The translations under genes were made by a program, and so were the position numbers. Shown here one piece after another: positions 1-64,000 of a stretch of 64,000 nt of DNA; the first letter of the stretch is position 1, and every line of letters begins with the position of its first letter. A model generated the notes under the pieces. That model was not told the origin of the DNA. It worked only from the letters and a program-made list of their open reading frames with translations, and ran no database searches. The DNA is taken from IMG/VR virus record IMGVR_UViG_3300028394_000052, positions 34,798-98,797 of that record; one strand, 5' to 3'. Source of the stretch: a virus.

Positions 1-1
1 G

Positions 2-175
2 TCTAAACTTGATGCATTACAAAACACTTTAGCCAAAGTTAGACAAGAGACTTTGGAGAAAGACAAAAAAATAAAAGAATTGGAACAGACGATTCAAGAG
101 ATTCAAAAGTTCCAAGAAAATAAACAAGCCGTCTACTTAAAGGGGTCAAACCTGGACGATAAATTATACAAATAA
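2..175 (+). CDS. 3' end of a coiled-coil protein (partial)
   Basis: Only the last 57 codons of a gene that starts before the window are present, closing with TAA. The visible residues are charged and heptad-like (for example LAKVRQETLEKDKKIKEL), which suggests a C-terminal coiled coil followed by a short basic tail. The next gene starts 8 bases later, so this is part of an operon running towards the Rad50-like gene. No function can be assigned from this fragment. Confidence 0.6.
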   Translation, partial: SKLDALQNTLAKVRQETLEKDKKIKELEQTIQEIQKFQENKQAVYLKGSNLDDKLYK

Positions 176-183
176 AAAGAAAT

Positions 184-354
184 ATGATAACACAAGAAAT
201 TTTAGACTCATTTGTCTATGAAACATTAGCAGGGTCATTTGTCGCAATTGACCCAACAGAGCACAACGCGATTATTGGTTACCACTCAACAAAAGAAGAA
301 GCTGTAGAAGCTTTTAAACGGTATGTTGAAAAAGAAGGAATAATTTTCGAATAA
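184..354 (+). CDS. small conserved-type phage protein, 56 aa
   Basis: A 56-residue open frame with an ATG start sits between two tightly spaced genes, 3 bases before the next start. The product begins MITQEILDSF and contains a YETLAGSFVAIDP stretch; it has no signal peptide or membrane segment. I do not recognise a family. The case for a real gene is gap-free packing with its neighbours and normal composition. Confidence 0.6.
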   Translation: MITQEILDSFVYETLAGSFVAIDPTEHNAIIGYHSTKEEAVEAFKRYVEKEGIIFE

Positions 355-357
355 GAT

Positions 358-708
358 ATGGTACAATTATTATTATGGATGGTAATGGCTTATGGTATGA
401 GCAACATCTTAGTTTATGGTTCAATCTTTAACGGACCAAGAAATTTCATTAACAAGTGGGGGGATAGTAAATACCCATTAAACGGATTCGGAGCATTTTT
501 ATCAAAGATGTTATCTTGTATGATGTGTTGTTCAGTTTGGGTTGGATTCTTCTACGGAATTTTCTTATATTCACCTGTACATGAATTACTTGGAGTTCAC
601 AATTATTACTCATGGTTCTTTGATGGTATGTTGGCTTCAGGGTCAGTATGGGCAATCAACGCAATCATCGAGTGGTTCGAAGTGAATCGACCATCACCAA
701 ATAATTAA
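358..708 (+). CDS. small membrane protein with a CxxC-like motif
   Basis: The 116-residue product is mostly hydrophobic, with likely membrane helices near residues 1-20, 45-75 and 85-105. It contains a cysteine cluster (LSCMMCCSVWVGFF). This organisation resembles the DUF1360-type small phage membrane proteins, in which a Cys pair precedes a W-x-G-F helix, but the match is from memory. It lies in the operon leading to the Rad50-like gene. Confidence 0.7.
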   Translation: MVQLLLWMVMAYGMSNILVYGSIFNGPRNFINKWGDSKYPLNGFGAFLSKMLSCMMCCSVWVGFFYGIFLYSPVHELLGVHNYYSWFFDGMLASGSVWAINAIIEWFEVNRPSPNN

Positions 709-719
709 AAACAAAAACA

Positions 720-890
720 ATGGGTAAAGGAAAAAAGGAACACAGAAAAAAGGTTGAGGCGAGAAATCAAAAAATGAAGGCCGCTGACAGTGCAATGCAA
801 AAATTATTCCAAGAGTCAATGAAAAGACAACTTGCTGAATTAACAAAACAACGTGAGGCAGAAATGTCAGGAAACACGCAAAACCAATAA
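720..890 (+). CDS. small highly charged protein, 56 aa
   Basis: This short frame encodes a Lys/Glu/Gln-rich, probably helical peptide (MGKGKKEHRKKVEARNQKMK...). Its TAA is followed after one base by the ATG of the Rad50-like gene, a classic coupled arrangement. The larger gene could in theory start inside this frame at 853, but the coupled ATG at 892 is the better choice. Function unknown. Confidence 0.6.
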   Translation: MGKGKKEHRKKVEARNQKMKAADSAMQKLFQESMKRQLAELTKQREAEMSGNTQNQ

Positions 891-891
891 A

Positions 892-3270
892 ATGAAATGG
901 GATTTATTCAATCCGAAACCAGAATTTAATTACAAAACAATGTCAACAAAGTTAGACGTAGAATCATTGGAGAATCCTTATATCCAAGTGGTATGGGAAG
1001 ACACACCAGAGAACTTCACACAAGAAAGAATCAAATCGGTTAAGCAATATTTCCAAAAGAAATATAACTCAACCAATATCAATGTCATCACAAAGGTTAA
1101 GACCACAGAGGACACACAACAAACGATTGATGTATCAGTTAACATCATGGATAAGAACTACCAAAGAGAACTTATCAAGTCAATGTTGGAATCCAAAGGT
1201 CAAGAACAATATTACGAACAAGTAATGGGAATTGATTCTGCGGTTGAAAATAGATTGACAGCCAACGATGTTGAAGTTACTGCATTTAAGAAATGGCACA
1301 TCAAGAAAATTGAGTTCAGTAACTTCTTATCTTATGGTGAGAACCAAGTTATTGACTTTGACCAATGTAATGGTATTACCGTGGTTGAATCAGACCCACC
1401 AAACTTTGGAGGTAAGACCGTATTAACGGTAGACTTATTATTGTTCTTGTTCTTCAACACAACAACAAAAACACAGAAGGCGGAAGAAATCTTCAATCGA
1501 TTTACCGATAAAAACACGGTAGTTGTTAAGGGTGACATCATCATTGACGGTGAGGAGTATATCATTGCTCGTAAGATTGAAAGAAAGAAATCCAAAACAG
1601 GTGAATGGAATGTTAAGACCGAGTTGGAGTTCTTCAAGAAACTAGCTGATGGACAACTTCAGAACTTTACTGGTGAACAACGTAGAGAGACCGAGAACTT
1701 CATGAAAACATCCATCGGTAGTATGGATGACTTCTTGATGACAATCGTAACAACAGCATCAAACCTTGAAGATTTATTGGATGCAAAACCAACAGCTCGT
1801 GGTCAGGTGTTAAGCAGATTCTTGGGTCTTGAGTTCTTGAAAAAGAAAGAAGAGACAGGTAAAGAAATCTATTCTGAGTTCTCAAAAGGAATGATGTCAA
1901 ATGTTTACAACACAGAATCTTTGAAACAGGATAACGACAGTTCATCAGAACAAATCCAAAAATTTAAAACCGAGATTGAAGAATCTAATGTGAAAGTTAA
2001 GGATGTTGATTTGAGATTACAGAAAGGTCAGGACTACAAAGACAACTTGTTGAAGTCAAAGTATAGTGACATCGACCAAGAACTTATTGTCCTAAACCCA
2101 ATTAAACTACAATCAGACATCACAGATTTTGATGGTTCTTGTGAAAGACTTAGAGGTCAAATCAAAGAGGTTAAGATTGTGGAACCAAAAGATTTTTATC
2201 ATGAAGACAAACATGATGAGGTTAAAGAAGGAATGAAAACCACAAACGGTGAACTCATCCTTGCTCAGAACAAAGTTGAAGAGATTGAACAATTGGTTAA
2301 GAAGTTTGGAGATGGCATTCAATGTGAACACTGCGGAATCAAATTGATGGAAGCGGCGCTCACAAAGAAAAAGATTGATGAGTTGGGAGATTGGGAAAAG
2401 AAGGTTGACAAGTTATCCAAACAATGGAAAGACCTTGATTTCAAAGAAAAGTCTTATACTCAACTTAAGAAAGACTTTGATGAATACGAGAGAAACAAAC
2501 TCATCAAAGAAAAATATGAGATTCAATTGGAATCAAGTGAATTGAAATTAGGTCAAGCCAAAGACAAACTTAAGAGGTACGAAGAGGTTCAAGACAAGAT
2601 TAAGAAGAACAACGAGATTGATGCTCAGTTGGTGAAGGCTGGATTACGTATTGATGAATTGATTAACGAGAAACGTGGATACGAAAGAATCCAATCAACC
2701 AATCAAAATCAAATTGAAAACCTTCATGCTCGTATTGAAAAGAATAATGGGGTTATCTTAAAGATTGCCGAAGAGTTTGAACGTGAGAAGATTTACAAGA
2801 TGTATGTCGAGGTGTTTGGTAAGAACGGTATTACAAAGGTGATTATGAAGACCATGATGCCGTTGATTAACTCTGAACTACAAAGACTCCTTCAGGACTC
2901 TTGTTTCTTTAACTTAGAGATTCGTATTAACGACAAGAACGAGGTTGACTTTATCATGATTGATAACGGTACAGGTATTGAAAAACCAATGACAGCTGGT
3001 TCAGGATATGAAAAGACAATCGGAGCGTTGGCAATTAGAGCGGTACTATCAAAGGTATGTTCACTTCCAAAACCTAACATATCGGTTTACGATGAGACTT
3101 GGGGTAAGGTTTCTAATGAAAACTTGGAAATGGTTGGGGACTTCTTCATGAAGTTGAAGGACTACTTTGAGAAAATCTTTGTGATTAGTCACAATCCTTT
3201 AATTTCAAATTGGGCCGACAATGTGGTTAGAATTACAAAAACTGAAAACATTTCAAAAGTCTCACAATAA
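892..3270 (+). CDS. Rad50/SbcC-like recombination ATPase (T4 gp46-type)
   Basis: The 792-residue product has the layout of an SMC-like exonuclease subunit. An N-terminal extension of about 140 residues is followed by IEFSNFLSYGENQVIDF and a Walker A region (NFGGKT, around residue 170). Long coiled coils flank a zinc hook (CEHC, near 478), and the C-terminal ATPase half carries a signature-like AGSGYEKT and a Walker B-like SVYDE near 734. In T4, gp46 pairs with gp47 nuclease to process DNA ends for recombination-dependent replication; the partner gene is probably upstream of the window. I chose ATG 892 because the preceding gene stops at 890. The stop codon lies in the loop of the terminator at 3260-3286. 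Confidence 0.9.
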   Translation: MKWDLFNPKPEFNYKTMSTKLDVESLENPYIQVVWEDTPENFTQERIKSVKQYFQKKYNSTNINVITKVKTTEDTQQTIDVSVNIMDKNYQRELIKSMLESKGQEQYYEQVMGIDSAVENRLTANDVEVTAFKKWHIKKIEFSNFLSYGENQVIDFDQCNGITVVESDPPNFGGKTVLTVDLLLFLFFNTTTKTQKAEEIFNRFTDKNTVVVKGDIIIDGEEYIIARKIERKKSKTGEWNVKTELEFFKKLADGQLQNFTGEQRRETENFMKTSIGSMDDFLMTIVTTASNLEDLLDAKPTARGQVLSRFLGLEFLKKKEETGKEIYSEFSKGMMSNVYNTESLKQDNDSSSEQIQKFKTEIEESNVKVKDVDLRLQKGQDYKDNLLKSKYSDIDQELIVLNPIKLQSDITDFDGSCERLRGQIKEVKIVEPKDFYHEDKHDEVKEGMKTTNGELILAQNKVEEIEQLVKKFGDGIQCEHCGIKLMEAALTKKKIDELGDWEKKVDKLSKQWKDLDFKEKSYTQLKKDFDEYERNKLIKEKYEIQLESSELKLGQAKDKLKRYEEVQDKIKKNNEIDAQLVKAGLRIDELINEKRGYERIQSTNQNQIENLHARIEKNNGVILKIAEEFEREKIYKMYVEVFGKNGITKVIMKTMMPLINSELQRLLQDSCFFNLEIRINDKNEVDFIMIDNGTGIEKPMTAGSGYEKTIGALAIRAVLSKVCSLPKPNISVYDETWGKVSNENLEMVGDFFMKLKDYFEKIFVISHNPLISNWADNVVRITKTENISKVSQ

Positions 3271-3286
3271 AATGTGAGATTTTTTC
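3260..3286 (+). terminator. intrinsic terminator after the Rad50-like gene
   Basis: TCTCACA (3260-3266) pairs with TGTGAGA (3273-3279) and is followed by a run of T. It ends the Rad50-like transcript and isolates the restriction-modification cassette that follows. Confidence 0.75.
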
Positions 3287-3288
3287 CT

Positions 3289-3296
3289 TATCTTTG
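3289..3296 (+). promoter_or_regulatory. class A promoter (-7 box TATCTTTG)
   Basis: TATCTTTG matches the Bacteroidota -7 element TAnnTTTG and lies only 4 bases before the ATG at 3301. The transcript would start at or next to the start codon. This supports 3301 rather than the upstream in-frame codon at 3274, which lies inside the terminator. Confidence 0.75.
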
Positions 3297-3300
3297 TAGT

Positions 3301-3999
3301 ATGGAAAACAATTTTTTAACTATTGAACAAATAGACGAGAAGATAAAAGAGTTAAATACTCATAAAACTAACATATTAAAATTTAGTGGGTTTCCTTACA
3401 TAGACATATTTAAAAAATCAACTAATGCTGGTGAAAATGGGGAACAACTGTTGTCTAATGAGATATTTGAAGATTTGTTCAGAGTTTCTCGTAAAAACTA
3501 TGACCAACTAACTGCCGAAGAAAAACATACTATTGAAACTAAATTAATTAGAATGATGGTAAAGGGTGACGGACCGTATTATGAAAGGGCAATTAGTATT
3601 AAAGATTCTAAGAAAGGGTATAAAGAAAACACAAAACAATATGGTGGAAACATTTCAACCAGTACCTTTCAACAGATTAAACCTAAAGAATTTGAGTATT
3701 TATTGGCGGTAGTATTGTTTAAAGATGGTATGGATATATTCATATTACCATCAGATATGATTTCTAAGACAGTAAAAAACAGAGAAATTGAAAAGGCTTA
3801 TTTATCAGGGCAACATAAAGGTAATAATTATGAGGGGCAATTAAATTATAATGACAAGGTATTAAATAACCATTATTTATTAAGTATTTATAATGATGGA
3901 AAGAACCTCTATAATTATAATAGAGGTGATAAAACGATAGGTGAAATCTTTACTAAAAAAAATATTGAAAAAATTATAAATGAAAAATTCTGTATCTAA
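3301..3999 (+). CDS. putative type II restriction endonuclease
   Basis: The 232-residue product lies directly before, and overlaps by 20 bases, an adenine methylase gene, the usual arrangement of a type II system. Its central part reads ERAISIKDSKKGY followed about 25 residues later by TFQQIKPKEFEYLLAVVLFK and a downstream FILPS. This is the pattern of many PD-(D/E)xK restriction enzymes, where a catalytic strand with x-K is followed by a Q-I-x-P helix and a hydrophobic strand. I cannot identify the recognition site. Base composition is more A+T-rich than in the flanking genes, which suggests recent acquisition. It could also be an unrelated companion protein of the methylase. Confidence 0.65.
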   Translation: MENNFLTIEQIDEKIKELNTHKTNILKFSGFPYIDIFKKSTNAGENGEQLLSNEIFEDLFRVSRKNYDQLTAEEKHTIETKLIRMMVKGDGPYYERAISIKDSKKGYKENTKQYGGNISTSTFQQIKPKEFEYLLAVVLFKDGMDIFILPSDMISKTVKNREIEKAYLSGQHKGNNYEGQLNYNDKVLNNHYLLSIYNDGKNLYNYNRGDKTIGEIFTKKNIEKIINEKFCI

Positions 4000-5404
4000 G
4001 AATACCGCAAATAAAAAACAACTTTTAGGTCAATATAATACACCTATTGAAACTATAGAAAAGTTGTTTGGATTAAATGCTGATTTTGATTATAGCAATT
4101 ATGATTTTGTTGAACCGAGTTTTGGGAGTGGTAATATCTTAAGATACGTTAAAAACAATTACAATTTTAATCATATATATGGTTTTGAAATTGATGAGGA
4201 ATATCAATGGGTTATAGATGAGTTGAGAGATAAAAATTTAACATTATCATTTAAAAATTTTTATGATGTTGATTTCTCTAAAAATAATAATCCTATTTTT
4301 TATTTTGGTAATCCACCTTTTAGGACACCAAACGAATCATCCAAAACCCATACCAAAGTCATTAAAAAATTAAAAAATACGTATTCAATAAAGGCAATAA
4401 AGGAAGAAGCGGTTTTTTTTATATTACATACTATAGATATTTCACCAAAAAATAGTCATGTATATTATATCCTACCTAAAACAATATTTCAAAATCCTAC
4501 TAAAGTGTTTGAAGGATTTAGGGATATTTTTAAAAAAACAGTCACTTTAAAATCAATTATAGATATTGAGAATTTCTTTGAAAATGTTGACCAAGATTTA
4601 GTTTTATGTCATTTCATTTGTGAAAAACCTAATAATCAAGATTATTCTATAAAATATAACAATGATGAGGTCTTATTGAGTGATATTTGGTATGACGATG
4701 TTTTCACATATAATGATATTTTTAAAAAAACTTACTTAGGTTCAGTTCCAACTGAAAGTATATTTTTATCTTGTAAAAATGAAAGTTTAGAAAATTTTAA
4801 ACAAAGAATGGAACTTATTTTTAATGAAAATACGATTGTAACTGAAGATAATTTAATATCACTTTTATCTTACAATGGATTACCGCATTTGGGTGAGCTT
4901 AAGAAAAATAATCAAAGTAAGATTAATACCGTTACCACCTATATTAATGATATTAAAAATAATCTTTTACAATCGAATGAAATATTTTCTGATATAAATA
5001 ATTATAAAGTGATTACTCATCGACAAGAAGTAAGATTTTATTTTAGACATGAATCATTAAAAAAATATGGATTTGTTTATTTAATAAATCCAAACCCTGG
5101 AGAATCATTTTATTTTACAGGTAACCCAACAAAAATATCCACAGATTATTTTGGATATACCACATACGATGTTAATAGAAATTCATCACCAGGTGCATTA
5201 AGGACAGTACCTATTGAAGATATTGAAAATAATTTAACAGATGAATTTAAAACTTTTTGGACTACTATGACAAAAAAACCATTTACCGATGTTTTTGAAT
5301 ATTTACTATATGTTTCTAAATCTGATTGGTGGATTAAAAGAAAAAAACGTTTAAATAAACAATATTTTTCAATACCTAAAGATTCTATCCTTGAAGGTTT
5401 TTAG
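3980..5404 (+). CDS. DNA adenine-N6 methyltransferase of a type II R-M system
   Basis: The 474-residue product has the gamma-class methylase order. An AdoMet-binding motif I (VEPSFGSGNIL, near residue 45) comes first, then an acidic strand end (YGFEIDEEY), then the catalytic motif IV (YFGNPPF, near 111). The long C-terminal half is probably the target-recognition domain. It would methylate adenine in the site cut by the overlapping upstream endonuclease and protect host and phage DNA. The gene is followed at once by a strong terminator. Its very A+T-rich codons stand out from the Rad50-like and sigma genes on either side. Confidence 0.88.
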   Translation: MKNSVSKNTANKKQLLGQYNTPIETIEKLFGLNADFDYSNYDFVEPSFGSGNILRYVKNNYNFNHIYGFEIDEEYQWVIDELRDKNLTLSFKNFYDVDFSKNNNPIFYFGNPPFRTPNESSKTHTKVIKKLKNTYSIKAIKEEAVFFILHTIDISPKNSHVYYILPKTIFQNPTKVFEGFRDIFKKTVTLKSIIDIENFFENVDQDLVLCHFICEKPNNQDYSIKYNNDEVLLSDIWYDDVFTYNDIFKKTYLGSVPTESIFLSCKNESLENFKQRMELIFNENTIVTEDNLISLLSYNGLPHLGELKKNNQSKINTVTTYINDIKNNLLQSNEIFSDINNYKVITHRQEVRFYFRHESLKKYGFVYLINPNPGESFYFTGNPTKISTDYFGYTTYDVNRNSSPGALRTVPIEDIENNLTDEFKTFWTTMTKKPFTDVFEYLLYVSKSDWWIKRKKRLNKQYFSIPKDSILEGF

Positions 5405-5413
5405 TATAACTAA

Positions 5414-5444
5414 CCCCACCCCTAAAAAGGTGGGATTTTTTTTT
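5414..5444 (+). terminator. terminator of the R-M cassette
   Basis: CCCACC pairs with GGTGGG across an A-rich loop and is followed by nine T. It closes the cassette that began at the promoter at 3289. Confidence 0.85.
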
Positions 5445-5558
5445 GACTGTTTAATTCTTTTTTATTATATTACTTGAATTGGTTAAAGATTATTGTGATG
5501 GTAAAAAAGATTTTTACCAAATTGTTGGATATTCTAAAAGAGTTTAGAATAATTGTCT
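5445..5558. other. intergenic leader with two hairpins
   Basis: This non-coding stretch holds two short perfect hairpins: GGTAAAAA/TTTTTACC near 5500-5520 and ATTCTAAA/TTTAGAAT near 5530-5550. They lie just before the promoter at 5559. They may be an operator or remnants of terminators; no gene is seen. Confidence 0.4.
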
Positions 5559-5566
5559 TATCTTTG
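5559..5566 (+). promoter_or_regulatory. class A promoter (TATCTTTG) for the sigma operon
   Basis: TATCTTTG lies 14 bases upstream of the ATG at 5581. It is the only recognisable promoter before the two-gene unit that encodes the unknown 170-residue protein and the sigma factor. Confidence 0.7.
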
Positions 5567-5580
5567 TCAAACAAAAAAAT

Positions 5581-6093
5581 ATGAAGAAATACTTGTTAAC
5601 CGTATTTGGTAATTTTCAATCAGAACAGTGTGAGGAGATTGCTCATTGTTTGGAACCGTTGGTTGATTCAACTCACTTAAAGTTTCAATACCGTAGTGGT
5701 GTTATTATTTTCCATTTTGAATCTGAAATCCAAATGGAGGACATTCATGAGTTTGTGGAACTAACCTCTTATCCCATGTATGATTCATTCATATTGACTG
5801 AGTATAATGATAATGTATCAGTATTCATGACGGACGATATGAAACAACATTTATTTGATTTGGAGACTGAGACTGAAGGTGCGATTACCTTTGAATTTGA
5901 AACAAAAAATGATTTTGACATATCTTATGATGAAGATGATGAAGATGACATTGTGACAGCATTAATGAACCAAGTGAAGAAAAACCTACAGATACCAACA
6001 TTGGACCAATTGTTGGACAAGGTAGTTGATAACGGAGTTGAATCCCTTACTCCATACGAAAAAGCAACATTAGACAACTATAGCCAAAAATAA
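5581..6093 (+). CDS. hypothetical protein upstream of the sigma factor, 170 aa
   Basis: The product is soluble and acidic, with a mixed alpha/beta N-terminal part (MKKYLLTVFGNFQSEQCEEI) and a very acidic stretch (YDEDDEDDIV) near residue 118. Its C-terminal segment (LDQLLDKVVDNGVESLTPYEKATLDNYS) is the short helical motif often found at the end of Bacteroidota and phage proteins, in which S-L-T-x-x-E is followed by L. It is translated just before the sigma factor (one base apart), so a regulatory link to transcription is possible. Confidence 0.75.
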   Translation: MKKYLLTVFGNFQSEQCEEIAHCLEPLVDSTHLKFQYRSGVIIFHFESEIQMEDIHEFVELTSYPMYDSFILTEYNDNVSVFMTDDMKQHLFDLETETEGAITFEFETKNDFDISYDEDDEDDIVTALMNQVKKNLQIPTLDQLLDKVVDNGVESLTPYEKATLDNYSQK

Positions 6094-6094
6094 T

Positions 6095-6892
6095 ATGAAA
6101 GAAAAATCATCAATTCCAATCAACCAAGAAGAAATTGCGGTATATCTTAAGGACATCCGAAAAATTCGAGTTATGACACCTGACAGGGAGAGAGAACTCG
6201 CAAAAAGGATGTTATCTCCTGATGTGACAGAACAAGAAAAGGAACAGATTCAACAAGAGTTGTTGGAAGGTAATCTTCGTTTTGTCATCACGGTTAGTAA
6301 ACAATACCAAAATCAAGGATTGGACTTATCTGACTTGATTGCAGAAGGGAACTACGGTCTTATGAAAGCCATCGAAAACTTTGATTGGACCAAAGGGTTA
6401 AGATTCATCTCTTATGCTGTGTGGTGGGTTCGTCAATCAATCTTGCAATCGTTGAACGAGAATGCAAGAACCATCCGTCTCCCTGTTAATGTGGTTCAAG
6501 AACTACATCGAGCTAAGAAGGAGTTGGATTCCGCAGGAGTTGCTCTACCTGAAAAGTTTGCGACATTGCCATACACCATCAACTTGGACAATCCTTTGAA
6601 TGAGGAAGGTGATACCCTGTTGGACATCTTGAATAACCCAAATGCGGAACTTGCCGATGTCAATTTATCAACTGAGGACACCTTGAAGAAGAAACTTCTT
6701 GAGATGTTGGATGTGTTGGACAATCGTGAACGAGTAATCATTGAAGATTATTTTGGATTGACAGGTAACACAAGAACGTTGGAAGATATTGGTGGTGACT
6801 TCTCATTAACCAAAGAAAGGGTTCGACAAATTAAGGAAAAAGCTCTCCGAAAATTGAGGAACGAGACATCAAGTTTGTTCGATTATATGTAA
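6095..6892 (+). CDS. RNA polymerase sigma factor, RpoD-like
   Basis: The 265-residue product has a region 1.2-like start (AVYLKDIRKIRVMTPDRERELAKRM). Region 2 is well preserved (NLRFVITVSKQYQNQGLDL, then FISYAVWWVRQSIL, the -10 recognition segment, near residue 105-120). A shortened region 3 follows, then a full region 4 with the helix-turn-helix (TLEDIGGDFSLTKERVRQIK). It is closest in style to the Bacteroidota housekeeping sigma, but with region 3 reduced. In T4 the late sigma gp55 is encoded near gp46/47, and this neighbourhood is similar. It may direct host polymerase to the class B TATTTATA promoters; that link is inference. Confidence 0.95.
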   Translation: MKEKSSIPINQEEIAVYLKDIRKIRVMTPDRERELAKRMLSPDVTEQEKEQIQQELLEGNLRFVITVSKQYQNQGLDLSDLIAEGNYGLMKAIENFDWTKGLRFISYAVWWVRQSILQSLNENARTIRLPVNVVQELHRAKKELDSAGVALPEKFATLPYTINLDNPLNEEGDTLLDILNNPNAELADVNLSTEDTLKKKLLEMLDVLDNRERVIIEDYFGLTGNTRTLEDIGGDFSLTKERVRQIKEKALRKLRNETSSLFDYM

Positions 6893-6898
6893 AAGTTG

Positions 6899-6930
6899 AA
6901 AAAGGGTGTATTTATTAGTACACCCTTTTA
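6899..6930 (+). terminator. terminator after the sigma gene
   Basis: AAAAGGGTGTA pairs with TACACCCTTTT with an 8-base loop, an 11-bp stem ending in T. It separates the sigma operon from the membrane-protein operon. Confidence 0.8.
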
Positions 6931-6960
6931 TTATTGGGATAAATAAAAAACAAAAAAAAT

Positions 6961-7242
6961 ATGAAAAAATTTATAGAAAAAAACTTTGTGGTTATTGTAT
7001 TGGTCATTGCTTTATTGTCCTTCTTTAAAGGATGTGGTGATGGTAGAGAACTTGCTAAAATGAGAAAAGAGGTTGAAGCAATTAAAGACTCAACTTACAC
7101 TAAACAAGAATTGAATGTTGAATTAACAATCATGGGATTGGAGTCTGAAAAAAGAATGATTCAAGCAACTGACAGAAAGTTATTGGATGTTCAAAGACAA
7201 ACTCAAATTGAACAGGAGATTAAAAAATTAAAATCTAAATAA
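6961..7242 (+). CDS. membrane-anchored coiled-coil protein, 93 aa
   Basis: A single N-terminal hydrophobic segment (VVIVLVIALLSFF, residues 10-24) is followed by a charged helical tail. The gene is followed after one base by another membrane-protein gene that begins with a similar basic start. The order (short anchored protein, multi-pass membrane protein, amidase) suggests a lysis or envelope role, but there is no direct evidence. Confidence 0.75.
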   Translation: MKKFIEKNFVVIVLVIALLSFFKGCGDGRELAKMRKEVEAIKDSTYTKQELNVELTIMGLESEKRMIQATDRKLLDVQRQTQIEQEIKKLKSK

Positions 7243-7243
7243 A

Positions 7244-7942
7244 ATGAGTTGGATACAGAAAAATTTTAAGAAGATAATTTATGTTGCCTTCTTGGTCCCA
7301 ATCTTGGCAGTTGCTGGTGTTTCAATATCCCACGTAACAACTTGGTATGGATTATCAAACCCAATGAGTTGGGCGGTATACCTATCTATTGGTATTGAGA
7401 TTGCTGCCTTATCTGCAGTTGCTGCGATATCAGCAAATATGGGTAAGAAAGTTTATATCCCATTTGGTATTGTAACTTTAATTCAATTTATCGGTAATAT
7501 TTTTTTTTCATATCAATATATTAATGTTGATGCGAAAGCATTTAAAGATTGGGTTGAATTAGTTGACCCAGTTGTTAGTTATCTTGGTGTTGATTCAGGA
7601 GACCCTATTGGACACAAAAGATTCTTAGCATTATTTGCTGGTGGTATGTTACCAATAATTTCTCTGTCCTTTTTGCACATGTTAGTTAAGTTTGAGGAAG
7701 AGGGAAAGACTGACGCTCCTGAACCTGAAATTGATATCGAAGCATTGAGTACCGAAGCAGGAAAGAAAGAAGCTGAAGTTGAAAAAGAAAAGTATGTTCC
7801 AACTCAAGAAGATTTACAAAGACTTGAGGAAGAATTGAGACGAGTTAACGAACAAAAATTTGGTAACTTAACTGAGAAAACTTCTGACCCAATAAATGAA
7901 GACCAAGTAAGAAGGTTAAGTTATAGTAAACGAGATGCTTAA
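7244..7942 (+). CDS. four-helix membrane protein with cytoplasmic tail
   Basis: The 232-residue product has about four hydrophobic segments (near residues 11-30, 45-62, 70-88 and 128-145). A long charged C-terminal tail follows, rich in E, K and Q, after a PEPEIDIEAL stretch. The stop overlaps the start of the amidase-like gene by 8 bases. Multi-pass membrane proteins next to a cell-wall hydrolase can be holins, but this one is larger than usual. I know of no family. Confidence 0.75.
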   Translation: MSWIQKNFKKIIYVAFLVPILAVAGVSISHVTTWYGLSNPMSWAVYLSIGIEIAALSAVAAISANMGKKVYIPFGIVTLIQFIGNIFFSYQYINVDAKAFKDWVELVDPVVSYLGVDSGDPIGHKRFLALFAGGMLPIISLSFLHMLVKFEEEGKTDAPEPEIDIEALSTEAGKKEAEVEKEKYVPTQEDLQRLEEELRRVNEQKFGNLTEKTSDPINEDQVRRLSYSKRDA

Positions 7943-8531
7943 TATTGAAAAATACGGAAATTTCAAAACAACAGGTAAACAAAAAAAGAAAAAACAAATA
8001 ATTTTATGTCATACATCAAGGGAGGTTGAGGAATACTTGACCTCCCTTAAGTTTAGGTACAATTCCAAGTATGACAAAATTCCCAATTATTTAATTACCA
8101 AAGACGGTAAAATCCTTCAACTACTTCCAGATGAAGGTCACAGCAATTTTTTCACTGAAGATAATATTAATAGAAACTCCATTATTGTATGTTTGGAGAA
8201 TTTTGGATGGTTAGAAAAGAAACCTTTAACAAACTATTATATTAACTGGAAAGGAAGTATTTATAATCAAGAAGTTTACGAAAAAAAATGGAGAGATTTC
8301 TTTTTTTGGGAACCATATTCAGAGGAACAGGTGAAATCTACCGCTGAATTATGTTCACATTTAACTGAGATACTCAAGATTAAAAAAAGATGTGTAGGTC
8401 ATAACACCAGATTTGAAGGTGTTGAACATTTTGAAGGGATTGTCTCAAAGAGCAATTTTGACGGAAAGTACACTGACCTAAACCCATCTTTCAATTTTGA
8501 AAACTTTATTAAATTAATAGACAATGACTAA
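7935..8531 (+). CDS. N-acetylmuramoyl-L-alanine amidase-like lysin
   Basis: The 198-residue product fits the Amidase_2 pattern. A first zinc ligand lies in ILCHTS (His near residue 26), followed by a substrate-strand region YLITKDGKILQLLPDEGHS and a beta strand with N-R-N-S-I-I-V. A second His lies in VGHNT (near 156). These enzymes cut the bond between muramic acid and the stem peptide. The usual third ligand is less clear, so activity is not certain. It overlaps the membrane-protein gene before it and the next gene after it, so it is co-expressed with them. Confidence 0.65.
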   Translation: MLNIEKYGNFKTTGKQKKKKQIILCHTSREVEEYLTSLKFRYNSKYDKIPNYLITKDGKILQLLPDEGHSNFFTEDNINRNSIIVCLENFGWLEKKPLTNYYINWKGSIYNQEVYEKKWRDFFFWEPYSEEQVKSTAELCSHLTEILKIKKRCVGHNTRFEGVEHFEGIVSKSNFDGKYTDLNPSFNFENFIKLIDND

Positions 8532-9129
8532 TATACACAATAACAGATACGACGAGATTAAGTCGTTATTAAAGAAATCAAGAATGTTACTTGAGCAAGA
8601 TACTCAAGATAATGTTGCTGCGAGTATTGAACAAAGAATTGACCAAGACCAAGATTATGAAACTGCGGTTAGTGATAGAGAACCTGGTGATGATATTGAA
8701 GATGGTGATGATACTGAGTATAGTAAACAATCTCCAAAAGATAAAACACAGAAGTATAGAATATCAGGTGGAATCTTAGCCTTACATGGTAAAGATAAAA
8801 ATGAATTGGATATTACAACTGATGAGAAAATTGCTTTCCAAGAAAGTATGGATGAGTTTGTTGAAGAGGTTTCCGATTTGGTGGATTTTAATACTTTAAA
8901 TGTTTACCAAAACAATGTTGATTGGTCAGGTAAAATTATTGACCAAGATATTGAATTTACATTTACAATTGGTGAAGATAGTGGAATCTATATCGATGGT
9001 GATATGGTTAAAGTTGATGAAGATTTCTTGGAAATGATTAATAAATTACAACAGTTCTACCAAAAGTTCAAATCCAAATGGGGTAAAGTCCTTGCAAGTA
9101 GAAAGAAAACAAAAGAATCACCTGAATAA
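8524..9129 (+). CDS. putative virion protein with a short helical leader
   Basis: The 201-residue acidic protein starts with a helical segment (YDEIKSLLKKSRMLLEQD) like the leaders seen on several other products in this window. A low-complexity acidic region follows (residues 40-70) and then a beta-rich domain (TFTIGEDSGIYIDGDMVKV). The leader and the cluster suggest a virion or prohead-associated protein. That is inferred, not shown. It overlaps its neighbours by 8 and 1 bases. Confidence 0.7.
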   Translation: MTNIHNNRYDEIKSLLKKSRMLLEQDTQDNVAASIEQRIDQDQDYETAVSDREPGDDIEDGDDTEYSKQSPKDKTQKYRISGGILALHGKDKNELDITTDEKIAFQESMDEFVEEVSDLVDFNTLNVYQNNVDWSGKIIDQDIEFTFTIGEDSGIYIDGDMVKVDEDFLEMINKLQQFYQKFKSKWGKVLASRKKTKESPE

Positions 9130-9488
9130 TGGAAACAATTAAGAACTTTATTACTAAAAACTATAAAACAATTATCTCTGTATTAGTGGGATTGTTTTTG
9201 TTGTATTGGGTTATTTTTATTTTAACACCATTAAATACAATGGCTATTGCGGATAGTAAGAAAATTGACTCATTAGATAATGTAGTTAATGAAATGTATA
9301 AAGAACAAGACAAATTAGAAAACAAGATTACTGATATCAATAAAGAAATCGATAAGATTGAAGATAATGTCACCAAAATAAAAAAGGATAAAACTAAAGT
9401 AGCAAAGAAATACCATGAAGAAATTATTCGTGTTGATGAGTATACTAAGTCTGAGTTTGACAGCTTTTTCTCAAATAGATACAAATAA
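9129..9488 (+). CDS. inner-membrane coiled-coil protein, possible i-spanin
   Basis: The product has one N-terminal membrane helix (ISVLVGLFLLYWVIFIL, residues 17-33) followed by a long coiled coil rich in K, D and I. The next gene starts inside its 3' end in another frame (74-base overlap) and has a signal peptide. Topology and overlap are those of a spanin pair such as lambda Rz/Rz1, but the second protein lacks a clear lipobox. Confidence 0.7.
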   Translation: METIKNFITKNYKTIISVLVGLFLLYWVIFILTPLNTMAIADSKKIDSLDNVVNEMYKEQDKLENKITDINKEIDKIEDNVTKIKKDKTKVAKKYHEEIIRVDEYTKSEFDSFFSNRYK

Positions 9489-9828
9489 AGAACCTGTTAA
9501 ATGTTTCCCAATACCAATTGTGAAACAGATAACAAAGGATTTATTGAGTGGAGATTCAGCCAAAGCTCAATTGAAACTAACAGAACAACAATTATATAAA
9601 ACAGAAAATATAGTTGAAAAGAAAGATAGTGTTATTTCAATAATGAGAGTTAAAGAAGAAAATTATAATACAATTATTTTGGCTCAAAATGAAAAATATT
9701 CAATTTTGGAAAACCACACAAAACAACTTGAGTGGGATTTAAAGAAGTTGAAAGTTAAAAATAAATTTACTTCAATATTATCAGGCTCTGCCATATTAAT
9801 ATTGGGAACATTTTTGATTATAAAATAA
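9415..9828 (+). CDS. exported coiled-coil protein with C-terminal membrane segment
   Basis: The 137-residue product begins with a signal peptide (MKKLFVLMSILSLSLTAFSQ). It continues with a periplasmic helical region and ends in a hydrophobic helix (SILSGSAILILGTFLII). Similar proteins occur in flavobacterial phages and prophages near lysis genes, as I recall. It overlaps the preceding gene by 74 bases, which is more than elsewhere in the window and suggests linked function. Confidence 0.75.
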   Translation: MKKLFVLMSILSLSLTAFSQIDTNKEPVKCFPIPIVKQITKDLLSGDSAKAQLKLTEQQLYKTENIVEKKDSVISIMRVKEENYNTIILAQNEKYSILENHTKQLEWDLKKLKVKNKFTSILSGSAILILGTFLIIK

Positions 9829-10073
9829 TGGCACTTACTACAACAGACAAAAAAGAAATTGAAACTATGATTCGTAAAGAGATTAGAAGCTTTATGGATA
9901 ATAGTACCCTTAAACAATTTGAAGACAAATTGATGGATAGAATCTCAAAAGAGATTAAAAGAGGGAAACTTACTGGTGAAGTTAAAGAAATAACCCTAAA
10001 AATGTTCCGTGAATTCTACCAATTTATGTGGATGAACCGTAGTTATTGGGAGCCAAAACTTAGAAATGCTTAA
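9828..10073 (+). CDS. small conserved-type phage protein, 81 aa
   Basis: The product is a compact, mostly helical basic protein (MALTTTDKKEIETMIRKEIR ... FYQFMWMNRSYWEPKL). It overlaps the gene before it by one base and precedes the next by two. Proteins with the same helical N-terminus and aromatic C-terminus recur in large Bacteroidota phages, but I know of no function. Confidence 0.75.
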   Translation: MALTTTDKKEIETMIRKEIRSFMDNSTLKQFEDKLMDRISKEIKRGKLTGEVKEITLKMFREFYQFMWMNRSYWEPKLRNA

Positions 10074-10075
10074 TT

Positions 10076-10726
10076 ATGAAAACCTCTAAAGATACATTTA
10101 AAACCGCTATAGATAAGGCGTATACAACTCAACCAAATGTTAAATTAAACTCAAGTACTATGGGAGATGCATTAAAATATAAATCATCGTTTACTGAAGA
10201 AGTTGACGAAGATGGAAACAAATATGAAACTTTTTTAAATAAAAGTAAAAAAGTAAAAAAAAATAAATCTGAAACTAAAGAAGCTACAGGTTCAGGTTCT
10301 TCAGGAGCTTATTCGGGACCCGTATTTGGTGGTGGTGACGACGATGAGTTTTGGGAAAAAAGTAGGTCTGAAACACCAGGATTGAAAGAAAGTGATGTTG
10401 ATAAGGTTGAAGCTAAAGAAGCTACTACGTCAGGTTCTGTAGGTGGATATGAATCACCTTCAATGTGGGCTAAGTCAACAAGTAAGAAAGATTGGGGGCC
10501 AAGTAGAAAAACACAATATCCTGGAGGTGGATTTGTAAAAATCAAAAAGAAATGTACTAAATTCCCATACTGTAATCAAGGAGACATTAATAATCTAAAG
10601 ATTAGTAAAAACGAATCTGTTAATGATGCGATTAATAATGTTGCAAAGAAAATGGGTGTTAGTCCTAACGTAGTTAAGACAATTTTGGAACATGAGTACC
10701 AAAAACTAAACAAAAGAATAAAATAA
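10076..10726 (+). CDS. putative virion protein with EAT-SGS repeats
   Basis: The 216-residue product contains two copies of a Gly/Ser-rich linker (EATGSGSSGAYSGP and EATTSGSVGGYESP). A segment with W-A-K-S-T and a C-terminal cysteine motif (KKKCTKFPYCNQGDI) follow. This combination recurs, to my recollection, in virion-associated proteins of jumbo phages. The repeated linkers may be sites for prohead processing. It is the last gene before the class B promoter at 10729. Confidence 0.75.
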   Translation: MKTSKDTFKTAIDKAYTTQPNVKLNSSTMGDALKYKSSFTEEVDEDGNKYETFLNKSKKVKKNKSETKEATGSGSSGAYSGPVFGGGDDDEFWEKSRSETPGLKESDVDKVEAKEATTSGSVGGYESPSMWAKSTSKKDWGPSRKTQYPGGGFVKIKKKCTKFPYCNQGDINNLKISKNESVNDAINNVAKKMGVSPNVVKTILEHEYQKLNKRIK

Positions 10727-10728
10727 GA

Positions 10729-10736
10729 TATTTATA
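10729..10736 (+). promoter_or_regulatory. class B promoter (TATTTATA)
   Basis: TATTTATA lies 13 bases before the ATG at 10750 and just after the stop of the preceding gene. It is the first example in the window of the second promoter class, which tends to precede leader-bearing proteins. Confidence 0.5.
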
Positions 10737-10749
10737 ATAAAAATACAAA

Positions 10750-12702
10750 ATGAAAGACTTTCAAAATGATATCGATAAATTAGTTTCAAAAATTCTTAGT
10801 GAAGAAATTGACTCTAAAGTTAGAAAAATAATGGAAACTAAAGGTGAGTGGAAAGAAATTGAAATGAATGAAGACCTTAAAGGTGGACAATCTAAAATTG
10901 ATGTTGCAGAACCTAAGGGTAAGATTACTGCTGCTGACTTCAAAAAATTAAGAGACGCTAAATCTCATAAAGAAGAAGTTGAAGAATTTTACTATAGTGA
11001 TGATTCTGATTTTGAAGAAGCTGAAGAATTATCAAAAAATGAACCCACTTATGTTGGTAGAGGTTTAGCTGACAATAAAATCAAAAATACTATCAAAAAT
11101 AAAATGTTTGGTTCATTTGATGATGAACACGGTTGGTTTGACCAATCTGATAGAGAACATACTGGTGATTTTGATTTTGATTATGATGAGGAAGAATTTG
11201 AAGATTTTCCATCATTAATGTCAAAACATGGTAAAAACCAAAGATGGTTTGCACCAAATGATGGTGAAAAATACTTTAATCAATATCAACAAAAATTTGG
11301 TGGAAAACCATTTAGAGTTAGAATGGTTAAAGGATTAGAAGAAACACATAAATTTGAAGGTAAAAAATCTAACAAGAGTGAAGTTGAGGAAAACATTTTC
11401 AAGAAAATGTTTGGTAAAAAAGAAGACCCTGAAGTTGCTCGTGAAAAAGACAGAAAAGAAAATCCAAGTTTATGGGATGCGGGTTATGAATACGTTAATG
11501 ATATAGTTGGTTGGCAAGTACCTGAACCTGGTCAAAGTAGATTTAACAGAGACCAAAAAGACATGAAAGATGAAGAAATGGAAGAAGGTAATGCTTTTTC
11601 AGGAGCAAGAGCTCAGGCAATAGAAGACGGTGAAGATACTTTTGAGGTTGACGGTAAAACATATCACGTTAAAGGTGAGAAAAAAATGAATGAATCTGAA
11701 GACAAATTTATTCAAAAGGCTAACATGACAAAAGGGGGATTACATAAAGCTTTAGGAATACCTGAAGGTAAAAAAATACCTAAAGCCAAATTAAACGCAA
11801 TTAAAAAAGATTTAATGACAAAGGCTAAAGGTGATAAGAAATTGTCTGCTGCAGATTCTAAGTTATTAAAACAAGTAAACATGGCTTTGACTTTAGGTGG
11901 TCTTAATGAAAGTAGAAATACTTTATCTTTAAGTGAGAATGAGTTAATTGATATGATTGAAAAAATTGTAAAAGAAGAGATTGTTAAGGACACAGCAGAA
12001 AAAAACAGTTTTAGTGTTAATAAACCTCAAGGGTTAAAGAAGACTGAAAAGGCTCAAGGTGAAAGTAAAAAAGAAAATGACAACTATAGTAAAGAAGTTG
12101 TTAAGAAAATGAAAGATTACATGAAGGATATGTACATGGGTGGTAAGGGATATGATGAGAATCCAGATGATTTCCCTCAAAGTAATTACGATATGGAGAA
12201 AGAACATAATGAGATGAAATACCAACCATCTGATGCTGTTGAAGAATATATTGAAGCGTTCTCTTATCCTGGTATGACAAATCTTGTTTATGACGAGATT
12301 AAACCAGAAGATGAAAGAATTGGTAAACAATTAAAAGGAGACTCCACAACAGGAAATGCGGTTACGGGTAAAGATGGTAAAGCATTAGGAAATGTTTCAA
12401 AAAGAAGTGAGAAAGTTGGTGATAGATTTAAGAAAAATTTTGACGAAAACTTATATGGTGCTGAACAAATGAAAGCATCTTATAAAAGACAACCACAAGA
12501 AACGATTGAAGTTGAAGGTAATGGTAAAACAAAAGGGTCTTTAAAATCCAAACAACAAGGAGCTGACAAATCAAATTCAATCAACAAGGCAACTAAGATA
12601 CTTAATACATTAGAATCTACTGAAGCTAAAGCAACAAAAATTATCAACGAGGATTTACAAAAAATGAAAAATTTAATTTCATACAACAGAAAAACTCAAT
12701 AA
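10750..12702 (+). CDS. large putative virion protein, 650 aa, highly charged
   Basis: The N-terminus is a short amphipathic leader (MKDFQNDIDKLVSKILSEEI). The rest is low-complexity and Glu/Lys-rich, with acidic blocks near residues 75-160 and 470-500. A recognisable helical domain (FIQKANMTKGGLHKALGIPE, near residue 318) also occurs in other jumbo-phage proteins. A second leader-like element (LSENELIDMIEKIVKEEIV) lies near residue 395, so the protein may be processed into several pieces. It could be a scaffold or internal core protein; this rests on composition and leader only. Confidence 0.75.
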   Translation: MKDFQNDIDKLVSKILSEEIDSKVRKIMETKGEWKEIEMNEDLKGGQSKIDVAEPKGKITAADFKKLRDAKSHKEEVEEFYYSDDSDFEEAEELSKNEPTYVGRGLADNKIKNTIKNKMFGSFDDEHGWFDQSDREHTGDFDFDYDEEEFEDFPSLMSKHGKNQRWFAPNDGEKYFNQYQQKFGGKPFRVRMVKGLEETHKFEGKKSNKSEVEENIFKKMFGKKEDPEVAREKDRKENPSLWDAGYEYVNDIVGWQVPEPGQSRFNRDQKDMKDEEMEEGNAFSGARAQAIEDGEDTFEVDGKTYHVKGEKKMNESEDKFIQKANMTKGGLHKALGIPEGKKIPKAKLNAIKKDLMTKAKGDKKLSAADSKLLKQVNMALTLGGLNESRNTLSLSENELIDMIEKIVKEEIVKDTAEKNSFSVNKPQGLKKTEKAQGESKKENDNYSKEVVKKMKDYMKDMYMGGKGYDENPDDFPQSNYDMEKEHNEMKYQPSDAVEEYIEAFSYPGMTNLVYDEIKPEDERIGKQLKGDSTTGNAVTGKDGKALGNVSKRSEKVGDRFKKNFDENLYGAEQMKASYKRQPQETIEVEGNGKTKGSLKSKQQGADKSNSINKATKILNTLESTEAKATKIINEDLQKMKNLISYNRKTQ

Positions 12703-12730
12703 AAATTCACATTTATTAAAATTGTATTAC

Positions 12731-12767
12731 ATTCTCCATAGACTCATACTCTATGGAGAATTTTTTT
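12731..12767 (+). terminator. terminator hairpin that contains the next start codon
   Basis: ATTCTCCATAGA (12731-12742) pairs perfectly with TCTATGGAGAAT (12750-12761) and is followed by seven T. The ATG of the next gene lies in the 3' arm and the T run encodes Phe-Phe. The element can end transcription or hide the start codon in longer transcripts. Confidence 0.8.
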
Positions 12768-13211
12768 AATTGGATGACCAAGCCTTTACCTAAAGAAGAA
12801 TTAATAATTTGGTTTAATGTTCATAACATGACTTATGAAAAGATTGACTTATGTGGCGATTTTTTTAAGTCATTAAATCAAATTATCATGGATACCTATT
12901 TAGGTGACAGTACTTCTGAAACCAAAATATCCTTATCTTATGACGACAATCTTTCACATTTTGAATGGTGTTGGAATAAAGTAATTGAAAATTTTAAAAG
13001 GGAAAATATTATAATTAAATCTGACGGAGAGCATAAAGATTATTTTCAATCTTTTTTTATGGATACTTTTTATAATCAAACGGAAAGTAGTCTAAAAAAA
13101 TCAATCTCAAAATTTTTAAATGAAATATTTGACGTTGGAATAACTTATTCAAAATCTGATTTAGATTTACTAACCGAGCTTTACAAATTAATTGAAAAAA
13201 ATTCAGAATAA
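12753..13211 (+). CDS. conserved-type jumbo phage protein, 152 aa
   Basis: The product starts MENFFNWMTKPLPKEELI and has an H-F-E-W-C-W centre and a helical C-terminus ending YKLIEKNSE. I recall closely similar proteins in other large Bacteroidota-type phages, with the same start region, which supports the ATG inside the terminator stem. No function is known to me. Confidence 0.75.
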   Translation: MENFFNWMTKPLPKEELIIWFNVHNMTYEKIDLCGDFFKSLNQIIMDTYLGDSTSETKISLSYDDNLSHFEWCWNKVIENFKRENIIIKSDGEHKDYFQSFFMDTFYNQTESSLKKSISKFLNEIFDVGITYSKSDLDLLTELYKLIEKNSE

Positions 13212-13257
13212 GTGTCGATTCTATTTACACCAGATAGGAAAAACTTATAATTTTGTT

Positions 13258-13265
13258 TATAAATA
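13258..13265 (+). promoter_or_regulatory. candidate promoter (TATAAATA) for the Hc1-like gene
   Basis: TATAAATA, preceded by TTTGTT, lies 21 bases before the ATG at 13287. It has the exact T4 late-promoter octamer. Elsewhere in this window the octamer in gene orientation is the reverse, TATTTATA, so the identity of this site is uncertain. Confidence 0.35.
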
Positions 13266-13286
13266 AACTATTAGAAAATTAAAAAA

Positions 13287-13469
13287 ATGGAAACATTAGA
13301 ACAAATCAAAGTATTATCTGAGTTACTTTCAGTAGATACTACAAAATTTTTCGCAGGAAACAAAAGCGCAGGTACAAGAGCAAGAAAATCTGCACAAGAG
13401 TTGAAAGCTTTGCTTCAACAATTAAGAGGAGAAATTTTAGAACACAACAAGACTGACAAGAATGCATAA
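13287..13469 (+). CDS. Hc1-like (histone H1-like) DNA-binding protein
   Basis: The 60-residue basic protein matches the pattern of Bacteroidota Hc1 histone-like proteins. An N-terminal helix is followed by FFAGNKSAGTRARKSAQELK and a terminal Lys/Glu helix (LLQQLRGEILEHNK). Family members bind DNA without sequence preference and help compact the nucleoid. A phage copy could compact or protect phage DNA or displace host nucleoid proteins. It shares an operon with small proteins downstream (8-base overlap). Confidence 0.8.
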   Translation: METLEQIKVLSELLSVDTTKFFAGNKSAGTRARKSAQELKALLQQLRGEILEHNKTDKNA

Positions 13470-13650
13470 TATTGATACGATATATCTTTTTATATTTGTT
13501 TTCACAATATTAGTGACATTACTTAATGTCTTAAAATTTTTAAGAGCCCTGTTACAAAGAGAACCAAAACCATTGGTTCTTAGTAACAGGGAACTTTTCC
13601 TTTTAGGAATATCAATTAGTTATTTAATAACATATCTATTACAAAAATGA
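13462..13650 (+). CDS. small membrane protein, 62 aa
   Basis: The product has two hydrophobic segments (IYLFIFVFTILVTLLNVL near residue 7 and LFLLGISISYLITYLL near 45) separated by a basic loop. It overlaps both neighbours by a few bases. No family recognised. Confidence 0.65.
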   Translation: MHNIDTIYLFIFVFTILVTLLNVLKFLRALLQREPKPLVLSNRELFLLGISISYLITYLLQK

Positions 13651-14108
13651 GTTTTTATAAAGAAATATTACCATTCGTTGAATATATTCATTCAATTAGA
13701 AAATTGGAATCATATCTAAGTTTTGATATGAAATTCCCAACAAAGTGGTCAATACCAAAAAGTATTGTTGATGAAGGTCAAGTCGTTGGATTTGAAGTTG
13801 AGGACCCAAACATGAAAGGGATTACCTTTATTAGTCCAATCGGAGAAAAAGAAGTTTCTTCAATCATTGTTAAAATTGGTAAGATTATTAAATTGAACAA
13901 AGAACGAGAATTGAAAGAAAGACTGTTTAAGCAAACTGTTGAACAGTTGAAACAAACTTTTGAAAAAACTGATTTAGATAAACTACAAAATCTTTATTTT
14001 GATTTTGAGGTAGGGGATGAATTAGATACTGATTTAGAAACTGAAATAGATTTAGAAGATGAGCAAAACGGACAGGAGTCAACAATTAGTGAATTGGTTC
14101 AACAGTGA
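13647..14108 (+). CDS. conserved-type phage protein, 153 aa
   Basis: The product has an N-terminal part with a W-S-I-P-K-S motif and then a beta-strand region. A long helix (LNKERELKERLFKQTVEQLK) and a very acidic tail follow. Proteins with this order occur in other jumbo phages, from memory, with no assigned role. The acidic C-terminus overlaps the next gene by 50 bases. Confidence 0.7.
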   Translation: MSFYKEILPFVEYIHSIRKLESYLSFDMKFPTKWSIPKSIVDEGQVVGFEVEDPNMKGITFISPIGEKEVSSIIVKIGKIIKLNKERELKERLFKQTVEQLKQTFEKTDLDKLQNLYFDFEVGDELDTDLETEIDLEDEQNGQESTISELVQQ

Positions 14109-14253
14109 AAAACTGAAGGACAAAAAGGAACTTGATAAGGGTAAAGAAAAAATAATCAAAGAGATTAAAGGTCTTAATAAAGACGACCTTTTTCCTAAAC
14201 CAAAAAAATTAAGTATATGGAAGAAAATAAAGATAATTCTCTTAGGACAATAG
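14059..14253 (+). CDS. small basic protein overlapping both neighbours
   Basis: A 64-residue frame (MSKTDRSQQLVNWFNSEKLK...) starts inside the previous gene and ends inside the next. The composition is very basic with a C-terminal hydrophobic patch (KIKIILLGQ). The sequence fills a gap that would otherwise be empty, so it is likely real. Overlaps of 50 and 37 bases are long for this genome. Confidence 0.55.
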   Translation: MSKTDRSQQLVNWFNSEKLKDKKELDKGKEKIIKEIKGLNKDDLFPKPKKLSIWKKIKIILLGQ

Positions 14254-14447
14254 AAAAGTTGGCATTGATTGCAGAATCAGTTCAAACTTTATTCAGTGGT
14301 AAGGGTACGATTATATTTGAATTACCTAAAGGTGAATACAACAGTGTTATTAGTCATTTTAGAGAGGTTGACAGACACCACAAACAATTTTCAATGGATA
14401 TATCAGGAACCGAGTTCCATTTCATTTTGGATGAGAAGGATAAGTAG
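14217..14447 (+). CDS. small hypothetical protein, 76 aa
   Basis: The product begins MEENKDNSLRTIEKLALIAE and has alternating helix and strand (KGTIIFELPKGEYNSVIS), with a C-terminal strand [10 protein letters not shown]. It is the last gene of the rightward operon. Its 3' end overlaps the convergent gene by 26 bases. Function unknown. Confidence 0.65.
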   Translation: MEENKDNSLRTIEKLALIAESVQTLFSGKGTIIFELPKGEYNSVISHFREVDRHHKQFSMDISGTEFHFILDEKDK

Positions 14448-15069
14448 TAAACTTTCTGTAAAGAACTTTCTTATCAAATCCATTAGATTCTAACAAACTA
14501 TACAAATATTTTCTCTGAGGTGACGAATAGTCTTTAATAAAAAGACAGTCACCTCTTTTTATTTTAAAGAAGTGTGACGAAAGACAATCAATAAATCTTG
14601 ATGACTCCTTTTCATTTTTCAATGAGAATAATTTAATGTCATCATCTTTTTGTATTACAATTTTATTATTCAATACTGAGACCATTTTTAAACCATCACC
14701 TTTAAGATATGATTTAATCAGGTCTTTTGAACTTATTTTTATTTTCTTTTGTACGTCATAAATCAATTCTTCTTCTTTATAGGTCTTAATTTGTAATATG
14801 GACATACCGTCATCTTCTAACTTAACCTTAACGTTCCTACCATACTCATCTGTTACATATATTGGTGAGGATTGATTAGTTCTCATTTCAATTATACCCA
14901 ATTCAAATTTACAATCCTTAGCATTTTCAATGGTAGTTTCAAAGATTACCTCATCAGATTCACTGATTAGTTTATTAAAAAACGATTTGGCGCGAGATAA
15001 AGTGACAAACTTCTTTATTATTCGTTTTCTTTTTTTATTTTTAAATAAGACTACCAAATAGTTCTCCAT
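14422..15069 (-). CDS. conserved-type phage protein, 215 aa, reverse strand
   Basis: The product begins with a beta strand and basic patch ([20 protein letters not shown]). Its central strands read [19 protein letters not shown]. The start is only 2 bases from the divergent DnaJ start, so both promoters must lie inside the opposite genes. No function is known; the beta-rich layout would suit a structural protein. Confidence 0.75.
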
Positions 15070-15071
15070 AT

Positions 15072-16004
15072 ATGAATAATTATTACGAAACTTTAGGCGT
15101 AAGTAAAGATGCCACTCAAGATGAAATCAAGAAGGCTTACAGAAAACTAAGTAAACAATACCATCCAGACGTAAATCCTGAGGGTGGTGAAAAGTTTAAA
15201 GAGATTTCAGTCGCCTATGATACTATTGGTGACGAAACCAAGAGAGTTCAATACGACAACAAAATGAACAATCCTTTTGGGGGTAATGGAAATGTGTCTT
15301 ACGAGGACATATTTAATCAAATGTTTGGTAATCAAGGTAATAATCCTTTTGAACAAAAAAGAAAATCCGCACCTGATAAGATAATTAAAGTTCAGGTTAG
15401 TCCATTAGAGTCGTTTAAAGGGGTTGATAAGGTCATACGTTACATGAAAGATAATCATTGTGATGTTTGTAGTGGAAGTGGTGGTGAACAACAGAAATGT
15501 GGAACCTGTGGAGGTGCCGGATTTCAAATTAAAACATTTGGAACTGGATTTATGGTACAACAAATTAGAACCGCATGTCAAACATGTGCGGGTAGAGGAT
15601 ATACTTTAGTACATCGATGTTTTAGTTGTGATGGTAAAGGTATTAAATCAACTACTCATGAAATTACTGTCAAATTACCTGTTGGAGTTGATGACGGTCA
15701 ATACTTAAAACTTGCGAGTTTGGGTGATTTTAGAAATGGGGAGTATGGTGATTTGGTTGTCCAAATCTCGATGGTTAGTCAAGATGGGTTTGAAAAAATG
15801 AATAATGATTTGATTTATAATTTGTTTTTAAATCTACAAGAGATACAGGATGACAAATTTACTATACCACATCCAAATGGAGAGTTAGTTATAAATGCTT
15901 TACCTATTTTTGATTCATCTAAACCTTTAAGATTGAAAGGTAAAGGTTTCAATGACGGTGATATGTACGTTAAACTAAATGTTAAGTTTAATCGAGTTAT
16001 TTAA
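15072..16004 (+). CDS. dnaJ: DnaJ (Hsp40) co-chaperone
   Basis: The 310-residue product has a complete J domain ([20 protein letters not shown], with YHPDV near residue 34). A linker with short G/N-rich sequence follows, then four CxxCxGxG zinc repeats ([32 protein letters not shown]) and the C-terminal substrate-binding domain. DnaJ stimulates Hsp70 (DnaK) ATPase and delivers substrates. It is shorter than the usual bacterial protein of about 375 residues because linker and C-terminus are reduced. A phage-encoded DnaJ may steer host DnaK to phage proteins. Its end overlaps a convergent small gene. Confidence 0.95.
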
Positions 16005-16140
16005 AGTAACTAATAATATCGTTAACTAAAGTATATGTTCCGTATATGGTCATCCCTAATACATAGAATCCTAATACTATAGCTCCAATCTGAAATTTAC
16101 CAGGACCTTTTTGTTTACATGTTTTACAACCTTCTGTCAT
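15997..16140 (-). CDS. small membrane protein with CxxC, 47 aa
   Basis: Reading the reverse strand from the ATG at 16140 gives [20 protein letters not shown] followed by one membrane helix ([19 protein letters not shown]). The frame fills the space after dnaJ exactly and overlaps its end by 8 bases. Small proteins with an N-terminal CxxC and one helix are common in these phages. Function unknown. Confidence 0.7.
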
Positions 16141-16144
16141 ATTT

Positions 16145-16327
16145 ATGAGTATGTTAATTGAGCAAATTATTAAAAGAGTTCTTTATCAATATCTTGACGA
16201 GAAAGAACAAGAAGAATATAAGAAACCTCGTAAGTATAGTAAATCCTATTGTGAATCTACTTCATGTAAAGATATGGGATTTACTCAGAAGGCATCTTGT
16301 CGACCATACAAAAATTGTTACAAATAA
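16145..16327 (+). CDS. small cysteine-rich protein, 60 aa
   Basis: After an N-terminal helix (LIEQIIKRVLYQYLDEKEQEE), the product has a Cys-rich tail, YCESTSCKDMGFTQKASCRP, ending in NCYK. I recall this tail (C-x3-S-C-x2-M-G-F-x-Q-K-A-S-C) as a recurrent module in large-phage small proteins. It could bind zinc. The start could also be the Met at 16151. Confidence 0.7.
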   Translation: MSMLIEQIIKRVLYQYLDEKEQEEYKKPRKYSKSYCESTSCKDMGFTQKASCRPYKNCYK

Positions 16328-16375
16328 AATTTGCCTTTTTATGTTTTTTTCTTATACTTGTATAAACGTAAAAAT

Positions 16376-17215
16376 ATGCTATCATACATCGGAGGTAAAA
16401 GTAAAATTGGAAAGTGGATTGTCCCTTTCTATGATAAAGATATGGAGACTTATGTTGAGACATTCGGAGGAATGTTTTGGTGTTTCTTCAACATGGATTT
16501 AACGCAATTCCCAAATCTTAAGAAAGTTGTCTATAATGATTTTAACCCACTCAACTACAATTTATTTCAATGTATCAAGAATCCTGAACAATTATTGGAA
16601 TCAATTAATTCAATTCCATGTCAACAATTCGGTGAGGAAACTACACCGTCAATATATAAAGAACAATTTGTAGAGTTTCAATCTGAAGTATTTGGTAGTG
16701 GATTTACCATCAATTATCCTGATTATAATGTTGCAGCAAAATATGCTTATGTTTTAACTCAAGTGTTTAGCGGTAGTAAACCTGAGACAAGTTCATTCAT
16801 AGACTTAAAGGGTAAATACAAATCAAAGTACCTTACATTTAGAGATAAGTTATCTAAACCTGATTGGGTTGAACATTTCTTAAAAATAACTGAGGTCGAG
16901 AATATGGACTTTGCGGATGTAATTACAAAGTATGATTCACCAACCACCTATATCTATTTGGACCCACCATATTGGAAGACTGAGAACTATTATAATAACC
17001 ATGACTTCGACAGAAAAGACCACGAAAGACTTGCAAATGTATTACATAATGTTCAAGGTAAGTTTAGTTTATCCTACTACGATTTTGAGTTATTACATGA
17101 ATGGTTTCCCGAAGAACAGTACCGTTGGGAGAGAAAAGAGTTTGCAAAAGCCGCAGCCGCGAAGAAGGGAACGAAACAAAATATGGGGGAAGAGTTGTTA
17201 ATCTTGAATTATTGA
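16376..17215 (+). CDS. Dam-type DNA adenine methyltransferase
   Basis: The 279-residue product is a D12-class adenine methylase. Motif X/I reads MLSYIGGKSKIGKWIVPFY and YVETFGGMFW, followed by KVVYNDFNPLNYNLFQ. The catalytic motif IV is YLDPPYW (near residue 200). It is typical of solitary phage methylases that modify GATC-like sites and protect phage DNA from host enzymes. A TATACTTG-like box lies about 15 bases before the start. The ATG at 16376 is preferred over upstream in-frame codons because the domain begins there. Confidence 0.9.
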   Translation: MLSYIGGKSKIGKWIVPFYDKDMETYVETFGGMFWCFFNMDLTQFPNLKKVVYNDFNPLNYNLFQCIKNPEQLLESINSIPCQQFGEETTPSIYKEQFVEFQSEVFGSGFTINYPDYNVAAKYAYVLTQVFSGSKPETSSFIDLKGKYKSKYLTFRDKLSKPDWVEHFLKITEVENMDFADVITKYDSPTTYIYLDPPYWKTENYYNNHDFDRKDHERLANVLHNVQGKFSLSYYDFELLHEWFPEEQYRWERKEFAKAAAAKKGTKQNMGEELLILNY

Positions 17216-17217
17216 GT

Positions 17218-17225
17218 TATTTTTG
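17218..17225 (+). promoter_or_regulatory. class A-like promoter (TATTTTTG)
   Basis: TATTTTTG fits TAnnTTTG and is followed 12 bases later by the class B box TATTTATA. The two may form a tandem early/late promoter for the gene at 17262. Confidence 0.45.
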
Positions 17226-17236
17226 TATCGTCAATA

Positions 17237-17244
17237 TATTTATA
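17237..17244 (+). promoter_or_regulatory. class B promoter (TATTTATA)
   Basis: TATTTATA lies 17 bases before the ATG at 17262, upstream of a leader-bearing protein. Confidence 0.5.
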
Positions 17245-17261
17245 GTAATAAAATAACAAAG

Positions 17262-18581
17262 ATGAAATTCACGTCAATATTAAAAAAGGTCATTTTAGAA
17301 CAATCAAGATTTGAATTGTTGTCTGACGCACTTACTAAGCCATCTAAAGATAAAGAAGGTAATAAGGTAAAGCCTAAGATGAGCAGGGAAGAGTTTAACA
17401 AGTTAGTTGAAGCTGACCCAACAACAAGGTTAAATAACGTTGATTTAACTAACGCCGACTCAAAAGAACTTGAGAAGGTTAAAGCTGGTAAATACGTTCA
17501 ATGGTTGATTAAACGATACTTAATGCCAAAAACCGAAAGACAACCTGGTGAATCAGGTTATGAACGTGAAGTTCAACAAGTGAAAGACACTTTCATGGAG
17601 GATTTATATAAGGTTACAGATGACCTTGCAAAGTTTGAAAAGTTTAAAGGTAAAATCCCTCAAGATATGAGAGATATCAATAAGTTAACTCCTGACACAT
17701 TATACGATACGGTTAAGGACTTTGACTTGACTTTGGCGACAACAACTAAGGCTGAAAGAAAGTTAGCACCTGTTCACCCTGGAGCTAAATTGGTATTTGA
17801 TGGACCAACATGGAGAGTTATTGAAATTGAAAACAAAGGACCTGTAGGTAAAGAGGCCGCTTGTTTTTATGGAGGAAACAATGTAGAAACTAGATGGTGT
17901 ACTTCAACACCTGGTACCGACCAATGGTTTAACCGATACATTAAAGATGGTCCTTTATATGTTATATTTAACCCAAATGACTCTGATGTTACTGCTGAAA
18001 CAGGATTACCAAAAAATAGATATCAGTTCCACTTCCCATCGAATCAATTTATGGATAAGGATGACCGTCAACAAGATTTGGTTCAATTATTAAACGGACC
18101 AATGACAGAGTTGAAAAATTTCTTCAAACCTGAATTTGCAAAAGGTTTAACAATTGGTGGTGAGAAATTAGTTATTGATAGTTTCAGTCATGGTGCGGTT
18201 GGTAAATTTATTGGATTATACGGATTGGATGATTTAATTGGTAATTTACCTAACACATTGAAAGAATTTCATATTCAAAACAGAGATAAAAATGGTTTTA
18301 TTATTAATATCCCTGAAGAAATTGGAAGATTCAAAGATTTAACAGGTATTATCTTGGATAATTGTATTGAAAGCATACCTGATTCAATCTGTACTTTACC
18401 TAAATTAAGATTCTTGGCGTTAAACAACAACGAAAAACTTAGAAGTATTCCTGATTGTATTGCAGATTTACCAAGTTTATACTTCTTGAATCTTAAGGGT
18501 AGTAATAACGTACAAGTACCTGAATCAATCAAGGCTAAGGGCACTGAAATGGGTCCAGGAATGTGGGACCTTCAAGATTAA
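17262..18581 (+). CDS. WCT-motif protein fused to leucine-rich repeats
   Basis: The 439-residue product starts with a short leader (MKFTSILKKVILEQ). Its helical middle is followed near residue 200-245 by a domain with ACFYGGNNVETRWCTST and FNRYIKDGPLYVIF. It shares this W-C-T ... Y ... G-x-L-Y layout with the proteins at 23668 and 32441. The C-terminal 110 residues are leucine-rich repeats (IPEEIGRFKDLTGIILDN, IPDSICTLPKLRFLALNN, IPDCIADLPSLYFLNLKG). LRRs mediate protein binding, so this may be a virion-delivered or host-interaction factor. The biochemical role of the WCT domain is unknown to me. Confidence 0.8.
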   Translation: MKFTSILKKVILEQSRFELLSDALTKPSKDKEGNKVKPKMSREEFNKLVEADPTTRLNNVDLTNADSKELEKVKAGKYVQWLIKRYLMPKTERQPGESGYEREVQQVKDTFMEDLYKVTDDLAKFEKFKGKIPQDMRDINKLTPDTLYDTVKDFDLTLATTTKAERKLAPVHPGAKLVFDGPTWRVIEIENKGPVGKEAACFYGGNNVETRWCTSTPGTDQWFNRYIKDGPLYVIFNPNDSDVTAETGLPKNRYQFHFPSNQFMDKDDRQQDLVQLLNGPMTELKNFFKPEFAKGLTIGGEKLVIDSFSHGAVGKFIGLYGLDDLIGNLPNTLKEFHIQNRDKNGFIINIPEEIGRFKDLTGIILDNCIESIPDSICTLPKLRFLALNNNEKLRSIPDCIADLPSLYFLNLKGSNNVQVPESIKAKGTEMGPGMWDLQD

Positions 18582-18607
18582 TTGTTTAACTATTAAATTT
18601 TATTATA

Positions 18608-18892
18608 ATGAATGTTGATGTTGAAATATACATGAATAACTTCATCAAGTTCTTCAGGGAAAATCCAGATGACTTATTTACACTTATTCCCAAAGGGAAG
18701 GAAGATGAGTTTTATCGAAAGGTTAAACTAATGTCTTTAGAAAATACTCAAAAAGGTGATGACCCGTCACTAACTCAAAAACAGATTCTTGAAATTTGTG
18801 TGGTGGTTAATGGAGGTGACCCACAAAAACCAAAGAAGAAGTTGGAAAGTTTTATCATGGAAACAAAATTTGGTAATATTATCTTGAATTAA
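18608..18892 (+). CDS. conserved-type small phage protein, 94 aa
   Basis: The product (MNVDVEIYMNNFIKFFRENP...) is helical and contains the phrase FRENPDDLFTLIPKGKEDEF. I recall the same phrase in small jumbo-phage proteins. It ends FGNIILN. A strong terminator follows. Function unknown. Confidence 0.75.
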   Translation: MNVDVEIYMNNFIKFFRENPDDLFTLIPKGKEDEFYRKVKLMSLENTQKGDDPSLTQKQILEICVVVNGGDPQKPKKKLESFIMETKFGNIILN

Positions 18893-18904
18893 GGTTTATA
18901 AAAT

Positions 18905-18937
18905 AATGGGAGATATTTTGTCTCCCATTCTTTTTTT
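18905..18937 (+). terminator. intrinsic terminator
   Basis: AATGGGAGA pairs with TCTCCCATT and is followed by C and seven T. It separates the operon before it from the promoter at 18940. Confidence 0.85.
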
Positions 18938-18939
18938 AT

Positions 18940-18947
18940 TATCTTTG
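18940..18947 (+). promoter_or_regulatory. class A promoter (TATCTTTG)
   Basis: TATCTTTG is 4 bases before the ATG at 18952 and directly follows the terminator. This is the compact terminator-promoter-ATG module used repeatedly in the window. Confidence 0.75.
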
Positions 18948-18951
18948 TAAT

Positions 18952-20604
18952 ATGAAGGAGGTGTTATTCAAAAAAGAGTTCGTGAGCTATGAAACTATTG
19001 AGCACGAATCTTATAGTGAGTTCCCTTATGTAAAGAGAATGATTCAAAGTCAAACCCTCAATTTTGAACTTGAAGATGGTCCTGAACCAACAAAAAAACA
19101 TCCATTATTTATTTATAAAAAAACCAATAAAACAGAGGAAGAGTTTGTTACCCGATTTGCTGACCAATTGTATTCGGTTACTAGAAATAATGTAACTATT
19201 GTAGTTGAAAGAGATGGGGATAAAGTTGCTATTAAATTATTCTGGGGTTATAAACACAGAAGACCGGGTGTTGTTTGGTTCAAGACAATTAAACACGTTG
19301 AATTTATTAGTGTGAACACCAAGACTGGTGATGTGTATGTTGGAGGTATTGATAACTACCACTTAAAAAGAAAATCAAAAAAACGAATCAATAGAAATTA
19401 CTTTATTGGCGAACCTTTGAATAATTTGAGTTTGTCAATTAGGAATTGTATAAGACGTGTGGATTCTAATCTTGATGTGGATTGTACTCAAGAAGCTTTG
19501 GAAGTTTTTATTCAAACGATTGACCCCATTGATAATTTTGGAGTGTTAACCAATAATCAAAGGTTATTTAAGTTTTATTTAAATAAACGAGGGGTTAAGT
19601 TTCCTAACAATTTCCATATTTACACGAATGAGTGGTTCGGACCTGAGATTAAAAAAATTCTTAAGAAAACTGATAATAGAATGGTTGATGCCGTTATGGT
19701 ACGCAATGAGTTATCGGGTAAACAGATTAAGAAAGCCTTACACAATTGTGAAGGTTTGAATCTTCCAATGCTTACCTTGGCTCGTAATATGTTTAATGAC
19801 GATTGGGTTAATCAAGACTATGAGTTAATTTTGGGATGTTTGAATTCAAACATTAATTATTATCCGTTACCTGTAGACTTTAAAGAATTTGTCACCAATG
19901 AAGAATTGAAACGTGTGTTTAAATTGTTTAGACATGTTGTTATACATGGTACATTGGACGCTCATACATTCTATGACCATATGAGATTTTATTGTGATTT
20001 GAAGTTGTATGAACCAAATATTAAATGGATGTCATCTGATGACGATAAAAGTGATTTTAGGGGTGAACATTTGGATTGGGTAGATAAAATACAGTCATAT
20101 AGAGAAGGTACCTACTATCGTAAGTACCCTGACTATAGTTATCGGGTCATAAGTGAACCAATTGAACATGGTGGTGAAGTTTATTATCCTGTGTTGTTGG
20201 ATAACAGTAAGAGCTATAATCAGGAGAGTGCAATTCAATCCAATTGTGTTAAAACATATATTGGTAAGTGTGGTTCAATGATTGTGTCTTTGCGTCAGGG
20301 TGGGGTTGATTCAGATGTTAGAGCCACCGTTGAATATAAATTAAGTCAGGCGTTAGTTTCCAAGACTATTTATGTTGACCGAGTTCAATCTTTGGGTAGG
20401 TTTAATAAGAAATTAACTGAAGAATGGGATGACGTTCTATTTAAATTGGATGGACGTATGTTATATTATGTTAAAGATGAAAAATTCGATACAGTCAAAA
20501 TTAAAAAGGTTCACAAGTCTGGTTTGGAACTTGAGTCTACTTCTTATTGGAGGGATGATGGCCGTTTGGTCTGGGATAAAGACAAAATTGAGAACATATG
20601 GTAA
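18952..20604 (+). CDS. PcfJ-like protein
   Basis: The 550-residue product has long helical and beta regions and near its C-terminus the PcfJ core: ESAIQSNCVKTYIGKCGSMI followed by VSLRQ (near residue 425-450). PcfJ-like proteins occur in conjugative elements and phages; their activity is not established. The core (Cys ... Tyr ... Gly ... hydrophobic strand) resembles the WCT-motif proteins nearby. It starts an operon that continues with a small protein, thioredoxin and glutaredoxin. Confidence 0.75.
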   Translation: MKEVLFKKEFVSYETIEHESYSEFPYVKRMIQSQTLNFELEDGPEPTKKHPLFIYKKTNKTEEEFVTRFADQLYSVTRNNVTIVVERDGDKVAIKLFWGYKHRRPGVVWFKTIKHVEFISVNTKTGDVYVGGIDNYHLKRKSKKRINRNYFIGEPLNNLSLSIRNCIRRVDSNLDVDCTQEALEVFIQTIDPIDNFGVLTNNQRLFKFYLNKRGVKFPNNFHIYTNEWFGPEIKKILKKTDNRMVDAVMVRNELSGKQIKKALHNCEGLNLPMLTLARNMFNDDWVNQDYELILGCLNSNINYYPLPVDFKEFVTNEELKRVFKLFRHVVIHGTLDAHTFYDHMRFYCDLKLYEPNIKWMSSDDDKSDFRGEHLDWVDKIQSYREGTYYRKYPDYSYRVISEPIEHGGEVYYPVLLDNSKSYNQESAIQSNCVKTYIGKCGSMIVSLRQGGVDSDVRATVEYKLSQALVSKTIYVDRVQSLGRFNKKLTEEWDDVLFKLDGRMLYYVKDEKFDTVKIKKVHKSGLELESTSYWRDDGRLVWDKDKIENIW

Positions 20605-20933
20605 GTAAACCAGAATATATTGAAAAACTTGAAGATGGAAAATTATTCTCAACGTTGGAACTTGAGGTTCCTGATGACTTTATAAAGTTCTTGGATGGTC
20701 GTGCATTTACTACAGTTTTTAGTGATAGTTGGATGGAGTTTGAAATGGATGAAATTAAAATCAAAAGTAAAATATATAAAACCAAACAACCATTTTATTT
20801 ATATTTATTTAAAGATTGTGTCGATAAGAAAACTTTGGTTATTTATTATAAAGAAGAACAATTAAACGAATTAAAATTATTTATAAAACAATTATTAAAA
20901 ACATATAAGAATGGAACAATTAACAACAAATGA
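20598..20933 (+). CDS. hypothetical protein, 111 aa
   Basis: The product (MVSKPEYIEKLEDGKLFSTL...) has a mixed fold with a V-P-D-D-F-I-K-F-L segment and a Lys-rich C-terminus. It overlaps the PcfJ-like gene by 7 bases and the thioredoxin gene by 23. No family recognised. Confidence 0.7.
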   Translation: MVSKPEYIEKLEDGKLFSTLELEVPDDFIKFLDGRAFTTVFSDSWMEFEMDEIKIKSKIYKTKQPFYLYLFKDCVDKKTLVIYYKEEQLNELKLFIKQLLKTYKNGTINNK

Positions 20934-21231
20934 ACTTAGAGAAAAGATTAGCAACGGAGAAAACTTCGTATTAGATTTATATGCCACTTGGTGTGGACCA
21001 TGTAAAGTTATGTTAAGCAATTTGGGTAAAGTAAATGAATCATTAATTAGTGAATCAACTGACAGACCTAAGTATAATATTTATAAATTCGATGTAGATA
21101 ACGACATGAAATTTATGATGGAGTTGGGTGTTAGAAGCGTACCAACAATAAAAATATTCAAAGAAGGTTCTGAAGTCTTTTCAAGGGCGGGTGTAATGTC
21201 ACCAACAGAAGTTCTTGAATTACTTACTTAA
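20911..21231 (+). CDS. thioredoxin-like protein
   Basis: The 106-residue product has the canonical active site WCGPC near residue 27 (FVLDLYATWCGPCKVM). The cis-proline loop is VRSVPTIKIFKEG and the C-terminal helix carries a final G-x-x-S-P-T. Thioredoxin reduces protein disulfides and, in T7, also acts as polymerase processivity factor. Here it lies next to a glutaredoxin-like gene with one shared base. Both probably feed ribonucleotide reductase or redox control. Confidence 0.93.
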   Translation: MEQLTTNELREKISNGENFVLDLYATWCGPCKVMLSNLGKVNESLISESTDRPKYNIYKFDVDNDMKFMMELGVRSVPTIKIFKEGSEVFSRAGVMSPTEVLELLT

Positions 21232-21536
21232 TGAGTATGAAAGATTTAAATGTGGTTGTCTATACAATGAACGGATGTCCGTTTTGTACTGACTTTAAAG
21301 AAATGTTAACTAATGAGGGAATTGAATTTTTTGACCGAGATATTGATGATTATAAAGATGAGTATGATATCTTTGTTGAGATTACAGAGAATGACATGAT
21401 ACCGGCAATGTTAATCATTGAAGAAGATGGCGACAAACATGAATCATTTTTATATGCTCCTGAAAGAAATTACAACGAATTAAGTGAAGCGGTTACAATT
21501 ATTCAGGAACACAGACAAAAACTTGGTCTGATTTAA
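21231..21536 (+). CDS. glutaredoxin-like protein
   Basis: The 101-residue product has an N-terminal strand and active site CPFC (VVVYTMNGCPFCTDFKEML, near residue 16). A D-R-D-I-D-D strand and a cis-Pro-like MIPAMLII follow. It has the size of a glutaredoxin. It is co-translated with the thioredoxin. The start could also be the Met at 21237. Confidence 0.85.
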   Translation: MSMKDLNVVVYTMNGCPFCTDFKEMLTNEGIEFFDRDIDDYKDEYDIFVEITENDMIPAMLIIEEDGDKHESFLYAPERNYNELSEAVTIIQEHRQKLGLI

Positions 21537-22294
21537 AAAATTACAAAGTCTTTTACTTTCTTTTTAATAAGGTCGTATTCCTGAAGTGGGTTGGTTAATT
21601 CAATAGACCAATCCACTTTTTTCATTTCTGTCTCTAACCAAGACATATCAAAATCAAATACATCCAAGATTGCAGACTTTAATGTTTCATCTTCTTTTTG
21701 GTGTGAGTTTTTAACTGAGAATTGGTTATCACCTGATTCGTCTTTTTTTGTTGACATCGTGAATGTCAAGGTTGAGAATGGATAGTTGTATGGGATGTTA
21801 TAGAAAATATGTTTTCCGTAGTAATACATCAACCTTCCCTGTTTCAATGAATAACCATGAGGGAACTCGGAACAAAAAATTAAGTTATTGTCTTCCAAGA
21901 TTGGTTTTACATGAAAGTTATGGTCGTAAGACTTTGTATCATCAATTAAATATTCATCACACTGATGCTTATGATACGAGCAATTACTTGAGTTGTTATG
22001 ATATGAAAATGTTATTTCATCTAACGGGTTCAATTTGGAATTATAATCGATTAAATCAATTGTATGAGTTAATTTTAGGTCAACTAATTGTTCTTTAAAC
22101 TTTGAGGTGAATTCATCTTTTATTTTTGCAATGTCCAAAGTTTCTTTATAGGTTGTTTTACCTTTGATTACATAAAAGTTTAAACAGTCGGCGACTTGGA
22201 TAATACTTTCCTCGTCTTTTGGAATTTGATTTAATATGAAATCTGCAAATAAATTAACTATTGATAGTTTGCTTGTTGGTGATTTTAATATCAT
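21533..22294 (-). CDS. conserved-type phage protein, 253 aa
   Basis: The product starts MILKSPTSKLSIVNLFADFI and contains the segments FCSEFPHGYSLKQGRLMYYY and MKKVDWSIELTNPLQEYDLI. I recall near-identical segments in proteins of other large phages, without known function. It ends by overlapping the glutaredoxin gene by 4 bases on the opposite strand. Confidence 0.78.
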   Translation of the reverse strand: MILKSPTSKLSIVNLFADFILNQIPKDEESIIQVADCLNFYVIKGKTTYKETLDIAKIKDEFTSKFKEQLVDLKLTHTIDLIDYNSKLNPLDEITFSYHNNSSNCSYHKHQCDEYLIDDTKSYDHNFHVKPILEDNNLIFCSEFPHGYSLKQGRLMYYYGKHIFYNIPYNYPFSTLTFTMSTKKDESGDNQFSVKNSHQKEDETLKSAILDVFDFDMSWLETEMKKVDWSIELTNPLQEYDLIKKKVKDFVIF

Positions 22295-22356
22295 TGGTAT
22301 TTCTTTTGGAATTTATTATTGTTTAAGTATAAACAATTTAATTCGTAAAAAGAATA

Positions 22357-23343
22357 TTAAATGTAATCGTTAAAGTACAAGTTGATATTTTTATCTACTT
22401 TTCTTGAGTCAGGATAATCAGGAGGTATTACAGATAAACAATCGTTTTGGTCTTTTATAACACCCAAGTAATCGCCCCAATATTCAAGTGTCCCGTAACT
22501 ATAACTTTTGTTTTCTCTTAAATAATCAACAATGTTACTTTCAAAGTTGTGTATTGGTGCCTTATATCTTTGTACTTCAGTATCATTTTTCCAAGTGTGA
22601 GGTCTTGTTACCCATTCACCATCACCAAAATATTTTGAAAGTTCTCCCATAATATCTTCGAATAATTCTTCTTCATATGCTGAGTTATATGAAGAATTAT
22701 AAATAATATATAATTCACTTTTAAGGTCTCCTAATTCGTCTTTCATTAATTCATTCATAGTTTCCTCATCGTCAACTATTTCGTCAATGTTAGATTCATT
22801 TACAGTAACATATTCAGTATTTTCTCTTTGAGCGATAGACTCAAGTACTTCCGTATCTGTGGATAATTGTTGACCATCTAAAGTTTGAATGATATACTCT
22901 TTTAATCTCTTTAAATTTTCTTTGGTAAGTTCTTGAATGACATCTCTGTAAACATCATCAGTTGAATCGTAATAAAAATCTCTATCATATTCACCTGATA
23001 ATATGCCTTCAACAGTATCTTGAGATATATCATATCTGTTTCCATCACAGAATAATGCGGATAGTTCTCCTATACTATCGAGAATAAGATATGGAACTCC
23101 ATCAACTAATTCAACATCATTCAAATACTTCAACACATATTCCCAAAACTTTTGTTTATCGTTTTCGTAATAAAATAATAGTAATTCGTTTTGATAATGT
23201 TCGGAAAGTTTTCCTTCAGGGTCTAACTCATTAATTAGACCTCTTTTATTAACAAACTTAAGAAATGTATCAATGTCGTTAAAGTACTGAATAAAATCAG
23301 TATCTCCATCATTAAACTTTTCTATTAATTCATTAATGTCCAT
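22357..23343 (-). CDS. acidic hypothetical protein, 328 aa
   Basis: The product is very acidic (MDINELIEKFNDGDTDFIQY...). The TATTTATA box on the reverse strand (23348-23355) lies 4 bases before this ATG, so I chose 23343 over an upstream in-frame codon. Tyr/Asp/Asn-rich segments near the C-terminus (YGTLEYWGDYLGVI) suggest a folded domain. No family recognised. Confidence 0.75.
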   Translation of the reverse strand: MDINELIEKFNDGDTDFIQYFNDIDTFLKFVNKRGLINELDPEGKLSEHYQNELLLFYYENDKQKFWEYVLKYLNDVELVDGVPYLILDSIGELSALFCDGNRYDISQDTVEGILSGEYDRDFYYDSTDDVYRDVIQELTKENLKRLKEYIIQTLDGQQLSTDTEVLESIAQRENTEYVTVNESNIDEIVDDEETMNELMKDELGDLKSELYIIYNSSYNSAYEEELFEDIMGELSKYFGDGEWVTRPHTWKNDTEVQRYKAPIHNFESNIVDYLRENKSYSYGTLEYWGDYLGVIKDQNDCLSVIPPDYPDSRKVDKNINLYFNDYI

Positions 23344-23347
23344 ATAA

Positions 23348-23355
23348 TATAAATA
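23348..23355 (-). promoter_or_regulatory. class B promoter (TATTTATA), reverse strand
   Basis: On the reverse strand TATTTATA is followed after 4 bases by the ATG at 23343. The mRNA would be leaderless or nearly so. Confidence 0.55.
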
Positions 23356-23356
23356 C

Positions 23357-23384
23357 GAAAAAAGGGACAATTTTCATTGTCCCC
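23357..23384 (-). terminator. intrinsic terminator, reverse strand
   Basis: GGGACAAT pairs with ATTGTCCC around a 4-base loop and on the reverse strand is followed by six T. It ends the small gene at 23410-23571 just before the next reverse-strand promoter. Confidence 0.8.
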
Positions 23385-23409
23385 TCATTAATTTCTTAAA
23401 TGTGTTAGA

Positions 23410-23571
23410 TTACTTACTCGTTTTGTTTACGTTGTAGTACTTCTCAACCGTTTTTTTAATGGCTGATTTGACACTTTCGTTAGTTTGTTGTCTTTGAGCT
23501 GCAGCCTGTTGAACCTGTTGAGGTGAAGGCTGTTGTGATTGGTTTCCGTTATTTTTGCATCCGCATCCCAT
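23410..23571 (-). CDS. small Gln-rich protein with N-terminal CxC, 53 aa
   Basis: The reverse-strand frame starting at 23571 reads MGCGCKNNGNQSQQPSPQQV and continues with a Gln/Ala stretch and a helical tail (KSAIKKTVEKYYNVNKTSK). Phages often carry tiny MGCGC-type proteins. A clear terminator follows the stop, which supports a real gene. Confidence 0.65.
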   Translation of the reverse strand: MGCGCKNNGNQSQQPSPQQVQQAAAQRQQTNESVKSAIKKTVEKYYNVNKTSK

Positions 23572-23616
23572 GGTATTGTATTTTAGTTAGTTTATTTGTT
23601 TCCTGATAATAAATAC

Positions 23617-23624
23617 TATCTTTG
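23617..23624 (+). promoter_or_regulatory. class A promoter (TATCTTTG)
   Basis: TATCTTTG lies 43 bases before the ATG at 23668. A class B-like TATTTATC follows at about 23647, so this gene may have two promoters. Confidence 0.6.
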
Positions 23625-23667
23625 TGGAAATATAAGAGTAAAAGAATATTTATCAATTAAAGATACA

Positions 23668-25422
23668 ATGGATTTTTTAAAATTAATACAAGAAGGACGA
23701 GTTGACGACTTCAAAGCCAAGTACTCACAAAAGTTTGGTACAGAGAATGTAAATAAAATTCTTGGGGCGGTGCCACAAAAATATTTGGATTGGGTTGGTA
23801 AAAATCTTGACATGGTTAATTTTGAAGACAACCTTTCAAAACTCAAGCAAGCCTTAGATAAGTTTGAAAGGGTATCAACAAACTTACCTATAACAGATAT
23901 CTTCCAATATAAAAGTGTTGGACAATTATTCTCGGCGATTAGTCAATATGATGAAAGACAAAGACGAGTAGTCAAACAAGTTGAAGGTGGGAATGTTGTT
24001 TATGATGATGATAGATTTTTTGTTGTGAATCCTTTAACCCATGATTCATCATGTTATTATGGTAAAGGTACTAAATGGTGTACTAGTGCTGATTCGGATT
24101 ACCAGTTCAATAGATACAATCAAGACGGTAAGTTATTTTATATTTTGGACCGAAATGCTCCAAGTAATAATAAGTTCTATAAAGTTGCATTACTTCAAAA
24201 ATTCGATGGGGATAAAACTTATTATGATGCTTTGGATGCAACGGTTAATGGTGGTTGGATTTTTGGAACAAATAAGTTAAACGAGATTTTAAGTTCAGTT
24301 GATGATTATATTAAATCAACTTATCCTGAACAGGTTAAGATTTATAGTGATAAAGAGTTGGCTCGAAAAGAAAGAGACCGATTAGAAAAATTAAGAATAG
24401 CTCAAATTTTAAGAGAAAGAGAAAATGCCGCTCAAGAAAGACGTGAAGAGAATGAATGGGCGTTACCCAACGCACCTGAAATTGGATTGAAGGCACATGC
24501 GTTATTACGAGTTCTTGAGATAGAAGGTGATATTGAAGTAATGACCAATCAAGACCGAGGTGAGATTGCAAGAATTGAAAATGAAATTACCAGACTTCAA
24601 GCGGAATATGATAATGACGAAGAAGTAAGAGGTGATTTGTTGGATGAAATAAGTGAGTTGGAAGATGAGTTAACCGAATTAGATAACAAGATAGATGTGT
24701 ATAATATTATCCCAACAGGAACTTATTATGATGCGTCGGAGTTTGAAGTGATTGGAGCTCCTGAAGTTGAAGACCGTAGATATGTGGTTGGTGATGAGAA
24801 TGAGATGGAAACAAGTGCTTATGAATATGTTGAACAATTAATTGATGATATAGGGTATGAAGGATTTAACTCTAATTTTGTGCAACAACATATTGATGAG
24901 GATGCGGTTATTTCATATGCCGAAGATTTATTCAACCAAGACGTTTATGATAGTCCTGATTCTTATTTGGAAAATGACCAAAGAAATTTATCTACAAAAC
25001 AAGAAGAAAAGATTGCAATTTTAAATGATAAGATAGAAAAATATAGAGAGTTAATAACCAAATTGGAGGGTAGTATGGATGGTGAGGATGATGAGGATAT
25101 TGAAGAAAGGATTGACGAGTTGAATGATGAGATTACCGAGATGGACACAGAGATTGAGGATATCAAAGAAGACCCTGAAGGTGATTTCCCTGAGGATTTA
25201 CTTGAAGAGATAATTGAAAGTAGAGTTCAAGAAGCAAAAAATGATGTAGAAGGTTTTATGAATGAGTATGGATTAGAAATGAATGAGTATATAGACAAAG
25301 ATGCGTTCATTAAAGGGATTGTTGAAGAAGATGGATATGGTACCACACTAAATGGTTATGATGGAAGTGCGGATGAAATCGATGTTGAAGGTGTGACCTT
25401 TTATGTAATGAGAATTGATTAA
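23668..25422 (+). CDS. WCT-motif protein with acidic C-terminal half
   Basis: The 584-residue product aligns in layout with the protein at 32441. N-terminal helices with a KYLDWV-like segment lead to a strand FFVVNPLTHDSSCYYGKGTK directly followed by WCTS (Cys near residue 138), then FNRYNQDGKLFYIL. The remaining 400 residues are acidic coiled coil (for example EEDDELEELIDEL-type stretches) with a final small domain. I chose ATG 23668 because the domain starts there. The family is widespread in large phages as I recall; activity unknown. Confidence 0.8.
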   Translation: MDFLKLIQEGRVDDFKAKYSQKFGTENVNKILGAVPQKYLDWVGKNLDMVNFEDNLSKLKQALDKFERVSTNLPITDIFQYKSVGQLFSAISQYDERQRRVVKQVEGGNVVYDDDRFFVVNPLTHDSSCYYGKGTKWCTSADSDYQFNRYNQDGKLFYILDRNAPSNNKFYKVALLQKFDGDKTYYDALDATVNGGWIFGTNKLNEILSSVDDYIKSTYPEQVKIYSDKELARKERDRLEKLRIAQILRERENAAQERREENEWALPNAPEIGLKAHALLRVLEIEGDIEVMTNQDRGEIARIENEITRLQAEYDNDEEVRGDLLDEISELEDELTELDNKIDVYNIIPTGTYYDASEFEVIGAPEVEDRRYVVGDENEMETSAYEYVEQLIDDIGYEGFNSNFVQQHIDEDAVISYAEDLFNQDVYDSPDSYLENDQRNLSTKQEEKIAILNDKIEKYRELITKLEGSMDGEDDEDIEERIDELNDEITEMDTEIEDIKEDPEGDFPEDLLEEIIESRVQEAKNDVEGFMNEYGLEMNEYIDKDAFIKGIVEEDGYGTTLNGYDGSADEIDVEGVTFYVMRID

Positions 25423-25448
25423 GATTTTTATTTGGTTATAATTGTTGT

Positions 25449-26228
25449 ATGGGGAGAAGAAAGAAAATAGCATTTAAGCTAAATCCTGAGTGGATGTTAA
25501 AAGAGCCGTTGGATTTTGAATACAATAAATATACTTTATTGGATTACATACAGAAATGCGAGCAGAGGTTAGATAAGTTTGAAATTTATCCTGACTTTGT
25601 TGAGTTGTCGTTACACTTGGCAAACATGCAATCATTATCCAAAGAAAATACTCTCCTACTTACAGACAAAAAATTTCATTCTTATGATGATGAAATCATG
25701 TTAAAAGATTTGTATCCAAAGAAGCCAAGAGAAATGTCTAAAGAAGAGGAGGACGAGTTGGGTAGGACAATCAAATATTCAAACAACAAATTATTTGACA
25801 CATTCAATATTGCAAAATCTATTTGGAACATTGTGTTTGATGAAGTTGAAATCTCAATCAAAAAGAATAAAGAACACTTGGTTGCGGGTTCAGGATATGT
25901 TTTTTATTATAGAAAGTTGGATAATAAAGTTTATGTTTGGGAATATGAAATCAAAAAGAAACGAGGAGATATAAACATAAGTCAAACTTATATAACTAAG
26001 ATATATGAGAACACTCCTGACAAAACAACATTACTTTCAATCATCGAAAACCATTCCAAGTTTAACAAAACTGAATACTATAAAGACTTACCAGTATTTG
26101 AAATGTCATGTAGTCAGAATTTTCCAATGGAACAAGCCATCGTACCAATCATGAAACGAAAAATAACCGCATATATTTTTCAAATAGTTAACATGGTTAA
26201 GGTAAAAAACTTTGACTCTGAAATATAA
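25449..26228 (+). CDS. conserved-type jumbo phage protein, 259 aa
   Basis: The product starts MGRRKKIAFKLNPEWMLKEP and contains DFVELSLHLANMQSLSKENT and FDTFNIAKSIWNIVFDEVEI. I recall strongly similar proteins across large Bacteroidota-type phages. No role is known to me. A TTATTTGG-like sequence and TTGTTGT lie shortly upstream. Confidence 0.78.
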   Translation: MGRRKKIAFKLNPEWMLKEPLDFEYNKYTLLDYIQKCEQRLDKFEIYPDFVELSLHLANMQSLSKENTLLLTDKKFHSYDDEIMLKDLYPKKPREMSKEEEDELGRTIKYSNNKLFDTFNIAKSIWNIVFDEVEISIKKNKEHLVAGSGYVFYYRKLDNKVYVWEYEIKKKRGDINISQTYITKIYENTPDKTTLLSIIENHSKFNKTEYYKDLPVFEMSCSQNFPMEQAIVPIMKRKITAYIFQIVNMVKVKNFDSEI

Positions 26229-26246
26229 TATACTTATATTTGTGTC

Positions 26247-26621
26247 GTGGGATTCAATAAACGACATATCAATATTGAAAGAAGTTTAAAGTTACTTCAT
26301 GAAAATAAATTGAAAGAGTATTACGGTAAGAGTGATGCTCTTTTTTTTGAAGATAAAGAAAGTCTTAAGGTTTATGACTTACACAATGAAGGTAATACAG
26401 ATGAAGAAATTTTAAAAATAATAACTAAACAGATGGATACTGAATCAACTAAAAAATTATTGTCTAAATTAAGACAACCCATTCACATCGATTATATTGC
26501 AAAGTATATCCTAAGAATTCCTGAGGATGAGGCAAGAGTTGAACTAAACAAACTTATTGAAGAAAATTTAATCGAAGAATCTACCTATGCAAAAGATTAT
26601 TATGTGATTAAACCCTTGTAA
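26247..26621 (+). CDS. hypothetical protein with possible winged-helix C-terminus
   Basis: The best start is a GTG (MGFNKRHINIERSLKLLHEN). A TATATTTG-like box (TTATATTTG) lies immediately upstream, so a near-leaderless GTG start is plausible. The C-terminal 60 residues (HIDYIAKYILRIPEDEARVE followed by LNKLIEENLIEE) look like a winged helix. Regulatory function is possible but unproven. Confidence 0.65.
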   Translation: MGFNKRHINIERSLKLLHENKLKEYYGKSDALFFEDKESLKVYDLHNEGNTDEEILKIITKQMDTESTKKLLSKLRQPIHIDYIAKYILRIPEDEARVELNKLIEENLIEESTYAKDYYVIKPL

Positions 26622-26647
26622 ATAAACAAATAATAAAAAAAAATAAT

Positions 26648-26809
26648 ATGTTTTGGATGTATTTTATTTTAGCGATTACAGTAGTTGTAAATTTAATCAT
26701 AATGTATTTTATGATGGTAAGACCTCTTCAAAGAGAAAACAAGGCATTAAAAGAAGAAATGCATCAACAAATTAAAATTGGTTTCTATAAAGAAAAAGAA
26801 GATGAGTGA
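26648..26809 (+). CDS. small membrane-anchored protein, 53 aa
   Basis: The frame starts at 26648 and encodes one membrane helix (MYFILAITVVVNLIIMYFMM) followed by a charged helix. Its 3' end overlaps the DUF3310 gene by 8 bases, the coupling typical of this genome. Function unknown. Confidence 0.65.
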   Translation: MFWMYFILAITVVVNLIIMYFMMVRPLQRENKALKEEMHQQIKIGFYKEKEDE

Positions 26810-27026
26810 ACAAGTAAATCACCCCCAACATTACGGAGGGGAAGACAATCCATACGAAGCAATCAAAGTTATCGAGGCGTGGGAATTAGATTTCCATCTT
26901 GGAAATACTGTTAAATATATTTCAAGGGCGGGAAAAAAAGAAAAAGATAAAGAATTACAAGACCTGAATAAGGCTCTATGGTATCTACAAAGACGAATAG
27001 ATAATTTAAAGAATAGTAAGATATGA
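26802..27026 (+). CDS. DUF3310 family protein (putative nucleotide kinase-like)
   Basis: The 74-residue product shows the DUF3310 signature: VNHPQHYGGEDNPYEAIKVI, LGNTVKYISRAGKKEKDK and a final LNKALWYLQRRI. Family members are common in phages and have been annotated as nucleotide-kinase-like on weak grounds. I chose ATG 26802 because the motif starts there. It is followed by a 4-base overlap with a DNA methylase gene, suggesting work in DNA or nucleotide metabolism. Confidence 0.9.
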   Translation: MSEQVNHPQHYGGEDNPYEAIKVIEAWELDFHLGNTVKYISRAGKKEKDKELQDLNKALWYLQRRIDNLKNSKI

Positions 27027-27874
27027 TAGAAACAGGAAAAATATTACAAGGTGATTGTATCGAGGTAATGAAAACATTACCGTTAGAATCTGTTGATTTA
27101 GTTGTGACATCACCACCATACAATGTTGGAATCGAATACGATAGTCATGACGACAGAATGAGTATGGAGGATTACTGGGAGTTTTCACGAAAATGGTTGA
27201 CCGAAGCCTACAACACATTGAAAGATGATGGTAGAATTGCTGTAAACATCCCATACGAAGTGAACGTACAGGATAGAGGTGGACGAGTATTGTTTATGTC
27301 AGAGTTTTGGGCTATCATGAAACAGGTTGGGTTTAAGTTTTATGGTCTTGTTGACCTTGATGAGAATTCACCACACAGAAGTAAGACCACAGCTTGGGGT
27401 TCATGGATGAGTCCTTCAAGTCCTTACATCTACAATCCAAAGGAGTGTGTTATCTTGGCTTATAAGAAAGACAGGATTAAAAAAATTAAAGGTGAACCAC
27501 AATGGAAAGCTGACATGGTTGACATGGAACAGGAAGATGGTACCGTAAAAACCAAAGCGATATATCAGGATAATGATAAGAAAGAATTTATGTCTTTGGT
27601 TTATGGTCAGTGGGAATACTTTGCGGATACAAGACAACAAACTAAGGCGACCTTCTCAATGGATATTCCAATGAAAGCGATTAAGATTCTAACTTATAAG
27701 AACGATGTAATTCTTGACCCTTTTGCTGGTAGTGGGACTAGTTTATGTGCCGCTGAGATTAGTGGAAGACGATGGATTGGAATAGAATTGAGTGAAAACT
27801 ACAGTAAAGTTGCTCAAGATAGAGTTCAACACTTTATTGACCGAAATAAACAAATGGAAATGGAATTTAAATAA
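27023..27874 (+). CDS. DNA methyltransferase (N4-cytosine/N6-adenine, TSPPYN type)
   Basis: The 283-residue product has the catalytic motif first (VVTSPPYNVGIEYDSHDD, near residue 30) and the AdoMet motif late (ILDPFAGSGTSLCAAEISGR, near 234). This is the beta-class order of N4-cytosine or N6-adenine methylases. It ends with ERNYSKVAQ-like helix (LSENYSKVAQDRVQ). It is the third methylase in the window and has no partner endonuclease. A terminator overlaps its stop codon. Confidence 0.93.
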   Translation: MIETGKILQGDCIEVMKTLPLESVDLVVTSPPYNVGIEYDSHDDRMSMEDYWEFSRKWLTEAYNTLKDDGRIAVNIPYEVNVQDRGGRVLFMSEFWAIMKQVGFKFYGLVDLDENSPHRSKTTAWGSWMSPSSPYIYNPKECVILAYKKDRIKKIKGEPQWKADMVDMEQEDGTVKTKAIYQDNDKKEFMSLVYGQWEYFADTRQQTKATFSMDIPMKAIKILTYKNDVILDPFAGSGTSLCAAEISGRRWIGIELSENYSKVAQDRVQHFIDRNKQMEMEFK

Positions 27875-27898
27875 AAGGGTTTAACAACCCTTTTTTTT
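27873..27898 (+). terminator. intrinsic terminator after the methylase
   Basis: AAAAGGGTT pairs with AACCCTTTT around a 4-base loop followed by more T. Confidence 0.85.
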
Positions 27899-27908
27899 GT
27901 TTTATGGA

Positions 27909-27916
27909 TATTTATT
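27909..27916 (+). promoter_or_regulatory. class B promoter (TATTTATT)
   Basis: TATTTATT lies 12 bases before the ATG at 27929, at the head of a two-gene unit whose products both start with leaders. Confidence 0.5.
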
Positions 27917-27928
27917 TAAAAAACTAAT

Positions 27929-28297
27929 ATGGGACAAAAAATTATAAAATTAACAGAATCGGATTTAACAAGAATAGTTAAACGTGTTATTAAAGAACAA
28001 ACAGAGGGATATAATTACAATAGAGCAATCCAATGTTTTTTAAATAAAAAAGGTATCAAAGATGATGAAGGAAAGGCATTGGTAATTGACGGAAGTATTG
28101 GTAATTATCCAAAATCTAAATCAGCGCAAGCGATAAGTAATTATCAGGCTAAAATTGGAGTATATCCTGCTGACGGAGTTTGGGGTCCTGATACTATGAG
28201 TAAGATGTTAAATAAAGATAAAGAGATGTTCAAGCAATGTGTTTCCGATTATGGTGATATCCTTGATAAAGGCGCTCACTTCTTTGGATTAGATTAA
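27929..28297 (+). CDS. leader-bearing protein with peptidoglycan-binding-like domain
   Basis: The 122-residue product starts with the clearest leader in the window (KLTESDLTRIVKRVIKEQ). A domain with the PG_binding_1 pattern follows: YNRAIQCFLNKK, SAQAISNYQAKIG and the terminal GVYPADGVWGPDTMSKML. Such domains bind peptidoglycan. With the leader, a virion-associated wall-binding or delivered protein is likely. The stop overlaps the next ATG by one base. Confidence 0.75.
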   Translation: MGQKIIKLTESDLTRIVKRVIKEQTEGYNYNRAIQCFLNKKGIKDDEGKALVIDGSIGNYPKSKSAQAISNYQAKIGVYPADGVWGPDTMSKMLNKDKEMFKQCVSDYGDILDKGAHFFGLD

Positions 28298-29694
28298 TGA
28301 AAATGTTAATTAAAGAAACTGGAATAAGAGATATTTCAGCTTTAAGAAAAAGATATCCTAAAGCTGAAATATACTTTCACCAAGATTTGGATGGAGTAAC
28401 AACTGCAATTGCAATGAAAAGATACCTTGAAAATAATGGTATTGAAGTTGTAGGTACTCACATAATCCAATACGGTGACAAAGAATTCTCAGTTAAAAAG
28501 AACGACGCACAGGGAGATGTGATGCCAGTTCTTGTAGATTTTGCTCACGGTAAGCCAATGTTCGTAATTCATACGGACCACCACGACAAACAAGTGGGAG
28601 TTGAAAAAGGTACTTCAAAACAATTCAGAGGTGCTCGTTCAAACGTAGAAACAATATCACAAGTAGTATCACCAAGAGATTTGTTTCCATCATCAGACAT
28701 CTTATTAATCAATACTGTTGATTCTGCAGATTATGCTAAATATGACATTACACCTGATGAGGTGGTTAATTACATTTATCGATTAGATAAAGACAAACCA
28801 CTTCAAAAGAATAAAATGTTGTTAGGTTTGGTTATTAATAAGTTATTGTTGGCGTTTAAAAATAAACCAGGGTTTTTAGAATCGTTAGTTATGGATTCAG
28901 AACCATCTTTAATGTCTATTTTAAATAGTATTAAAGATTGGATGAAAAAAACAAACGCAGCTAAACCTGAAGAACTACAGAAAAACGCTGAAGATTATAA
29001 ACAAAATATGAAGAACTATCCAAGAGTTAGTGATAGTATCATTTTTCAATATGGTGGTGGTAATATGTTTAAACCTGGTTCTTATGATAGATACACACCA
29101 TTTAGAAACAATCCTGAAGCGGACTTTTTAATTATGGCATGGCCAATGGGATTGGTTCAAGCATCTTGTAATCCATTCAAAAAAGAAAGAGAATTAAAAG
29201 GTGTTAACTTAGGTGAAATCGCTCAAGAAGTTATAAGTAAATGGGAAGACCAACTAAAACAAAGAACAATTCCTCTATCAACTATTAAGTGGGTTAGTGA
29301 AACTTCTGTGGGTCCTGAAAGTATTGGATTCACATTTAAAGACTTTGAAGCATTATATGGTGATAAGTTTACCACTATAGAAGGTGGTGAAAAAGTTTTG
29401 GACCATATTCAAGATATGATGGAAACACCATTCAAAGATTTAACTGAAGAACATAGAAATATGTTAGATAAAATTGGAATCAATGCATGGGATTTAATTC
29501 AATCAAATTCAGGTGGACACAAATGTATTACAAACATTTCTGGTTTAAATTATTTGGGTAGAAGTAAAAGACCACCTCAATCTCAAAATAGATATGACTC
29601 TGAAAGTGATGATTCACCTTCAGTTAAGTTTACAAAGATGATTGCAAATGAGTTTGAAAGAAAACTTAAAGAAAAAATCGCAGAATCAAAGTAA
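28297..29694 (+). CDS. DHH-family phosphoesterase-like protein
   Basis: The 465-residue product has the DHH motifs in order: FHQDLDGVTTA (motif I, near residue 28), VLVDFAHG (II), HTDHHDK (III, near 94) and NTVDSADYA (IV). DHH proteins include RecJ nuclease, oligoribonuclease NrnA and cyclic-dinucleotide phosphodiesterases. The remaining 350 residues do not show a clear DHHA1 domain. The protein begins MKMLIKETG, which holds the leader-like I-K-E site. It could be a virion-delivered nuclease or a degrader of signal nucleotides; either is inference. Confidence 0.75.
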   Translation: MKMLIKETGIRDISALRKRYPKAEIYFHQDLDGVTTAIAMKRYLENNGIEVVGTHIIQYGDKEFSVKKNDAQGDVMPVLVDFAHGKPMFVIHTDHHDKQVGVEKGTSKQFRGARSNVETISQVVSPRDLFPSSDILLINTVDSADYAKYDITPDEVVNYIYRLDKDKPLQKNKMLLGLVINKLLLAFKNKPGFLESLVMDSEPSLMSILNSIKDWMKKTNAAKPEELQKNAEDYKQNMKNYPRVSDSIIFQYGGGNMFKPGSYDRYTPFRNNPEADFLIMAWPMGLVQASCNPFKKERELKGVNLGEIAQEVISKWEDQLKQRTIPLSTIKWVSETSVGPESIGFTFKDFEALYGDKFTTIEGGEKVLDHIQDMMETPFKDLTEEHRNMLDKIGINAWDLIQSNSGGHKCITNISGLNYLGRSKRPPQSQNRYDSESDDSPSVKFTKMIANEFERKLKEKIAESK

Positions 29695-30033
29695 GTATTC
29701 AACTGTATCACCTGGTTCAATCTCCAAGTATTCACAACTTCCACCTTCAACTTCCAATACAATATTTCCATTTCCACCATAACTTGGACATTCATTACCG
29801 TTACAAGGAGGACAATTATAATGTATGTTTACAATGACATTATTTCTAATGATGAGAATATCTAATGGTATAATACAATTCTTCATCCAAAAAGATTGTT
29901 TGTCTCCACCCATTAAAAATAATAGACCTTCGAACGTAGCTCCAAATGTTTTACCCATCATCCCAATAGATTGAGATTTCTTATCTATTAAAGTTTTTAC
30001 ATTAAAAATATTGTCGTTGATTCTAACTTTCAT
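29686..30033 (-). CDS. DUF192 family protein
   Basis: The 115-residue product fits DUF192: SIGMMGKTFGATFEGLLFLM, FWMKNCIIPLDILII, and a terminal VLEVEGGSCEYLEIEPGD. The function of the family is unknown; members are often exported or next to envelope genes. Here there is no signal peptide. I chose 30033 because a reverse-strand TATTTATA box ends 3 bases before it. It overlaps the DHH gene by 9 bases. Confidence 0.9.
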   Translation of the reverse strand: MKVRINDNIFNVKTLIDKKSQSIGMMGKTFGATFEGLLFLMGGDKQSFWMKNCIIPLDILIIRNNVIVNIHYNCPPCNGNECPSYGGNGNIVLEVEGGSCEYLEIEPGDTVEYLL

Positions 30034-30036
30034 ACA

Positions 30037-30044
30037 TATAAATA
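30037..30044 (-). promoter_or_regulatory. class B promoter (TATTTATA), reverse strand
   Basis: On the reverse strand TATTTATA is followed after 3 bases by the ATG of the DUF192 gene. Confidence 0.55.
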
Positions 30045-30343
30045 CAAATAATAGTGGAAGATATGTCAATTTAAACTTTTTTATAGAAAAAATTTGACTT
30101 ATCCATAAAAATATAGTACTTTTGAAATTGTTGGGTATATTTATTGTTTCAGTCAGAAATGACGGACATCCCCAAAAAAAGTTTCATAATATATATTTGA
30201 CAAAATGAGAATTTTGTTTTAACTTTGTGAAACAATTGAGATGAGAGTCTCAAAAAAAATGTCCCACAGACATTTGATTATTTCAAAAAATAGTTTTATC
30301 TTTGTGGGACATTACTTTGAAAGTTCTTTTACTTAAGATATAT
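30045..30343. other. promoter-rich intergenic region before the tRNA
   Basis: No convincing gene is seen here. The region holds a TAACTTTG box (30220-30227), then a TATCTTTG box (30297-30304). A 9-base inverted repeat, TGTCCCACA (30260-30268) and TGTGGGACA (30303-30311), spans the second box. The sequence CTTTGTGAAACAATTGAG after the first box is almost repeated after the box at 30464. Confidence 0.55.
30297..30304 (+). promoter_or_regulatory. class A promoter (TATCTTTG) for the tRNA
   Basis: TATCTTTG lies 39 bases before the tRNA. Its 3' end is one arm of the TGTCCCACA/TGTGGGACA inverted repeat, which could act as an operator or fold into a hairpin at the transcript 5' end. Confidence 0.65.
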
Positions 30344-30416
30344 CGCGAGATGGTAGCAGCGGTAGCTCGCAAGGCTCATAACCTTGAGGTCGGGGGTTCG
30401 ATTCCCTCTCTCGCAA
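30344..30416 (+). tRNA. initiator-type tRNA(Met), anticodon CAT
   Basis: The sequence folds into a cloverleaf. The acceptor stem is CGCGAGA/TCTCGCA, in which position 1 C faces position 72 A, the mismatch that marks bacterial initiator tRNA. The anticodon arm is CAAGG-CTCATAA-CCTTG, the variable loop AGGTC, and the T arm GGGGG-TTCGATT-CCCTC. The D arm (AGC/GCT) has one extra base. The anticodon stem has two, not three, consecutive G:C pairs next to the loop, unlike the E. coli initiator. No CCA is encoded. It heads a transcript region that continues to the giant RNA. Confidence 0.93.
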
Positions 30417-30463
30417 CAAAAAAAAAACTTCACAAAAAGTTTGGTAAATTGAAAACTTTATCT

Positions 30464-30471
30464 TACCTTTG
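30464..30471 (+). promoter_or_regulatory. class A promoter (TACCTTTG) for the giant RNA
   Basis: TACCTTTG is preceded about 20 bases upstream by TTTGG, a candidate -33 element. The downstream GTGAAACAATTAAG nearly repeats the sequence after the box at 30220. Confidence 0.6.
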
Positions 30472-30476
30472 TGAAA

Positions 30477-31349
30477 CAATTAAGAAAACGTTCTTTGAAT
30501 TAAAGATATTGGGCGGTCTATAGTCCATAAAATAAACCATGAAAGTGGTATAAAGTGAATCATTTGGTTAAGTGGTTTGCGGCTTCCGAAAGGGAGCTCG
30601 AGTAGACAAGCGAGATATCGTTAGACCTTGAGTACCGAGGGTGACACTGTAGGGAAACTGGTTTAATGACCAAGCGATGTGGGTCGTTTGGTTGAGGTGG
30701 GAACACCAATAAGAATAACTCGTAGAATTATTGTAAGACACATGGTTATCCGACCATACTATTGCGTGATTCAATATTAAAGTGGGTTTAAAACCGAAAG
30801 GTAAGAGGTCGTACAGGTGGTGCTGGTGATTCCTTCTTAAAGTCTCTACCAAGGGATTTAAGATGAAACAAACTTGAAGTATGAAGATAGGGATATCTTA
30901 GGGAGTAGTTAAGTATCGTGTCGTTCAAAAGATGACATGGCTTGGTCGGCGAACCGCTACTTTCATCATCCACAACCGCAAACTTTGTTAATTGATGTTT
31001 AACAACTAAAAGATACAAGGAAAAGCGTTCGCCAGTCGTGATTGACAGGTCACTACATAGTCATGAGATGTTCATGGCCGTAAAGGGTCCCAAGCCCAAT
31101 ACGATTGTTGTGAAAGTTCTCTAAGTCCGCAAGACATAATCAGGGTGGCAACCTTGAAGAGCAACGAGTAAAAACAGAGTAGATTACGACTTAAGGATTG
31201 GTTAATCTAATTGACCGTGACTGAGAGGTACTTCTCAAAAGGAAGTGGAAATCGGAGTAAACAATAATCTCCTGTAAAGTCTCTCGTAAGAAGGTGTATT
31301 CTCAACCTGAAGCCAAGAACCCCGACAAGAAATTGTTCGGGGTTTTTTG
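30477..31349 (+). ncRNA. giant structured non-coding RNA, GOLLD/ROOL-like
   Basis: About 870 bases between the tRNA and the next gene have no credible reading frame but many local helices. Examples are CTTCC-GAAA-GGGAG (30583-30596), ACCAAGCGA/TCGTTTGGT (30669-30692), GGTG-GGAA-CACC (30696-30707), ATGGT/ACCAT (30742-30757), AAGATA-GGGA-TATCTT (30884-30899) and TTGTTAA/TTAACAA (30985-31005). Several have GNRA loops. It has its own promoter and a strong terminator at 31318-31349, and is richer in G than its surroundings. Size, tRNA adjacency and phage setting match the GOLLD and ROOL giant RNAs. I could not check a covariance model, so the family name is inference and it may be a new class. Confidence 0.8.
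31318..31349 (+). terminator. intrinsic terminator of the giant RNA
   Basis: AACCCCGA...CAA pairs with TTG...TTCGGGGTT with a one-base bulge and a GAAA loop, followed by six T. Confidence 0.9.
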
Positions 31350-31359
31350 TTTTACAGGA

Positions 31360-31367
31360 TATTTATT
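31360..31367 (+). promoter_or_regulatory. class B promoter (TATTTATT)
   Basis: TATTTATT is 3 bases before the ATG at 31371, immediately after the giant-RNA terminator. The transcript would be essentially leaderless. Confidence 0.55.
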
Positions 31368-31370
31368 ATT

Positions 31371-31943
31371 ATGGAAATAATAATAACCGAACAACAATTA
31401 AAAATCATAATTGAGGGTGATTCAAAACAACAACTAACAGAAAAATGTTGGAGTGGTTATAAGAAAAAAGGAATGAAAACAATGTTTGGAAAAAGATATC
31501 CAAATTGTGTTAAGAATGAATCTGAAGATGTGGAAACAAACGAAGCTTCAAGCCCTGCTCAACAAGCTGCAATTGCAATCAATATGAAGAAAAAGGGTAT
31601 TGCACCCAAAAATGAAACTTTATATGAAGATGAATATGGTTCGGTAGAAGAAACCAATTTTATTATCGGCGATTTAATAACCGAAGCTGAATATCAGGGA
31701 AGAAAAGTTCAGTTGGGTAAAATAATGCAAGGTGACGTTAAAAAGTCCAAAGTATATGTTAAAAACGACAAAGGTAAGGTTGTTAAGGTAAACTTTGGTT
31801 TTGGTGGAACATCGGCCAAAGGTAAAATAATGAGGATTAAGAAGAATAATCCTGAAAGAAGAAAGAACTTTAGGGCAAGACACAATTGTGATACTCCTGG
31901 TCCAAGATGGAAACCAAGATATTGGGCATGTAGAACATGGTAA
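31371..31943 (+). CDS. leader-bearing putative virion protein, 190 aa
   Basis: The product starts with the leader MEIIITEQQLKIIIEG. A Cys/Lys segment (CWSGYKKKGMKTMFGKRYPN) and a low-complexity linker follow. The conserved-looking C-terminal domain reads GRKVQLGKIMQGDVKKSKVY and later NPERRKNFRARHNC, ending YWACRTW. I recall this tail in T4-like and jumbo-phage virion proteins. It probably enters the prohead and is trimmed at the leader. I chose 31371 because the class B box ends 3 bases earlier. Confidence 0.8.
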   Translation: MEIIITEQQLKIIIEGDSKQQLTEKCWSGYKKKGMKTMFGKRYPNCVKNESEDVETNEASSPAQQAAIAINMKKKGIAPKNETLYEDEYGSVEETNFIIGDLITEAEYQGRKVQLGKIMQGDVKKSKVYVKNDKGKVVKVNFGFGGTSAKGKIMRIKKNNPERRKNFRARHNCDTPGPRWKPRYWACRTW

Positions 31944-31947
31944 TAAT

Positions 31948-31978
31948 AATCCCTCACAGAAATGTGGGGGATTTTTGT
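31948..31978 (+). terminator. intrinsic terminator (CCCTCACA family)
   Basis: AATCCCTCACA pairs with TGTGGGGGATT around GAAA and is followed by T. Nearly the same stem-loop recurs at 48710, 57005 and 60633. Confidence 0.85.
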
Positions 31979-31996
31979 TTATATCAAAATTTATAT

Positions 31997-32004
31997 TATC
32001 TTTG
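31997..32004 (+). promoter_or_regulatory. class A promoter (TATCTTTG) for smpB
   Basis: TATCTTTG lies 5 bases before the ATG at 32010 and after the terminator. Confidence 0.7.
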
Positions 32005-32009
32005 TTCCC

Positions 32010-32435
32010 ATGAAAGAGGGTTTCAACATAGTAAACAGGAGAGCAAAGCATGAATACGAGTTCTTGGACACGTATCAAGCGGGTATGGTCTTGACTGGTG
32101 TTGAGGTTAAATTCATTCGTGATGGTAAGTTATCTTTTGTTGATTCTTATTGTATGTTCCAAGACGGAGAGTTATTCATGAAAAACGTATCCATCTCAGG
32201 TATTGGTAATGATAATATTAAAAGAGACCGTAAGTTACTACTTAGAAAACGTGAGTTAGTTAAACTTCAAAAGAGTTTGGATAAAGGTTTAAGTATTATC
32301 CCATACAAAATTTACCAAGTTAAAAACACCTTCAAGGTTGACATCGTACTTGCTCGTGGTAAAAAACTACACGACAAGAGACAGACCATGAAAGAAAAAG
32401 ATATTCAAAAAGAAATAAACAGAACGCTAAAATAA
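32010..32435 (+). CDS. smpB: SsrA-binding protein SmpB homologue
   Basis: The 141-residue product follows SmpB closely: NRRAKHEYEFLDTYQAGMVL, TGVEVKFIRDGK, a strand with DSYCMF, RDRKLLLRKREL and the C-terminal GKKLHDKRQTMKEKDIQK, which in SmpB inserts into the empty mRNA channel of stalled ribosomes. SmpB brings tmRNA to stalled ribosomes for trans-translation. No tmRNA is seen in the window, so it may use host tmRNA, modulate it, or interact with another RNA. The loop between the second and third conserved blocks is shorter than in bacteria. It is followed closely by a WCT-motif gene. Confidence 0.95.
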   Translation: MKEGFNIVNRRAKHEYEFLDTYQAGMVLTGVEVKFIRDGKLSFVDSYCMFQDGELFMKNVSISGIGNDNIKRDRKLLLRKRELVKLQKSLDKGLSIIPYKIYQVKNTFKVDIVLARGKKLHDKRQTMKEKDIQKEINRTLK

Positions 32436-32440
32436 ATATT

Positions 32441-33316
32441 ATGTCAAAAGTAGATGAACTAAGATTAAAATTTCCAGGTGTAAATATGTCAACATTTACA
32501 AAATTAGTTGATAGTGATACTACACCAACCAAAAAGTATTTGGAGTACATGTTAAAAGTTTGGGTATCACGTGGTAAAAATAGTGATTTTATGTGTACCT
32601 CACCTCAATTAATCAAAGAGGTTAAACGATTTGATGAGTTGTTGGCGTATCACACAAACAAAGACATTTATTCAAGTGATTTTTCTAACTATCAATCGTT
32701 AGTTCACATGAACGAACTTGCTGAGATTGCAAAAGAAGAAAAATCATTTGATAGACAAGAACATGTTAATGTGCTTTACGAGGACAATGAAGTTATTATG
32801 GTTTCACCTAAAACTCACAGGGGTTCTTTAAGATATGGGGCTGGTACTACATGGTGCACCGCTTCTAAAAGTAATCCTAATACTTTCAATAACTATATTA
32901 GGAATGGATGTTTGGTGTATTTGATTGATAAGACTGAATCCAAAATAAAAAACTTTCAGAAGATTGCTTTTTATAATAATTCGGGACATTCTCTTTCTGG
33001 TGGAATTAGTGTCTACAGTCAAAATGATAACGAAATCGATGAATCACGTTTAGTTGAAAAAGGTTGGAAACCTGAGAAATTAGCTGAGTTGATGTTAAGG
33101 TTTCGAGCTTACCACGTGGATAGAGAGGCGGTTAAAAGGGCGAAGAACAAAGTTGAATCTCTAATTGATGCGATGAAAAACATCGACCTTAATGAACTTC
33201 ATTCAAATTTAAAATACCTTGAAAAACGAGGAGAGAATGAATTTAAAGATGTTAATGATTTGGTTAATACTTTTGTAAGTACCGTTGAAAAAAGTTTGGA
33301 GAAATTCAATAATTGA
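32441..33316 (+). CDS. WCT-motif protein, 291 aa
   Basis: The product is the compact member of the local WCT family. N-terminal helices with TTPTKKYLEYMLKVWVSRGK come first. The strand VIMVSPKTHRGSLRYGAGTT leads directly into WCTA (Cys near residue 138, the same position as in the 23668 protein), then FNNYIRNGCLVYLID. The C-terminal 90 residues are helical. It starts 5 bases after smpB in the same operon, which hints at a role linked to translation or RNA, but that is only context. Confidence 0.8.
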   Translation: MSKVDELRLKFPGVNMSTFTKLVDSDTTPTKKYLEYMLKVWVSRGKNSDFMCTSPQLIKEVKRFDELLAYHTNKDIYSSDFSNYQSLVHMNELAEIAKEEKSFDRQEHVNVLYEDNEVIMVSPKTHRGSLRYGAGTTWCTASKSNPNTFNNYIRNGCLVYLIDKTESKIKNFQKIAFYNNSGHSLSGGISVYSQNDNEIDESRLVEKGWKPEKLAELMLRFRAYHVDREAVKRAKNKVESLIDAMKNIDLNELHSNLKYLEKRGENEFKDVNDLVNTFVSTVEKSLEKFNN

Positions 33317-33339
33317 TTTGTTAGTTCGGAATTAAACAC

Positions 33340-33347
33340 TATCTTTG
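33340..33347 (+). promoter_or_regulatory. class A promoter (TATCTTTG)
   Basis: TATCTTTG lies 18 bases before the ATG at 33366 and starts a two-gene unit. Confidence 0.7.
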
Positions 33348-33365
33348 TAATCTAAATCAAAGGAT

Positions 33366-33647
33366 ATGAACATGGCATCACACAACATCAAGATTCAACA
33401 CGAGACTTTCGGAGTATTATTGAATGAGACATTTGTTAACAATACTCAATTCAAGTTGTTCTTGAAGATGGTACAAGGTTGTATTGAGTTAAAGAATGAT
33501 TTGACATTCTTCAACGGTGTGGATTTCCTTGTTCATATCCCTCACAAACACTTGGTGAGTTCAATTATCACGACTAACGTGGACGCTTACACATTGGCGG
33601 AGCACTTGGTTGCCAAATCTAAAATGGAAGCGTTAGAGACAAAATGA
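33366..33647 (+). CDS. conserved-type small phage protein, 93 aa
   Basis: The product contains HETFGVLLNETFVNNTQFKL and LTFFNGVDFLVHIPHKHLVS. I recall this pattern in small jumbo-phage proteins. Its stop overlaps the next ATG by 4 bases (ATGA). Function unknown. The start could also be the Met at 33372. Confidence 0.78.
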   Translation: MNMASHNIKIQHETFGVLLNETFVNNTQFKLFLKMVQGCIELKNDLTFFNGVDFLVHIPHKHLVSSIITTNVDAYTLAEHLVAKSKMEALETK

Positions 33648-33958
33648 TAACTATTGAAGACATAAAGAAATGGGCTAAACCCCATCCAAGTCATAAATTA
33701 AGAGGTAGAGGTGGAAAACAAACGAGATTTGGTAACAATAAGGTTGAGATTTCTATTGTAGGTGGAGATATTGGATTGTATGGTGATTTTGAAACCACAT
33801 TTGAGGTTGCAATCTTTGATGTTCAAACAAAAGAATTCATTACAAAATATTTTTATCCTGACGCAACTCATGACATTCTTAGTTATATGAATTCAGATGA
33901 TGTTGAAAAACTTGTAAACTCAATAATTAAACGAGAAGACCTGAGTATTGAGGTATAG
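33644..33958 (+). CDS. hypothetical protein, 104 aa
   Basis: The product is beta-rich (NNKVEISIVGGDIGLYGDFE, TTFEVAIFDVQTKEF) after a basic N-terminal loop with repeated Gly/Arg (KLRGRGGKQTRFG). It is translationally coupled to the gene before it. A hairpin (CCTTGTTT/AAACAAGG) and a strong terminator follow. Function unknown. Confidence 0.72.
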   Translation: MITIEDIKKWAKPHPSHKLRGRGGKQTRFGNNKVEISIVGGDIGLYGDFETTFEVAIFDVQTKEFITKYFYPDATHDILSYMNSDDVEKLVNSIIKREDLSIEV

Positions 33959-34012
33959 TTTCCTTGTTTAGAAAAACAAGGTGGTGGAAGTTTGACACAT
34001 CCTGTCAATCCC

Positions 34013-34043
34013 AAAAAGAGAGGCTTCGGTCTCTCTTTTTTTA
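34013..34043. terminator. bidirectional terminator with TTCG loop
   Basis: AAAAAGAGAGGC pairs with GTCTCTCTTTTT around TTCG. A and T runs on both sides allow it to end both the rightward and the leftward operons that converge here. Confidence 0.85.
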
Positions 34044-34547
34044 TATTTGACCGTCAAAGTGTATATGGAATCCTGTTTGGGAATATACTTTGTATGCCAC
34101 ATTATCCTTGATATTGTCTAAAAGTTCATCATATTCACCAAGTTCACCCAACCCAACTTCGTCATAAATTTCATCCAAAGTTAGTCCTGTACCATCATGA
34201 ATAAGTTGATTATCACCCCAACTATAATTTATCCAAACTTCAAAAGGAAGGTGACCGTCTTCGTCATCTTGAATTATTTCATATGAATCAATAATCAGGT
34301 AAATGTAAGAACCATCTTCTCCGACATCATCTAAATCAACTTTAAATCCAGGTTTGGACATGGCTCCCATTTTTGAGAAGGTCTTTCCTACAAAGTCGGT
34401 AACACCTATTACACCAAGACTCTCTAATAAGTTTTCATTAAATAGGTATGGGGTATAATCAATATATCTAAAAACGCTTAACAGGTTTTCTGTTTGATTT
34501 GGATAATTAATTGAATTAAGTAATTTGAGGCATCGTTTAAGGTCCAT
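34041..34547 (-). CDS. hypothetical protein, 168 aa
   Basis: The product (MDLKRCLKLLNSINYPNQTE...) is acidic with a beta-rich middle (SYIYLIIDSYEIIQDDEDG, FEVWINYSWGDNQLI). It is the last gene of a three-gene leftward operon and starts 2 bases after the zinc-repeat gene. I chose the Met at 34547 because upstream codons overlap that gene. No family recognised. Confidence 0.7.
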   Translation of the reverse strand: MDLKRCLKLLNSINYPNQTENLLSVFRYIDYTPYLFNENLLESLGVIGVTDFVGKTFSKMGAMSKPGFKVDLDDVGEDGSYIYLIIDSYEIIQDDEDGHLPFEVWINYSWGDNQLIHDGTGLTLDEIYDEVGLGELGEYDELLDNIKDNVAYKVYSQTGFHIHFDGQI

Positions 34548-34549
34548 AA

Positions 34550-35338
34550 TTATGACATATAAGATTGAAAGTTTGATGAATCGTCCCAACGAATTTGTAG
34601 GAGCTTATCAGATTGTAAACCTAACTTTGGTTCATCCAAATAAGAAATACAATAAAGAACATTTGTATCGACAAAATTTCTTAACTCGGCGGCTTCTTCG
34701 GTATAAAATAAAGTAATATAGTCATCACTTAGACGGTCAAAGTCATATTCGGACATGGCTGGTTCTTGTGTTCCTTCATTTAATTCACACAGATTTTTTA
34801 TTTCATTATTCCAAGTACAAATATAACTGTAGTTATATTCAACCGCATCTGATTCAACTTCACCTGTACCATCACATGAACTACAAGTAATACCACCGTC
34901 ACCACCACAATTGTTACAATATACCTCACCTTGTCCACCACAATCACCACACTCTTCACCGTCTGAATCGGTACCATCACCACCACATTCCTCACAACTC
35001 GCTAAACCATTATGATTACAATAATCACACTCCACAACTCCATCCCCACTACAAGAATCGCATGGCATTTGTGAGTAATTTCCACTGGTAAAGAATAAAG
35101 AGGCAAATGATAATCTATTTATCATATTATCACCCATTTTAAATTCACCTGTTTCTTTAAGTGAGTAAATGTATAAAATTATTTTAATTATTGAATCACT
35201 ACCAAGTGCATTAAAATAATCTTTTTGAGACTCATATACGTTATTTGAAAATGAATCAAATACATTTTGAGGACTTTTTGGATTATCTGGTAATAGTTCA
35301 GATATACTCTTGGCTAATCTTTTTAATTTATCGTTCAT
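34550..35338 (-). CDS. protein with six DnaJ-type zinc repeats and no J domain
   Basis: The 262-residue product carries six tandem CxxCxGxG-like units near residues 93-165: CDSCSGDG, CDYCNHNG, CEECGGDG, CGDCGGQG, CNNCGGDG and CSSCDGTG. DnaJ itself has four. There is no HPD J domain. An N-terminal helical region and a C-terminal domain with DSSNF flank the repeats. Such zinc modules bind unfolded protein or RNA; the role here is open. It overlaps the gene upstream by one base. Confidence 0.8.
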   Translation of the reverse strand: MNDKLKRLAKSISELLPDNPKSPQNVFDSFSNNVYESQKDYFNALGSDSIIKIILYIYSLKETGEFKMGDNMINRLSFASLFFTSGNYSQMPCDSCSGDGVVECDYCNHNGLASCEECGGDGTDSDGEECGDCGGQGEVYCNNCGGDGGITCSSCDGTGEVESDAVEYNYSYICTWNNEIKNLCELNEGTQEPAMSEYDFDRLSDDYITLFYTEEAAELRNFVDTNVLYCISYLDEPKLGLQSDKLLQIRWDDSSNFQSYMS

Positions 35339-35745
35339 TAGTCTATGTATGTAATAAATGTTGCTAATGTAAAATTGTGGGTGTCCTCATATTTGTAATC
35401 AACTCTGATTATCATTGGGTCTGAAACATGACAATTTGAATCACCTGAAACAAGTTTACCTTCTTGGGTTGGGGTATATCGTTTAATTACGGAAGTAAAT
35501 TTATCACACATAATCTTCAAATCACGGGTAAAGTAATATATTTCATCCCCATCAAGAGCTCCGTCATATTCAAAGTCAACTTGGATATTAACTCTTTCAA
35601 GTATCCATTCCTTATCTTCATCTTCCATTTGCTCAAAGTCAATGTCAATATTACTGGTGACGAACTTTGTTTGTTCGAATTCCATTTTGTATAAATATTT
35701 TAATTTATCTTCAAGACGTTTTAGTTTATCCTTATCTAATCCCAT
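35338..35745 (-). CDS. hypothetical protein, 135 aa
   Basis: The product starts MGLDKDKLKRLEDKLKYLYK and has alternating strands (FVTSNIDIDFEQM, WILERVNIQVDFEYDG, YFTRDLKIMCDKF). The reverse-strand TATTTATA box (35749-35756) is 3 bases before this ATG, which fixes the start. Proteins of similar size and strand pattern occur at 58842 and 63443; a distant relation is possible. Confidence 0.7.
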   Translation of the reverse strand: MGLDKDKLKRLEDKLKYLYKMEFEQTKFVTSNIDIDFEQMEDEDKEWILERVNIQVDFEYDGALDGDEIYYFTRDLKIMCDKFTSVIKRYTPTQEGKLVSGDSNCHVSDPMIIRVDYKYEDTHNFTLATFITYID

Positions 35746-35748
35746 AAC

Positions 35749-35756
35749 TATAAATA
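35749..35756 (-). promoter_or_regulatory. class B promoter (TATTTATA), reverse strand
   Basis: The reverse strand reads TATTTATAGTTATG, with the ATG of the 35745 gene 3 bases after the box. The same 14 bases occur before the gene at 57675. Confidence 0.6.
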
Positions 35757-35783
35757 GGTTTATTTTATAAAAATGAACTATTA

Positions 35784-35791
35784 TATTTATA
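35784..35791 (+). promoter_or_regulatory. class B promoter (TATTTATA)
   Basis: TATTTATA lies 18 bases before the ATG at 35810, divergent from the box at 35749. Confidence 0.5.
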
Positions 35792-35809
35792 ATGTAAAGA
35801 AATAACGAT

Positions 35810-35977
35810 ATGGGACAATACTTAATCATCACCGAAGAAGAAATTAAAAATCACCCAAATGATTTTGAATTGGGTAAACTTGTTAGAATGAAATACATTA
35901 AATCAAAAGAAATCAAAGAATGCCCGATATGTGGGGCAGAAAAAAAATGCACTCCTGACGAAGAAAAAAAATTGTAA
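35810..35977 (+). CDS. small leader-bearing protein with CxxC, 55 aa
   Basis: The product starts MGQYLIITEEEIKNHPNDFE, another I-I-T-E leader. It ends with a possible zinc site (CPICGAEKKC). It sits downstream of a class B promoter. The small size and leader suggest a minor virion-associated peptide, but this is inference. Confidence 0.65.
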   Translation: MGQYLIITEEEIKNHPNDFELGKLVRMKYIKSKEIKECPICGAEKKCTPDEEKKL

Positions 35978-36006
35978 AAAAGATTTGTGGAAGTCAATTA
36001 TTGTTG

Positions 36007-36014
36007 TATCTTTG
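36007..36014 (+). promoter_or_regulatory. class A promoter (TATCTTTG) with shared leader
   Basis: The sequence around this box (TTGTTGTATCTTTG then TATTCACAAAACGATA) recurs with one change at 37454-37482. Both copies precede abundant-looking small genes. Confidence 0.7.
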
Positions 36015-36029
36015 TATTCACAAAACGAT

Positions 36030-36506
36030 ATGACTATGACAAACACAACCACCAACACAATCATCAAAGTAACTGAAGGAACAATGGCAGGAGACGTATT
36101 CTACGGCTCTTTTGACACCGTATGTAAGGATAAAACCATCTCTGTAATGGTTTCTAACCACATCAAAGACCTTAATAAGGAATATGAGTTCCGTATCGCT
36201 GGCAAGTGTCAAGCGGGTTTCCTAAGCATTCACGACAAGAAAGGTACCGCTCATTCTGTTATTGCAGGGTACAAGAAAAACACTTTGGTAAACATCCAAG
36301 TTAAGGTGTCTTACGACAACGGAGTTGAATACTGGCACAATGTTTTCACTACTAAGGGTAACAAGTGGCACGGAATCGATAAAGCTTTCTTGGATGTATT
36401 GACCGTTGGTGATATGAGAAGTTCATTCCCTGACATGTGTGACATGAACATCTGGGACCGAATGGGAGCGAAGACTTGGGCTGACAAAGCCTTCACCCAA
36501 AATTAA
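36030..36506 (+). CDS. hypothetical protein, 158 aa
   Basis: The product (MTMTNTTTNTIIKVTEGTMA) is beta-rich with regularly spaced strands (KTISVMVSNHIKDLNKEYEF, LVNIQVKVSYDNGVEYWHNV). Codon use is less A/T-extreme than neighbours. I chose 36030 because the promoter lies 15 bases upstream. No family recognised. Confidence 0.72.
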   Translation: MTMTNTTTNTIIKVTEGTMAGDVFYGSFDTVCKDKTISVMVSNHIKDLNKEYEFRIAGKCQAGFLSIHDKKGTAHSVIAGYKKNTLVNIQVKVSYDNGVEYWHNVFTTKGNKWHGIDKAFLDVLTVGDMRSSFPDMCDMNIWDRMGAKTWADKAFTQN

Positions 36507-36517
36507 AAAACATCGAT

Positions 36518-36545
36518 ACCCCTTGATAATACAAGGGGTTTTTTG
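36518..36545 (+). terminator. intrinsic terminator
   Basis: ACCCCTTG pairs with CAAGGGGTT and is followed by T. Confidence 0.85.
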
Positions 36546-36567
36546 TACCATTAAAAAAAAAACAATT

Positions 36568-36888
36568 ATGGAAAACATGGAAAATATCAAACAAAAAGTA
36601 AAAGGACTGTTGAAGCAAATCTCGTTTTATACGATTATTTCAATCAGTTTTGCAGGAGGTATCTCAATCGGATACTACTACGACTACATCAAAACAACAT
36701 ACAGCAAACGACCTCAGGTTGTCTCTGTTAGGAAATCAGAGGTTAAACTAGCAATGGATGAGAACAACAACTTATTGATTATCCAAAAGGGTGACGGGAC
36801 TTATATCTTGTATCAAGATTCAATCGGTGTTCAAATCTTCAACATGTACGCAAAAAGTATCTATAAACCAGCAACTCCAACTAACTAA
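36568..36888 (+). CDS. membrane-anchored protein, 106 aa
   Basis: The product has one N-terminal membrane helix (FYTIISISFAGGISIGYYYD) and a periplasmic or cytoplasmic tail of mixed strands (VKLAMDENNNLLIIQKGDGT). Its stop overlaps the start of the transglycosylase by one base, so both are made together and may act at the cell envelope. Confidence 0.72.
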   Translation: MENMENIKQKVKGLLKQISFYTIISISFAGGISIGYYYDYIKTTYSKRPQVVSVRKSEVKLAMDENNNLLIIQKGDGTYILYQDSIGVQIFNMYAKSIYKPATPTN

Positions 36889-37430
36889 TGGTAATAAACG
36901 GATTCAAATATTTCTATCTTATTTTGGTACTCTGTGTCATCGGAGCGGGTATTAGCTTGTTCAGCATGACGGCACCTGAAGAAGAATACAAATTGGAGGA
37001 AATGGGTGGGAAACAAAACTCACCCTACAGTCTTCAAATGTATACCTCAATAGAGAAGTATTCGAAGTTGTATAAGGTACCAAAACACGTTGCCTACAAC
37101 GTGGCTTATCGTGAGACAAGATATCAAGGACCATTTGATTGGAACTATAATGGAAAATTAATTTCATCATCAGGAGCCAAAGGACCAATGCAGATTATGC
37201 CGAGTACTGCAAATTACGTCAGTGGTAAGAAGATTAGTCAGAAGGACTTGCTCTACAACATTGACCTTAACGTTCAAATCTCCATGAAGTTGTTAAGTAA
37301 ACTTCACAAACAATATAAAGATTGGGCGGTGATATGTGGATACTACAATACAGGTATACCGATTATCAACGATTATGCGGAGTTTTGTGCCTTCAACAAG
37401 GATTACAAAAAAAATTGGGTAAAATATTGA
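36888..37430 (+). CDS. SLT-type lytic transglycosylase
   Basis: The 180-residue product has an N-terminal membrane anchor (FYLILVLCVIGAGISLFSM) and an SLT domain. The catalytic Glu lies in AYRETRYQG (near residue 76), followed by GAKGPMQIMPSTANYV and CGYYNTGIPI. These enzymes cut the glycan backbone of peptidoglycan with 1,6-anhydro products. It could open the wall during infection or lysis. It is co-translated with a membrane protein. Confidence 0.92.
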   Translation: MVINGFKYFYLILVLCVIGAGISLFSMTAPEEEYKLEEMGGKQNSPYSLQMYTSIEKYSKLYKVPKHVAYNVAYRETRYQGPFDWNYNGKLISSSGAKGPMQIMPSTANYVSGKKISQKDLLYNIDLNVQISMKLLSKLHKQYKDWAVICGYYNTGIPIINDYAEFCAFNKDYKKNWVKY

Positions 37431-37459
37431 AATTAGTTTGGTGGTTCAAACTATTGTTG

Positions 37460-37467
37460 TATATTTG
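37460..37467 (+). promoter_or_regulatory. class A promoter (TATATTTG), copy of the 36007 promoter
   Basis: TATATTTG with the same flanks as at 36007 lies 21 bases before the ATG at 37489. Confidence 0.7.
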
Positions 37468-37488
37468 TATTCACAAAACGATACAAAT

Positions 37489-38226
37489 ATGACAACTACA
37501 TCTACAATCCAAAACGTTAAGAACTACAAAGGTCAAAACCAATTCATCATGAAAATGAAAGACGTAATCGCAAAATACGGTCAATTAACACCAGCCCAAA
37601 ACGTGGCGGTTGAGAAAATCTTTAACGCACCCGTTGAAGCAAAACAAGTTGAGTTGACCGAGGACATGAAGAAGATTCAATCCTACACAGGTGAGAACAA
37701 CTTTGTTAAAGACATCCAATCTAAATTGGAAAAGTATGGTAAGTTGACAGACAAACAAGTGTCAGCGGCAGTTGCTCAAATCGTAAAAGAGGAGAACAAA
37801 AACAAGACCATCAGTATGAACTGGCCAACTGAAGGTGAATCAATCATCTTGGCTCGTAAAATTGGTCAACAATTGAAAGAGACATACGGTTTGGAGTTCA
37901 ACCCTGTGTTGATTGATATCACTCGTTTGTTGGGTGTTAGTCCAAAGGCGGTTAAGTTCGCAGGTAAGATGACCGTAAAACGTGGTAACATCTGTATGTG
38001 TTGCGGACGTGAGTTGACCGATGAGTTCTCAATGTTGACTAAGATGGGTAAGACATGTTCTAAACACATGAAGGTGGAGTACATCAAGAACAAGTCTGAA
38101 GTTGAACGTTTCCGTAACGATTACTTGAAACGAGTTGAGGAAATTGGAGAGATGGAGTTTTGGGTTCCAAAATCTCAAATCAAAAAATGGAATGGTATGA
38201 CCGAAATGATGGTCCAATCCATCTAA
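37489..38226 (+). CDS. zinc-finger protein with two internal repeats (DUF6011-like)
   Basis: The 245-residue product has two N-terminal repeats of about 30 residues (NYKGQNQFIMKMKDVIAKYG and SYTGENNFVKDIQSKLEKYG). Helices follow, and then a zinc-binding segment ICMCCGRELTDEFSMLTKMG with C-S-K-H. The latter resembles DUF6011-type zinc domains. The repeats resemble those seen in other phage and bacterial proteins of unknown use. A nucleic-acid role is plausible. Confidence 0.72.
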   Translation: MTTTSTIQNVKNYKGQNQFIMKMKDVIAKYGQLTPAQNVAVEKIFNAPVEAKQVELTEDMKKIQSYTGENNFVKDIQSKLEKYGKLTDKQVSAAVAQIVKEENKNKTISMNWPTEGESIILARKIGQQLKETYGLEFNPVLIDITRLLGVSPKAVKFAGKMTVKRGNICMCCGRELTDEFSMLTKMGKTCSKHMKVEYIKNKSEVERFRNDYLKRVEEIGEMEFWVPKSQIKKWNGMTEMMVQSI

Positions 38227-38231
38227 AAAAA

Positions 38232-38268
38232 AAGAAATCCCTGACCTTGAAAGTTGGGGATTCTTTTC
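38232..38268 (+). terminator. intrinsic terminator
   Basis: AGAAATCCC pairs imperfectly with GGGGATTCT across a 14-base loop and is followed by a T-rich run. Confidence 0.65.
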
Positions 38269-38281
38269 TTATAATAGGGGT

Positions 38282-38485
38282 ATGAGTTACATTATTATAA
38301 AGATGGTGAAAGATGCCACAAGAGAAAAAGAATTACCTGTTATTATTTTAGATAGTGCAGATGACGTATTAGAATTTGAAACAAAAGAAGCTGCTGAAGA
38401 GATGAGACTTCGGTTCGAAATCAACTCTGACTCAGGATATAAGTATAGAGTTAAAAAAATAGGAGACCCACATGATAACCATTAA
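38282..38485 (+). CDS. small protein, 67 aa
   Basis: The product (MSYIIIKMVKDATREKELPV) shows strand-helix-strand order (VLEFETKEAAEEMRLRFEIN) reminiscent of short single-domain phage proteins. Its stop overlaps the next gene by 14 bases. Function unknown. Confidence 0.68.
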   Translation: MSYIIIKMVKDATREKELPVIILDSADDVLEFETKEAAEEMRLRFEINSDSGYKYRVKKIGDPHDNH

Positions 38486-38810
38486 CAAAAAAGAACAAGA
38501 ATTAATTGATGAAGTAATCCAAAACTTCGACTTCTATAAGTGCCAACTAATGATGGAATATATAGGTTGGAGATGGTTAACGCATAACGGGTACAGAGTC
38601 CCAACAAAATATGATTTAATTGAAAGTGCTAAAGATAGGATTAATAGTTCTATTGAAGGTATTAAAGAAGCTGGTCGAATGGGTTTAAACGAACCATATA
38701 TGAGTTCTAGTGGAGGTTTGAAGGCTACGGTATACAAGAACCGATACGACCAAATAACATTCATTAGATTGGAATTTATATTCACTGAGTGGGATGCGGG
38801 TGATGATTAA
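38472..38810 (+). CDS. conserved-type phage protein, 112 aa
   Basis: The product contains QLMMEYIGWRWLTHNGYRVP and then T-K-Y-D-L-I-E-S-A. This E-Y-x-x-W-x-W ... V-P-T pattern recurs in many tailed phages without known function. It ends with a strand (LEFIFTEWDAGDD). Confidence 0.78.
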   Translation: MITINKKEQELIDEVIQNFDFYKCQLMMEYIGWRWLTHNGYRVPTKYDLIESAKDRINSSIEGIKEAGRMGLNEPYMSSSGGLKATVYKNRYDQITFIRLEFIFTEWDAGDD

Positions 38811-38861
38811 ATTTGACTTTTGAAATAAAACACTTATATTATACAAATAAGAAACAAGATT

Positions 38862-39293
38862 ATGAAAGTAAAACAAGCCTTAAAGTACAAGAAGAAATTA
38901 GCTTCAAAAATGAACCAAGAGTTCAGTAAAGTTCAAATGTATAATTCTGTTGAGGAAGGTTCAGCACGAGTTTACGATGTTGTAGAATCAATGAGAAATT
39001 GGTTGACCATGAGTGAAGAATTGGTTGAATTAAAAACCAAATTACATTTGGCAAATGCTCCTGTATACGGTAAAATTTTCCGTATGTCTGAATTGAAATC
39101 TCAGTTGTCAAATTTAAGACAATTGGATTGTGTCGATGGTAAACACTTTGACCGTTATGGTAGAGGTGAAGCAGTTGTTAAAACTGCGAAAATTAGCGTA
39201 TTGGAAAAAGACCAACTGGTTTTAACAATCGAAGAAGAAATTGAAAGACTCCAAGAGGAGTTGGATGAGCATAACGCTACAACATCCATCTAA
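38862..39293 (+). CDS. coiled-coil protein, possibly DIP1984-like, 143 aa
   Basis: The product is helical throughout, beginning MKVKQALKYKKKLASKMNQE. The middle has LVELKTKLHLANAPVYGKIF and MSELKSQLSNLRQLDCVDGK, an order that resembles DIP1984-family (septicolysin-like) proteins. That match is weak. The upstream sequence CTTATATTATACAAATAAG may hold a promoter. Confidence 0.7.
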   Translation: MKVKQALKYKKKLASKMNQEFSKVQMYNSVEEGSARVYDVVESMRNWLTMSEELVELKTKLHLANAPVYGKIFRMSELKSQLSNLRQLDCVDGKHFDRYGRGEAVVKTAKISVLEKDQLVLTIEEEIERLQEELDEHNATTSI

Positions 39294-39299
39294 GATATT

Positions 39300-39470
39300 G
39301 GGTTAAGTTGGAAGAGGGAGGATAATACGTTATCTACATACATCTAGAAACTTGATACCTGAACTGATACGTACTCAAATGTCAGTATTCAAATTGTCAA
39401 ACCTTTCGATACCTCAAATGTTAAAATTCTTTTAAACATTTTATTCAACTTTTTTCACTTAACCCTTTTT
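39300..39470 (+). ncRNA. candidate structured RNA closed by a 9-bp helix
   Basis: GGGTTAAGT (39300-39308) can pair with ACTTAACCC (39457-39465), which is followed by five T. Between them the sequence has repeated GATAC and TCAAATG words and no reading frame. It may be a small RNA with its own terminator or a long 5' leader of the next gene. No promoter of either class is visible at its 5' end. Confidence 0.4.
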
Positions 39471-39474
39471 ATTG

Positions 39475-39482
39475 TATTTATT
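39475..39482 (+). promoter_or_regulatory. class B promoter (TATTTATT)
   Basis: TATTTATT lies 4 bases before the ATG at 39487, which fixes that start. Confidence 0.55.
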
Positions 39483-39486
39483 AATA

Positions 39487-39891
39487 ATGAAAGCATGTTT
39501 CAAAGATATTAATAAATTCTCAACACCCGAACAAATCGAAGTTACGAAAGAGTTTGTTAAATTCTTGCAAAGTGAATTACCACTTACAGAAGACGTTTAT
39601 ATTACATTCACAGGTAATAGGGATATAAAGATGACCACAGGTGTTAGAAAACCTGGTCATAAGATATATGTTTTAGTACACAAAAGATTATTGATTGATA
39701 TTTTTAGAACCGTCGCACACGAATGGGTTCATGAATACCAGCATCAAAAGATGGGACTTAAAGATACTGATAAAATACAGGACATTGGTGGTCCTGAAGA
39801 AAACATGGCAAATACTTTATCGGGAATTTTCGTTAAGAAATTTGATAAAGAAAATCCCCAATACAGTAATGTAATTTACGAACAGGATTAA
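39487..39891 (+). CDS. putative zinc metalloprotease with HEWVH
   Basis: The 134-residue product has the HExxH zinc motif in FRTVAHEWVHEYQHQKMG (near residue 80). The trailing IGGPEENMANTLSGIFVKKF could give the third ligand. The family recurs in large phages as I recall. It could act as protein-processing enzyme, perhaps in virion maturation. The convergent lipoprotein gene overlaps its end by 4 bases. Confidence 0.75.
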   Translation: MKACFKDINKFSTPEQIEVTKEFVKFLQSELPLTEDVYITFTGNRDIKMTTGVRKPGHKIYVLVHKRLLIDIFRTVAHEWVHEYQHQKMGLKDTDKIQDIGGPEENMANTLSGIFVKKFDKENPQYSNVIYEQD

Positions 39892-40142
39892 AAGTTAGAT
39901 TTACGAATTGTAAATTCCACAGTATCACCAACTTCTTGACGAGTGATAACCTTTGTCCACAAATTCTTTTCTTTTAAATGGACTCTCCAATAAGGAGTTG
40001 TTTGTAATGTATTGTCTTGACCAATTCCATGGTACTCAACAGAGTCAATTACAAATTTCATTTTTGTTTCAAGGACATCAGGTTTCATATTACAAGATGA
40101 GATTAAACCTAAGACCAATAATATATTAATACTCTTCTTCAT
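39888..40142 (-). CDS. small lipoprotein, 84 aa
   Basis: The product has a lipoprotein signal (MKKSINILLVLGLISSCN with Cys at 17) and a small beta-rich domain (FVIDSVEYHGIGQDN). It would sit on the periplasmic side of a membrane of the infected cell. An upstream in-frame Met exists but gives no better signal peptide. Phage lipoproteins often block superinfection; that is only a possibility here. Confidence 0.75.
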   Translation of the reverse strand: MKKSINILLVLGLISSCNMKPDVLETKMKFVIDSVEYHGIGQDNTLQTTPYWRVHLKEKNLWTKVITRQEVGDTVEFTIRKSNF

Positions 40143-40332
40143 AACTTTCAATTTTATCTTTAACGTATTCACGTATTTTTTTCATACTATCTAAGAACTC
40201 CATTCTTAATTTATGGAATTCCTTATCTTCAATTTCCTTGAATGAACTGTAATGTTCAAAACAATAGTCAATTCCTTCTTCCCTCATTCGGTAATCGACC
40301 GCCTTCCAATTGTCTAATTCTTCTTCTGTCAT
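40126..40332 (-). CDS. conserved-type small phage protein, 68 aa
   Basis: The product reads MTEEELDNWKAVDYRMREEG then FEHYSSFKEIEDKEFHKLRM. This E-F-H-K-L-R phrase recurs in small proteins of other large phages as I recall. It is helical and acidic. It overlaps the lipoprotein gene by 17 bases. Function unknown. Confidence 0.75.
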   Translation of the reverse strand: MTEEELDNWKAVDYRMREEGIDYCFEHYSSFKEIEDKEFHKLRMEFLDSMKKIREYVKDKIESYEEEY

Positions 40333-40359
40333 AATAACAAAGGTAATTAAAAAAATTCG

Positions 40360-40815
40360 TTAATCCAATGAAGAAAATAATCTTATCTTATCTTTTGCAT
40401 TATCAACTAACCAAGGTTCAACATTTGGAACTTTAATAAGAAAACTCAATTCGTATTTATAACACCTTAACTCTTCTTCATGAGGTGGAAGGGATATTTT
40501 GTTCCTAAGATAATATAAGTGTTTAGATTCATGTATAATGATTGCTGCAATATTATTGATTGAACCATATAACATATCTTTTTGAGTTATTAGAATTGTG
40601 GATGAGTCCTCAATAGTTGAAAACCCACCATTCCAATAAGAGACATGGTCACAAACTTTTATTAATAATCCGTACTTATCCAAATCGGTATTTCTTATTA
40701 GGGCAACTGCACTATCAACTCTTAATTTCCATCCATCTCCAACGTCATCAATTTTAACTTGTGAGTGGATTGGGGTAAATAATACTACGAATAATAACAG
40801 AAAAAATAATCTCAT
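40360..40815 (-). CDS. exported putative metalloprotease, 151 aa
   Basis: The product has a signal peptide (MRLFFLLLFVVLFTPIHSQ) and an HExxH motif in AAIIIHESKHLYYLRNKI (near residue 90), with PHEEELRCYKYEL downstream as possible third-ligand region. It probably acts in the periplasm or outside the cell. A reverse-strand TATTTATA box lies 8 bases before the ATG at 40815. Confidence 0.75.
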   Translation of the reverse strand: MRLFFLLLFVVLFTPIHSQVKIDDVGDGWKLRVDSAVALIRNTDLDKYGLLIKVCDHVSYWNGGFSTIEDSSTILITQKDMLYGSINNIAAIIIHESKHLYYLRNKISLPPHEEELRCYKYELSFLIKVPNVEPWLVDNAKDKIRLFSSLD

Positions 40816-40823
40816 AATTTAAT

Positions 40824-40831
40824 TATAAATA
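40824..40831 (-). promoter_or_regulatory. class B promoter (TATTTATA), reverse strand
   Basis: The reverse strand reads CTATTTATAATTAAATTATG, ending at the start of the 40815 gene. Confidence 0.55.
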
Positions 40832-40862
40832 GTAATAATAGGGTCGAATTATAAACTAAGAA

Positions 40863-40870
40863 TATTTATA
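40863..40870 (+). promoter_or_regulatory. class B promoter (TATTTATA) of the exported-protein block
   Basis: TATTTATA lies 40 bases before the ATG at 40911, followed by an A-rich leader. It is divergent from the box at 40824. Confidence 0.5.
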
Positions 40871-40910
40871 GTCAATACTAAATAAAAATAAACCAAACAA
40901 AAAAATGCTA

Positions 40911-42824
40911 ATGAAAAAAATTCTTCTTACCCTAACGTTCTCGTTATTAACCATTTTTGGTTTTGGGCAAACTACAACTTGTCCAACACCGTCCGCTTCG
41001 GGTGTTTACATTAACTTGGACACTTCGTATTTGGCAGGAACCGTTGTTCAAGGTTTTACAAATGTAGATTTATGTTTTTACAATAATACCTCAACAAAAA
41101 TTACTGCATTCCAATTTAGAGTTTTCTACGATAACTCAGCATTCTCAGGTATTGATACCATAACATCTTTGAACACATCTTTTGCTCAAAATCTGAAGTA
41201 TAGTGTAAATCAATCCGCAGGTCATGCAACAATTACTATGACCTATACGGGTAGTTTGTCCACATTTGAAATATCTTCAGGTCCAATGATTAGATTGAAG
41301 TTACGTCACGTCACAGGATTTGCATCACTTACATCAATTGCGAACATGACTTTTGGTACCGTATCAACATATCCAGCAATCGCTGCTAAACAAGATGGTA
41401 CAGACAATACATTAACTCTACAAAACTATGGTGGTGTTATTGCTCCTCAAACAATGTCATTCAAAGGTACTTTTACCAACGTGACTGGTTCAGGAGCTAA
41501 AAACCTTACAGTTGCTTTGGAGAAGAAACTTAAACCAAGTGGTTCATGGGTTCAAGTGACAAGTCAAGTTACAAATAAACAAGGTAAGTTTGCATTCAAA
41601 GACGTGTCAATTGATACTACAGGTTACTTTGTAAGAATTAAAGTACAAGGTGATACTATGAGTGTTGGTAATGTAATATCCACAGCTGATGCACAAAAAG
41701 TACAGGACTATGTATTAGGTACACAAACACCAACAGGTTTTAATTTCTACGCTGCTGATGTTAACGGCGATAATAACTTAACTATCTCAGATGCTTGGGG
41801 TACATTTGGTAGAATTTCAGGTAGGTTCTCTGCATGGCCTAACAGTGTAAAAGATGTTAAATTCTTTACTGTGGCTCAATACAATACAATCAATAACTCA
41901 TCTACTAACTATACATCAACAATTGCAGGAGCAACTAACTTTACGTTTGATATTGTTGCGGGACAACCTGACTCAGTTACTTACTATGTTTTAGTACCAG
42001 GTGATGCGAATGGAACAGGTTATAAAATGGCTCGTGTAACTCCAATAGAAGTGTTAATTACACCTCAACCAGGTGTTGAAAATCAAATTTATAACGTAAT
42101 TGATAGTAGAGTTAAATACGATTTTCCAACAACAACTATTGAAGTTAACGTACCAAGATTAACAGTACAAGAAGGTAACTTAGTTAATGTACCTGTTAAG
42201 GTTTTAACTAACGGGGATAAACTAGGTTCATTACAGTTTGGGTTAAAATACAACGATACATTACTTGAGTTTAAAGGTGTTGAAACAAAATCGGCAACTT
42301 CAAGTTGGGTGTCATACTTAAACACAAACGACAATCAAATTGATTGGGGTGGGTTCGATGTAAATAACCACTCTAAACCACTTGTTGATGGTGATGAGGT
42401 TGTAACTTTACAATTTCTCGCTAAAAAACCACAGACAGAATGGACAGTTAGTCCCTTATGGACAACAAACAAATTTGCAGGAAACAATCAATGTAAAGAT
42501 TTAGAAATCACACCAACAAATGGAATTATCCAAGTATATAAAATGTCTATGGGTGGTGATTTAACAGGTAACGATGAAATAATGGTATCACCAAATCCAA
42601 CTGATGATGTGACAGCAATTACTTTTAAAGTTAAAGAATATGGTCCAGTTAAACTTTCAATTAAAGATTTAATGGGTAGAGAATATCAAGTTGTTTTGGA
42701 CAGTTCAGTACCAAAAGGAGAATATTCATATATGGTTGATTTAGGTAACTTATCACCAGGAGTTTACGTGGCAATGTTAAAAAGAGTTGACAAGAACATC
42801 GCAACAAAAATAGTAGTACAATAA
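40911..42824 (+). CDS. secreted cohesin/dockerin-like protein with T9SS sorting domain
   Basis: The 637-residue product has a signal peptide (MKKILLTLTFSLLTIFGFG), a first beta-sandwich and a carboxypeptidase-regulatory-like repeat. A dockerin-like segment (DVNGDNNLTISDAWGTFGRI, near 283) comes next, then a cohesin-like domain (VNVPVKVLTNGDKLGSLQFG). The C-terminal 78 residues match the type A sorting domain of the type IX secretion system (SPNPTDDVTAITFKVKE ... GVYVAMLKRV ... KIVVQ). T9SS is found only in Bacteroidota and moves proteins across the outer membrane. A phage product with this tag would be secreted or displayed on the infected cell. The start could also be 40905. Confidence 0.88.
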   Translation: MKKILLTLTFSLLTIFGFGQTTTCPTPSASGVYINLDTSYLAGTVVQGFTNVDLCFYNNTSTKITAFQFRVFYDNSAFSGIDTITSLNTSFAQNLKYSVNQSAGHATITMTYTGSLSTFEISSGPMIRLKLRHVTGFASLTSIANMTFGTVSTYPAIAAKQDGTDNTLTLQNYGGVIAPQTMSFKGTFTNVTGSGAKNLTVALEKKLKPSGSWVQVTSQVTNKQGKFAFKDVSIDTTGYFVRIKVQGDTMSVGNVISTADAQKVQDYVLGTQTPTGFNFYAADVNGDNNLTISDAWGTFGRISGRFSAWPNSVKDVKFFTVAQYNTINNSSTNYTSTIAGATNFTFDIVAGQPDSVTYYVLVPGDANGTGYKMARVTPIEVLITPQPGVENQIYNVIDSRVKYDFPTTTIEVNVPRLTVQEGNLVNVPVKVLTNGDKLGSLQFGLKYNDTLLEFKGVETKSATSSWVSYLNTNDNQIDWGGFDVNNHSKPLVDGDEVVTLQFLAKKPQTEWTVSPLWTTNKFAGNNQCKDLEITPTNGIIQVYKMSMGGDLTGNDEIMVSPNPTDDVTAITFKVKEYGPVKLSIKDLMGREYQVVLDSSVPKGEYSYMVDLGNLSPGVYVAMLKRVDKNIATKIVVQ

Positions 42825-42831
42825 TTATAAT

Positions 42832-42851
42832 GAGGTCACTTCGGTGACCTC
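42832..42851 (+). terminator. TTCG-capped hairpin after the T9SS gene
   Basis: GAGGTCAC pairs perfectly with GTGACCTC around TTCG. The T run is absent, so it may stabilise the mRNA end or pause rather than fully terminate. Confidence 0.55.
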
Positions 42852-42896
42852 TTAGCCATAATAAATAAATAAACAATAAACTAAAAAACAAATATT

Positions 42897-43217
42897 ATGT
42901 CAGAAGAAACAAATGAAACAAACGATGGTAGTTGGTCAGGATTAAAGAAGACCATTATCGCAACATTAACTACAGTAGTTGCTGGTGGAGGAGTATGGTT
43001 ATCAACTATGCTTTTTGGAGGTCATGAAGACTCAAAAGAAGAAACTAAAACAGAACAAGTAGCACCTGCACCCGTGATTGTTAATGTACAACAAAATCAG
43101 GAAAATAAACAAAAGGTTGAAAACGGTGGAGGAACTCACGTTATCGAAAGAGTAATTGAAAAACCTGCAGCTCAACCTGCACAACCACAACCTAAAAAGG
43201 AAGAAGAAAGTTGGTAA
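42897..43217 (+). CDS. membrane protein with proline-rich tail, 106 aa
   Basis: The product has one membrane helix (TIIATLTTVVAGGGVWLSTM) and a Gln/Pro/Lys-rich tail (AQPAQPQPKKEEESW). It overlaps the CsgG-like gene by one base. An anchoring or holin-like role is possible; no evidence decides. Confidence 0.7.
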   Translation: MSEETNETNDGSWSGLKKTIIATLTTVVAGGGVWLSTMLFGGHEDSKEETKTEQVAPAPVIVNVQQNQENKQKVENGGGTHVIERVIEKPAAQPAQPQPKKEEESW

Positions 43218-43933
43218 TGAAAAAATTGATATTAATTACACTACCATTATTCATGTTCTCTTGTAAAACAAGCGCACAAATTGGTACTGTGAAAACTGAA
43301 GAATATCAAGCGGATTTTGAAAAGAGACAATCCATGGCTGTTGTATCGGATTACACTGATACAATTGTGATTCCAATTCAAGTCCTTAAAATCGGTATCA
43401 ATCAGGAACTATATGACATGTACCCTGAGTTGAAAGATAAGAGAGTTGGATTAGGGGTTGCAAACATCGTGTTGGAATACTTGGAGTCAACAGATAGATT
43501 TAAATTTACTGAAGACAGAGAGGAAATCAAACAGAAAATGATTGCACAGGACAAAGCATCTGATAAAGGTATTTCAAGTAATAAAATTGAAGTTAAAGGT
43601 AATATTGTCTTGGCTAAGTATTTTGTTTATATCGAAGTATATGACTTTTCAGTATCTGAAGATGAGGTAGTTAAAGCGGTTGATGGGGCTAAAGCGACAC
43701 AAACAACTCGATTAGGTTTACAAGTTAGATTTGTGGATGCTGAAACAGGTGAGATAATCACAGGAAGTGGTTTGGGTGAAGCTTCAACAATTAAGACATC
43801 AACATTATTATCAGATGTTGATGAAATTAAGTTTAATCAATCAACAATAGGTATTTCGACCAAAAAAGCTCTTGAAACGGCATCGTCAAGAGTAGTGTCA
43901 AAATTAATAAAAAAGGGTGTCTTTAAATCTTAA
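43217..43933 (+). CDS. CsgG-like curli-assembly lipoprotein
   Basis: The 238-residue product has a lipoprotein signal (MKKLILITLPLFMFSC). The CsgG domain follows: a strand after IPIQVLKIG, GLGVANIVLEYLESTDRF, a middle strand pair GNIVLAKYFVYIEVYDF, VRFVDAETGEIITGSGLGEA, and a final helix ETASSRVVSKLIKKG. CsgG forms the outer-membrane pore that exports curli fibres. CsgG-domain proteins are also known in marine myoviruses. Here it precedes a Gly/Gln-rich exported protein, which could be its substrate. Confidence 0.8.
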   Translation: MKKLILITLPLFMFSCKTSAQIGTVKTEEYQADFEKRQSMAVVSDYTDTIVIPIQVLKIGINQELYDMYPELKDKRVGLGVANIVLEYLESTDRFKFTEDREEIKQKMIAQDKASDKGISSNKIEVKGNIVLAKYFVYIEVYDFSVSEDEVVKAVDGAKATQTTRLGLQVRFVDAETGEIITGSGLGEASTIKTSTLLSDVDEIKFNQSTIGISTKKALETASSRVVSKLIKKGVFKS

Positions 43934-43939
43934 AAACAA

Positions 43940-44287
43940 ATGAATTTAAAAAAATTATTAAGTAGTGAAACAAGTTACACAAAGGTAGAAGACAAAAATC
44001 GTTTTTACTACATGTTACAACAAATGCAAGCAAATCGTTGGAGAATTACCGCAATTGTATTGGGGTTATTTTTCTTCATTATCTTAGGTATTAACTCAGC
44101 GGTGTTCTTTGGAATTGAAATCCAAGAAGATTGGAAAGAAATGTTATTAATTCTTTTAGGAGCTTTTGTTGGTAACCTAAACAAAGTTGTGGATTATTGG
44201 TTCAACTCTGAAGACAGAGACAAAATGTTAATTCAAAAAGTAGACGAGGAAGACGGATTGTCTTTATCTGATACAAAAGAACTATAA
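43940..44287 (+). CDS. membrane protein with two helices, 115 aa
   Basis: The product has a basic start, two hydrophobic segments (AIVLGLFFFIILGINSAVFF and MLLILLGAFVGNLNKVVDYW) and an acidic C-terminus ending DTKEL. It lies between the CsgG-like and repeat-protein genes. Two-helix topology would suit a holin or a secretion helper. Confidence 0.72.
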   Translation: MNLKKLLSSETSYTKVEDKNRFYYMLQQMQANRWRITAIVLGLFFFIILGINSAVFFGIEIQEDWKEMLLILLGAFVGNLNKVVDYWFNSEDRDKMLIQKVDEEDGLSLSDTKEL

Positions 44288-44288
44288 T

Positions 44289-45803
44289 ATGAATTTAAAG
44301 AAAATTTTTATTACATTAAGTTTTCTGTTCACAACAATAATGGTTTTAGGACAGGGGTTTTCGTATAAATTTACGGACCCCTGTACCTTTAAACAAAAAC
44401 AAATTTACATCGACAATCCATCAGGTAGTGTGTTTTTAACATACAATGGGTCAACTCAAAGTTTTACTCAACAACAATTACAAACAGGTGAATTTGAACA
44501 ATGGATTAATCAAGTTAATTCAAAAAATCCCGATGGACCATGTAGTGGTGTCGGTTTAGCCCAAAACACAAATATGAATGTGTTAATAACTCAAAATAAC
44601 ATTGCAGTATTAACCAATGTAATGTCAGCGTTAAACGATATAAGTTCGATTGGAGGAACAAGTGTCGGTGGAATTGTTGAGGCAAAAGAAAAATCTGCTT
44701 CAAAGGACAACAAAAAGAATAACAACGTATCAACTAATAATCCTACCACTAATGGTCAGGGTAGTCAAACTATTAACAATCAAAATCAAGTAAATGGGAA
44801 AAATAACGAGGGAAATAATGGAACTGTTGGAGCAACTCAAACAAATCAACCAAACCAAACAGTCGGAAATACTAATCCAAACGGTGGAGGACAAACTCAA
44901 GGAAATGGAGAAACGTCACAAACATCAGGAGGAAACACAGGAAATACAAATACTACAACTCAAGGAGGAGGTCAACAGACTGGGTCGACTGTAGGGGGAC
45001 AACAAACTGGGTCGACTGTAGGGGGACAACAAACTGGGTCGACTGTAGGTGGTAACGGTTCAAATCCTCAGGGTAGTGGGCAAAGTAATAACCCACAGAC
45101 TCCTGAGGAAAAACAACAAAATCAAACTGCAGATAATGCAAGAAGTTCTTCAAGTACGAAGGAAAAGGTTGCGAATGCAAAACAAGGTGGAATTGTATTG
45201 AATGGTGATATAGTTGTAATTAATAGTGCAACTGCAGGTGAAAAACAACAATTTAGAATGAACATGAGTGTTGTCAAAAGTAATACCAATAACACAGTAG
45301 TTAAGGGCGGATTACTTAATTATACTACAAGTATTAATAATTCAAGTTTAACTTTATTCATGGGTAAAAAAATTAAAAACTTTACTGGTATAGTTGCAAA
45401 CTCATCGATGTTAAACTTTGAAAGAGATTTATTTAATACAACATCGTTAATGACTTCTTATAAGTACAAGGCGGTTACATCAACACTTGGTGTTAATTTT
45501 ACAACAGGTAAGTTGGGTGAGTCAAGATTCCAAAGTTTATCGGCTCTTGGTGGTGGGGTTGGAACATTTAAAGTAAGTAAGAAAATAACCAACACAACTA
45601 TGATGGTCGTGGTCTATTCACCTTTTGTTTATTACTACGAAGGTTTATGGTACAAGTCAGGTTGGTTGTTAGTTCCGTTTACCGCATTTGATTATAGAAT
45701 AACAAATAAATTTAAATTTAACTTGAGCTTCAGTGGGGTTCAACAAATAAAAAGTACCACTATAAATTACCAAGTATTACTTGGAGCTAAAGCATTATTA
45801 TAA
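44289..45803 (+). CDS. exported Gly/Asn/Gln-rich repeat protein with beta-barrel-like end
   Basis: The 504-residue product has a signal peptide (MNLKKIFITLSFLFTTIMVLG), a short N-domain with two Cys, and a long Asn/Gln/Gly/Thr linker. Three tandem GQQTGSTVG units lie at 44970-45050. The C-terminal half has alternating strands ending YQVLLGAKALL, like a small outer-membrane barrel. Placement after a CsgG-like gene suggests cell-surface export. A tail-fibre-like adhesin of the infected cell is another option. Confidence 0.72.
   Translation: MNLKKIFITLSFLFTTIMVLGQGFSYKFTDPCTFKQKQIYIDNPSGSVFLTYNGSTQSFTQQQLQTGEFEQWINQVNSKNPDGPCSGVGLAQNTNMNVLITQNNIAVLTNVMSALNDISSIGGTSVGGIVEAKEKSASKDNKKNNNVSTNNPTTNGQGSQTINNQNQVNGKNNEGNNGTVGATQTNQPNQTVGNTNPNGGGQTQGNGETSQTSGGNTGNTNTTTQGGGQQTGSTVGGQQTGSTVGGQQTGSTVGGNGSNPQGSGQSNNPQTPEEKQQNQTADNARSSSSTKEKVANAKQGGIVLNGDIVVINSATAGEKQQFRMNMSVVKSNTNNTVVKGGLLNYTTSINNSSLTLFMGKKIKNFTGIVANSSMLNFERDLFNTTSLMTSYKYKAVTSTLGVNFTTGKLGESRFQSLSALGGGVGTFKVSKKITNTTMMVVVYSPFVYYYEGLWYKSGWLLVPFTAFDYRITNKFKFNLSFSGVQQIKSTTINYQVLLGAKALL
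44970..45050 (+). repeat. three tandem 27-bp repeats
   Basis: Three copies of a 27-base unit encode GQQTGSTVG, with copies 2 and 3 nearly identical. Repeats this exact are recent and may vary in number between strains. Confidence 0.85.
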
Positions 45804-45804
45804 C

Positions 45805-46392
45805 ATGAAAAAACTATTATTAACATTAGGATTTATTTTACCATTATTTGTTTACGGACAAAAACCATTAAGAGATTCAATTTATGTCAAGACTGACATG
45901 TTTGAGATAGTATATTCAGAGAAATTACAACAACCTAAATTTATTAGATACACGGTTCAATGTCCAAATGGAACTGCACCAAGAAAGGGTATGGACTTTT
46001 ATGTTTGTGATTCAATATTAACATCTGATGATAAGGACTATGTAAACAATCCATATGACAAAGGACATTTGGCTCCCGCAGCAGATTTTAACTGCACAGG
46101 TGAAATGTTATTTAAGACCTTCACATACCTTAATTGTTCATTACAACAAGAGAACCTTAACAGAACTACTTGGAGGTTGTTAGAAGTAAGAGAAAGAGAC
46201 TTAGCAAAGATACAAAAGGTTGTTGTTGAGATTAGATGTGTGTATTCCTCAAAATCAATTGTGTTACTAACAGGTGCAACAATACCTGATGCATATTATA
46301 AGACAATTAAGTACGGTAAAACTATTGAAGTATATTATTTCAAGAACGAAAAACCATTATCAACTGATTATACAAAATATAAAATAAAATGA
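45805..46392 (+). CDS. secreted DNA/RNA non-specific endonuclease (NUC1)
   Basis: The 195-residue product has a signal peptide (MKKLLLTLGFILPLFVYGQ) and the NUC1 signature NPYDKGHLAPAADFNCTGEM. The matching YLNCSLQQENLNRTTWRLLE follows. Metal-dependent nucleases of this family degrade DNA and RNA outside the cytoplasm. It may destroy nucleic acid released on lysis, recycle nucleotides, or block DNA of competing phages in the periplasm. I chose the Met at 45805 because it begins the signal peptide. It overlaps the next gene by 4 bases. Confidence 0.93.
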   Translation: MKKLLLTLGFILPLFVYGQKPLRDSIYVKTDMFEIVYSEKLQQPKFIRYTVQCPNGTAPRKGMDFYVCDSILTSDDKDYVNNPYDKGHLAPAADFNCTGEMLFKTFTYLNCSLQQENLNRTTWRLLEVRERDLAKIQKVVVEIRCVYSSKSIVLLTGATIPDAYYKTIKYGKTIEVYYFKNEKPLSTDYTKYKIK

Positions 46393-46838
46393 GAAAACTA
46401 TTATTAATTCCCGTGATGTTTTTAGCATCGTTAACTTATGCACAAAACTGTTATTCTGTTAAGCACGTTGAAAGTCGTGCAAACATTGAAGGTGTTAGTC
46501 CCAAAAGATTTACACTTGGTGTTAAACAAATTACCGAAGAAGTAATATCCGAAAAATATTCAATCTGTGAAAATGGGGATAGTGTTTCTGTTATAGTTTT
46601 AAGTATTGAGGCACCAACAACAGGGATTGCCATTGGTCCTTTTGAAATGAAAAGAAAGATTACGATTGTCACTACTAAAATAATTATTAATAATAAAGAA
46701 TACATCGGAGTGGGTGAAGGTAAAGTTGACGTTAAATCAACCTTTATTGAATTACAAGATGAAAACTTACCATTTGAAAAGTCATCATTCTCCGCAGCAT
46801 TAAAAAAATCTTTAATAGACTCGGTTAATAAAATATGA
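46389..46838 (+). CDS. exported hypothetical protein, 149 aa
   Basis: The product has a signal peptide (MRKLLLIPVMFLASLTYAQ) and a beta-rich mature part (SVSVIVLSIEAPTTGIAIGP). It lies between the nuclease and the lectin with 4-base overlaps on both sides. Such coupling could mean an inhibitor or partner of the nuclease. No family recognised. Confidence 0.72.
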   Translation: MRKLLLIPVMFLASLTYAQNCYSVKHVESRANIEGVSPKRFTLGVKQITEEVISEKYSICENGDSVSVIVLSIEAPTTGIAIGPFEMKRKITIVTTKIIINNKEYIGVGEGKVDVKSTFIELQDENLPFEKSSFSAALKKSLIDSVNKI

Positions 46839-47833
46839 AAAAATATATAACCATATTATTTTTAATTGTTACCAATATTATATTTGGTCAAACATTTACA
46901 TACTCTGGTTATATCTATAATGCTGGTGGTGGTGCAGCACCTAATGTTCCCGTAAAATTATACAAAAGAACTACACCTAACTTAGTTGGGTTTACATCAC
47001 AAAATAACTACAACGGACACTCTTATTATCGTTCTACAGGAAGCGCTAATTGGACTACCGCTAGAACTAATTGTAGTAATATGGGTGGACATTTAGTAAC
47101 CGTAACTAGTTCCTCAGAAAATTCATTCATTTATGGGTTATGGCCATCAGGTTGGATTGGATTGACCGATGAAGTAACGGAAGGTACATGGAAGTGGGTT
47201 ACTGGTGAAACATACTCGTATTCTTCGTGGAACTCAGGAGAACCTAACAACTCAGGTAATGAAGATTATATTCAATTTGTTGGGGCAGGAAAATGGAATG
47301 ATTTAAATAATAGTAGTAGTTTACCCTACGTAATTGAGTTTGACTATATTGTGACGTACACCTCTTGGGTGTTGGAACAAACAGTTTATACTAATTCATC
47401 GGGGTATTATAATTTTTCTCAATCAACAAACCCTGCAACCGAATGGTATATTCAAATTGATATACCAACAACAGTTACAACCATCAGTAATAACGATGCA
47501 ATTTCAGCTAACAACAAAGTGATTAGTCGAACATTTAATTCATTAGATTACTATAGGTATGATGTTAATAATGATGGTATTATTACAATATCTGATGTCT
47601 ATTATATCTACATGAAAAAAAGTGGTAGATTCTCAACTTGGGGAAGTTCATTACCTAACACAAGACTATTAACTCAAAGCCAATATAATACTATAAACTC
47701 CTCAACCTCTGATTTAAGGGTAACATATCCTGGTACTTCATCAATTACGATAAGTACTCCAACAAGTGGAGGTAGTTCAAGTTATTATTTGATTAACACA
47801 GGGTACTCAAATAGTTCAATACTTAGTTATTAA
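46835..47833 (+). CDS. secreted C-type lectin with dockerin-like segment
   Basis: The 332-residue product has a signal peptide (YITILFLIVTNIIFGQ) and a C-type lectin domain (residues 60-170: ANWTTARTNCSNMGGHLVTV, WIGLTDEVTEGTWKWVTGE, YSSWNSGEPNNSGNEDY, GKWNDLN). Near residue 242 lies DVNNDGIITISDVYYIYMKK, then SGRFSTW and LTQSQYNTINSS. The same order appears in the 40911 protein. CTLDs in phages often form variable receptor-binding proteins; here secretion suggests cell-surface sugar or protein binding. No T9SS tail is visible. Confidence 0.88.
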   Translation: MKKYITILFLIVTNIIFGQTFTYSGYIYNAGGGAAPNVPVKLYKRTTPNLVGFTSQNNYNGHSYYRSTGSANWTTARTNCSNMGGHLVTVTSSSENSFIYGLWPSGWIGLTDEVTEGTWKWVTGETYSYSSWNSGEPNNSGNEDYIQFVGAGKWNDLNNSSSLPYVIEFDYIVTYTSWVLEQTVYTNSSGYYNFSQSTNPATEWYIQIDIPTTVTTISNNDAISANNKVISRTFNSLDYYRYDVNNDGIITISDVYYIYMKKSGRFSTWGSSLPNTRLLTQSQYNTINSSTSDLRVTYPGTSSITISTPTSGGSSSYYLINTGYSNSSILSY

Positions 47834-47835
47834 AC

Positions 47836-47843
47836 TATTTATA
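47836..47843 (+). promoter_or_regulatory. class B promoter (TATTTATA)
   Basis: TATTTATA overlaps the end of the lectin gene region and lies 31 bases before the GH19 start, followed by an A-rich leader. Confidence 0.45.
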
Positions 47844-47874
47844 CATAAATAAACTAAATTAAAAATTAAAACAA

Positions 47875-48705
47875 ATGTTATTAAAAAAAGGCTCTAACAG
47901 TGATGATGTAAAGAAATTACAGGCTAAGTTAGGTTTAGTTGCTGATGGTATTTTTGGCGCTGGAACAGAACAAAAAATTAAAGAATGGCAGGCGGCAAAT
48001 GGATTGGCTGCTGATGGTATCGTAGGTGACGGTACTTGGTCTAAAATGTTTGGTGGAGTCGCTCCATCGGTAATTAAAGAAGATGTGGTAATTGCAAAGG
48101 CGGGAACATTAAACATAGACAAGTTGAAAGGACACATTCCTGATGCGGTTATTGCTCAGATTCCTGAAACTGCTGCAAAGTTTAATATTACAAACAATTT
48201 AAGACTAGCTCACTTCTTGGCACAATGTGGTCATGAGTCAGGTGGTTTTAAAGCAGTATCTGAAAACTTAAACTATTCTGCTGATGGTTTGAAAAAAATC
48301 TTCCCTAAGTATTTTCCTGGTAATATTGCTGAGTCATATTCAAGAAACCCTGAGAAAATAGCTTCCAAAGTATATGGTGGTAGAATGGGTAATGGCGATG
48401 AAACAACCAAAGAAGGTTTCAAATTTAGAGGTAGAGGTTACATCCAATTGACAGGTAAGGCAAACTACACAAACTTCGCTAAGTTTATTGGTGAAGATAC
48501 AGTTGCAAATCCTGATTTGGTTGCTACAAAATACCCATTAGCGTCTGCAGGGTTCTTCTTTGATTCAAATAAGTTATGGGCTATTTGTGATAAAGGAGCG
48601 GATGATGCTACAGTAACTGCGGTTACAAAAAGAGTGAATGGTGGAACTATCGGATTGGTTGATAGAATTAAACACTTCAAAGAGTATTACAACTTACTTA
48701 AATAA
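47875..48705 (+). CDS. GH19 endolysin with N-terminal peptidoglycan-binding domain
   Basis: The 276-residue product has a PG_binding_1 domain (LLKKGSNSDDVKKLQAKLGL ... DGIVGDGTWSKMF, residues 1-60). A GH19 chitinase-like domain follows (residues 85-276: AHFLAQCGHESGGFKAVSEN with the catalytic Glu, KFRGRGYIQLTGKANYTNF, and TKRVNGGTIGLVDRIKHF). Phage GH19 enzymes cut the glycan chains of peptidoglycan. It has no signal peptide, so it needs a holin or acts from the virion. It is followed by a strong shared-family terminator. Confidence 0.95.
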   Translation: MLLKKGSNSDDVKKLQAKLGLVADGIFGAGTEQKIKEWQAANGLAADGIVGDGTWSKMFGGVAPSVIKEDVVIAKAGTLNIDKLKGHIPDAVIAQIPETAAKFNITNNLRLAHFLAQCGHESGGFKAVSENLNYSADGLKKIFPKYFPGNIAESYSRNPEKIASKVYGGRMGNGDETTKEGFKFRGRGYIQLTGKANYTNFAKFIGEDTVANPDLVATKYPLASAGFFFDSNKLWAICDKGADDATVTAVTKRVNGGTIGLVDRIKHFKEYYNLLK

Positions 48706-48709
48706 AAAC

Positions 48710-48737
48710 AAACCCTCACAGAAATGTGGGGGTTTTT
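48710..48737 (+). terminator. intrinsic terminator (CCCTCACA family)
   Basis: AACCCTCACA pairs with TGTGGGGGTT around GAAA and is followed by T. It lies between convergent genes. Confidence 0.85.
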
Positions 48738-48739
48738 AA

Positions 48740-49099
48740 TTATCTCTCAAAATAAAATACAACATCAATATTATTTTCAGTTAGTAATCCAAAATCTCGA
48801 GCCAACCTATAGTTTGGTGTGTCTCGTTCTAACCTAACTAAAGACGTTCCTACAATCTTTCTGAATGCCTCAACAGTGAATGTACTCTTCCATTTATTAC
48901 ATCTTCCACAAGAAGGTAAGAGGTTATCCATATCATTGGTACCTCTTTCCCTTTTATAGTGTTCCAATTGTTTATCTGTATGATTTCTAAATAAAGGTTC
49001 TTTATGGTCGATTTGCATTTGTTTTATTGTAATATCATTACCACAATACGCACAATGTCCGACACATTTATTATAAACCTCTTCTCTATTAATTTTCAT
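48740..49099 (-). CDS. HNH endonuclease-like protein, 119 aa
   Basis: The product has a zinc knuckle pair (CAYCG and CGRCN) around the HNH core (MQIDHKEPLFRNHTDKQL, then DNLLPSCGRCNKWKSTF). Small free-standing HNH proteins in phages can be homing nucleases or packaging nicking enzymes. The C-terminus carries FGLLTENNIDVVFYFER. It lies 3 bases after the gene at 49103, so both are expressed together. Confidence 0.9.
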   Translation of the reverse strand: MKINREEVYNKCVGHCAYCGNDITIKQMQIDHKEPLFRNHTDKQLEHYKRERGTNDMDNLLPSCGRCNKWKSTFTVEAFRKIVGTSLVRLERDTPNYRLARDFGLLTENNIDVVFYFER

Positions 49100-49102
49100 A
49101 TC

Positions 49103-49780
49103 TTAATCTAAAGAGTCAGGTAAATAAAGTAAAGTTGGGTTCTTCTTTTGTATATCGGGTACATCACCTTGTAAAGACATAATCTTATTAAATGACATAA
49201 CATCAAATCGTTTAGTAATTAAATGATATCCACTTTTAGTTGGAATGACCTTGATTACTTTTGGGTCATAATCATAAGTCACTTCCATAGTACCATCTGA
49301 CTTATGTAAATGAGTTTCATTTACTATGTCTAACGGTTTGCAACCATTATTAATGAGTTTCATAATTTTCATTAATGCGTTTTCATCTTTCATATCAACA
49401 TCAACAATCCAACGTTTCTCTTGAGTTTTGATTTGACCCACAACTGAATCAAACAAACCGTTTTGATTGTGTTGTCCGTTTTGAATACGTTGAGCAAGTT
49501 CAACCATCATATTCAAAGAAACATCCTTATGGTTTTGTTTTTGAACATGGATATATGAGCGAGCCTTAAACATTTCACAGAGTTGTATAATCTCATCATA
49601 TCTTTTTTCAAGGTGTTCAATACTTTTGATACAATAAGTCTTAATAGTCCTAACTGATTGGTGATTGTCTTTCTCACCTTCAGGTTGGTCTTTCTTTCTC
49701 TTGAAGACATAAAGCATGTAGAAGTCACCTTCTTTATCAAAGTTCAAAAGTGGTTTAATTAGTTCTAAATTGTCAATCAT
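49103..49780 (-). CDS. conserved-type phage protein, 225 aa
   Basis: The product contains LYVFKRKKDQPEGEKDNHQS, RSYIHVQKQNHKDVSLNMMV and RWIVDVDMKDENALMKIMKL. I recall similar proteins in Bacteroidota phages. A W-x-V-D-V-D strand could be an active-site acidic pair of a primase or nuclease fold, but I cannot support that further. It starts 4 bases after a reverse-strand class A promoter. Confidence 0.78.
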   Translation of the reverse strand: MIDNLELIKPLLNFDKEGDFYMLYVFKRKKDQPEGEKDNHQSVRTIKTYCIKSIEHLEKRYDEIIQLCEMFKARSYIHVQKQNHKDVSLNMMVELAQRIQNGQHNQNGLFDSVVGQIKTQEKRWIVDVDMKDENALMKIMKLINNGCKPLDIVNETHLHKSDGTMEVTYDYDPKVIKVIPTKSGYHLITKRFDVMSFNKIMSLQGDVPDIQKKNPTLLYLPDSLD

Positions 49781-49784
49781 TTGA

Positions 49785-49792
49785 CAAAGATA
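49785..49792 (-). promoter_or_regulatory. class A promoter (TATCTTTG), reverse strand
   Basis: The reverse strand reads TATCTTTGTCAAATG, with the ATG at 49780 4 bases after the box. Confidence 0.7.
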
Positions 49793-49816
49793 AGAGAAAT
49801 ATTTAAATTACCCAAG

Positions 49817-49824
49817 TATTTATA
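49817..49824 (+). promoter_or_regulatory. class B promoter (TATTTATA)
   Basis: GTATTTATAAGTTATG ends with the start codon at 49829, a 4-base spacing. Confidence 0.6.
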
Positions 49825-49828
49825 AGTT

Positions 49829-50401
49829 ATGAGAATAATAATCACCGAGGAACAGTTCAATAGGTTCAATAAAAGTAGTGATGCATTACAGAAAGGGATT
49901 ATTAAATATCTAAACCTTCTTATTAGAGATGGTAAAAGAACTTTCAGAACAAAAAATAACAATTATGGAAATCTTAGTGAGAATTGGTGTATTGATGGTT
50001 TAAATTTAATTAGTGCAAATTATTACTTTGAAAATCGTAAGTTTGAATCGGGACATTTATCGGTATCCACTAGAATTGTTGATAATATCAGGAACGTATT
50101 CAGTGTTAAAAAATCTTATGCTCTTCATGTTATTGAAGAATGGTATGATGAGGTTATGGTCCCAAAATTTGAAGAGTTGGTGAATGAATCGGGATTAAAT
50201 ATTAATAATATTGATTATGTTGAAAAGGAAAATCCTTGCAAAGATGAACCTGTTAGACCTGAGGGAATAACAGATAATGAAATGATTGATTATATTGTGG
50301 CTCACACTTTATTTAAAAAACAGGATGTAATACGACAACTTGAAAATGGTAGAGACCTTGATGTTTTCTATTTTGATGTTAAAGATAGGGAAAACGATTG
50401 A
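49829..50401 (+). CDS. leader-bearing putative virion protein, 190 aa
   Basis: The product starts MRIIITEEQFNRFNKSSDAL. The rest is a mixed domain with NWCIDGLNLISANYYFENRK and a C-terminal acidic part. I recall related proteins with the same leader in other large phages, unassigned. It is followed after 2 bases by another leader-bearing gene. Confidence 0.75.
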   Translation: MRIIITEEQFNRFNKSSDALQKGIIKYLNLLIRDGKRTFRTKNNNYGNLSENWCIDGLNLISANYYFENRKFESGHLSVSTRIVDNIRNVFSVKKSYALHVIEEWYDEVMVPKFEELVNESGLNINNIDYVEKENPCKDEPVRPEGITDNEMIDYIVAHTLFKKQDVIRQLENGRDLDVFYFDVKDREND

Positions 50402-50403
50402 TT

Positions 50404-50733
50404 ATGAAATACATTATAACAGAACAACAATTAAAAAATACGATTAAAAAATTCAATAAAGAAAATATTGAACGAGATAAATTAAGTAATATTATGGAAG
50501 AACTTGTTTTACGTTTTTTTAAAAATACTTTTTTTGAAAGTCCTGTTTGTGATGTAGTTGCCGTAAAAGTACCAAAAACATCTGATTATCTTGTTTTAGT
50601 ATTAACATCCAAATATGTTGGTAATAGTACCGAAAATAGAATTGCCAAATATATTGAAGATTATATTGGTATTAGACCAATGGTTTTACTTAACCAATCT
50701 CAAAACTGTATGGAAGAAGATACCATAGAATAA
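50404..50733 (+). CDS. leader-bearing small protein, 109 aa
   Basis: The product starts MKYIITEQQLKNTIKKFNKE and has strands CDVVAVKVPKTSDYLVLVLT. The leader I-I-T-E-Q-Q-L is nearly the same as that of the 31371 protein although the rest is unrelated, which argues for a shared targeting signal. Spacing to both neighbours is 2 bases. Confidence 0.72.
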   Translation: MKYIITEQQLKNTIKKFNKENIERDKLSNIMEELVLRFFKNTFFESPVCDVVAVKVPKTSDYLVLVLTSKYVGNSTENRIAKYIEDYIGIRPMVLLNQSQNCMEEDTIE

Positions 50734-50735
50734 CA

Positions 50736-50921
50736 ATGGAAGAGAATAATAGAATTGACGGAATATATGTCCCATTAAAGGTTGGGGACACCATCTATAC
50801 AGGTAGATTTAAAAACAAAAAAACAACCGTCAAGACAATTGGTAAGGACGAATACGGAATGCCAACCGTTAATGGTAAGAGAGTTCTTGCGTTTAGAATC
50901 ATTCCCAAAGGAAAAAAATAA
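50736..50921 (+). CDS. conserved-type small phage protein, 61 aa
   Basis: The product (MEENNRIDGIYVPLKVGDTI) continues FKNKKTTVKTIGKDEYGMPT and V-N-G-K-R. This is an SH3-like or KOW-like strand pattern that recurs in small proteins of large phages. Function unknown. Confidence 0.75.
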   Translation: MEENNRIDGIYVPLKVGDTIYTGRFKNKKTTVKTIGKDEYGMPTVNGKRVLAFRIIPKGKK

Positions 50922-50951
50922 TAACTTATTGTTTGTTAAAATAATATTTTC

Positions 50952-50959
50952 TATATTTG
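50952..50959 (+). promoter_or_regulatory. class A promoter (TATATTTG)
   Basis: TATATTTG lies 4 bases before the ATG at 50964. Confidence 0.7.
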
Positions 50960-50963
50960 TGGT

Positions 50964-51977
50964 ATGGAGAAGATTGTTAACCGATTAATTTACGATGCCG
51001 TTGAGGGAGTCGATAAATATATAAGTAACGGTTCTATTTGGCTTATTTTTACTGATGACAAAAAATGGGTTATTGAACTTACCAAAGATGGTACGTTGTG
51101 GTATAACTATAATTTCTTTAAAGGTTTATTTGCTTACACCTCAATGGATGTTGTTGAAAATCAACACTACATTACCAAATGGGTTGAAGATACTATCATA
51201 AATGGGGTGAAATACACCTCTGGGGGTAGAAATTATGGTCCGTATAGAGTTGAAGACACCATTCAAAATGGGGTGAAAGAAACTCATTCAGGTTGTGACC
51301 TTTTAATTGATGATTCTATTGAGGGCGTTATTCAAAATGGGGTAAAAGAGACCAAAATTGGTTCAATTTACCCGCAAAAATATGTTGAAAAAATTATGCA
51401 AAATGGGGTGAAAGAAACTCACCGAGATGCAGAGCGACACCCAAAGACTGTTGAAGACGCCATTCAAAATGGGGTGAAAAAAACCTATTCAGATAAAATT
51501 CCTCATGAGTATGATTGGTCTGACCAATTTACAGAAGACGTTGAATACACCATTCAAAATGGGGTAAAACACACCGAAAAATCTCTACAAATTGATGGTT
51601 CTTGTGTTATTGAAGATGTTCTTAAAAATGGTATAAAAGAAACTCATGATGATGTTTATCACCATACAGGTAGGGTTGAGGGTGTAATTAAAAATGGCGT
51701 AAAAAAAATTGAGCCAATGAGTCATATAGTGTACAACCCAATGGATTTTTCTGCTGAATATCGTGAAAACCGTAGATTACCTGAGGTTACTAGTGTTTTG
51801 GAAAAAGGTATTAAAGAAGTACAACCATTACCCGCACAAGATGGTAATAGAGATTGGGGTAACTACTATCACAGAAAAGAAGATAGAACCAAACCTCATA
51901 CCCAATATGTGAATGATGTAATTGAAAACGGAAAAAAATTTAAATATGAAAATAGGACTAACTGCCAGCGCATTTGA
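50964..51977 (+). CDS. tandem-repeat protein with NGVKET units, 337 aa
   Basis: After an N-terminal domain of about 75 residues (YISNGSIWLIFTDDKKWVIE), the protein has about eight spaced repeats centred on V-E-x-x-I-x-N-G-V-K-E-T, plus two degenerate ones near the C-terminus. Spacers between units vary (15-30 residues). This repeat unit is not a family I know. It looks like a beta-solenoid or a multivalent peptide-binding scaffold. Its 3' end overlaps the nucleotidyltransferase gene by 35 bases. Confidence 0.75.
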   Translation: MEKIVNRLIYDAVEGVDKYISNGSIWLIFTDDKKWVIELTKDGTLWYNYNFFKGLFAYTSMDVVENQHYITKWVEDTIINGVKYTSGGRNYGPYRVEDTIQNGVKETHSGCDLLIDDSIEGVIQNGVKETKIGSIYPQKYVEKIMQNGVKETHRDAERHPKTVEDAIQNGVKKTYSDKIPHEYDWSDQFTEDVEYTIQNGVKHTEKSLQIDGSCVIEDVLKNGIKETHDDVYHHTGRVEGVIKNGVKKIEPMSHIVYNPMDFSAEYRENRRLPEVTSVLEKGIKEVQPLPAQDGNRDWGNYYHRKEDRTKPHTQYVNDVIENGKKFKYENRTNCQRI

Positions 51978-52341
51978 TTTATTACATGCGGGACACATTT
52001 TAATGTTAAAAGAAGCAAAATCGGTATGTGACCATCTCATTGTTGCTTTACAAATAAATCCAACATTAGATAGACCTGATAAAAACAAACCAATTCAATC
52101 TTTTTATGAAAGGTGGACTCAACTATCTTCCGTAAAATACGTGGATGAAATCATTCCATATGAAACTGAAAGAGAACTCATGACCATCCTTCAAAATAAT
52201 AATATTGATATTAGAATAATAGGTGATGAATATCGAAATAAAGTTTTTACAGGGTGTAATTTAGAAATGGAATATTTTTTTAATAAAAGAACTCACAAAT
52301 ATAGCTCAACTGAATTAAGAAAACGTCTTGGTAGTATTTAA
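51943..52341 (+). CDS. cytidylyltransferase-like (nucleotidyltransferase) protein
   Basis: The 132-residue product starts with the nucleotide-binding motif (MKIGLTASAFDLLHAGHILM, with H-A-G-H) and ends with a Y-S-S-T-E-L-R-K-R form of the second motif. This is the fold of glycerol-3-phosphate cytidylyltransferase and ADP-heptose synthase. It would activate a sugar or polyol phosphate with a nucleotide. With the following glycosyltransferase and LpxH-like gene it forms a possible cell-surface sugar cassette. The start at 51943 matches the motif. Confidence 0.88.
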   Translation, partial: NMKIGLTASAFDLLHAGHILMLKEAKSVCDHLIVALQINPTLDRPDKNKPIQSFYERWTQLSSVKYVDEIIPYETERELMTILQNNNIDIRIIGDEYRNKVFTGCNLEMEYFFNKRTHKYSSTELRKRLGSI

Positions 52342-52345
52342 CTAC

Positions 52346-52522
52346 ATGAGAGATGCATTTGTAATTAAAAGTAAAGAGATAAACTATATGGGGACCAATT
52401 GGGTTATAACGGAGTTGTATTATGTGCCAAACAATCCAAATTTATATGTTGAACTGTATGATGGTAAATCAAGAATGAATGTAGAATTAGAATCAATAAA
52501 AGATTTAATTATAAAAGATTAA
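52346..52522 (+). CDS. small hypothetical protein, 58 aa
   Basis: The product (MRDAFVIKSKEINYMGTNWV) is a beta-strand-rich single domain (LYVELYDGKSRMNVELESIK). It lies between the two sugar-related genes with gaps of 4 and 1 bases. Function unknown. Confidence 0.68.
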   Translation: MRDAFVIKSKEINYMGTNWVITELYYVPNNPNLYVELYDGKSRMNVELESIKDLIIKD

Positions 52523-52523
52523 T

Positions 52524-53246
52524 ATGAAACTAAGTGAATTATTAACTATTGTTATTCCTTGTAAAAACGAAAAAAATATTATAACTAAAACATTAGATTT
52601 ATTAAATCACCAAACAAGTATTGAAGGTGTAAAAGTAATTGTGTGTGATTCATCTGATGATGGAATAACTAAACCATCGTTATTGGATAGAATTAAATAC
52701 GATAATGAAAGGGATTATTTTAACTTATTTCTCATAGATGGTGGATTACCTTCAATAGCAAGAAACAATGGTTTTAAATTAGTTTCAACACCCTATGTAT
52801 TATTTATGGATTCTGATATATTCCTGTTAGATAATGATGTGTTAAACAATGTTGTATCAAAAATTAAAAATGAGAATTTAGATTTGGTTAGTCTTAGGTT
52901 CAGAACTGATAACGGAGATTACAATTATGTTTATAAAGTTTTTGATGTTCTACAAAAACTTTCAATGTTAATATCACCATTCTGTTTGGGTGGATTCATG
53001 TTAACAAAATCATCAAAGTTTAAAGAGATTGGTGGGTTTGATGAAGAAGTTAAAGTTGCTGAAGATTATATGTATTCCAAACAAATAAAAAGAAATATGT
53101 TTAAAATACATAATGCTTTTTTATATACATCGCCAAGAAGATTTCACAATAAAGGTTTGTGGTACATGAGCAAACTAATGATTGGGTCAGTCCTAAATAA
53201 AAACAATAAAGAATATTTTAAAGATAGTAAGAGTTATTGGTCATGA
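52524..53246 (+). CDS. family 2 glycosyltransferase
   Basis: The 240-residue product has the GT-A start LSELLTIVIPCKNEKNIITK and the D-x-D motif FMDSDIFLLDNDVL (near residue 95). SIARNNGFKLVSTPY lies between them, and GGFDEEVKVAEDYMY carries the base-region acidic motif. It transfers a sugar from a nucleotide-sugar. Target could be a surface glycan or phage component. Its stop overlaps the next start in ATGA. Confidence 0.9.
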   Translation: MKLSELLTIVIPCKNEKNIITKTLDLLNHQTSIEGVKVIVCDSSDDGITKPSLLDRIKYDNERDYFNLFLIDGGLPSIARNNGFKLVSTPYVLFMDSDIFLLDNDVLNNVVSKIKNENLDLVSLRFRTDNGDYNYVYKVFDVLQKLSMLISPFCLGGFMLTKSSKFKEIGGFDEEVKVAEDYMYSKQIKRNMFKIHNAFLYTSPRRFHNKGLWYMSKLMIGSVLNKNNKEYFKDSKSYWS

Positions 53247-53959
53247 ACACATGGAGAACAATAATAATGAGTGATTTGCATCTTGGTGCACGACAATCAC
53301 AAACAGACAAAATTATTAAATTCTTGGAAGAGAATCAGTCTGAAACATTAATTTTAAATGGTGATATCATCGACGGATGGGCTCTTAAAAGTGGAGGAAA
53401 ATGGAAAAAAGAATGTTCAAAGATATTCCGAAGATTTATGAAGAGAAGTGAGACAGGGACAAAAGTGGTTTACATTAGAGGTAATCACGATGATTTCCTA
53501 AAACCATTTGTACCATTCTATATGAATAACATTCAAATCGTTAGGAAGTATACACACATCGGAGCTGATGGTAGAAAGTATTATTGTTTTCATGGTGACG
53601 TTCTTGACTTTGTTATTATGAAAGTAAGATGGCTTGCAGTACTTGGTGGTATATCTTATGACCTGGTAATAAGATTGAATACAACATATAATTTCATCAG
53701 GAGACAATTTAACCTACCTTATCATTCATTAGCAAATGATATTAAACAAAGTGTAAAGGGTGCAATTAATTTTGTGTCTGACTTTGAAGAAAATGCTAAA
53801 GGACTGACAAAGAGTAAAGGTTGTGATGTTGCGGTATGCGGACATATCCACCAACCAAGATTAACTGAAGATTATATGAATTCAGGTGACTTTTGTGAAA
53901 ACTCAACTTGTTTGGTTGAAGACTTTGATGGTAAATGGTCAATAATTAATATGGGTTAA
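53243..53959 (+). CDS. LpxH-like metallophosphoesterase
   Basis: The 238-residue product shows the calcineurin-like motifs of UDP-2,3-diacylglucosamine diphosphatase-related enzymes: MSDLHLGARQSQTDK, LNGDIIDGWALKSGG, YIRGNHDDF and CGHIHQPRL. A mid-region with FHGDVLDFVI completes the metal site. LpxH removes UMP in lipid A synthesis. A phage relative with a GT2 gene and nucleotidyltransferase suggests alteration of the host envelope. ATG 53243 overlaps the glycosyltransferase stop. Confidence 0.9.
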   Translation: MNTWRTIIMSDLHLGARQSQTDKIIKFLEENQSETLILNGDIIDGWALKSGGKWKKECSKIFRRFMKRSETGTKVVYIRGNHDDFLKPFVPFYMNNIQIVRKYTHIGADGRKYYCFHGDVLDFVIMKVRWLAVLGGISYDLVIRLNTTYNFIRRQFNLPYHSLANDIKQSVKGAINFVSDFEENAKGLTKSKGCDVAVCGHIHQPRLTEDYMNSGDFCENSTCLVEDFDGKWSIINMG

Positions 53960-54279
53960 TGTTTATACCCATATTCTGAACTAAAATTAAATCCTTCACC
54001 ATCTCCACAATCAAAGAAACAAGATATTATAGGTTCTTTGTTTATTGATTTGTCAGGAGATAACATTTTAAATAAAGTTTTAACCTCAGTATCTATTTCC
54101 ATTTGTTTTTTTGTTGATAAACACTCTGAAGTATAAAAATCGACAACATAATTATTCCCTAACCAAGATTCTATATTATCATCGGCAAATAAATCTCGAA
54201 CCTCAAATTCCGTCAGTTCGGGATACTGTCTCATGATTAATTTTTTAATTACAGTTTTTATTTGTGGGATAATATTCAT
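53956..54279 (-). CDS. hypothetical protein, 107 aa
   Basis: The product (MNIIPQIKTVIKKLIMRQYP) starts with a basic helix and continues with strands and a Cys pair (FFDCGDGEGFNF). A reverse-strand TATTTATT box (54286-54293) lies 6 bases before the ATG. The size and FLM-like N-terminus resemble the products at 54302 and 58842; a common origin is possible. Confidence 0.68.
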   Translation of the reverse strand: MNIIPQIKTVIKKLIMRQYPELTEFEVRDLFADDNIESWLGNNYVVDFYTSECLSTKKQMEIDTEVKTLFKMLSPDKSINKEPIISCFFDCGDGEGFNFSSEYGYKH

Positions 54280-54285
54280 ATTAAC

Positions 54286-54293
54286 AATAAATA
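54286..54293 (-). promoter_or_regulatory. class B promoter (TATTTATT), reverse strand
   Basis: The reverse strand reads GTATTTATTGTTAATATG, ending at the ATG at 54279. Confidence 0.5.
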
Positions 54294-54301
54294 CAACTTA
54301 A

Positions 54302-54565
54302 TTATACTATTTCTTGAATTTTAAGTTTATATGCTTTACTAAACCAAGCGTTCACTACTGTAATCATAATCTTATCAATAAAATCTTTACCAAACTTTCT
54401 ATTAAGAGTTGATTTAACCTCATCACTAATATACATGGTTGATGTTTTAATATCGAACAGAAAGAACTCATTTGCCCACGTTTGTTCTGCTTTATTATAA
54501 TATAGATAAGGGAAACTAAACTTATCTTCAATAAACTTTACTATGTGTTTTTCTATTGTTGTCAT
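54302..54565 (-). CDS. hypothetical protein, 87 aa
   Basis: The product reads MTTIEKHIVKFIEDKFSFPY and continues with MYISDEVKSTLNRKFGKDF. It has an N-terminal helix-strand layout similar to the products at 53956 and 63443. A TATCTTTA-like box lies just upstream on the reverse strand. Function unknown. Confidence 0.66.
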   Translation of the reverse strand: MTTIEKHIVKFIEDKFSFPYLYYNKAEQTWANEFFLFDIKTSTMYISDEVKSTLNRKFGKDFIDKIMITVVNAWFSKAYKLKIQEIV

Positions 54566-54746
54566 ACATATAAAGATAATAAAGATTCATTATTAAACGA
54601 ATATGAAGGTATTTATTATCCTGAGATTAAATGAGAAACATTTAAAGAATTCAAAAGATAATGTGTCTTATAAGGGACAAATTTGTAACATTTTGTGTAT
54701 TATATGACACATTAAAATATTTTTTGTATTTTATAAAATTTATACC

Positions 54747-54754
54747 TAACTTTG
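54747..54754 (+). promoter_or_regulatory. class A promoter (TAACTTTG)
   Basis: TAACTTTG lies 6 bases before the ATG at 54761. Confidence 0.65.
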
Positions 54755-54760
54755 TACCTT

Positions 54761-55006
54761 ATGGGAAAGATAATATTAGAATTTGATTCAATTGAGGAAT
54801 CTATTGAAGCAAGAAACGCACTTGATGGGTCAAAATGGAAAATTGCCATGTGGGACCTTGACCAAGTTTTACGTTCTGTTGAAAGGAACGATGTTAGTTT
54901 GTTTGGAAATTATGAGGCATCTAATGAAGAATACAAAGTGTGCGTGAAAATCAGGGAAGAAATGAGAAAGATTTTAAACGAAGCTAATCTTGATTTGGAA
55001 GATTAA
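54761..55006 (+). CDS. conserved-type small phage protein, 81 aa
   Basis: The product reads MGKIILEFDSIEESIEARNA followed by KIAMWDLDQVLRSVERND and a C-terminal helix with IREEMRKILNEANL. This pattern (LEFDSxEE ... W-D-L-D-Q-x-L-R) is common in tailed phages infecting many hosts. No role is known. Confidence 0.85.
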   Translation: MGKIILEFDSIEESIEARNALDGSKWKIAMWDLDQVLRSVERNDVSLFGNYEASNEEYKVCVKIREEMRKILNEANLDLED

Positions 55007-55019
55007 ACTATTTAATAGT

Positions 55020-56768
55020 ATGAAGATTATTGTCACCAAGGAACAACATGAGGTAATTAATGAGGCGTTAGGTGTTCCTAATTCAATTTTAGATGCTGCT
55101 GAAGAATTATATGAAGTATTTGCGGATAATTTAAAAAGTATTACAGATAAAGAATCATCTTATGAATTTAGAGATGATATTGACGTGGTATTGGGTGACA
55201 AGAAAAAGATTACGCTTGATGAATACACATTAGAGGTTGAGGTGCAAGAGGTTGATGATTTTTACAAAAAACTTACCTCTGATGGAAACGTAAAAATATC
55301 TTCAATGGGTATGTCGCAACAATTTAGATTTGACCGTGACATTATGATGAAAAGAACTGCACTATCGGCAAGTGCTGGCTTTAGTATTGTTTATTATGTA
55401 TCACCTGAATGGGAACCACAAGATTTATATAAAGAATTTATTAGAGATAAAGACCATAGTATTGGTTCTTTGGCGCACGAATTAAAACACAAATACGATA
55501 AACAGGTTAAACCAATTGGTTTAATTGGCAAGGATGCTGAATACGCTGCAATAGATAAATTACCATCATTTTATGTCCCTGAGGTTGATGATGAATTTGT
55601 TCGTTATATATATTTTACCGATGGTGCTGAGGATTTAGTTAGAACCACAGAAGTTGCTTCCAACATGAGAAGTAAAGGTATCAGTAAGTCCCAATTTAGA
55701 GAATTCTTACAAAATAATATAACCTTTAAAACCTTGGTAGATATTAAAAACTTTACTTTTGAAAAATTAATCAAAGGGATTTATAATAATCTTGAAATCG
55801 TTGATACTATCTTTGATAGTATTGGTGTGGACACTGAAGGAATGTCGGATATAGATAAAGTAGAAAGGTTTTTAAACATTATTTATGTTAATATCTCCAA
55901 TATGAAATTAAATGAATTTGAAAATTATGTTAGTCGTAGTGAAAATACGTTTACACAATTTCTTAGAGCAATGGGAGCACCTGTTGATAATAACGATGAT
56001 GATGTTAAGATTGAAAAGATTGCATTAAAATTCCAAAACTACGTCTTAAAATATAGAGACAATCCAATACAATTCTTTAAGAGTGAAATTGACAGATTCC
56101 ATAAAGTTTCAAACCAAGCAATGAGAAAAATAAGTAAACTATATGCCATGGCGAAGGATGATACTGAAGTGACAGAGTCAATTATTGATTGGGAACTCCA
56201 CAGGAAACTGACGGAAAAGAAACACGGGAAACGACCAATAGAAATTGATTTTAAATTTGTTAATGAAGACAAACAATCCAAAATTGAAAACATCAGACAA
56301 TTAATAAAAGACCCTAACCAATTTGAAACAATGGTTAAAGTAATGGGTATTGAAAATATAATTAAAATTGCTTATGACGGAGACATAATTAAGTTCAGTG
56401 AAGACACAACTACTCCACTTGCTTATATGTCTTTAGATAGAATGAATTTATATTTACATAAGGCGTTAGTTGATGAACTTGGACTAAAAGATATAAAATG
56501 GGCGGGTCGTAATGAAAAAGAATTAGGTAAATTTGGATATGGTCCCAAGGTTGGTCATAGATATTTGTTCACTGCCACATTATACCCAACAACTCTTCAT
56601 AATCAAAACTATTATAAAGTTGTTGGAACAAGTGGTGATTCAGGATTTGGTTATAGTTTTATTAATAAAAAAAACATATTAGGTGTAGGATATAGACGAC
56701 AAATCTTCAAACAGATAATTGACAAATACGATTTATCAAAATACATGAATGTGAAGACTTTTTATTAG
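55020..56768 (+). CDS. leader-bearing protein with metallopeptidase motif, 582 aa
   Basis: The product starts with a leader (MKIIVTKEQHEVINEALG). A zinc motif HELKH lies in SIGSLAHELKHKYDKQVKPI (near residue 155), with D-A-E-Y-A-A and a downstream acidic helix as possible third-ligand region. The C-terminal half is helical and then beta-rich (GYGPKVGHRYLFTATLYPTT). A virion-packaged protease that acts on host or virion proteins is a reasonable guess. I chose 55020 because the leader begins there. Confidence 0.72.
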   Translation: MKIIVTKEQHEVINEALGVPNSILDAAEELYEVFADNLKSITDKESSYEFRDDIDVVLGDKKKITLDEYTLEVEVQEVDDFYKKLTSDGNVKISSMGMSQQFRFDRDIMMKRTALSASAGFSIVYYVSPEWEPQDLYKEFIRDKDHSIGSLAHELKHKYDKQVKPIGLIGKDAEYAAIDKLPSFYVPEVDDEFVRYIYFTDGAEDLVRTTEVASNMRSKGISKSQFREFLQNNITFKTLVDIKNFTFEKLIKGIYNNLEIVDTIFDSIGVDTEGMSDIDKVERFLNIIYVNISNMKLNEFENYVSRSENTFTQFLRAMGAPVDNNDDDVKIEKIALKFQNYVLKYRDNPIQFFKSEIDRFHKVSNQAMRKISKLYAMAKDDTEVTESIIDWELHRKLTEKKHGKRPIEIDFKFVNEDKQSKIENIRQLIKDPNQFETMVKVMGIENIIKIAYDGDIIKFSEDTTTPLAYMSLDRMNLYLHKALVDELGLKDIKWAGRNEKELGKFGYGPKVGHRYLFTATLYPTTLHNQNYYKVVGTSGDSGFGYSFINKKNILGVGYRRQIFKQIIDKYDLSKYMNVKTFY

Positions 56769-56820
56769 AAAGTTTAAATAATTTTTCATTCAATTTGTTT
56801 GTATAGTAAAAAATTATATA

Positions 56821-56828
56821 TATCTTTG
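56821..56828 (+). promoter_or_regulatory. class A promoter (TATCTTTG)
   Basis: TATCTTTG lies 29 bases before the ATG at 56858. The intervening leader is ACACTTTAACATACAAAGATA. Confidence 0.7.
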
Positions 56829-56857
56829 TTCCACTAACACTTTAACATACAAAGATA

Positions 56858-56998
56858 ATGGCAAAAGCAAAAACAACCTCAAGCTCAACCAAAATGGTTG
56901 GCTCAAAAACTCGCCGACCTGGCGTTCACTCAAAAACAAAAACGTCAAAGACAAAGACCGCCAAGAACTACAAGAAATTAAATCGTGGTCAAGGTTAA
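56858..56998 (+). CDS. very basic small protein (SKTRRPGVHSKTKTS type), 46 aa
   Basis: The product has 15 Lys/Arg in 46 residues and contains SKTRRPGVHSKTKTSKTKTA and ends NRGQG. Close relatives are common in Bacteroidota genomes and their phages, as I recall, without known function. Composition suggests nucleic-acid binding. Its own promoter and terminator imply strong expression. Confidence 0.8.
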   Translation: MAKAKTTSSSTKMVGSKTRRPGVHSKTKTSKTKTAKNYKKLNRGQG

Positions 56999-57004
56999 AA
57001 AAGA

Positions 57005-57031
57005 AACCCTCACATAAGTGGGGGTTTTTTT
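57005..57031 (+). terminator. intrinsic terminator (CCCTCACA family)
   Basis: AAACCCTCAC pairs with GTGGGGGTTT around ATAA, followed by T, and runs into the next promoter. Confidence 0.85.
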
Positions 57032-57032
57032 G

Positions 57033-57040
57033 TATCTTTG
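57033..57040 (+). promoter_or_regulatory. class A promoter (TATCTTTG)
   Basis: TATCTTTG lies 4 bases before the ATG at 57045 and overlaps the T run of the terminator. Confidence 0.75.
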
Positions 57041-57044
57041 TGAT

Positions 57045-57323
57045 ATGAAAAAACTACTCAAACAAATAATCATACTTGCTATTGTCAGAAATGAAAGAAA
57101 AGCTCAAATGATTATTGATATCCTCTACGACCAAACCACCACAATAACAAAGGATAACAAGGTTGTTGTGATGACAGGTGAGGTTAAAAACTTTACCGCA
57201 CAACCAAACAACAAAAGAAAAGAAATTTTGGATGCCATTCAGTTCCTTAAGAATAAAGAAAGCAAGACCAAGGCAGACCGAGAAAAGATTCAGATGTTGG
57301 AAGTGGTTCTTAAATCTGTGTAA
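57045..57323 (+). CDS. small basic helical protein, 92 aa
   Basis: The product (MKKLLKQIIILAIVRNERKA) is Lys-rich and mostly helical, with DAIQFLKNKESKTKADREKI near the C-terminus. No membrane segment is convincing. Function unknown. Confidence 0.7.
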   Translation: MKKLLKQIIILAIVRNERKAQMIIDILYDQTTTITKDNKVVVMTGEVKNFTAQPNNKRKEILDAIQFLKNKESKTKADREKIQMLEVVLKSV

Positions 57324-57372
57324 TACTACAAGAAATAAAAAATAGGTTGGGGTTAGGAATAATTAATTCTGT

Positions 57373-57675
57373 TTAATTATTTCCATCTTCATCCCTAACA
57401 TATAATGTTACAAATGTTTTGTTGATACCCAAATACTTCACAGCATTTCTAACATCATCTGAAATCTCTTCATCCATTTGGTCTGAATAATCATAGTCAC
57501 CTGCGTGATATGTTGCCCAATACCCAGTAATATCAAATATAACATCTATTATGTAGTGTACAACACCTGTATCATCGTGTGTGGAAGGTTCAATCAGATA
57601 TTCCACAATACCATCCCACTTAGGTGAAACCAAGTGTTCTAATACTTTCTTAATTATTTTGTTAGATACTTCCAT
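57373..57675 (-). CDS. acidic hypothetical protein, 100 aa
   Basis: The product (MEVSNKIIKKVLEHLVSPKW) has a strand WDGIVEYLIEPSTHDDTGVV and a C-terminal strand with LYVRDEDGNN. A reverse-strand TATTTATA box lies 3 bases before the ATG and has the same 14-base context as the 35745 gene. Function unknown. Confidence 0.7.
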   Translation of the reverse strand: MEVSNKIIKKVLEHLVSPKWDGIVEYLIEPSTHDDTGVVHYIIDVIFDITGYWATYHAGDYDYSDQMDEEISDDVRNAVKYLGINKTFVTLYVRDEDGNN

Positions 57676-57678
57676 AAC

Positions 57679-57686
57679 TATAAATA
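57679..57686 (-). promoter_or_regulatory. class B promoter (TATTTATA), reverse strand
   Basis: The reverse strand reads GTATTTATAGTTATG, ending at the start codon at 57675. Confidence 0.6.
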
Positions 57687-57733
57687 CAATAAAAAGGGGC
57701 TGGGGATTTTAAGCCGGCCACACAACGACAGAT

Positions 57734-58243
57734 TTATTGTTCGTTATCAATATACTGTTGTTTAACACAAACAGGAGCAACAAATAATGACATATCAAAA
57801 TTTGCAAGTTTGGACTTCATATCCTCAAGGTCTTCACGAGTATACACGGGAGTAAACATAGGTCTATGCTTAAACGGTACATCATCACGGTTATCCCATT
57901 TATCCAATTCTTCCTCAACACGAGAAACTTGGTTAATAAGATAAGTGTGAGCCTTCCAATTCTGAAGGTCTTCTTCAGTGGGAACAAACATAACATTACC
58001 ATAGTTATCAATCTTAAGGTCGGGGTTGTTAGAATACACATCAACGATTCCATCATCACCATTATATTCGTCACACAACTCCTGAAGAGTATAAGTGTTA
58101 AAGATATTCCCATCCGACCAATTACGACCATAGGAACGAATCTCACAGATATAAAAATAACCGTCCCTATAGTTTTCAATACGATTGTTAATATCGTTAC
58201 GCATCTCAACAAGCTTCTGTATTGTAAATTCCTCCTTCGTCAT
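57734..58243 (-). CDS. hypothetical protein, 169 aa
   Basis: The product reads MTKEEFTIQKLVEMRNDINN and later NPDLKIDNYGNVMFVPTEED, with a coiled stretch near residue 120 (LINQVSRVEEELDKWDNRDD). A reverse-strand TATCTTTG box (58251-58258) lies 7 bases before the ATG at 58243, which supports this start. Function unknown. Confidence 0.7.
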   Translation of the reverse strand: MTKEEFTIQKLVEMRNDINNRIENYRDGYFYICEIRSYGRNWSDGNIFNTYTLQELCDEYNGDDGIVDVYSNNPDLKIDNYGNVMFVPTEEDLQNWKAHTYLINQVSRVEEELDKWDNRDDVPFKHRPMFTPVYTREDLEDMKSKLANFDMSLFVAPVCVKQQYIDNEQ

Positions 58244-58250
58244 AATGAGG

Positions 58251-58258
58251 CAAAGATA
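58251..58258 (-). promoter_or_regulatory. class A promoter (TATCTTTG), reverse strand
   Basis: The reverse strand reads TATCTTTGCCTCATTATG, ending at the start at 58243. Confidence 0.65.
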
Positions 58259-58292
58259 CACAAATATCTGAATTAATTACAAAAGATTAAAG

Positions 58293-58300
58293 TATTTATT
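58293..58300 (+). promoter_or_regulatory. class B promoter (TATTTATT)
   Basis: GTATTTATTATTAATG ends with the ATG at 58305, 4 bases after the box. Confidence 0.55.
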
Positions 58301-58304
58301 ATTA

Positions 58305-58829
58305 ATGAACTTACACGAGGACATAAATAGGATTAAAGAAGTAATGGGATTGAACGAAGTGTTTGATGACATTATAGGTATTCCATTATATCATAAGACA
58401 TCAACAAGTAGGGGATTAGATATAATCAACAGTGACGCATTAAGAGCTGGTTCATTACCATCAGGAGATTACTTATCATACGACAAACGATTAGCCCGAA
58501 CAAAACATCAAAACGCAATATCTTTTACAAGAGATAAAAATTGGGACCCAGGTCATACAATAGGTATAGGATTGGAGTCACCATTGGAAGATTCAAACAT
58601 GACGTTTGTTGCAGATAGAAATAAATTAAGAACAAAGTATAAAGTTGAATCGTTTAACTACGCAGGGATTGAACCTGACTACGAACATCACAGTAAGAAT
58701 GATGAATTAGAGGAACGTGTGATGACCAATGAAATATATCCATTACATCGTTATCTTATTGATATTATTTACACAGGTGATAACCCTGAAGTACAACAAC
58801 AAATTGACGAATACTTAAATAGAAGGTAG
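58305..58829 (+). CDS. leader-bearing protein with ADP-ribosyltransferase-like features, 174 aa
   Basis: The product starts with a leader (MNLHEDINRIKEVMGLNE, with an I-K-E site). Its body reads PLYHKTSTSRGLDIINSDAL, then A-I-S-F-T-R-D-K-N-W and MTFVADRNKLRTKYKVESFN. The order Y-H-x-T-S ... S-x-T-R-D ... strand resembles small ADP-ribosyltransferase or RNA 2'-phosphotransferase folds. T4 packages the ADP-ribosyltransferase Alt and injects it with its DNA. I would call this a candidate, not a firm assignment. Confidence 0.6.
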   Translation: MNLHEDINRIKEVMGLNEVFDDIIGIPLYHKTSTSRGLDIINSDALRAGSLPSGDYLSYDKRLARTKHQNAISFTRDKNWDPGHTIGIGLESPLEDSNMTFVADRNKLRTKYKVESFNYAGIEPDYEHHSKNDELEERVMTNEIYPLHRYLIDIIYTGDNPEVQQQIDEYLNRR

Positions 58830-58841
58830 TAAACCTACAAT

Positions 58842-59180
58842 TTAATTTATGGGGATTGTTAAGTCATCAAAGATGGTAACGGAATCAATGTCGGGGAAGA
58901 ACAAGAATTTAATTTTATTCTCATCAACATCAGGGATAATAGATTTAATCATGGATGAGGTTTCCCTCAACATATACTGATTCATTTTAATCTCAACTCT
59001 ATTGTCCATGAGTTCACAGAAATGTGATGGAGAAACATATATGGAAATATGTAACTTGACCTTAGAATCCTTATCTTTGTATTGTCTACGAGTTTTAACA
59101 AGTTCAACATCCGATACGTTGATAATAAACGGGAACATCTTCTTCATGTATTTATCCAACATTTTAGTTTCGGTTTCCAT
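58842..59180 (-). CDS. hypothetical protein, 112 aa
   Basis: The product reads METETKMLDKYMKKMFPFII and then strands KVKLHISIYVSPSHFCELMD and NKIKFLFFPDIDSVTIFDD. A reverse-strand TATCTTTA box lies just upstream of the Met at 59180, so I chose that start over longer in-frame ones. It resembles the 63443 product in its F-P-F-I motif after a basic helix. Confidence 0.68.
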   Translation of the reverse strand: METETKMLDKYMKKMFPFIINVSDVELVKTRRQYKDKDSKVKLHISIYVSPSHFCELMDNRVEIKMNQYMLRETSSMIKSIIPDVDENKIKFLFFPDIDSVTIFDDLTIPIN

Positions 59181-59246
59181 ATGAATAAAGATATACATAA
59201 AATTTATAACATTCAACTTCCTGTTGATTATACTACAAATAAATTG

Positions 59247-59254
59247 TATGTTTG
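59247..59254 (+). promoter_or_regulatory. class A promoter (TATGTTTG)
   Basis: TATGTTTG lies 4 bases before the ATG at 59259. Confidence 0.65.
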
Positions 59255-59258
59255 ACAT

Positions 59259-59645
59259 ATGGAAAGAATTGGTAACTATTTTAAGTGGTCAGAATTTGCA
59301 TCAACGGAATTTGGTGAAGATACTATTAAGTGTGGTAATGACATTGATATGTATCGTGAGTTTAAAGAACCAATACCATTAACAGATGAATGGTTTATAA
59401 AGTTTGAATTCCATAAAGATGGGGAATATTGGTGTAGAGGAAAATTTGATTATAAGTATTGTTTTAAATACAGGGATTGGGCCAAGAATTGGGCCTTCTA
59501 CCAAGAGTATACAGATAGTGGTGATTCAAGTGATGATGGAAAGAAATACCCAATCTCATTTGATATACTATACGTTCATCAATTACAGAACATATGGTAT
59601 TCATTATTACATGAAGAGATAACTGATACAGATGTGTGGGGTTAA
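59259..59645 (+). CDS. conserved-type Bacteroidota phage protein, 128 aa
   Basis: The product contains IPLTDEWFIKFEFHKDGEYW and, at the end, ILYVHQLQNIWYSLLHEEIT. The phrase Y-V-H-Q-L-Q-N followed by L is shared by many Bacteroides and flavobacterial phage proteins, as I recall. Function unknown. Confidence 0.85.
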   Translation: MERIGNYFKWSEFASTEFGEDTIKCGNDIDMYREFKEPIPLTDEWFIKFEFHKDGEYWCRGKFDYKYCFKYRDWAKNWAFYQEYTDSGDSSDDGKKYPISFDILYVHQLQNIWYSLLHEEITDTDVWG

Positions 59646-59730
59646 ATAATGGCCACACAACAACAGAAATAATCTACATTTTTTTACACTAGGGATTGAC
59701 TGGGGAATTTATATTTTCTATAATTTAACC

Positions 59731-60165
59731 ATGAAGAATATAAAACAAATTATCATAGACAACCAAGACGAGTTTAATGAAATGATTATCAACTTCTTTA
59801 CAGAGAAGATGGATGATGAACCAAGAGTTATTAAACCAAAACAAAATCGAAAAGCAACAAAGACTGTATGTCATTTTGACGCATTAGGGAAGAGTTACAA
59901 AAGTAATGTTTTTACAGACAACTATTCTAAGTTCTTAGTAGATGTTTCTCACAAATACAAGTATGATGTGTTTAAACGTAATTTAAGGACCTTTGTTCAG
60001 AAACATGAGTCTGACTTCAGTGAAAACACATTAAGGAAGGTAAACATTGTTAAACTTAAATGTGGGGGATTTGTATCTACTCACTCATCCACACAAATGA
60101 AGATGGAACATATTACAAGTCTATGTGAAGATATAGGAGTAAAAGTTATATATGACATTAAATAA
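59731..60165 (+). CDS. basic hypothetical protein, 144 aa
   Basis: The product reads MKNIKQIIIDNQDEFNEMII and has a basic middle (VIKPKQNRKATKTVCHFDAL). It carries two short F-x-x-x-L helices and a C-terminal LCEDIGVKVIYDIK. The upstream region has no clear promoter of either class. A terminator follows. Function unknown. Confidence 0.7.
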   Translation: MKNIKQIIIDNQDEFNEMIINFFTEKMDDEPRVIKPKQNRKATKTVCHFDALGKSYKSNVFTDNYSKFLVDVSHKYKYDVFKRNLRTFVQKHESDFSENTLRKVNIVKLKCGGFVSTHSSTQMKMEHITSLCEDIGVKVIYDIK

Positions 60166-60186
60166 TCCAATTCATTCACTCACTAC

Positions 60187-60216
60187 AAAGGGAGACTCCT
60201 AAAGGGTCTCCTTTTT
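60187..60216 (+). terminator. intrinsic terminator
   Basis: AAAGGGAGAC pairs with GTCTCCTTT with a small bulge and is followed by T. Confidence 0.75.
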
Positions 60217-60336
60217 CGTTCACTCATGTATTGTATTATTTATCGTAACCGGCATTACGGTAATCTACATTACGATAAAAAAGTTTGGTATTGTTAAATA
60301 TTATTTGTTACTTTGTATTAAGATATAAACTAAACT

Positions 60337-60507
60337 ATGACGACATTAGACGAAGTACTCGAACACTATCAGAAACCAAATGAACCTGTTTCTCCTGAAC
60401 AACAACAACTTAAAGAATCTGACATAGCAATATGGAATTACTTGTGTGGAGATGGAAACATTCGACACCTGTATGATTACTACGACCTTATAGAAGAAGG
60501 TAAATAA
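60337..60507 (+). CDS. small acidic protein, 56 aa
   Basis: The frame at 60337 reads MTTLDEVLEHYQKPNEPVSP followed by IAIWNYLCGDGNIRHLYDYY. A TTACTTTG-like box lies about 20 bases upstream. It is likely a real early gene; function unknown. Confidence 0.62.
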   Translation: MTTLDEVLEHYQKPNEPVSPEQQQLKESDIAIWNYLCGDGNIRHLYDYYDLIEEGK

Positions 60508-60567
60508 AAAAATATTTAAAAACTTAGTTTATATTTATTTGATGAGGTTATCCTTTAATATTGTAGT

Positions 60568-60630
60568 ATGGAAAAATCAAAACACGGAATGACTTTAGAA
60601 CAGGCAATCCAAAAGAAACTAAAAAAATAA
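60568..60630 (+). CDS. possible 20-residue peptide
   Basis: A very short frame (MEKSKHGMTLEQAIQKKLKK) lies directly before a terminator. It has a plausible helical basic composition, but evidence for translation is weak. Confidence 0.3.
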   Translation: MEKSKHGMTLEQAIQKKLKK

Positions 60631-60632
60631 CT

Positions 60633-60664
60633 AAAACCCTCCATGTAATGTGGGGGGTTTTTTG
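60633..60664 (+). terminator. intrinsic terminator (CCCTCACA-like family)
   Basis: ACCCTCCAT pairs imperfectly with ATGTGGGGGGT, followed by six T, and runs into the promoter at 60665. Confidence 0.75.
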
Positions 60665-60672
60665 TATATTTG
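60665..60672 (+). promoter_or_regulatory. class A promoter (TATATTTG)
   Basis: TATATTTG lies 4 bases before the ATG at 60677. Confidence 0.7.
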
Positions 60673-60676
60673 TATT

Positions 60677-62317
60677 ATGAATTACGTTAGAAACTGTCCA
60701 TGTTGTAATACTATTATTACCTACAAAACAAGAGGGGGGTTTTATCTTGGAAACAAAAATAATTCAGTATGTAATCATTGTAAAGTTGTACTTAATAATC
60801 CAAATGTTATTGAACATTTAACCAAAGATAATTGTAAAGAATATACCGCAGGGCAAATCATCAGATATATTTATACATTTCCAAACAAAGAGTGGGAAAA
60901 TAGATTTACAGAAATATTAAATTATTTTAACCCTAACATAGAATATCAAATTATTGGTAGAGTTACTGCTAGAGAAAAAAGTATTCAATATAAGTGTAAA
61001 ATACACCCAACAGAATGGAATAAGACTGACTTTAGACGTATTGTGGATAGACATTCAGGGTGTAGAATGTGTAAAGGGCAACACTTCCAAAATTATTGGA
61101 CTGAAGAACAATTGATAAGTTCAATGTCTGATTTGGTGTTTAAATTGTTTAAAGAAACGGGATGTACTTTTACAGTTAGTTCTTTAAAGGAATGGGATTC
61201 TAAATTATTTAACGCTTGGTTTAAAAATATAAATAACCCATCTGAGGTTTATTATCAGTTATTAAATGATTTGAAATTACCAAACCCATCCAAAGGTGTT
61301 TATGTGAAAGATAACCATATTTTTAGAGGATTTTATGAGTTTGTGGGATATTGTTTAATAACTCATTGGAAAATACCTTTTGAATATTCACCTAAAGTTT
61401 TTGACAAATATTACTCTGATGGATATTTTACTGAAATTAATACCCATTGGGAACATTGGGGTGAACTAAATAGAAACAATAAAACAAAAGTTAAATTATA
61501 CTTAGAATCCAACTTTGGTTTATTTCAAACATTTGATAAAATTTGTGGTAACAAAGGAATGACGTATTTATACAATGAGATACGTAATTTTTTAATATCA
61601 AATAACTATAATATTCCTGAAATGTCTCATAATGAATTATTAAGTATTATTAAAGGAAACGTTTCTACTTTTGAGACTTCTATCAAACACATAATTAAAA
61701 TTATCAATCAACAAGGATGGGATAAAAAAATAACAGAGCAAGAAATGAGAAAATCTTATGAAGGTAATGTTATTTTATCGTATATTAATAAGTTTTTTGA
61801 CGGGTCAATTTTGAAATTAAAAGAATACCTTAACAACCAATATCAATTTAACTATACCGTAACAGCCTTTAGACGTTCATATAAAGACCAAGATTATTTT
61901 ATTTCCAAAATTAAAGATATTATTGACGAGTATGGTTATATTCCAACTCAAAAATATTTTAGCGAAGTAAAAAGAAACGATATTCCTGTTATGGCATCAC
62001 GAATGTTTGGTGGGTTAAACAACTTAAAAAGAAATGAGATAGAAGAAGGCTCTTATTTCTATTTGGTAAAAGATTTATACCCTAACAATTCCGCACCAAA
62101 CGATAGAGATTTAGTATGGTGTGGAGACGAGAATTATGACAACACAGTAAAAAAAATAATTAAATACTATAAAGAATTAGGTTATGAGTTTCCAAATATA
62201 ATGAATACATTACGAAATGATAAAAAATTTAGTAGGTTTGGTCCCATACTACATTCGGCAATATCAAGAAATAATGAATGGGAAACTTTTGTAAGCACAT
62301 ATAAATCATTATGGTAA
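60677..62317 (+). CDS. putative homing endonuclease with zinc finger, 546 aa
   Basis: The N-terminus has a zinc ribbon (NCPCCNTIITYKTRGG ... VCNHCKVV) of the kind found at the start of phage homing endonucleases. Further Cys pairs lie near residue 135 (GCRMC). The middle segment (YYSDGYFTEINTHWEHWGEL then NRNNKTKVKLYLESNFGLF) resembles a VSR/EDxHD-type nuclease core. The C-terminal third has repeated DNA-binding-like helices (YGYIPTQKYFSEVKRNDIPV). Composition is strongly A+T-rich. It stands alone between a terminator-promoter module and a non-coding region, as expected for a mobile gene. Nuclease activity is inferred. Confidence 0.6.
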   Translation: MNYVRNCPCCNTIITYKTRGGFYLGNKNNSVCNHCKVVLNNPNVIEHLTKDNCKEYTAGQIIRYIYTFPNKEWENRFTEILNYFNPNIEYQIIGRVTAREKSIQYKCKIHPTEWNKTDFRRIVDRHSGCRMCKGQHFQNYWTEEQLISSMSDLVFKLFKETGCTFTVSSLKEWDSKLFNAWFKNINNPSEVYYQLLNDLKLPNPSKGVYVKDNHIFRGFYEFVGYCLITHWKIPFEYSPKVFDKYYSDGYFTEINTHWEHWGELNRNNKTKVKLYLESNFGLFQTFDKICGNKGMTYLYNEIRNFLISNNYNIPEMSHNELLSIIKGNVSTFETSIKHIIKIINQQGWDKKITEQEMRKSYEGNVILSYINKFFDGSILKLKEYLNNQYQFNYTVTAFRRSYKDQDYFISKIKDIIDEYGYIPTQKYFSEVKRNDIPVMASRMFGGLNNLKRNEIEEGSYFYLVKDLYPNNSAPNDRDLVWCGDENYDNTVKKIIKYYKELGYEFPNIMNTLRNDKKFSRFGPILHSAISRNNEWETFVSTYKSLW

Positions 62318-62417
62318 ATACAGAATAAAGTGGTCAAATCCCACCACTTTAAAACTCCCCCGCCCAAGAATAAGTCGTCCCCACCTAAACGAAGAGACAG
62401 GTGAGATGTGATGTAGT

Positions 62418-62483
62418 GGATTATATGAGATTACATATAAGATAAGACCTTCGGTAAGAATTATATGTAATAAGATATAATCC
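62418..62483 (+). ncRNA. candidate structured RNA hairpin 1
   Basis: GGATTATAT pairs with ATATAATCC, and inside it ATTACATATA pairs with TATATGTAAT. The arms are separated by symmetric internal loops (GAG/AAG) and an AGATAAGACC...CGGT tip. The tip sequence recurs in hairpin 2, which suggests a shared protein- or ligand-binding loop. Confidence 0.5.
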
Positions 62484-62502
62484 ATAGAGTGTGGGTCAGG
62501 GA

Positions 62503-62546
62503 TGGACTCGTAAGATAAGACCTACGGTCTATAATTATAGAGTCCA
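62503..62546 (+). ncRNA. candidate structured RNA hairpin 2
   Basis: TGGACTC pairs with GAGTCCA and, inside, GACC pairs with GGTC around TAC. AAGATAAGACC on the 5' side is the same as in hairpin 1. Confidence 0.5.
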
Positions 62547-62926
62547 TTATTCTCCCACTTTCCTCCACTACGAGTTGTCTCCACTACGAAGGGACATAGA
62601 TTGTCCACCTAACGAGGGGGTTTAATAACAAGTCGGTTCCCTCGTTGAAGGGGTAAAAGTGGTCTTCTAACACTCGTAAACTCGTTTCCCCGCCTCATAC
62701 ACTTACTACTCCTTTTTTATCTGGAAATCGTATATAGTAAAAAAGTGGTCCTCACACTATCGTCAGGGGGAATAAAATGGTCTTAATACTATCGTAATAA
62801 AGGAAATGGTGGTAGAAAGTGGGGGAGAATAGTATACAGGTGGGGAACCAAAAGTGGGTCAGGGGATTATCCCCATCCTGACGAGTCCCCTGACATTTTG
62901 ACAAATCCAAATTTTTACCCCTAAAG

Positions 62927-62935
62927 TTATCCACA
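62927..62935 (+). promoter_or_regulatory. DnaA-box-like 9-mer (TTATCCACA)
   Basis: TTATCCACA matches the bacterial DnaA-box consensus. The 18 bases AAAGTTATCCACATCCCC (62923-62940) recur at 63931-63948. Confidence 0.5.
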
Positions 62936-63030
62936 TCCCCAATCTTTTTTACCCCCTGACATAGTGTCATGTGGAAAACTTATTTTGTGGATATCTTTAT
63001 TTTATGTGTACCCCAACTTATATTACCCCC

Positions 63031-63273
63031 ATGAAGTATGAACTGACAGACATAGACGACAGGATTAGAGTGACCATTACAGAAAACCACAAAGAGGTGG
63101 GGGTTCTTTATTTCGAGAGAGCTAAAAAGGGTTTCACTAATAAACCCCTAAGTATGGGGTCATGGGCATGTGTAGATGCCAAGATAGAAGATGACAGTAT
63201 ATTCCATGAGGAGTATACCCCCAAAGATATGGTCAGGGAATGTCAGGACCTAATTAAGATGGCGGGGAATTAA
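63031..63273 (+). CDS. hypothetical protein, 80 aa
   Basis: The product reads MKYELTDIDDRIRVTITENH then EVGVLYFERAKKGFTNKPLS. Its strand pattern suggests a small beta domain. The ATG at 63031 is preferred over a GTG at 62971, which lies in the non-coding region. It is G-richer than most genes in the window. Confidence 0.65.
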   Translation: MKYELTDIDDRIRVTITENHKEVGVLYFERAKKGFTNKPLSMGSWACVDAKIEDDSIFHEEYTPKDMVRECQDLIKMAGN

Positions 63274-63416
63274 CCCCAACCTCCTTATTAAAAAAATATA
63301 GGACGAGCTGCCTCTGATTAAGCTCCAAGGTATGTTCCACCTAGCCCTTCCTACTCCATCTTTCAGACAATACAAAGGTAAGGATTATATTTAACATCCC
63401 CAAACATAGAACCGAA

Positions 63417-63424
63417 TATTTATA
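63417..63424 (+). promoter_or_regulatory. class B promoter (TATTTATA)
   Basis: TATTTATA lies 18 bases before the ATG at 63443. Confidence 0.45.
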
Positions 63425-63442
63425 TAATATATTTAATCGACC

Positions 63443-63895
63443 ATGACATTAGAAGAACTATACGACAACTATGAATTTAAGGTGACCAAGAGAGCCCTGA
63501 TGAGAGAGTTCCCTTTCATTAAGAATGTCTATGTTAAAGACCCCGCCTCTATTGAGAAGTATCAATCGTTCATCTTCTTAGATGTGGATATTAATCCCTA
63601 TGAGTTGTCTCAACAGTATGGACTTAAGATGGACAAGACAGTGGACAAATACCTCAGACGTGGTGAACCTTATTGGGTCCCATACTTATCCATGTATGTT
63701 AGGGGTGTTGATAGTGTCGAAGATACATTACCCATTAAAAGAGCCATCTCTGAATTACTTAGTGGTATACATAACTCAGTTGCCATACCCCTTGAACTAA
63801 AGTTGGGGAAAGAACTTGAGGTCTCAGGATACCATGCCAACCCTAACACCGTACCACCTGACATGATGTCGGGAATGGAAGGTTATCCACAATAA
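63443..63895 (+). CDS. hypothetical protein, 150 aa
   Basis: The product reads MTLEELYDNYEFKVTKRALM and continues REFPFIKNVYVKDPASIEKY and SFIFLDVDINPYELSQQYG. The motif F-P-F-I after a basic helix is shared with the 58842 product. The last codons (Gly-Tyr-Pro-Gln) overlap a TTATCCACA box. Function unknown. Confidence 0.7.
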   Translation: MTLEELYDNYEFKVTKRALMREFPFIKNVYVKDPASIEKYQSFIFLDVDINPYELSQQYGLKMDKTVDKYLRRGEPYWVPYLSMYVRGVDSVEDTLPIKRAISELLSGIHNSVAIPLELKLGKELEVSGYHANPNTVPPDMMSGMEGYPQ

Positions 63896-63906
63896 GATGT
63901 GGATAA
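63883..63906. promoter_or_regulatory. inverted pair of DnaA-box-like 9-mers
   Basis: TTATCCACA (63883-63891) and its inverse TGTGGATAA (63898-63906) are separated by 6 bases. They overlap the end of the 63443 gene and lie 30 bases before another copy at 63935. Confidence 0.6.
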
Positions 63907-63934
63907 GTTATACAGGAGGGGTGGGGTCATAAAG

Positions 63935-63943
63935 TTATCCACA
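63935..63943 (+). promoter_or_regulatory. DnaA-box-like 9-mer (TTATCCACA)
   Basis: TTATCCACA lies in the second copy of the 18-base repeat AAAGTTATCCACATCCCC (63931-63948). Confidence 0.5.
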
Positions 63944-63954
63944 TCCCCCTGTCA

Positions 63955-63977
63955 TACCCCCCTTTGGCATGGGGGTA
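63955..63977. repeat. hairpin TACCCCC/GGGGGTA
   Basis: A perfect 7-base inverted repeat with a 9-base loop lies just before the poly-C run at the end of the window. Confidence 0.6.
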
Positions 63978-63979
63978 CA

Positions 63980-63996
63980 CCCCCCCCCCCCCCCCC
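63980..63996 (+). repeat. poly-C run at the window end
   Basis: Seventeen consecutive C, then ACCC, end the window. In an A+T-rich phage this is unusual. It may be a real G/C-run element or an assembly or sequencing artefact at a contig end. Confidence 0.7.
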
Positions 63997-64000
63997 ACCC

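Follow-up and report, generated by a model that had tools for sequence, protein, structure and literature searches.

The assembly formed by GOLLD ranks among the largest RNA-only assemblies known. Its env-38 representative, a marine RNA encoded downstream of a Met tRNA, was found by cryo-EM to form a 14-mer cage (Kretsch et al. 2025, PMC12286853). In env-38 the 5′ region comprises nucleotides 1–420 and the 3′ region 421–833, with a disordered linker at 497–538; the 5′ region of GOLLD is known to be less conserved, and the central dinucleotide of a self-kissing loop is reported to switch between GC and CG (PMC12286853). Ribosome binding in pull-downs and a rise during lysis have been reported for GOLLD, as cited in the same article (PMC12286853). 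ROOL, also a giant phage-borne RNA found near tRNAs, forms an RNA cage as well (8-mer; PMC12286853).

The leaders of rRNA operons and CRISPR arrays share with the locus described here the order promoter, boxA, long untranslated RNA. The boxA of E. coli is necessary and sufficient to form the rRNA antitermination complex, which may also aid rRNA folding (PMC10250234), and transcription of CRISPR arrays is raised by boxA (PMC7862264). The present locus lies in a 64,000-nt stretch of viral DNA (the window), part of a 98.8-kb virus record that contains one GOLLD.

Identity of the RNA and Layout of the Locus

A covariance-model scan of the window against Rfam matched the GOLLD model RF02032 over its whole length (model positions 1–416) at 30901–31308 on the plus strand, with a score more than twice the cut-off of 150 bits. 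A second, 5′ domain occupies about 30500–30900 and is joined to this 3′ domain, so that the virus-borne RNA exceeds 800 nt in total (about 830 nt, in two covarying domains) and follows a tRNA gene that ends 60 nt 5′ of the transcript. The features of the locus are as follows.

30297..30330 (+): −7 box TATCTTTG (30297–30304) and boxA-like GTTCTTTT (30323–30330) before the tRNA; motif conservation in clusters
30344..30417 (+): initiator-type tRNA-Met(CAT); ARAGORN; C1/A72 mismatch, GGCTCATAACC anticodon arm
30440..30471 (+): Bacteroidota-type promoter of GOLLD (TTTG, N20, TACCTTTG); TAnnTTTG conserved upstream across clusters
30490..30498 (+): boxA GTTCTTTGA (antitermination signal); 70/75 clusters, same 9-mer in Bacteroidota rRNA operons
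30504..30900 (+): GOLLD 5′ domain (cap domain by homology); all full-length relatives, 15/16 helices covary at p < 1e-4
30901..31308 (+): GOLLD 3′ domain, Rfam RF02032; 324.1 bits, E 4.8e-92
30955..31026 (+): segment with variable linker (about 30977–31018), closed by helix 30948–30954/31027–31033
31319..31349 (+): intrinsic terminator; fold −20.3 kcal/mol, z −5.6, then a run of T
32010..32435 (+): smpB (tmRNA-binding protein), a neighbor and not necessarily part of the unit; Pfam PF01668, E 1.3e-44

Because the whole of RF02032 is covered at 324 bits, the RNA is a member of the known GOLLD family. The earlier note had proposed a GOLLD- or ROOL-like RNA or a new class; GOLLD stood, and the Rfam match ruled out the other two. 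A new giant class could have claimed the 5′ half, which matches no Rfam family, but a less conserved 5′ region is a known trait of GOLLD (PMC12286853) and the 3′ half fits the entire model; ROOL, whose fold and sequence are unrelated to the GOLLD of the window, had no Rfam match there, and either identity is now next to impossible. Apart from GOLLD, the sole family above cut-off in the window was tRNA, at 30344–30416, and none of the tmRNA, RNase P and intron families reached it, in line with what the note had reported. The rest of the 98.8-kb record, which may be a fragment, yielded no tmRNA and no second tRNA with ARAGORN and Rfam. A weak mir-754 match before the tRNA lay far below cut-off and was discarded.

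The outward features for which this stretch had first been singled out were all recovered. It is indeed G-richer than its surroundings (24.5% G against 18.2% in the rest, above the 99th percentile of stretches of equal size), its predicted fold is more stable than that of shuffled sequence by 4 sd (20 shuffles only), and several hairpins carry GNRA caps. The promoter attributed to it is present, of Bacteroidota type, as is the strong terminator at its end, which a simple terminator scan did not list; the tRNA gene placed 60 bases before it is the tRNA-Met(CAT), 60 nt before the start that the note had given. The stretch also holds up as non-coding: forward frames are open for no more than 36–42 aa, with longer runs on the other strand only, and since in relatives the longest open run may be as short as 48 aa or as long as 129 aa, no conserved coding frame was seen at the level of run lengths. 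A hidden protein gene, which the note had named as an outcome that would refute its proposal, was rejected on this basis. The transcript probably spans about 30479 to about 31345.

Relatives, Covariation, and Likeness to env-38

Relatives were collected by pattern scans of IMG/VR followed by iterated nhmmer, which gave 169 loci with the RNA in viral contigs of up to 385 kb; of the patterns run on viral contigs, the first and the third hit mostly by chance, and the 5′-domain pattern gave only chance matches in genome contigs. Full-length copies at 128 of the 169 loci form 76 clusters at 95% identity, with pairwise identity down to 55%. Both domains are present in all 128, and they occur together also in loci recovered by the 3′-domain pattern; at every single-domain locus the RNA runs off the contig end, which means that no 3′ domain with enough contig around it lacks its 5′ partner. 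Against annotated phages, blastn found two partial relatives only, in uncultured phages of 635 and 642 kb, both exceeding the Rfam cut-off; both of these huge phages also encode SmpB. None of 248 Bacteroidota genomes had a GOLLD match, but as a control set likewise gave none, this blank is no sign that GOLLD is absent from such genomes.

For 65 aligned representatives a consensus structure was predicted, and the null for covariation was a set of simulated alignments in which the substitutions seen were replayed on the tree. Thirty-seven pairs covary at E < 0.05, 30 of them inside the predicted structure, and combined p falls below 1e-4 for all but one of the 16 helices of the 5′ domain and for 13 of the 15 elsewhere; these combined values are rough, as pairs are treated as independent, and for random stacks the 0.1% quantile lies at 3e-5. 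Nearly every helix of both domains thus has tree-aware support, the outcome that the earlier note's proposal of a structured RNA called for. Three further elements lie outside the nested prediction: the helix 30948–30954/31027–31033, which closes the linker (p 1.7e-17), a pseudoknot 31048–31053/31217–31222 (p 2e-7), and a long-range helix 30679–30684/30968–30973 (p 5e-9) that joins a 5′-domain hairpin loop to the segment before the linker. A predicted helix 30510–30514/31027–31031 has no covariation support and is probably wrong; an apparent pairing 30649–30653/30845–30849 does not covary.

Compared by published geometry rather than letter by letter, and with the 3′ domain starting at 30901, the RNA fits env-38 almost exactly in size, domain borders and linker position. 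Both contain the full Rfam domain, have a 5′ domain of about 420 nt and a 3′ domain of about 410 nt, and lie downstream of a Met tRNA. Because size, domain borders and linker position match, copies of the RNA are likely to assemble into a closed cage, as those of env-38 do. The loop at 31128–31132, which seemingly corresponds to the self-kissing loop, reads CGCAA in most relatives and is UCGAA-like in 8 of 64; a GC/CG switch of the reported kind thus seems to recur in relatives of the window RNA, and by analogy it favors cage assembly. The available part of the env-38 article makes no mention of a boxA leader, of initiator identity of the tRNA or of a Bacteroidota phage setting.

Promoter and boxA Leader

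The motif TAnnTTTG, which we take to be the −7 box of Bacteroidota promoters, occurs no more than 200 nt upstream of the RNA in nearly all clusters; in a sigma-70 scan, sites were no commoner than in shuffles. Usually downstream of this promoter stands the 9-mer GTTCTTTGA, the boxA of rRNA leaders. The 300 nt before the RNA hold an exact copy in 70 of 75 clusters, whereas Markov shuffles predict 0.32; its background elsewhere in the same loci is about 0.006 per stretch. The promoter precedes boxA by at most 90 nt in 61 of 75 clusters (spacing 11–90 nt, mode 34–36 nt), and the distance from boxA to the GOLLD body ranges from 9 to more than 100 nt. Bacteroidota rRNA operons likewise have boxA downstream of the promoter of an untranslated RNA, and the 9-mer is identical. 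Among 28 such operons, sampled across the phylum to which a Bacteroidales genome belongs and hence compared at phylum level rather than with the exact host, it lies within 500 nt before 16S in 13, after 16S in 17, and in either place in 21; about half of the 16S leaders tested lack the exact 9-mer, and most of those carry a copy after 16S.

The phage loci hold 28 other copies of GTTCTTTGA, and 8 of these stand no more than 600 nt upstream of a tRNA or tmRNA gene; for four the distance is 14–30 nt. Since boxA also stands before tRNA arrays and tmRNA, it may be a general mark of the stable RNA units of these phages. In the flanks of L364, L395, and L413, boxA was seen 14–25 nt before tRNA arrays and a tmRNA.

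Being transcribed and close to the RNA start, the 9-mer could be taken for a conserved part of the promoter or of the GOLLD fold, but its variable distance from both the body and the promoter and its recurrence upstream of tRNAs and tmRNA, as well as in the leaders and spacers of rRNA, make such a reading very improbable. Read as boxA, its presence in 70 of 75 clusters suggests that the phage borrows the host rRNA antitermination machinery for GOLLD synthesis. As an arrangement of sequence elements, the construction of GOLLD as an rRNA-like transcription unit is well supported; its function we infer from that arrangement, and the unit differs from boxA-led rRNA and CRISPR units in that its product is a giant phage RNA. 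Provisionally, the boxA leader of GOLLD seems unreported: no paper in the searched literature, which did not extend to the 2009 discovery paper, supplements and most subscription papers, treats GOLLD and boxA jointly, and co-occurrences look like chance word matches. The earlier note mentioned neither the leader nor the initiator type of the tRNA.

In many relatives, though not in the window, a leader of 50–100 nt separates boxA from GOLLD; its ends, TTATCC..TTCAG and CTGATAA, could pair.

The host of the phage is probably a member of the Bacteroidota, to judge by the type of promoter, the match of boxA and the Por secretion tail that one window protein carries. The tail, a Bacteroidota sorting signal, belongs to a phage protein with a cohesin domain encoded at 40905–42824. 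Few window proteins had PHROG matches.

The Adjacent tRNA

The tRNA upstream of GOLLD combines the anticodon CAU with an unpaired 1:72 position, the latter being a mismatch in 40 of 45 distinct linked tRNA-Met and a weak pair in the other 5; non-adjacent tRNA-Met have a G-C pair there in 6 of 9. Classical initiators have three G-C pairs in the anticodon stem (29–31:39–41). The window tRNA and 37 of the 45 linked ones have A-U at 29:41, and because only two of the three pairs are G-C we use the label initiator-type. With an initiator covariance model built from these same tRNAs, so that the split is not independent proof, complete linked tRNAs score 74–96 bits (90 bits for the same tRNA in relatives) and other tRNAs at most 69, the exceptions being three divergent linked tRNAs at 43–44 bits and a second one at 56.

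Counting a tRNA as adjacent within 700 nt upstream or 120 nt downstream of the RNA, 36 of 73 assessable clusters have an adjacent tRNA-Met, 3 another tRNA and 34 none. The three divergent linked tRNAs were left out on account of their scores, which puts the initiator type at 33 of the 39 clusters with an adjacent tRNA; it occurs on either side of the RNA. The 34 clusters without a tRNA mean that it is not obligatory in cis, and a role as obligatory cis partner was rejected. This tRNA has a promoter and a boxA-like site of its own in most clusters: in the 29 with an upstream tRNA, TAnnTTTG is found within 200 nt before the tRNA in 28 (4.3 expected) and the boxA-like GTTCTTT[GAT] in 20 (0.7 expected). 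No relevant paper on a link between GOLLD and initiator tRNA was found in the searched literature (the 2009 discovery paper and supplements lying outside its scope), and the association provisionally seems unreported there.

Several variations were seen among relatives. In L193, L057, L204, L350, L340, and about 20 others, a conserved element of about 70 nt with the core GTACAACCAGCGCATGACGTGGATAGGTGAC sits between boxA and the initiator tRNA, just upstream of the latter; its ends pair and vary together (GATTAC..GTAATC, TTCTACCC..GGGTAGAA), and it has no Rfam match at E 0.01. In the close relatives L010, L029, L048, L051, L111, L172, and L180 the tRNA before GOLLD scores only 22–41 bits, as if decaying. 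In L342, L379, and L413 a divergent tRNA-Met-like gene begins 13–16 nt after GOLLD, leaving no room for a terminator, so that 5′ processing of this tRNA could set the GOLLD 3′ end.

Neighboring Genes and Other GOLLDs

Rfam-confirmed GOLLDs of Acinetobacter, Mycobacterium, and Streptococcus phages have no boxA match nearby; boxA is thus a feature of the present clade and was rejected as a trait of all GOLLDs. In roseophage DSS3_MAL1 the order is GCTCTTTGA, tRNAs including an initiator-type one (83.5 bits), GOLLD, tmRNA; the Acinetobacter GOLLDs lie within ordinary tRNA arrays with other tRNAs. Within the present clade, tmRNA lies 0.15–2.3 kb from GOLLD in six loci, and smpB is downstream of GOLLD in 5 of 76 clusters, the window and four others. 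In the window phage the SmpB gene directly follows GOLLD, and no tmRNA was found in the 98.8-kb record. Judged by gene order, GOLLD keeps company with translation RNAs; the recurrence of translation genes is suggestive within the GOLLD-bearing loci from which it is drawn. Protein neighbors gave no lead on function.

These neighborhoods could reflect genomic housekeeping, in which phages group their untranslated RNA genes, boxA serves all of them, and the content of the GOLLD cage has nothing to do with translation, or the cage is a decoy or compartment. The boxA copies before tRNA arrays and tmRNA, the clusters without an adjacent tRNA and the ordinary arrays around Acinetobacter GOLLDs fit such grouping, but random grouping predicts neither the predominance of the initiator type, on whichever side the tRNA lies, nor its reappearance in the roseophage GOLLD cluster; we give housekeeping somewhat less than an even chance.

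Discussion

Taken as a whole, the locus is best explained, with high confidence, as a GOLLD gene, in a phage that probably infects Bacteroidota, built as a small rRNA-like transcription unit. In the mechanism proposed from the action of boxA elsewhere, binding of NusB and S10 to boxA would convert the polymerase of the host to the rRNA antitermination complex, allowing the long untranslated RNA to be made without being cut short by Rho, perhaps with help in folding. Copies of GOLLD would then assemble, as those of env-38 do, into a closed cage that surrounds the variable linker, and the cage would serve phage translation late in infection by holding or protecting tRNAs, initiator tRNA among them, or other translation parts.

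That the cage holds or protects translation components late in infection is our preferred specific reading, put forward tentatively and with low confidence; we hold mere grouping of RNA genes, with some other task for the cage, to be no less likely. A more far-reaching proposal, which we consider unlikely, is that Bacteroidota phages run a dedicated rRNA-like program for untranslated RNAs, in which boxA would recruit host NusB–S10 antitermination to drive the GOLLD cage, the initiator tRNA and sometimes also tRNA arrays and tmRNA. The cage would physically handle the initiator tRNA of the phage and so give the phage control over translation initiation late in infection. Host defenses that cut tRNAs, a general idea in the literature (PMC10264068), could be a motive for a phage to carry an initiator tRNA.

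The boxA leader predicts high, Rho-resistant and perhaps chaperoned synthesis of GOLLD, and a small mutation there would offer a means of lowering the amount of full-length RNA. In many of these phages the search for a cargo or partner can be focused on a single molecule, the linked initiator tRNA, and boxA, if general for phage stable RNAs, would be usable for finding new ones. Together, rRNA-like transcription and a frequent initiator tRNA neighbor, across about 75 distinct relatives, make the role of GOLLD easier to test.
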